A stretch of DNA of 17,503 nt from positions 1-17,503 of the forward strand of contig JAGADM010000061.1 in the NCBI GenBank assembly GCA_017613595.1. Reading direction: 5' to 3'. A program made the position numbers and the translations under genes. The DNA comes from Lachnospiraceae bacterium. Lineage in GTDB: Bacteria; Bacillota_A; Clostridia; Lachnospirales; Lachnospiraceae. The notes beneath the pieces are model-generated. The model saw only the letters and a program-made list of their open reading frames with translations, did not search any database and was not told the origin of the DNA. Below, in pieces: positions 1 to 17,503 of the stretch. The stretch's first letter is position 1. Every line of letters starts with the position of its first letter.

Positions 1-24
1 ATACCCCTCGGATTTGATACTTCC

Positions 25-33
25 ATTATACCA
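25..33 (-). promoter_or_regulatory. possible extended -10 promoter for a leftward gene outside the window
   Basis: On the minus strand the sequence TGGTATAAT is a perfect -10 box with the TG extension. No good -35 box lies 17 bases upstream (TGGCTT), so the call rests on the extended -10 alone. It lies just past the htrA terminators and points to the left edge, as expected for the promoter of the next leftward gene. That gene is not visible. Confidence 0.4.
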
Positions 34-34
34 C

Positions 35-81
35 AAAAAGTGCCGGAAAGCCAGTAAATATAAGGCTTTTCGGCACTTTTT
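35..81 (-). terminator. second terminator hairpin downstream of htrA
   Basis: An 18-base inverted repeat (35-52 against 64-81) with one mismatch encloses an 11-base loop. The arms begin with five A and end with five T, so the hairpin could end transcription in either direction. It lies downstream of the better htrA terminator at 98-126 and may back it up, or stop transcripts coming from the left. Confidence 0.65.
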
Positions 82-97
82 AACCATCAAAAAAGAT

Positions 98-126
98 AAG
101 TCCGAGGCGGTTTGCGCCTCGGACTT
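98..126 (-). terminator. Rho-independent terminator of htrA
   Basis: A perfect 12-bp GC-rich stem (98-109 against 115-126) has a 5-base loop. Read on the minus strand it is followed by ATCTTTTTTG, a T-rich tract, as expected for an intrinsic terminator. It lies about 70 bases past the htrA stop codon. Confidence 0.8.
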
Positions 127-139
127 TGTCTTCAGTCTG

Positions 140-163
140 AAAGGAGACGGTAACGTCTCCTTT
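140..163. terminator. third stem-loop next to the htrA 3' end
   Basis: A 10-bp stem (140-149 against 154-163) with a 4-base loop is followed on the plus strand by further T residues. This makes it a better terminator for rightward than for leftward transcription. It may block read-through into htrA from the left, or stabilise the htrA mRNA 3' end. Confidence 0.45.
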
Positions 164-194
164 TTGGTTTGGAAGGTTGTGGTTCTATGTGAAA

Positions 195-1409
195 TCAGTC
201 GGACTTGCGTTCTTTCAGGGTGACTTCAATCGAATAGGTCTTGAAGGCACCGTCTTCCATACGCTGTACGGTCAGTGTGATCACCGTACCGTAGCGGTAG
301 GAGGTAATGCGGGACTGCAGCTGCTCGGTCGTTACAACCGGAACGTCATTGACGCCGGTAATGATGTCGCCGACCTTCAGGTCGGATTCGGCCGCCGCGC
401 CGCCTTCCATGATTTCGTTGATCCGGATACCGGCAGGCCATCCGAGATTGCTGATTTCATCTTCGGATACCGCGGCAATGTATACGCCGAGGAAGCCCTG
501 CTCATTTTCGCGGACGCGTTCTTTCTGTTCAAGATCGCGGATAATCGGTACCGCCACGGACATTGGGATGGCAAATCCCATACCTTCGATGTCGGTCGCG
601 TTCAGTTTTGAAGAGTTGATGCCGATTACTTCGCCGTCAATGTTTACAAGCGCGCCGCCGCTGTTGCCGGGATTGATCGCCGCGTCGGTCTGGATCAGGG
701 AGATGCTGACCGATTCGGCAGAGTAGCGGTGGTCGGTCGCCCCGATGTAGCCTACGGTTACGGACGAACCGATGCCGAGCGCGTTTCCTACGGCAATGGC
801 CATCTCGCCGACGCGTACTTCCTTGCTTTCCGCAAGCGTCGCGGGCTTAATGGCGTTACGGGTGGATTCCTTCAGTACGGATTCCTTCAGCGTCATGATC
901 GCGAGATCGTAAACCGCGTCGGAATTCTTCACGGTGCAGGAGTAGGCTTCGCCGTCGGCAAATGTGATCTTCACCGTCTTCGCGCCCTCAACAACGTGAT
1001 GGTTTGTAACGAGATAGAGGATGCCTTCCTTGCTTTCGATGTAAATGCCGGTTCCTGCCGAGGTGCCTTCCATGCGGCGCCCGAAATAGTCGGTGGAAAC
1101 AATCTGGCATTCCACGGTTACAATCGAAGGAAGAACCTGCTCGGCAATGCTTTCGATATCAATCTCATCAAGCAGCGCCACAGAAGCCTCGTCCGTATAA
1201 TGTAACGTCGATACTTTATTCAGATCTTCGCGCATCCTCTTGGCGGAAACCCTGACCTGCCCGACCTCGGGTGTGGGCTCGGGTGCTTCCTTCGAACCGA
1301 TCGCCTGCAGCTTCTTTAAAGCCGCCGGAGCCTTATAAACGAGAAAGAAGGTTCCGCACGCGATCAGGACAAATGTGATGCCGAAGATGATTTTCTTAAC
1401 AGCTTTCAT
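195..1409 (-). CDS. htrA: HtrA/DegP-type membrane-anchored serine protease
   Basis: This is a 404-aa trypsin-like protease with a C-terminal PDZ domain, expected to degrade or refold damaged proteins on the outer face of the cell membrane. Residues 7-25 form a hydrophobic signal anchor, followed by a Pro/Glu linker (about 41-50). The catalytic triad is visible: His138 in TNHHVV, Asp168 in YDLAIM and Ser250 in GNSGGA. The PDZ domain spans about 300-395, with the carboxylate-binding loop near GFLGV. I chose the ATG at 1409 because GGAGG lies 7 bases upstream. The open frame continues upstream to 1568, but that stretch lacks a signal sequence and holds the intergenic region. The gene is divergent from the sugar transferase and is closed by tandem hairpins. 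Family assignment is secure; substrate and inducer are not visible. Confidence 0.95.
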   Translation of the reverse strand: MKAVKKIIFGITFVLIACGTFFLVYKAPAALKKLQAIGSKEAPEPTPEVGQVRVSAKRMREDLNKVSTLHYTDEASVALLDEIDIESIAEQVLPSIVTVECQIVSTDYFGRRMEGTSAGTGIYIESKEGILYLVTNHHVVEGAKTVKITFADGEAYSCTVKNSDAVYDLAIMTLKESVLKESTRNAIKPATLAESKEVRVGEMAIAVGNALGIGSSVTVGYIGATDHRYSAESVSISLIQTDAAINPGNSGGALVNIDGEVIGINSSKLNATDIEGMGFAIPMSVAVPIIRDLEQKERVRENEQGFLGVYIAAVSEDEISNLGWPAGIRINEIMEGGAAAESDLKVGDIITGVNDVPVVTTEQLQSRITSYRYGTVITLTVQRMEDGAFKTYSIEVTLKERKSD

Positions 1410-1416
1410 GTTACAG

Positions 1417-1421
1417 CCTCC
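1417..1421 (-). promoter_or_regulatory. htrA ribosome binding site
   Basis: GGAGG on the minus strand, 7 bases before the ATG at 1409. It decides the start of htrA against the longer open frame that begins at 1568. Confidence 0.8.
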
Positions 1422-1511
1422 GAAAAGCGGAATATCGGGGATGTGTCCCGCCCGATTGACCGGAACCGGGACCTGTTCCTTATACTCTTTATACGATAAC
1501 GGCTGATTGTG

Positions 1512-1540
1512 ATAATATTGTGAAGCAAAATTGAAGAAAA
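1512..1540 (-). promoter_or_regulatory. weak candidate promoter for htrA
   Basis: On the minus strand TTTTCT (1540-1535) is followed after 17 bases by TATTAT (1517-1512). The -10 box matches 5 of 6 bases, the -35 only 3 of 6. It is the best candidate I found in the htrA upstream region and would give a leader of about 95 bases. A stress-regulated htrA may use another sigma factor or an activator. Confidence 0.3.
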
Positions 1541-1590
1541 ACGGATATTTCGCGTGCATTCCGCGCATAAGGGCCGCAGTCGGATTTGTC

Positions 1591-1619
1591 TTGAATTCGG
1601 ATGAGGGATGGGATATAAT
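1591..1619 (+). promoter_or_regulatory. sigma-A-type promoter of the sugar transferase-clpX unit
   Basis: TTGAAT (1591-1596), a 17-base spacer and a perfect TATAAT (1614-1619). Transcription would start near 1626. The coding region must therefore begin downstream, which rules out the longer reading frame from 1531. No terminator separates the sugar transferase from clpX, so both are probably transcribed from here. Confidence 0.8.
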
Positions 1620-1680
1620 AAACTATGTATACCCTTTGAAACACGTGAAAGGATATTCCGGGGAGAGTTTCGTTATTGCC

Positions 1681-3096
1681 ATGCTGAACACAAGTCAGAG
1701 AAAACTGAGTACGATCAGCCTCATCGCCGATGCCCTGCTGCTTGTTACCGCGTACATCGTTTCGTATTATCTGCGGTTTACCGTTTTTGCGAACGCGGGC
1801 GTTTTAGGGCTTCCGGACGGAGCGCAGTTTTATTCCCTCAGGGGATATTTAAAGTATCTGATCTTCGTACTGATCGGCTACCTTTTGATTTATTCCGCGT
1901 GCGGACTGTACGCGGCCAAGCGGAACCGCAAGCTCGAATACTGGAACCTGTTTGAAGCCAACGGCCTCGGCATGCTGTTCTTCTCATTCCTGTTGCTGGT
2001 ATTCAACGAAGGAGACATTTCCCGTCTGTTCCTGGGAATATTCTTCTTCCTGACGCTTCTGTTTGAGGTGTGCTTCCGGTTCGTATTTTACGCGATCCTG
2101 AGTGCGTATCGTAAGAAGGGCAAGAACCTCATTCATATCGTGATCGTCGGCTACAGCGCGGCGGCGAGAGGCTATATCGACCGCATCAAAGCCAATCCGC
2201 AGTGGGGTTATTACATCCACGGCATCATTTCGGACGCGAAGGAGATCGGATTTGCCTACCGCGGCATTTCCGTGATCGGTACCATCAATAATCTGGAGAC
2301 GATCCTTGCGGACAATTCGTTCGAAGAGGTCATCATCGCGCTTCCGATCAACGATTACTACAAGCTCCGCCGCGTGGCGGGAATCTGCGAGAAGTCGGGC
2401 GCGCATACGAAATTCGTGCCGGACTATAACCACATCATTCCGACGATTCCGGTGATGGAAGACTTCTTCGGGCTTCCCGTCATCAACATCCGGAACGTGC
2501 CGCTTGCGAACTGGGGCAACCGTATGCTCAAGCGGATCCTCGATATCATTTTCAGCATATTCGGACTGATCCTTTTCGCGATTCCGATGGGGATCATCGC
2601 ACTGCTGATCCGGATCACGACGCACGGAAAGGTCATCTACTCGCAGGAGCGTGTCGGCCTTCACAACAAGCCGTTCCGCATGTACAAGTTCTGCTCCATG
2701 AAGGAGGCAAAGGACGGCGAGGACGAGAACGAGTGGTCCTCAGAGGATAACGCGCGTGTTACGAAGATCGGTAAGATCATCCGCCATACGAGCCTCGATG
2801 AGCTTCCGCAGCTGTGGAACGTGCTCCGCGGCGACATGAGCCTGATCGGACCGCGCCCGGAGCGGCCGTTCTTCGTGGAAAAGTTTAAAGAGGAGATCCC
2901 GCGCTACATGATCAAGCATCAGGTGCGTCCCGGCATTACGGGATGGGCGCAGGTGCACGGCCTTCGCGGGGATACATCGGTCAGCCGGAGAATCGACTAC
3001 GACTTATATTATATTGAGAACTGGACCCTGTTCCTTGATATCCGGATCGCGTTCTGGACGGTATTTACCGGATTTGTCAATAAGAACGCTTATTAA
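1681..3096 (+). CDS. undecaprenyl-phosphate sugar-1-phosphate transferase (exopolysaccharide initiation)
   Basis: This 471-aa protein belongs to the WcaJ/CpsE/WbaP-like polyprenyl glycosylphosphotransferases. These move a sugar-1-phosphate (often glucose) from a UDP-sugar to undecaprenyl phosphate, the first membrane step of capsule or exopolysaccharide synthesis. The N-terminal half has four hydrophobic segments (about 9-31, 56-75, 96-108, 115-140), then a Rossmann-like soluble region beginning at [10 protein letters not shown] (about 151-275). A further membrane segment (about 285-310) leads into the catalytic domain: YKFCSM (335-340), the [10 protein letters not shown] segment (368-377), SLIGPRPE (387-394) and [16 protein letters not shown] (416-431). 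The ATG at 1681 lies 15 bases after GGGGAG, which is unusually far. An in-frame GTG at 1645 or ATT at 1675 are alternatives. No glycosyltransferase cluster surrounds the gene, so the final polymer cannot be told. The donor sugar is inferred. Confidence 0.92.
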
Positions 3097-3125
3097 GGAC
3101 GGAGTTACAATCGAAACGGAGTATT

Positions 3126-4505
3126 ATGGACGAACAGAACAATAAAGACGGGCGGGACGGCTACGAAAACGTCTGCGCCATGTGTCACAGACCGGAAAGC
3201 GTGTGCGGAAAGCTGTTTCATCTGCCGCCGAATCTGACGCTTTGCGAAAGCTGCCTGCAGAAGTCATTTGACTTAATGGCATCGACACTCGATACGAGCG
3301 ACCCCGAGAAGATGATGGGCAACCTGAAGATCATCATCCCCGGAGCGCAGAACCGTGAGCCGATGAAGCTGAAGCCCAGGAAGAAAGAGGCGGAGGCACC
3401 GGAGAAGCAGGAGAGCGTGGAGAACGGCGACGTGATGGATATCGCGAAGCTTCCTTCCCCGCACGAGATCAAAGCAAAACTTGATGAATACGTAATCGGC
3501 CAGGATCATGCCAAGAAGGTGATCAGCGTGGCCGTTTACAACCATTATAAGCGTGTCCGCAGACAGGACGAGGAAGCGTTTAAGGACGATGTCATCATCG
3601 AAAAGTCCAATATGCTGATGCTCGGACCGACCGGCTGCGGCAAGACGTATCTTGTACAGACGCTCGCGAAGCTTTTAAATGTGCCGCTCGCGATCACCGA
3701 CGCGACGAGCCTTACCGAGGCCGGCTATATCGGCGATGACGTGGAGAGCGTGCTTTCGAAGCTTTTAGCCAATGCCGACAACGATGTGGAGCGTGCGGAG
3801 CACGGCATCGTATTTATCGACGAGATCGACAAGATCGCCAAGAAGAAGAATACGACAAGCCGCGATGTCAGCGGCGAGAGCGTACAGCAGGGTCTGTTAA
3901 AGCTTCTTGAGGGAGCCGATGTGGAAGTGCCGGTAGGCGCTTCGAGCAAGAACGGCATGGTTCCGACGACGATGGTCAACACGCGGAACATCCTGTTCAT
4001 ATGCGGCGGCGCTTTCCCGGGACTTGACGAGATCATCAAGACGCGGCTTACGAAGTCGTTTACGATGGGATTTAACTCTTATCTGAAGGACGAATTCGAC
4101 AAGGATCCGGACATTCTTTCGAAAGCGACGATGGAGGACCTCAGGGAATTCGGCATGGTGCCGGAGTTCATCGGCCGTCTTCCGGTCATCTACGCGCTGC
4201 GCGGACTTGACCGCGAGGCGATGAAGCGGATCCTGACCGAACCCAAGAACGCGATCATCAAGCAGTACCAGAAACTGTTCGCGATGGATGAGGTACAGCT
4301 CAAGTTCACTGACGACGCGCTCGACCTGATCGCGGAAAAGGCAATCGCCAAGGAAACCGGTGCCCGCGCCCTGCGTTCGATCCTCGAGGAATTCATGCTT
4401 GACATCATGTATGAGATCCCGAAGGACAGCTATATCGGAACCGTAACCATAACCGCGGATTATATTAACGGAAATGGTGCGCCGATTATTGAAATGCGAA
4501 GCTGA
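3126..4505 (+). CDS. clpX: ClpX-type AAA+ unfoldase, divergent member
   Basis: This 459-aa protein has the ClpX layout: an N-terminal zinc-binding domain (Cys17, Cys20, Cys40, Cys43), a long charged linker (about 55-105), and an AAA+ module. The module shows Walker A GPTGCGKT (167-174), pore loop GYIG (200-203), Walker B VFIDEID (229-235), arginine-finger box EFIGRLPV (347-354) and sensor 2 GARALR (412-417). ClpX unfolds proteins and feeds them to the ClpP protease. Two usually constant parts differ. The RKH substrate loop (GGRKHP in E. coli and B. subtilis) is replaced by SSKNG (273-277), and the ClpP-docking IGF loop reads MGF (314-316). It is also longer than the usual roughly 420 residues. 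There is no clpP or tig beside it. GGAG lies 4 bases before the ATG. It may be a specialised paralogue, with the main clpX elsewhere. Confidence 0.9.
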   Translation: MDEQNNKDGRDGYENVCAMCHRPESVCGKLFHLPPNLTLCESCLQKSFDLMASTLDTSDPEKMMGNLKIIIPGAQNREPMKLKPRKKEAEAPEKQESVENGDVMDIAKLPSPHEIKAKLDEYVIGQDHAKKVISVAVYNHYKRVRRQDEEAFKDDVIIEKSNMLMLGPTGCGKTYLVQTLAKLLNVPLAITDATSLTEAGYIGDDVESVLSKLLANADNDVERAEHGIVFIDEIDKIAKKKNTTSRDVSGESVQQGLLKLLEGADVEVPVGASSKNGMVPTTMVNTRNILFICGGAFPGLDEIIKTRLTKSFTMGFNSYLKDEFDKDPDILSKATMEDLREFGMVPEFIGRLPVIYALRGLDREAMKRILTEPKNAIIKQYQKLFAMDEVQLKFTDDALDLIAEKAIAKETGARALRSILEEFMLDIMYEIPKDSYIGTVTITADYINGNGAPIIEMRS

Positions 4506-4517
4506 ATGGTATATAAT
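4489..4517 (+). promoter_or_regulatory. promoter inside the clpX 3' end
   Basis: TTGAAA (4489-4494), a 17-base spacer and a perfect TATAAT (4512-4517). The -35 box lies in the last codons of clpX. It should drive the zinc-ribbon membrane protein gene alone, which has its own terminator at 5652-5685. Confidence 0.85.
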
Positions 4518-4559
4518 AGATTCAGACCTTAACCAAATGAGTAAAGGAGAGTGGAAGTC

Positions 4560-5633
4560 ATGTTTTGTGGAAAATGCGGAAATCAGATACCCGATGGCGT
4601 AGCTTTCTGTCCTTTCTGCGGCGAAAAGCTTGCGGAAGCGGCAGTTCAGGCAGCAGCTCCTGTTGTTGAAGCAGCGCAGAATGCAGCGGCTCCGGTCGTT
4701 GAAGAAGTGCAGAATGCGGCAGCACCTGTTGTTGAGGCGGCTGCACCCGTCGTGGAAGCAGCGGCACCCGTTATGGAAGCCGCACCTGTTCCGGAAGTTC
4801 CGGTTCAGCAGCCCGTTTATCAGCAGGCACCTGTGGAACAGCCCGTTTACCAGCAGCCTGTATATCAGCAGCCCATGTACCAGCAGCCGGCACCTCAGGT
4901 TCAGCAGCCGGCACCTCAGGTTCAGCAGCCTGTGTACCAGCAGCCCATGTATCAGCAGCCTGTATATCAGCAGCCGCTGTATCAGCAGTATCCGGACGTT
5001 CCGAAAAAGAAGTCAAAGGCCCCTTTGATCATCATTATCGTTCTTCTTGTTTTGCTTCTTGCAGGCGGCGGACTGATTGTTTATGAGACCTTCTTCGCAG
5101 ATGAGGAGGATCGCCCCGAAATCCTTGCCATGCTTGATTTCAAGAAAGAGGGCGACAAGCTTCCTCTTTCCGAGAAGGAGCAGAAGACCTTCACCAAGAT
5201 TGTAAAGAACATGGACCAGGCAATCATTGATACCGACGGCGACGCTTACGCGGAGTGCATTCCGTCCTACGCACGCAGCTTCGTATGGGGCGTTTACGGC
5301 GAGACCAGTGCGGACGCTTTTGTTAAGTATCTGTACGGCGATAAGGACAACGGTATCTCGAAGCTCGGCGATGACCTCAAGGTTACCGAGGAAATCGTAT
5401 CCGCCAAGAAGATCAGCAAGCTTGAGGATCTTACGGAAGCATTCGAGAAGGAATTCAAGAAGTCCGTTGATTTCGATGCAGCTTACCTTGTAACGAACAA
5501 CTCCTGCTTCAAGGGCGATGAGGATTCCCAGAAGTACGTTGATTACTATCTGTTCTTCCGTGAAGAGGATGAGGAAGACTGGAATGTCATCCTGATCGGA
5601 GAAGAGAATCTTGAGAAGTTCGGACTGAAATAA
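4560..5633 (+). CDS. zinc-ribbon, Pro/Gln/Tyr-repeat single-pass membrane protein, function unknown
   Basis: The 357-aa protein starts with a zinc ribbon (Cys3-x2-Cys6 and Cys17-x2-Cys20, MFCGKCG...FCPFCGEK). An Ala/Pro/Val/Glu-rich repeat follows (about 25-80, units like AAAPVVEAA), then a Gln/Pro/Tyr repeat (about 82-144, units like QQPVYQQP). A Lys-rich stop precedes one membrane helix (about 155-178), and the C-terminal domain of about 180 residues is acidic and shows no motif I recognise. With Lys residues before the helix, the zinc ribbon and repeats should be cytoplasmic and the C-terminal domain outside; this is inferred. I chose the ATG at 4560, 10 bases after AAAGGAG, over a GTG at 4551 that would sit only one base from it. 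The gene has its own promoter and terminator. Zinc-ribbon plus single-helix proteins are common in Clostridia, mostly uncharacterised. No function is assigned. Confidence 0.88.
   Translation: MFCGKCGNQIPDGVAFCPFCGEKLAEAAVQAAAPVVEAAQNAAAPVVEEVQNAAAPVVEAAAPVVEAAAPVMEAAPVPEVPVQQPVYQQAPVEQPVYQQPVYQQPMYQQPAPQVQQPAPQVQQPVYQQPMYQQPVYQQPLYQQYPDVPKKKSKAPLIIIIVLLVLLLAGGGLIVYETFFADEEDRPEILAMLDFKKEGDKLPLSEKEQKTFTKIVKNMDQAIIDTDGDAYAECIPSYARSFVWGVYGETSADAFVKYLYGDKDNGISKLGDDLKVTEEIVSAKKISKLEDLTEAFEKEFKKSVDFDAAYLVTNNSCFKGDEDSQKYVDYYLFFREEDEEDWNVILIGEENLEKFGLK
4632..4799 (+). repeat. Ala/Pro/Val/Glu coding repeat
   Basis: Degenerate in-frame repeats code for units like AAAPVVEAA (five APVVE/APVME copies across residues 25-80 of the zinc-ribbon membrane protein). 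The DNA copies differ at third codon positions, so selection seems to act on the protein. Confidence 0.75.
4800..4991 (+). repeat. Gln/Pro/Tyr coding repeat with a perfect 21-bp tandem duplication
   Basis: In-frame repeats of 12 to 15 bases code for QQPVYQQP, QQPMYQQP and related units (residues 81-144). Within them 4881-4901 is repeated exactly at 4902-4922 (coding QQPAPQV twice). The identity suggests a recent slippage duplication. The number of copies may vary between strains. Confidence 0.85.
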
Positions 5634-5651
5634 TACCAGTTTCGCACATTG

Positions 5652-5685
5652 ACTGTCGGCCGGTTATCCGGCCGACAGTTTTTTT
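5652..5685 (+). terminator. Rho-independent terminator of the zinc-ribbon membrane protein gene
   Basis: A perfect 12-bp stem (ACTGTCGGCCGG at 5652-5663 against 5668-5679) with a TTAT loop is followed directly by seven T (5679-5685). It lies 18 bases past the stop codon. Its T-tract shares bases with the -35 box of the next promoter. Confidence 0.95.
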
Positions 5686-5712
5686 GACTTTTTCGGATAA
5701 ATGTGGTACATT
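5684..5712 (+). promoter_or_regulatory. promoter of the mrp/mbh-like antiporter operon
   Basis: TTGACT (5684-5689), a 17-base spacer and TACATT (5707-5712). The -10 box is preceded by TGG, an extended -10 that makes up for its two mismatches. Transcription would start near 5719, about 32 bases before mrpE. No promoter or terminator is evident from here to 15287, so all ten genes probably share this start. Confidence 0.75.
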
Positions 5713-5750
5713 TAACCTGATTTTGGCTTTATGCGGAAAGAAGGCGCCAT

Positions 5751-6215
5751 ATGTTCTTTTTGTTTCTGATCATGTGGGTTATTTTAAACGGGAGATTGGA
5801 CCGGGAAGTGCTCGTAACAGGGCTCGTTCTGGCTGTTCCCGTTTATCTTTTTTTCTGCCTCGTAATGCGCTACACGCCGAAGAAGGAATGGAAGACGGTG
5901 AAACATTTTCCGTGGCTTTTAAAGTATATCGGCGTGCTGCTTGTGGAGATCATCAAGGCGAATTTTGCGGTGATCAGGCTGATTCTTTCGCCGAAGCTTG
6001 AACCCGAGCCGATTCTTGTGCATTTCAAAAAGCCGATGAAGAAGGACTCTCATAAGGTACTGCTTGCCAATTCCATCACGCTGACGCCGGGTACGATCAC
6101 GGTCGAGCTTGACGGAGACAATTACGCGGTGCATGCGCTTGATAAGGAATTCGCGGAAGGACTGGATTCTTCCGTATTTGTCGAGATGATCAAAGAACTG
6201 GAGGAGCGGGAATGA
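5751..6215 (+). CDS. mrpE: MrpE/MnhE/MbhA-like antiporter subunit
   Basis: This 154-aa membrane protein is the first gene of the operon. MrpE subunits are small accessory parts of Mrp-type Na+(K+)/H+ antiporters and correspond to MbhA of membrane-bound hydrogenases. Hydrophobic segments cover about residues 1-12, 20-38 and 55-80. The family signature LANSITLTPGT stands at 105-115, followed by a soluble C-terminal domain. The length fits the family (about 150-160). AAGG lies 6 bases before the ATG at 5751. The stop overlaps the mrpF start by four bases (ATGA), pointing to translational coupling. Confidence 0.93.
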   Translation: MFFLFLIMWVILNGRLDREVLVTGLVLAVPVYLFFCLVMRYTPKKEWKTVKHFPWLLKYIGVLLVEIIKANFAVIRLILSPKLEPEPILVHFKKPMKKDSHKVLLANSITLTPGTITVELDGDNYAVHALDKEFAEGLDSSVFVEMIKELEERE

Positions 6216-6520
6216 GCCTGTCTCAAGCATACAATCTGCTTTATAACGGTGCGATCATGTTCCTCGCGGTCATTATGCTCGCGGTGCTTTTCCGCGCGGT
6301 AAAGGGACCGGAGATCGTGGACCGTATCGTTGCCGTTAACATGCTCGGCACGCTGACGATCATGATCATCTGTATTCTTGCCGTAAAGCTTGCGCAGGGA
6401 TACCTTCTCGACGTGGCGATCATCTACGCGATGATCTCGTTTCTTGCCGTTGTGATCCTGACGAGGATCTATCTGGGCGTATACCTGGAGCGCGAACGGC
6501 GGAAAGGAGAGAAGTCATGA
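6212..6520 (+). CDS. mrpF: MrpF/MnhF/MbhB-like antiporter subunit
   Basis: This is a 102-aa subunit with three membrane helices (about 13-28, 44-60, 67-90). The family signature is visible: GPEIVDRIVAVN (32-43) after the first helix, and the conserved Asp67 in LLDVAIIYA within or at the edge of the third. MrpF sits in the small-subunit part of the Mrp complex and is thought to help form the cation path. Its start overlaps the mrpE stop and its stop overlaps the mrpG start, both as ATGA. The length is near the family norm of about 90. Confidence 0.93.
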   Translation: MSLSQAYNLLYNGAIMFLAVIMLAVLFRAVKGPEIVDRIVAVNMLGTLTIMIICILAVKLAQGYLLDVAIIYAMISFLAVVILTRIYLGVYLERERRKGEKS

Positions 6521-6864
6521 GCGGATGGGTTCTCTTCGGTATCGTTGCCATTCTGATCGTATGCGGTCTTGCCGTTACAGCGATTGCCGCGTTCGGTCTC
6601 TTTAAGTTCCGCTTTGCCCTGAACCGTATGCACGCGGCGGCCATGGCGGATACTCTCGGAATCATGCTTGTTCTGTGCGGACTGATCGTTGCGACCGGTC
6701 TTAACTTTGTGTCTTTAAAACTGGCGCTTATCATCATCCTTTTATGGTGTGCCGGACCGGTTTCGAGCCATCTGCTTGCCGGTTTTGAGGTTGCGACCTC
6801 TTCGAAATTTAAGGAAAACTGTGAATCCGACACGGATTCCGGAAAGGACGGTAAGGAAGAATGA
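6517..6864 (+). CDS. mrpG: MrpG/MnhG/MbhC-like antiporter subunit
   Basis: This is a 115-aa subunit with three predicted helices (about 5-27, 45-62, 67-82). The MrpG signature lies around residues 26-48: the RMHAAAMADTLG part (37-48) matches the usual RLHAATKADTLG pattern. GPVSSHLLA (80-88) matches the helix-3 end seen in the family. A charged, acidic tail of about 20 residues follows. GGAGAG lies a few bases before the ATG at 6517. The stop overlaps the next start as ATGA. Confidence 0.93.
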   Translation: MSGWVLFGIVAILIVCGLAVTAIAAFGLFKFRFALNRMHAAAMADTLGIMLVLCGLIVATGLNFVSLKLALIIILLWCAGPVSSHLLAGFEVATSSKFKENCESDTDSGKDGKEE

Positions 6865-7142
6865 CGAAGCCGATCGTACTGTTACTCGTTCTGTTTCTGA
6901 TCGTATGCGCAATCTGCGCCGGATGGACGAAGAATCTTCTCGTTTCCATCGTTATCTTCATGTCCTACAGCCTTATCATGTCCATTATCTGGATATTCCT
7001 GCAGGCGCCCGACCTCGCGATCACCGAGGCGGCTGTCGGTGCCGGAGTCACGTCCGTTCTGTTCTTTGCCACCCTCCGAAAGATCAACGCGATCGGTTCG
7101 GGTGACGGAAAGGAGGAACCGCATGAGCCGGATAAAAAGTAA
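6861..7142 (+). CDS. MbhD-like subunit (DUF4040 domain, equals part of the MrpA C-terminus)
   Basis: This 93-aa protein carries the MbhD/DUF4040 signature QAPDLAITEAAVGAG (48-62) between hydrophobic segments (about 5-20, 27-46, 56-71). In Bacillus-type Mrp systems this domain is fused inside the C-terminal part of the large MrpA. In archaeal Mbh hydrogenases it is the separate MbhD subunit, as here. Its start overlaps mrpG by four bases. Its hydrophilic tail overlaps the next gene by 20 bases, and that gene's ribosome binding site lies inside this frame. Confidence 0.9.
   Translation: MTKPIVLLLVLFLIVCAICAGWTKNLLVSIVIFMSYSLIMSIIWIFLQAPDLAITEAAVGAGVTSVLFFATLRKINAIGSGDGKEEPHEPDKK
7109..7116 (+). 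promoter_or_regulatory. ribosome binding site of the MbhE-MrpB fusion gene
   Basis: AAAGGAGG ends 6 bases before the ATG at 7123. It fixes the start there rather than at the upstream in-frame ATG at 7039, which lies deep inside the MbhD-like gene. Confidence 0.85.
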
Positions 7143-8082
7143 TTACGAGAAGTCTTTCCGGGCCCGTTTCCTCCGCTACATCATGGGAGAGGACGAACTT
7201 CCCGAGAAGAATTACATGCCCGACTTCCAGAAGCAGATTGACGTAGAGAAGGAAGAGGACGAGAAGGCGACCGAGCATTACCTTGTGCCGCCGCTTGTGG
7301 ACCCGATGTCCGACGCGAAGCGCTATGCGGAAATGTCCGGACTCCGCTGGTTCAGGAGACTCTATTCCGTTATGGCGGTGCTTCTCTGTATCGCGATCAG
7401 CGTCGTTCTGATCTATAACGTTACTTTCATGCCGCGTTTCGGAGATCCCGATTCGCCGATGAACAACGAAGTGACGGAGCGTTATCTTGAAAAAGCGGGA
7501 GAGGAAACCGGTACGGTCAATGTCGTTACCGGACTCATCCTCCAGTACCGCGGTTTTGATACATTCGGCGAGACGCATGTCCTTTTCATTGCAACGATCG
7601 CCGTTATGATCCTTCTCAAACTGAAGAAGAAGGATAAGCCTCAGGAGGCAGCCGGCGAGCCTGTGGGCGGCGATATGATCTTACGAACGATCGCGCGCGT
7701 ACTTGTGCCGCTTATCTTTCTGTTCGGCTTCTATGTGCTTGTGAACGGACACCTTTCCCCGGGCGGCGGTTTCTCCGGCGGCGCGGTAATCGGCGCGGGT
7801 CTGATCCTGCACTCGGCAGCGTTCGGATTTTCCGCTACGGCACGTTTCTTCGATGAGAAGATTTACGACATCGTGAAAGTCGGATCGCTTGCTTTATACA
7901 GCCTGCTGATCATCTATTACCTGTTTACGGGGGCAAATGACATCGATTCGATCGTGCCCCTCGGAAAACTCGGCAATATCATCAGTTCCGGTCTGATCCT
8001 TCCGATCAATATCTTAGTGGGAGCGGAGGTGGCATGCACGATGTATGCCTTCTACTCGCTGTTCCGGAAGGGAGGCATCTGA
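7123..8082 (+). CDS. MbhE-MrpB (MbhF) fusion antiporter subunit
   Basis: The 319-aa protein joins two Mrp/Mbh units. Residues 1-77 are a charged, probably cytoplasmic extension with no motif I recognise. Residues 80-167 are MbhE-like: a helix (about 80-100), then NEVTERYLEKAG (115-126), TGTVNVVTGLIL (129-140) and YRGFDTFGE (142-150), then a second helix. Residues 184-312 are a MnhB/MrpB domain with HLSPGGGFSGG (210-220) and four helices. In Bacillus the MbhE part is inside MrpA and MrpB is separate. In Pyrococcus MbhE and MbhF are separate. The start at 7123 has an ideal ribosome binding site and overlaps the MbhD-like gene by 20 bases. The stop shares one base with the next ATG (TGATG). The domain calls are firm; the role of the N-terminal extension is unknown. 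Confidence 0.88.
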   Translation: MSRIKSNYEKSFRARFLRYIMGEDELPEKNYMPDFQKQIDVEKEEDEKATEHYLVPPLVDPMSDAKRYAEMSGLRWFRRLYSVMAVLLCIAISVVLIYNVTFMPRFGDPDSPMNNEVTERYLEKAGEETGTVNVVTGLILQYRGFDTFGETHVLFIATIAVMILLKLKKKDKPQEAAGEPVGGDMILRTIARVLVPLIFLFGFYVLVNGHLSPGGGFSGGAVIGAGLILHSAAFGFSATARFFDEKIYDIVKVGSLALYSLLIIYYLFTGANDIDSIVPLGKLGNIISSGLILPINILVGAEVACTMYAFYSLFRKGGI

Positions 8083-8456
8083 TGTTCGCCGAACTTTGGG
8101 ACAATTATATCAGTGTCGGTGCGATGATCCTTTTCGGCATCGGATTCGGCAACCTCCTGCTGCAGCGGAACATGATCAAGAAGATCATCGGACTCAATAT
8201 CATGGATACCGCGGTGTACCTGTTCCTTGCTTCGCTCGGCTATATCGAAGGCCGGCTTGCGCCAATCCCCGCGGAAGGTGCCGTAGAAGCGTCAAAGTAC
8301 ATCAATCCGCTTCCGAGCGGCCTGGTACTTACCGGTATCGTCGTATCCGTCAGTGTTTCCGCGCTGATGCTCGGACTTACCGTGAAGCTTTACGAACGGT
8401 ATCACACGCTGGATCTCGACGAGATCACGACGATGGTACGAAAGGAGCATGAATGA
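8082..8456 (+). CDS. mrpC: MrpC/MnhC/MbhG-like (NuoK-like) antiporter subunit
   Basis: This is a 124-aa subunit of three helices (about 10-27, 38-55, 80-103) related to NuoK of respiratory complex I. The signature NPLPSGLVLTGIVVS (75-89) is clear, as is GLNIMDTAVYLFLASLG (37-53). I chose the ATG at 8082, which overlaps the previous stop and has GGAGG 6 bases upstream, over an ATG at 8034 inside the preceding gene. A charged tail follows the last helix. In Mrp complexes this subunit lies between the small subunits and the antiporter subunits. Confidence 0.93.
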   Translation: MFAELWDNYISVGAMILFGIGFGNLLLQRNMIKKIIGLNIMDTAVYLFLASLGYIEGRLAPIPAEGAVEASKYINPLPSGLVLTGIVVSVSVSALMLGLTVKLYERYHTLDLDEITTMVRKEHE

Positions 8457-9952
8457 TGGACTTCTTTCGTAATTTTCCGTTCTTCTGCATTATGCTTGCG
8501 ATTGTTTCGGGACCGATCTCATCGATCCTTTCCGGAAAGGTCGCGAGATTCGTAAGCATTACCGTCGTTTCGATATGCGGCGTGCTTTCGAGCCTGACGC
8601 TCTGGTACGTGATCGAGCTTGACGAGCCGTTCGTCTACAAGATGGGACGTTTCCCGGCTCCGTTCGGCAACGAGATCCGCGTCGGCGTGCTCGAGGCCCT
8701 TATGGCGACGTTCTTCTGCCTGATCATGCTCCTTTCGCTGACCGGCGGATTGAAGTATCTGAAGAAAGACGTGCCGGAAGAGAAGATGAACCTGTTCTTC
8801 ATCATGATCAACCTGCTGCTTGCTTCGCTACTGTCGCTCATTTATACAAATGATATGTTTACCGGCTATGTATTTGTCGAAATCAATACGATTGCCGCGT
8901 GCGGACTGATCATGATCCGCGGCTGGGGACGAAACATCCTTGCCACGACCAAGTATATGATCATGTCGCTTCTCGGTTCCGGTCTTGTTGTGATCTCAAT
9001 CGCAATCCTTTATGGGATTACCGGACACCTGCTTATGAGCAACGTTCATGAGTCGGTGCTTGCGATCGTAGAGCAGAAGACCTATACCGAGCCTTTGATC
9101 ATCGCGGTAGGACTGTTCTCGGTCGGTATCGCGATCAAATCCGCGCTGTTCCCGTTCCATTCGTGGCTGCCGGATGCCTACAGCTATTCGACATGTTCGT
9201 CGAGCGCGATCCTTTCCTCGCTCGTTTCGAAAGGCTACATCTTCTTCCTGTTGAAGTTCATGTGCCGTGTGATCGGCTTTGACGTGATGAAGAAGACCGG
9301 AGCGGACGACGTCATGTTCCTTTTCGGTATTGCCGCAATGCTGATCGGATCGATCGACGCGATCCAGCAGACGGATATGGGACGCATGATCGCGTACTCG
9401 TCCATCGCCCAGATCGGTTATATCTACATGGGTTTCGGGCTCGGCGTGGAAGCGGGGCTTGTCGCTTCGGCGTTCCACATTTTAGCGCATGCTTCGGCCA
9501 AATCCATGCTGTTTGTTTCCGCGAACGGACTCGCCGAAGTGTCGGGAGAGAGCATGAATTACCGCGACCTGCGAGGGTCCGGCATGCGGAACCGGTCGGC
9601 GGGCGTCGGATTTATCGTCGGGTCGCTTTCGATGGTCGGCATCCCGCTTTTCGCGGGCTTTACTTCAAAGGTTTACTTCGCGTCGGCGGCGCTTGAGGCC
9701 ATAAGGGCCAAGCAGATCATTACCCTTGTGGCGCTTGCGATCAGTACGATCCTGAACGCGATGTACTTTATCCGGATGACGATCAGCGTTTATACGCCGG
9801 AGATGAACGAGCAGTACGAAGACCGTTCGTTCCGCGCAGGTACGCTGTATCATCTGTCCATGGTTGTATTTATTCTGATTGTTTTGGTTCTCGGAATCCT
9901 CAGCAACCCGATTGTTGAGTGGATCACGAGAGGTCTTGAACAGTTTTCCTGA
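8453..9952 (+). CDS. mrpD: MrpD/MbhH-like proton/cation antiporter subunit 1
   Basis: This is a 499-aa protein of about 14 helices, homologous to NuoL/M/N of complex I. Ion-path residues stand in their usual places: Glu143 (FVEIN), Lys229 (AIKSALFPFHSWLPDAY, 227-243), Lys260 (LVSKG), His342/His346 and Lys350 (HILAHASAK), and Lys406 (FTSKVYF). Unlike its three downstream relatives, the loop after HSWLPDAY reads SYSTCSSSAILSS and lacks the prolines of the usual APxPxSALL segment. It follows MrpC directly, as MbhH follows MbhG, so it is the best match to MrpD/MbhH. The start overlaps the mrpC stop. ATG 8453 and ATG 8456 both lie near AAAGGAG. Direction and type of ion moved are not visible. Confidence 0.92.
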   Translation: MMDFFRNFPFFCIMLAIVSGPISSILSGKVARFVSITVVSICGVLSSLTLWYVIELDEPFVYKMGRFPAPFGNEIRVGVLEALMATFFCLIMLLSLTGGLKYLKKDVPEEKMNLFFIMINLLLASLLSLIYTNDMFTGYVFVEINTIAACGLIMIRGWGRNILATTKYMIMSLLGSGLVVISIAILYGITGHLLMSNVHESVLAIVEQKTYTEPLIIAVGLFSVGIAIKSALFPFHSWLPDAYSYSTCSSSAILSSLVSKGYIFFLLKFMCRVIGFDVMKKTGADDVMFLFGIAAMLIGSIDAIQQTDMGRMIAYSSIAQIGYIYMGFGLGVEAGLVASAFHILAHASAKSMLFVSANGLAEVSGESMNYRDLRGSGMRNRSAGVGFIVGSLSMVGIPLFAGFTSKVYFASAALEAIRAKQIITLVALAISTILNAMYFIRMTISVYTPEMNEQYEDRSFRAGTLYHLSMVVFILIVLVLGILSNPIVEWITRGLEQFS

Positions 9953-9966
9953 AAGGAGGGTGACAT

Positions 9967-11538
9967 ATGGAATGGATTTTATTGCTGCCGGTTATCATTC
10001 CGATCATCGGCGGATGCTATCTGACAATATTCCGGAAGCGTTTCTCGAAGCGCGCCGTCCGTACGTGCACCTTCTGTTTTGCGCTGGCCGCGGGGCTTTC
10101 CGTGCTTGCCGTAATTCTTCAGGGGGAATGTTCGCTGACGCTTTTTCCGCTGATCTCGGACGACTATCCGGTCTTCTTCCGTTCGGACGGCCTGGCGGGA
10201 ATTTTCGCCGCGGTAACGGCAGTTATGTGGCTTCTTTCGAGCTGGTTCTCATTTGCCTACATGAATCATCAGGAAAATGAGACGCGTTACCAGATATTCT
10301 CGCTGTTGTCGCTCGGCGCGGTGCTCGGCGTATGTCTTTCGGGCAATCTGATTACGACGTATCTTTTCTATGAACTGATGACGCTTATGACGTTCCCGCT
10401 TGTTCTTCACGAGCAGACAAAGGAGGCGGTTTCCGCCGGAATGACGTACCTGTTCTACTCGATTGCAGGCGCGTTTTTGGGACTTTGCGGAATCTTCTTC
10501 TTAAGCCGGTATGCCGGTACGGAGACTCGCGCGGGAGGCCTTCTCGGGTATATGCCGGGCGGATTCCTTGCGGAGGGAACGGGTTATGACGTTCTTCCGG
10601 TGGTTCTGTTTCTGATGCTTTTGGGGCTTGCCTGCAAGGCCGGTATGTTCCCGCTTCACGGATGGCTTCCGAAGGCGCATCCGGTTGCTCCGGCGCCGGC
10701 TTCGGCACTGCTTTCCGGTAACATTACGAAGATGGGACTTCTGTTCTCCATCCGTGTGATTTATTATGCGGCGGGCGCGGATTACCTGTCGGGCACATGG
10801 GTCATGGATGCGTTGCTCACGCTTTCCCTGATCACCGTATTCCTCGGATCGATGCTTGCTTACCGCGAAAAAGTGATGAAGAAACGGCTTGCGTACTCAA
10901 CGGTCAGCCAGGTTTCATATTGTCTGACGGGAGTGTATCTGCTTTGCGGGACGGCTCTCACGGGCGCGATTTTACACATGATATTCCATTCAATCGTTAA
11001 GAACCTGCTGTTCCTTTCGGTCGGCGCGATCATTTACGTGACCGGCAAGACGCGCGCGGACGAGCTGAAGGGGATAGGAAAGAAGATGCCCGTTACGATG
11101 CGCTGCTTTACGGTTGCGGGTCTTGCGCTTGTCGGAATTCCGCCGCTTTGCGGTTTTGTGAGCAAGTTTTATCTGGCGGCCGGTGCCCTTGAGACCGATA
11201 AACCCGTCTTTTCCTACCTTGTTCCTGCCGTGCTTTTAGTCAGCGCGCTGCTGACGGCCGGATATCTGCTGACGGTTTCCGCGGACGCGTTCTTCGGAAA
11301 GAGCGAAGAGAAGGCGGAGGGCGGCAAAGCGGACGCGCAGAGCGGTGCTTCCGAGGCGCAGGACGATACGGAACTCACCGCTTCGGAGAAGCACGAGCCC
11401 GTTACGGAGAAGAGCCTGTTCCTGCTTGCTCCGCTTGTAATCCTTGCGGTTGCGGCAGTCGTATTCGGTATCATTCCGAACCCGCTGACGAACCTGATCC
11501 GCGAAGCTCTGAAAGCGATTCTTAAGGGTGTAATGTAA
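9967..11538 (+). CDS. NuoM/MrpD-like antiporter subunit 2
   Basis: This 523-aa paralogue of the preceding protein also has about 14 helices. It keeps Glu136 (FYELMT), Lys224 (CKAGMFPLHGWLPKAHPV, 223-240), the APAPASALLSG loop (241-251), Lys255 (ITKMG), His337/His341 and Lys345 (HMIFHSIVKN), and Lys400 (GFVSKFYL). A hydrophilic Ala/Glu/Lys/Ser-rich insertion (about 443-482) separates the last two helices. AAAGGAGG ends 7 bases before the ATG at 9967. The motifs resemble those of HyfB/HycC and Mbh-type subunits more than those of respiratory NuoL. It probably forms one of several pumping units of the same complex. Confidence 0.9.
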   Translation: MEWILLLPVIIPIIGGCYLTIFRKRFSKRAVRTCTFCFALAAGLSVLAVILQGECSLTLFPLISDDYPVFFRSDGLAGIFAAVTAVMWLLSSWFSFAYMNHQENETRYQIFSLLSLGAVLGVCLSGNLITTYLFYELMTLMTFPLVLHEQTKEAVSAGMTYLFYSIAGAFLGLCGIFFLSRYAGTETRAGGLLGYMPGGFLAEGTGYDVLPVVLFLMLLGLACKAGMFPLHGWLPKAHPVAPAPASALLSGNITKMGLLFSIRVIYYAAGADYLSGTWVMDALLTLSLITVFLGSMLAYREKVMKKRLAYSTVSQVSYCLTGVYLLCGTALTGAILHMIFHSIVKNLLFLSVGAIIYVTGKTRADELKGIGKKMPVTMRCFTVAGLALVGIPPLCGFVSKFYLAAGALETDKPVFSYLVPAVLLVSALLTAGYLLTVSADAFFGKSEEKAEGGKADAQSGASEAQDDTELTASEKHEPVTEKSLFLLAPLVILAVAAVVFGIIPNPLTNLIREALKAILKGVM

Positions 11539-11539
11539 T

Positions 11540-13120
11540 ATGAGTGCTTACTTTCTGCTGATTCCCATACTGCTTCCGATCATCGGCGGCGCCTTTCTGG
11601 GAATACATCCGATGAAACAGGACAGACGAAGAAACATCTTCGTCTTTTCGGTGACCTTTCTCACGTCCTGTATGATCGGGGCATTGCTGCTGAATCCGCC
11701 CGGCGCGGACGATCTCACCCTGCAGCTCGCGGGCGTACTTGAGATCCGTTTCCGTCTGGACGGGTGCGGTATGATATTTGCCGGTCTGATCGCATTCCTG
11801 TGGCCCCTCGCGGTCATCTATGCGTTCGGCTATATTGAGCGCAGAAAGAACGGCTTCCTTGCCTTTTACGTCATTACGTACGGCGTGACGTCCGGTATCG
11901 TGTTCGCGGGCAACTTCATGACAATGTATATGTTTTATGAGCTGCTGACGATCGTAACGATTCCGCTTGTCATGCACGAACTCGACCATAAATCGGTTGT
12001 CGCCGCGCGCAAATACATGAAGTATTCGTTCGGCGGGGCGGCATTCGGCTTCCTCGGATTCATCGTTATCCTGAAGTACGGCACTACGCTTGATTTCGTT
12101 TACGGAGGCGTGCTGCGGGCCGATGCGATGCAGCAGCACCGCACGCTGTTACTGCTGATCTATACGATCGCGGTATTCGGCTTCGGCGTCAAAGCGGCGC
12201 TCTTTCCGGTACACGGATGGCTTCCGGCAGCTTCGGTCGCGCCGACTCCGGTTACGGCACTTCTGCATGCGGTTGCGGTCGTAAAGGCGGGCGCATTTGC
12301 CATCATCAGAATCACGTATTACAGCTTCGGAACGGACTTCTTAAAGGGAACCGTTTCGCAGAACATCATCATATGCGCCGCATCGCTGACTATCCTTTAC
12401 GGTTCGGTGAAGGCGGTGAAAGAGCAGCACTGTAAGAGAAGACTTGCCTACTCGACGGTCAGCAACCTGTCGTATATCATTCTGGCGGCGTCGCTGATGA
12501 CCGAAGCGGGTCTGCAGGCGGGATTTTTACACCTGCTGTTCCACGGTCTCATGAAGATTACGCTTTTCTACTGCATGGGCGTTATCATGCTGCGGACCGG
12601 CAAGAAGTACCTGTGGGAGATGAACGGCATCGGCCGGCGGGTACCGCTTATCATGACGATTTACACGATCGCCGGAACCGCTCTGATCGGCATTCCGCCG
12701 CTTTGCGGATTCATCAGCAAATGGCATATCGCCGAAGCCGCGATCGCGTCGGAGAACCCGTTCGCGTACGTCGGACTCGGCGCGCTGATGATTTCGGCGT
12801 TTCTGACGGCAATCTATATTATGGAGCTTGTGATCCGGGCATGGTTCCCGGTACTGTTCGCGGGTGAAACGAAACCTTCCGGCCCGATGATCGAGGCGGC
12901 CAATGAGGCGGATACGATGACGGTCGGCGGCGACGACGGCACAACCGACGTGGTAATGGCCGACGCGCTTGTACCGGGCGAAGACACAAGCCGTATCAAG
13001 GTCGGCTGGGAGATGAGCGCGCCGCTCATCGTTCTGACGATCGCAATCATCTTTTTCGGTTTATATTCCGGTCCTCTGGCGGAGTTCATCCGGCAGGTAG
13101 CGGCCGGCATCAGGAGATAA
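11540..13120 (+). CDS. NuoM/MrpD-like antiporter subunit 3
   Basis: This is a 526-aa protein, clearly related to the two upstream antiporter subunits. Key residues are Glu134 (FYELLT), Lys218 (GVKAALFPVHGWLPAASVAP, 216-235), Lys249 (VVKAG), His331/His335 and Lys339 (HLLFHGLMKI), and Lys394 (GFISKWHI). The loop TPVTALLHAV (236-245) is the Mrp-type form. An acidic, Gly/Asp-rich insertion (about 441-487) lies before the last helix, at the same place as in subunit 2 but with unrelated sequence. It starts one base after the preceding stop with AAGGGTG about 9 bases upstream. The similar length and shared IGIPPLCGF motif (subunits 2 and 3) suggest an old duplication. Confidence 0.9.
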   Translation: MSAYFLLIPILLPIIGGAFLGIHPMKQDRRRNIFVFSVTFLTSCMIGALLLNPPGADDLTLQLAGVLEIRFRLDGCGMIFAGLIAFLWPLAVIYAFGYIERRKNGFLAFYVITYGVTSGIVFAGNFMTMYMFYELLTIVTIPLVMHELDHKSVVAARKYMKYSFGGAAFGFLGFIVILKYGTTLDFVYGGVLRADAMQQHRTLLLLIYTIAVFGFGVKAALFPVHGWLPAASVAPTPVTALLHAVAVVKAGAFAIIRITYYSFGTDFLKGTVSQNIIICAASLTILYGSVKAVKEQHCKRRLAYSTVSNLSYIILAASLMTEAGLQAGFLHLLFHGLMKITLFYCMGVIMLRTGKKYLWEMNGIGRRVPLIMTIYTIAGTALIGIPPLCGFISKWHIAEAAIASENPFAYVGLGALMISAFLTAIYIMELVIRAWFPVLFAGETKPSGPMIEAANEADTMTVGGDDGTTDVVMADALVPGEDTSRIKVGWEMSAPLIVLTIAIIFFGLYSGPLAEFIRQVAAGIRR

Positions 13121-13121
13121 T

Positions 13122-15287
13122 ATGAGTGGTGAAGCAGGGCTGCTTCTTCCCGTCATGATACCGATCGTCCTGGCATTGGTGCCGGGGCTTCTGACAGCGG
13201 CGGGAGAGCGTAAGGACAACAAAGCGTATACGGCGTGCGGGAAATTCCTGTTTCCGGCGCTTACTTGCGTTACGCTTCTTGCGTGCTGCGTTTACGGCAT
13301 CCGTGCCCTTACCGGCTCCGCTCTTGAGCTGACCGTACCCGAGATCTGCGGCTTCGGCCTTCGGTTCCGCATGGACGGATTCCGCGCGGTTTACGCGATG
13401 GTCGCCGCATTTGCCTGGGCCGTTTCTTCGGCGTTCGCGCTCTGGTACCTGAAGGGGGAGGAGCATCAGGGACGGTATTTCGGCTATACGCTTTTCGTAC
13501 TCGGCATGACGCTCGGCGTATTTCTTTCCGCCGACCTTATGACGACTTTCATCTTCTTTGAAGGCATGTCTCTTGCTTCGTATGTATGGGTTGTCTTTGA
13601 AGAGGACGAAGAGGCCGTACGGGCTTCGAAAACGTACCTCGCGGTTGCCGTGATCGGCGGACTCGTGATGCTGATGGGGCTGTTCCTTCTCTGGAAGGAG
13701 ACCGGAACGCTGATGATCGACGACCTTACATTTGCCGCAAGAATGAGCGGCAATAAGACGGTGATCTACGCGGCGGGCTTCTGCATGCTGTTCGGCTTCG
13801 GCGCGAAGGCAGGCGCCTACCCGCTTCACATATGGCTTCCGAAGGCACATCCGGTGGCTCCCGCGCCCGCTTCGGCGCTGCTTTCCGGTATCCTTACGAA
13901 GGCCGGCATGTACGGCATTCTGATCCTTGTCGGAAGAATATTCATCGGCGATGAGTATTTCGGACAGATCCTTCTCGTGATCGCCGTTCTCACGATGTTA
14001 ACCGGCGCATTTATCGCGCTGTTCTCGATTGATATCAAGCATGTGCTTGCGTGCTCGTCGGTTTCGCAGATCGGCTTTATCCTGACCGGCGCTTCCCTCG
14101 CATGCATCGTAAAAGAAGAGCAGTGGCTTGCCGTACAGGGCGCGATCCTTCACATGATGAATCACTCGTTCTTTAAGCTTGTGCTGTTCCTGCTTGCGGG
14201 CGTTCTCGTTAAGAATCTGCACTCGCGGAACCTGAACGACCTGTCCGGCTTCGGTAAGGAAAAGCCGTGGTTTATGGTAACGTTTTTACTTGCGTATCTC
14301 GGCATCGCGGGCATTCCGGGACTCTCGGGATTCGTTTCGAAGTCAATGATCCACGAGGCCATCGTCGTTGCGGCCGGGGAGAGCGGAAGCGGCATCTACA
14401 AGGTTGTTGAGTGGCTTTTCCTGATTGCTGGCGGCTGCACGCTTGCCTACATGACCAAGCTGTTCATCGTGCTGTTCTTCCGTCCGCAGTCGAACGCCGT
14501 AAAGGCTTTCAACAATAAGAATAAACAGTACCTGCCGTTATGGGCGAAGATACTTTTAAGCGTACCGGCCGCAGCCATCTATCTTGCGGGAACGCTTCCC
14601 GAATATCTGATGATCCCGGCCGCGAAGAAGGCTTCCGACCTGCTCAATTATGCTCCTGCCGAAGAGTCGTTCCGTGTCTTCACGGCGGAAAATGTGAAGG
14701 GCGGCGCCATTTCGGCAGCCATCGGCCTTGCGGTATACTTCTTCGCCGTACGTCCGTTAACCGAGCGGAAGGGACGTAAGAACGTAATCGAATACGTGAA
14801 CCGTTATCCGGCATACATAGACCTTGAGAACGCGCTGTACCGTCCGGTTCTTCTGACCGGTCTTCCGACCGTATGCGGCGGAGCGTGCCGCACGCTTGAA
14901 ATGGCAAGCGAAGGCATCGCAAAGATGGTATTCGGATTCTCGAAACTGATCGCCGGATTCGCCGACCGCATCGCGGACCTTGCGACGGCGGGAGTTCGCA
15001 GAACCGTGCTTCGGCCGGTGTGCGAGACGCCGACGCTGTCGACAACCAAACGGTTCAGCTTATTTGCCGGCGGCATCGCGAACGGCATCCGGAGCCTGTG
15101 GCGCAAGCTGCTTCGAAAGAGCGGCGGAGAGCAGAAGGACTACGTGAAGAAGATCAACCGCGGCATCGACGACACAAGCGAGACGTTCAAGTACGTCGTG
15201 CGCAGTCTTTCGTACGGATTGCTCGCATTTTGCGTCGGTTTACTTGCAATGTTACTGTATCTGTTGTATTGTTTACAGGGGCTTTAA
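13122..15287 (+). CDS. NuoL/HyfB-like antiporter subunit 4 with long C-terminal extension
   Basis: The 721-aa protein has an antiporter core (about 1-500) with Glu147 (FFEGMS), Lys229 (AKAGAYPLHIWLPKAHPV, 228-245), APAPASALLSG (246-256), Lys260 (LTKAG), His344/His348 and Lys352 (HMMNHSFFKL), and Lys407 (GFVSKSMI). A hydrophobic helix (about 527-544) is followed by about 145 mostly polar residues that may hold amphipathic helices (590-665), then a final membrane helix (about 695-718). In NuoL and MrpA a long lateral helix ending in a last membrane anchor spans the neighbouring antiporters. The extension here may do the same; this is inference from layout, not from sequence match. AGGAG lies 5 bases before the ATG. 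It is the last gene of the operon. Confidence 0.9.
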   Translation: MSGEAGLLLPVMIPIVLALVPGLLTAAGERKDNKAYTACGKFLFPALTCVTLLACCVYGIRALTGSALELTVPEICGFGLRFRMDGFRAVYAMVAAFAWAVSSAFALWYLKGEEHQGRYFGYTLFVLGMTLGVFLSADLMTTFIFFEGMSLASYVWVVFEEDEEAVRASKTYLAVAVIGGLVMLMGLFLLWKETGTLMIDDLTFAARMSGNKTVIYAAGFCMLFGFGAKAGAYPLHIWLPKAHPVAPAPASALLSGILTKAGMYGILILVGRIFIGDEYFGQILLVIAVLTMLTGAFIALFSIDIKHVLACSSVSQIGFILTGASLACIVKEEQWLAVQGAILHMMNHSFFKLVLFLLAGVLVKNLHSRNLNDLSGFGKEKPWFMVTFLLAYLGIAGIPGLSGFVSKSMIHEAIVVAAGESGSGIYKVVEWLFLIAGGCTLAYMTKLFIVLFFRPQSNAVKAFNNKNKQYLPLWAKILLSVPAAAIYLAGTLPEYLMIPAAKKASDLLNYAPAEESFRVFTAENVKGGAISAAIGLAVYFFAVRPLTERKGRKNVIEYVNRYPAYIDLENALYRPVLLTGLPTVCGGACRTLEMASEGIAKMVFGFSKLIAGFADRIADLATAGVRRTVLRPVCETPTLSTTKRFSLFAGGIANGIRSLWRKLLRKSGGEQKDYVKKINRGIDDTSETFKYVVRSLSYGLLAFCVGLLAMLLYLLYCLQGL

Positions 15288-15348
15288 GTGAATGAAAGGG
15301 CATGCCCCGCCCGTAATAAAGTATCAATCTGCCTGAGGAGGAAGGAAA

Positions 15349-16188
15349 ATGGCATTACTGATAGACGGAAAGAAAATCTCCGCGGAGATTAAGGACGAAC
15401 TGAAGGTGCAGGTTGCCGGGCTCGCCGCAAAGGGTGTTTCAATCACGCTTGCGGTAATCCAGGTCGGCGATGACAAGGCATCGTCGGTTTACGTAGGAAA
15501 CAAGAAGAAGGCCTGCGAGTACATCGGCGTAAAGTCGCTCGCATACGAACTGCCCGAGGCTACGACCGAGGCGGAGCTTCTTAAGCTGGTAAAGGAATTG
15601 AATGAGCGGAAGGACGTGAACGGCATTCTCGTTCAGCTGCCGCTCCCGAAGCATATCAACGAGGACGCGGTTCTTCTCGCAATCGATCCCGATAAGGACG
15701 TGGACGGATTCCATCCGGTCAGCGTAGGCCGCCTCTGGATCGGCCAGAAGGGCTATGAGTCCTGTACGCCTGCCGGCATTATCCAGCTTCTTAAGCGTTC
15801 CGGAATCGAGATTGCCGGTAAGGAGTGCGTGATCGTAGGCCGCAGCAACATCGTCGGAAAGCCGATGGCGGCTCTTCTTCTTCGGGAGAACGGTACCGTT
15901 ACCGTATGCCATTCCCGCACGAAGGATCTCGCTTCCATAACGAAGCGCGCCGATATTCTGGTTGTGGCAATCGGAAAGCCGAAGTTCATTACGGCGGAAT
16001 ATGTGAAGGAAGGCGCCGTTGTCATCGACGTCGGCATTCACAGAATGGAAGATAACAAGCTTTGCGGCGACGTGGATTTCGCAGACGTTGAGCCGCACGT
16101 ATCCGCGATTACCCCCGTTCCCGGCGGCGTAGGCCCGATGACCATCGCCATGCTGATGTGCAACGTGGTAAGAAGCGCGGAACAGTAA
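15349..16188 (+). CDS. folD: FolD, methylene-THF dehydrogenase / methenyl-THF cyclohydrolase
   Basis: This 279-aa cytoplasmic enzyme interconverts 5,10-methylene-, 5,10-methenyl- and 10-formyl-tetrahydrofolate, normally with NADP(H). Visible motifs are the catalytic YVGNK (Tyr48, Lys52), VNGILVQLPLP (90-100), DKDVDGFHP (115-123), the Rossmann segment VIVGRSNIVGKP (161-172), CHSRT (187-191) and TPVPGGVGPMT (255-265). Length and motifs are typical. GGAGG and AAGG lie just before the ATG at 15349. The gap of 61 bases after the antiporter operon holds no terminator, so read-through is possible. A weak own promoter may exist (TTGCAA at 15244 and TATTGT at 15267, 17-base spacer). Confidence 0.96.
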   Translation: MALLIDGKKISAEIKDELKVQVAGLAAKGVSITLAVIQVGDDKASSVYVGNKKKACEYIGVKSLAYELPEATTEAELLKLVKELNERKDVNGILVQLPLPKHINEDAVLLAIDPDKDVDGFHPVSVGRLWIGQKGYESCTPAGIIQLLKRSGIEIAGKECVIVGRSNIVGKPMAALLLRENGTVTVCHSRTKDLASITKRADILVVAIGKPKFITAEYVKEGAVVIDVGIHRMEDNKLCGDVDFADVEPHVSAITPVPGGVGPMTIAMLMCNVVRSAEQ

Positions 16189-16193
16189 AGGAG
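16187..16193 (+). promoter_or_regulatory. rimO ribosome binding site
   Basis: AAAGGAG overlaps the folD stop codon and ends 5 bases before the GTG at 16199. It supports that GTG as the start, since no ATG stands at the beginning of the conserved MKICFISLGC-like N-terminus. Confidence 0.85.
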
Positions 16194-16198
16194 CAGCA

Positions 16199-17503
16199 GT
16201 GAAAATCTGTTTCATTTCCCTCGGATGCGATAAAAACCTGGTGGACAGCGAAGTGATGTTGGGACTTCTGCGTGACTGCGGCCATACGATTACGGACCGC
16301 GAGGAAGAGGCGGAAGCAATCGTCATCAATACGTGCTGTTTTATTCATGATGCCAAGGAAGAAAGCGTCAATACGATCATCGAAATGAACCGCTACCGGA
16401 AGGAAGGGCGCCTGAAGAAGCTGATCGTGACCGGATGCCTTGCCGAGCGTTATGCCGACGAGATCCGCGAGCTGATCCCCGAAGTGGACGGCGTGATCGG
16501 TACGGCGGCGATCGAAGACCTGCCGGAGGCGCTTAAGGCGGACACATTTTACGTCTCAAGACGGGACCTTTCTTACCTGCCGCGGCCGAAGACCGAGCGT
16601 GTTCTTTCCGCGGACAGTTACGTATCGTATCTGAAGATTGCGGAAGGGTGCGACAAGCACTGTACGTACTGCATTATTCCGAAGATCCGCGGACCCTACC
16701 GGTCCGTACCCGAGGAGCAGCTTATAAGCGAAGCGGAATACCTCGCGAAGAACGGAACAAAGGAACTGATCTTAGTCGCGCAGGAGACGACCGTTTACGG
16801 CGTCGACCTGTACGGTAAGAAGATGCTTCCGGACCTTCTTACAAAGCTCTGCCGGATCGAAGGCATAGAGTGGATCCGTATTTTATACTGCTATCCCGAG
16901 GAGATTACGGACGAGCTCATTGAAGTGATAAAGAACGAACCGAAGATCTGCCGGTATCTCGACATGCCGATACAGCACGCTTCGGACGCGATTCTTAAGC
17001 GGATGGGCCGCAGGACGAGCGAAAAGGATCTTGTCGTGATCATCCGGAAACTCCGTAAGGAAGTGAAGGGGATCACGCTTCGGACGACGTTAATTACCGG
17101 TTTCCCGGGGGAGACCGAGGAAGACTTCGCGAAGCTTATGGCATTTGCCGCGAAGATGAAGTTCAACCGGCTCGGGGTATTCACGTATTCGAAGGAAGAG
17201 GATACTGCGGCCGCACTGATGAAGCCGCAGATTCCGAAACGCGTGAAGGAAAAACGCCGTAACGCTTTGATGAAGCAGCAGCGCGACATCTGCGCGGAAT
17301 ACGGAGCGAAGTGCATCGGAAAGAAGTTCGATGTCATTATTGACGGACTGCTTCCCGAGGAGGGCGTGTATGTCGGACGGACGTACATGGATGCTCCGGG
17401 GATCGACGGAACGGTTTATGTGGAAACCGCCCGCACGTTAATGTCGGGCGATATTGTCCCGGTTCGGATCAACGGGGCAGAGAAATATGATCTGATTGGA
17501 GAG
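16199..17503 (+). CDS. rimO: RimO, ribosomal protein S12 methylthiotransferase (3' end cut by window)
   Basis: The frame opens with GTG at 16199 and stays open for 435 codons to the window end. RimO is a radical-SAM enzyme that adds a methylthio group to a conserved aspartate of ribosomal protein S12. The N-terminal domain shows its cluster cysteines Cys10 (SLGCDKN), Cys46 (NTCCF) and Cys80 (TGCLAE). The radical-SAM motif is CDKHCTYC (Cys151, Cys155, Cys158), followed by IPKIRGPYRS. A TRAM-like domain covers about 370-435. The LGCDKN and CIIPKIRGP details favour RimO over MiaB and MtaB. The last visible residues, YDLIGE, match the usual end of the family, so only a few residues and the stop are missing. 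It follows folD by 10 bases and is probably co-transcribed. Confidence 0.95.
   Translation, partial: MKICFISLGCDKNLVDSEVMLGLLRDCGHTITDREEEAEAIVINTCCFIHDAKEESVNTIIEMNRYRKEGRLKKLIVTGCLAERYADEIRELIPEVDGVIGTAAIEDLPEALKADTFYVSRRDLSYLPRPKTERVLSADSYVSYLKIAEGCDKHCTYCIIPKIRGPYRSVPEEQLISEAEYLAKNGTKELILVAQETTVYGVDLYGKKMLPDLLTKLCRIEGIEWIRILYCYPEEITDELIEVIKNEPKICRYLDMPIQHASDAILKRMGRRTSEKDLVVIIRKLRKEVKGITLRTTLITGFPGETEEDFAKLMAFAAKMKFNRLGVFTYSKEEDTAAALMKPQIPKRVKEKRRNALMKQQRDICAEYGAKCIGKKFDVIIDGLLPEEGVYVGRTYMDAPGIDGTVYVETARTLMSGDIVPVRINGAEKYDLIGE

Follow-up and report, generated by a model that had tools for sequence, protein, structure and literature searches.

The window, a 17,503-nt stretch of DNA from a gut bacterium of the Lachnospiraceae, carries a run of genes for Mrp- and Mbh-like membrane subunits, four of them antiporter subunits, and raises the question of what kind of machine they encode. 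The initial annotation allowed two readings, a cation/proton antiporter with four ion paths or the membrane part of a redox pump with its catalytic module encoded elsewhere; as far as sequence evidence goes, the former would fit, while the latter gained no support.

Gene order and distribution of the operon

The operon comprises ten tightly packed genes on the + strand (5751-15287) in the order MrpE-F-G-MbhD-(MbhE+MrpB)-MrpC-MrpD-D1-D2-D3, as initially annotated. In the profile search, every one of the ten genes scored over its own Pfam cut-off, the families at the locus being MNHE, MrpF_PhaF, PhaG_MnhG_YufB, MbhD, MbhE and MnhB in one chain, Oxidored_q2 (MrpC) and four times Proton_antipo_M. 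The genes are as follows.

5751..6215, + strand: MrpE (MbhA-type), 154 aa; MNHE, 107.8 bits
6212..6520, + strand: MrpF (MbhB-type), 102 aa; MrpF_PhaF, 48.5 bits
6517..6864, + strand: MrpG (MbhC-type), 115 aa; PhaG_MnhG_YufB, 68.4 bits
6861..7142, + strand: MbhD, 93 aa; MbhD, 75 bits; aligns with 6u8y_D and 6cfw_D
7123..8082, + strand: MbhE-MrpB fusion; MnhB, 82.9 bits, and MbhE, 41.1 bits, in one chain; best solved relative 6u8y_E
8082..8456, + strand: MrpC (NuoK-like), 124 aa; Oxidored_q2, 75.5 bits; leading NCBIfam matches are to Mrp subunit C models
8453..9952, + strand: D (MrpD/MbhH-type antiporter subunit), 499 aa; Proton_antipo_M, 161 bits; best solved relative 6cfw_H
9967..11538, + strand: D1 (antiporter subunit), 523 aa; Proton_antipo_M, 185 bits
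11540..13120, + strand: D2 (antiporter subunit), 526 aa; Proton_antipo_M, 176 bits
13122..15287, + strand: D3 (NuoL/MrpA-like antiporter subunit), 721 aa; Proton_antipo_M, 206 bits

MrpE begins at ATG 5751 and not at 5684, where the operon had been said to start; 5684 is a TTG of another frame. The starts of MbhE-MrpB and MrpC were chosen by eye and are most likely ATG 7123 and ATG 8082, respectively. With the corrected starts, adjacent genes overlap by 1-20 nt or are 1-14 nt apart. Profile searches and searches for solved relatives placed every subunit in an Mrp/Mbh membrane family. In the small subunits, Glu56 of MbhD and the Glu of the DTFGE motif in MbhE-MrpB were present in 49/49 relatives. 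In Bacillus, MbhD forms a portion of the C-terminal domain of MrpA.

Upstream of the operon lie genes for a zinc-ribbon protein, a ClpX-like AAA protein (named by eye), a sugar transferase and a trypsin/PDZ protease. Downstream, folD (15349-16188) is followed by a RimO-like radical-SAM gene (from 16199; the RimO name given by eye). Neither a hydrogenase nor a catalytic subunit of complex I was found among the genes of the window, operon flanks included, in agreement with the initial annotation on both folD and the missing redox subunit. Beyond the RimO-like gene, the next three genes of the nearest relative (L001) encode a CDP-alcohol phosphatidyltransferase, a fusion of an HI0933-type flavoprotein with cytidylate kinase, and a LytB-S1 protein. 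A functional link between folD and the operon was rejected, as folD is near only 7 of 63 loci.

The gene order was compared across 299 related genomes of the same family, which contain 72 MbhD places. The operon type occurs at 61 of these, and the same ten-gene order at 50, and therefore the operon is not a chance arrangement; the comparison, proposed in the initial annotation, places the layout across the family rather than in one genome. In each of the 49 aligned operons, the four antiporter genes are neighbours, closely packed in order and on the same strand. Proton_antipo_M generated four matches each in G001, G002, G192, G049, G268 and G152, all at the operon, and five in G003, consistent with the same genes split over two contigs. 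Two loci are incomplete, one with E-F-G absent beside MbhD (L066 in G137) and one in which E-F-G-MbhD alone remain (L038 in G042), indicating that the gene set is not inseparable.

Search for a catalytic partner

The redox search used three catalytic or anchor families, PF00346 (49-kDa/NiFe-fold subunit), PF00146 (NADHdh/MbhM) and PF01058 (Oxidored_q6/MbhJ). As read from the relatives' genomes, many of which are MAGs, PF00346 was absent from 57/61 operon genomes and PF00146 and PF01058 were both absent from 59/63; G049 and G268, each essentially one contig, are among the operon genomes with none of the three. The 49-kDa/NiFe-fold, MbhM/NuoH-type and MbhJ/NuoB-type subunits were found in 0/3 of the nearest relatives. 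The four operon genomes that bear PF00346 are also the four of the 63 that carry PF00146 and PF01058, and in them all three lie on contigs other than that of the operon. PF00346 occurred in 4/61 operon genomes against 33/238 others (Fisher p 0.19), thus without positive association with the operon. NuoB, NuoD and NuoH homologues, which mark complex I, do not stand alongside the antiporter subunits. No redox partner of the operon type appears among the 25 commonest families of flanking genes listed.

In favour of a redox-driven pump arm (MBH/MBS/Ech-like) with its catalytic subunits encoded elsewhere in the genome, the order E-F-G-MbhD-MbhE-B-C-D is that of mbh and mbs. The same family of bacteria also has PF00346-linked Mbh-type operons, at 7 of the 72 places (L015, L058, L062, L063, L070, L076 and L079), with linked and unlinked types co-occurring in G214 and G301, and catalytic modules beyond the three families leave this reading some room. 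However, the PF00346-linked loci (n = 11) carry one antiporter subunit in 10 cases and two in 1 (subunits of at least 400 aa counted), not four. Together with the genome-wide searches, and with catalytic genes on other contigs in the four exceptional genomes, this makes the second reading of the initial annotation very unlikely. We instead predict, with a probability of roughly 0.84, that the product of the operon is a stand-alone cation/proton antiporter, an enlarged member of group 3 of the Mrp (CPA3) family.

Antiporter subunits and ion circuits

The four antiporter subunits keep the Glu/Lys/Lys/Lys set of proton-path residues (43-49/49 operons per site), namely E143, K229, K260 and K406 in D; E136, K224, K255 and K400 in D1; E134, K218, K249 and K394 in D2; and E147, K229, K260 and K407 in D3. 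At the TM8 site, D2 has His243, a hallmark of MrpA/NuoL, in 49/49 relatives, and D1 has Ser250 at the corresponding position in 49/49 relatives. In the tree, D1 and D2 trace back to a single tandem duplication. A protein related to D2 at 51% identity is present in the cultivated Lachnoclostridium phytofermentans. The model of D3 (pLDDT 85) has a C-terminal lateral helix (568-628) that was matched to NuoL and MrpA; a terminal NuoL-type subunit with a lateral helix is a feature of complex I, but MrpA has it too, so it is not diagnostic.

No lengthening of the lateral helix or the D3 tail with subunit number was seen, the D3 tail being no longer than in two-antiporter loci. Tails measured 331-387 residues in the uncut two-antiporter loci L083, L084 and L096 against a median of 294 in 48 four-antiporter-type proteins, in a comparison whose text pattern missed some proteins and included truncated ones and whose two-antiporter group includes the cut loci L003 and L094. 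Hence a simple row clamped by the tail is not favoured.

This tail result would also suit two or more separate assemblies sharing genes, in which a canonical Mrp is formed by D and one of D1-D3, the rest being condition-swapped versions. The solved Mrp complexes 6z16, 7qru and 7d3u hold two antiporter subunits, A and D, and the duplicates D1 and D2 differ at the TM8 His/Ser site. Separate assemblies nevertheless seem unlikely given that the four subunits stay together in the 49 aligned operons, that the proton-path residues are nearly invariant in each, and that the small subunit MbhD is single in G001. In the preferred stand-alone antiporter, the subunits would assemble into one complex. The cation-handling end would, by analogy with the solved Mrp, MBH and MBS complexes, consist of MrpE, F and G together with MbhD/E and the MrpB half of the fusion, and MrpC would join this end to the row of four antiporter-like subunits, each with complete proton-path residues; from its modelled lateral helix, D3 is probably the outer end of the row. 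Exchange would be powered by electrochemical ion gradients, not by electron transfer.

The membrane machine encoded here is probably one that exchanges sodium (or potassium) ions for protons. Rnf, which may use Na+ or H+, is absent in the nearest genomes (G001-G003) and present in 54/63 operon genomes. OAD_beta, a sodium-pump decarboxylase subunit, was found in G001-G003 and in 7/8 genomes tested overall, and G001-G003 have two c-subunits, one Na-like and one not. The decarboxylase subunit and the two kinds of c-subunit would be in keeping with an antiporter that connects two ion circuits. H+-pyrophosphatase was found in 0/8 genomes. The idea that a riboswitch might hint at the cation was rejected, there being no Rfam match in the window at the gathering threshold; six relatives searched gave tRNAs only. 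Some Mrp families carry NCBIfam names of the kind 'K+/H+ antiporter subunit', and the same machine might serve chiefly K+, in K+/H+ exchange or pH homeostasis; this is doubtful, though by no means far-fetched, against the circumstantial evidence of Rnf, OAD_beta and the Na-like c-subunits. The cation and the direction of exchange are put forward as predictions. In fermenting members of the Lachnospiraceae, the antiporter would probably serve to couple the sodium circuit to the proton circuit, or else to regulate pH and Na+/K+ levels. As such the operon is a candidate link between the two circuits in gut and rumen fermenters.

Elsewhere in the phylum, loci with up to seven antiporter subunits were found, and those without a linked 49-kDa subunit, meaning no PF00346 nearby and nothing more, had one to seven. 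A 4Fe-4S-like protein is encoded near the five-antiporter operon L085, and an FMN-reductase-like gene adjoins the seven-antiporter operons L140 and L141 (names given by eye). Operons of this unlinked kind constitute a natural experiment on an open question, namely whether every antiporter-like subunit in Mrp and complex I transfers a proton of its own and why the number of such subunits is higher in some machines. The stoichiometry of Mrp antiporters is stated as unknown in a passage of PMC9568556. We tentatively suggest a series of Mrp complexes with 1-7 proton-path subunits whose number might set the gearing, a complex of four moving a larger number of protons for each cation than the Bacillus type with its two, and in which duplication and His-to-Ser replacement (D2 versus D1) might have made a new relay module. 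If so, with four subunits the sodium gradient could be made steeper, or a weaker gradient exploited.

Relation to known systems

No description of this ten-gene layout was found in the titles and passages searched, a coverage that excludes most subscription papers. The available text of PMC5703873 describes a 'group 3' class of Mrp with multi-MrpD clusters, irregular gene order and, in some clusters, mrpA; that of PMC8415708 defines group 3 by one or more MrpD-type genes and no MrpA gene. The operon unites the families of subunits E, F, G, B, C and D in a single cluster and has an irregular gene order. In none of its chains is an antiporter domain joined to MbhD/E, since MbhD stands by itself and MbhE is fused to MnhB. 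The initial comparison with Bacillus and Pyrococcus was right that the order is Mbh-like; it missed the group 3 multi-MrpD class and the stand-alone Mrp of P. furiosus, both covered by these sources.

According to passages of PMC5703873, the clusters mrpFGBCDDAE of Microbacterium sp. TS-1 and mrpCD1D2EFGAB of Aphanothece likewise have irregular order and more than one MrpD-type subunit. They name an mrpA, whereas the operon has four separate antiporter subunits and no MrpA chain, and unlike them it has a separate MbhD and MbhE fused to MrpB. The stand-alone Mrp of Pyrococcus furiosus (mrpEFGBB'CD), as presented in parts of PMC8415708, shares the Mbh-like order and has no redox module; it is without an MrpA homologue and ends at MrpD, whereas the present operon continues with D1, with D2 and its MrpA-type His, and with D3 and its lateral helix. 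In the same source, the membrane arms of Pyrococcus MBH and MBS have the same families and order for the first genes, and MbsE shows the MbhE-MrpB fusion. The operon differs from MBH and MBS in having no catalytic module and four antiporter subunits against their one or two.

Extra antiporter-type subunits in the membrane arm are also reported, in passages of PMC9040806, for 2M complex I and Manganitrophaceae complex I (4-5 pumping subunits); those complexes are redox machines with a lateral-helix insertion, in contrast to the operon, which has no redox part and in which no lengthening was found. Chains of the solved Bacillus, Anoxybacillus and Dietzia Mrp match the antiporter subunits and MbhE-MrpB of the operon. 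The solved complexes have two antiporter subunits, and the two halves of their MrpA are separate chains here. The operon is of a known type, but where two proton-channel subunits are usual it has four, an enlarged layout common to many of its relatives through which the task of each additional channel could be addressed.

Gene content and recurrence of the operon

Profile searches placed ten consecutive Mrp/Mbh-type genes in the window, all above Pfam cut-offs and overlapping or almost in contact with each other; position 5684, taken as the operon start in the initial annotation, lies in a different reading frame. The four antiporter subunits (D, D1, D2 and D3) all belong to the Proton_antipo_M family.

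5751-15287, + strand, 5′ to 3′: MrpE, MrpF, MrpG, MbhD, MbhE-MrpB fusion, MrpC, D, D1, D2, D3
Upstream neighbours: trypsin/PDZ protease, sugar transferase, ClpX-like AAA protein, zinc-ribbon protein
Downstream neighbours: folD, RimO-like radical-SAM gene

The closest loci, L001, L002 and L003, come from MAGs labelled Lachnospiraceae or Lachnoclostridium and show 94, 90 and 85% identity to the window's D3 in the best segment. Absences and frequencies were read from related genomes, including MAGs: the survey covered 299 genomes of the family to which G001 (the genome of L001) belongs. MbhD-family matches occurred at 72 places in 70 genomes, and each place was inspected. The window's operon type occupied 61 of these places, with the full ten genes in order in 50 (48 of 49 complete orders plus L077 and L078; the remaining one, L002, lies outside the sample). 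The gene order initially described thus recurs across the family, at 50 of 72 MbhD places. Within these 50, a contig end truncates D3 in L028, and the D3 match is weak in L036. Among the 11 deviating operons, L044 and L072-L075 are cut by contig ends, L034, L045 and L055 contain split genes, and MbhD is joined to the following frame in L047. At L066 (4321-12352), a four-antiporter operon starts at MbhD, and E-F-G have no place beside it; L038 (13013-14688) has just E-F-G-MbhD followed by unrelated genes, some sugar-transferase-like, and is apparently a rearranged operon. The 11 MbhD places of other kinds comprised seven with a linked gene of the 49-kDa/NiFe fold (PF00346), a three-antiporter operon of a different type (L071), two operons with a single antiporter (L080, L081) and L082, where MbhD fell below the family cut-off and the profile search found no Mrp gene.

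Catalytic families and antiporter number

The operon had also been proposed to be the membrane arm of a redox pump with its catalytic part encoded elsewhere. PF00346 was detected in 37 of the 299 genomes, 4/61 with the operon versus 33/238 without it (Fisher p 0.19), and PF00146 and PF01058 were found in the same four (4/63, counting G002 and G003). In these four (G013, G153, G214, G301) no catalytic-family gene shares a contig with the operon, and G214 and G301 carry an additional, separate Mbh-type operon. All three families were absent from G049 and G268, operon genomes each essentially of one contig. A PF00361 search of seven genomes gave exactly four matches, all at the operon, in six; the five in G003 are consistent with the same four genes fragmented across two contigs. 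Because the catalytic families are rare in operon genomes and located on other contigs, the redox-arm reading is unlikely, while a catalytic module of an unfamiliar kind could conceivably serve the operon.

Antiporter subunits of at least 400 aa were counted within the fetched stretch. Where PF00346 is close by on the same contig (11 loci, seven from the family and four from the phylum sample), there was one subunit in 10 cases and two in one. Of 60 phylum loci fetched from the listed MbhD places, 56 were unlinked, as judged from PF00346 alone, and had zero subunits in one, one in four, two in nine, three in 32, four in six, five in two and seven in two; five of the 60, including the zero-subunit locus, reach a contig end. 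The window's arrangement occurs in two of the 56 (L111, L120). As PF00346-linked loci have one or two subunits and unlinked loci mostly more, the window groups with the loci without a catalytic partner, and its antiporter number is above average, not unique.

Several other layouts were observed. In L085 and L087 the Mrp operon comprises five antiporter-type genes, of which one is located 5′ of MrpE; a 4Fe-4S-like protein (named by eye) is encoded about 1.5 kb downstream in L085. L140 (1082-15372) and L141 (3961-18487) have seven antiporter subunits preceded by an FMN-reductase-like gene (named by eye), and their genomes, G668 and G534, each carry a second, three-antiporter Mrp operon (L104 and L097). 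A separate three-antiporter type (L071, L091, L095, L122, L126, L127, L138) ends in a subunit of about 576-617 aa, which in the sampled members L091 and L127 clusters with hydrogenase-linked subunits in the tree.

Antiporter subunits

Alignment with solved MrpD, MrpA and MbhH located a Glu in TM5 and a Lys in each of TM7, TM8 and TM12 in D, D1, D2 and D3 alike, with TM numbering and residue roles that we take to be those of this protein family. Within a conservation set of 49 operons, these residues were kept in 49, 49, 48 and 49 for D, in all 49 for D1, in 49, 49, 43 and 49 for D2 (the six exceptions being Asn) and in 48, 47, 47 and 47 for D3, where gaps account for five of the seven losses. 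The MbhD Glu was invariant (49/49), as was the Glu of the MbhE DTFGE motif (49/49), which aligns with Dietzia MrpA and is likely the second sodium-loading Glu described in passages of PMC9568556.

A tree built from 113 antiporter proteins, with SH-aLRT as the only support measure, recovered D1 and D2 as sister clades (joint support 99, each clade 99-100); their neighbour was the sole D2-type gene at L101, a locus with three antiporters (support 85). The increase from three to four antiporters is explained by a single tandem duplication. At the TM8 position of the MrpA/NuoL hallmark His, D2 has His243 (49/49) and D1 has Ser250 (49/49); the Ser is probably derived because the D2-type genes of other loci, among those listed, have His.

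The predicted model of D3, which has a long tail, reached a mean pLDDT of 85 and a pTM of 0.79, with helices at 568-628 (61 residues) and at the C-terminus (674-719), confidence being 38-75 beyond residue 620. Its match to MrpA and NuoL spans 640-740 columns; against NuoL it reaches model residue 579-632, the top Z there belonging to MrpD 7qru_D. The tail did not lengthen with antiporter number, that of D3 being no longer than in two-antiporter loci, in contrast to complex I enzymes that have four or five pumping subunits, for which passages of PMC9040806 report an insertion.

Energy setting and relation to known systems

We found Rnf in 54 of the 63 genomes that carry the operon; the nine without it are G001-G003 (the window's nearest), G192, G190, G176, G117, G229 and G214. 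Among the eight Rnf-less genomes other than G214, the OAD_beta sodium-pump subunit was found in seven (missing in G190) and pyrophosphatase in none. G001, G002, G003 and G192 each encode two ATP-synthase c-subunits, one with GPGIGQGYAAG and LGQAVAETTG, like known Na+ c-rings, and the other without that Gln. A cell with sodium and proton ATPases would need a balance between the two gradients, which an Mrp antiporter would provide; the operon may play this role.

A stand-alone, enlarged group-3 Mrp, predicted to be a cation/proton antiporter, is the best explanation of the operon, with a probability of roughly 0.84. A literature search at the level of titles and passages found no description of the ten-gene layout. 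The operon shows the testable features of group 3, which passages of PMC5703873 and PMC8415708 define in somewhat different wording, and lacks the defining feature of MBH, MBS and complex I. In these passages, multi-MrpD clusters and a stand-alone Mrp of P. furiosus are on record, and mrp clusters of anaerobes are described as markedly unlike those of aerobes (PMC5703873). The single-antiporter Mrp operons L080, L081, L116, L130 and L135, whose genomes had no PF00346 over the cut-off (G434, the genome of L135, has one weak match elsewhere), are reminiscent of the stand-alone Mrp of P. furiosus.
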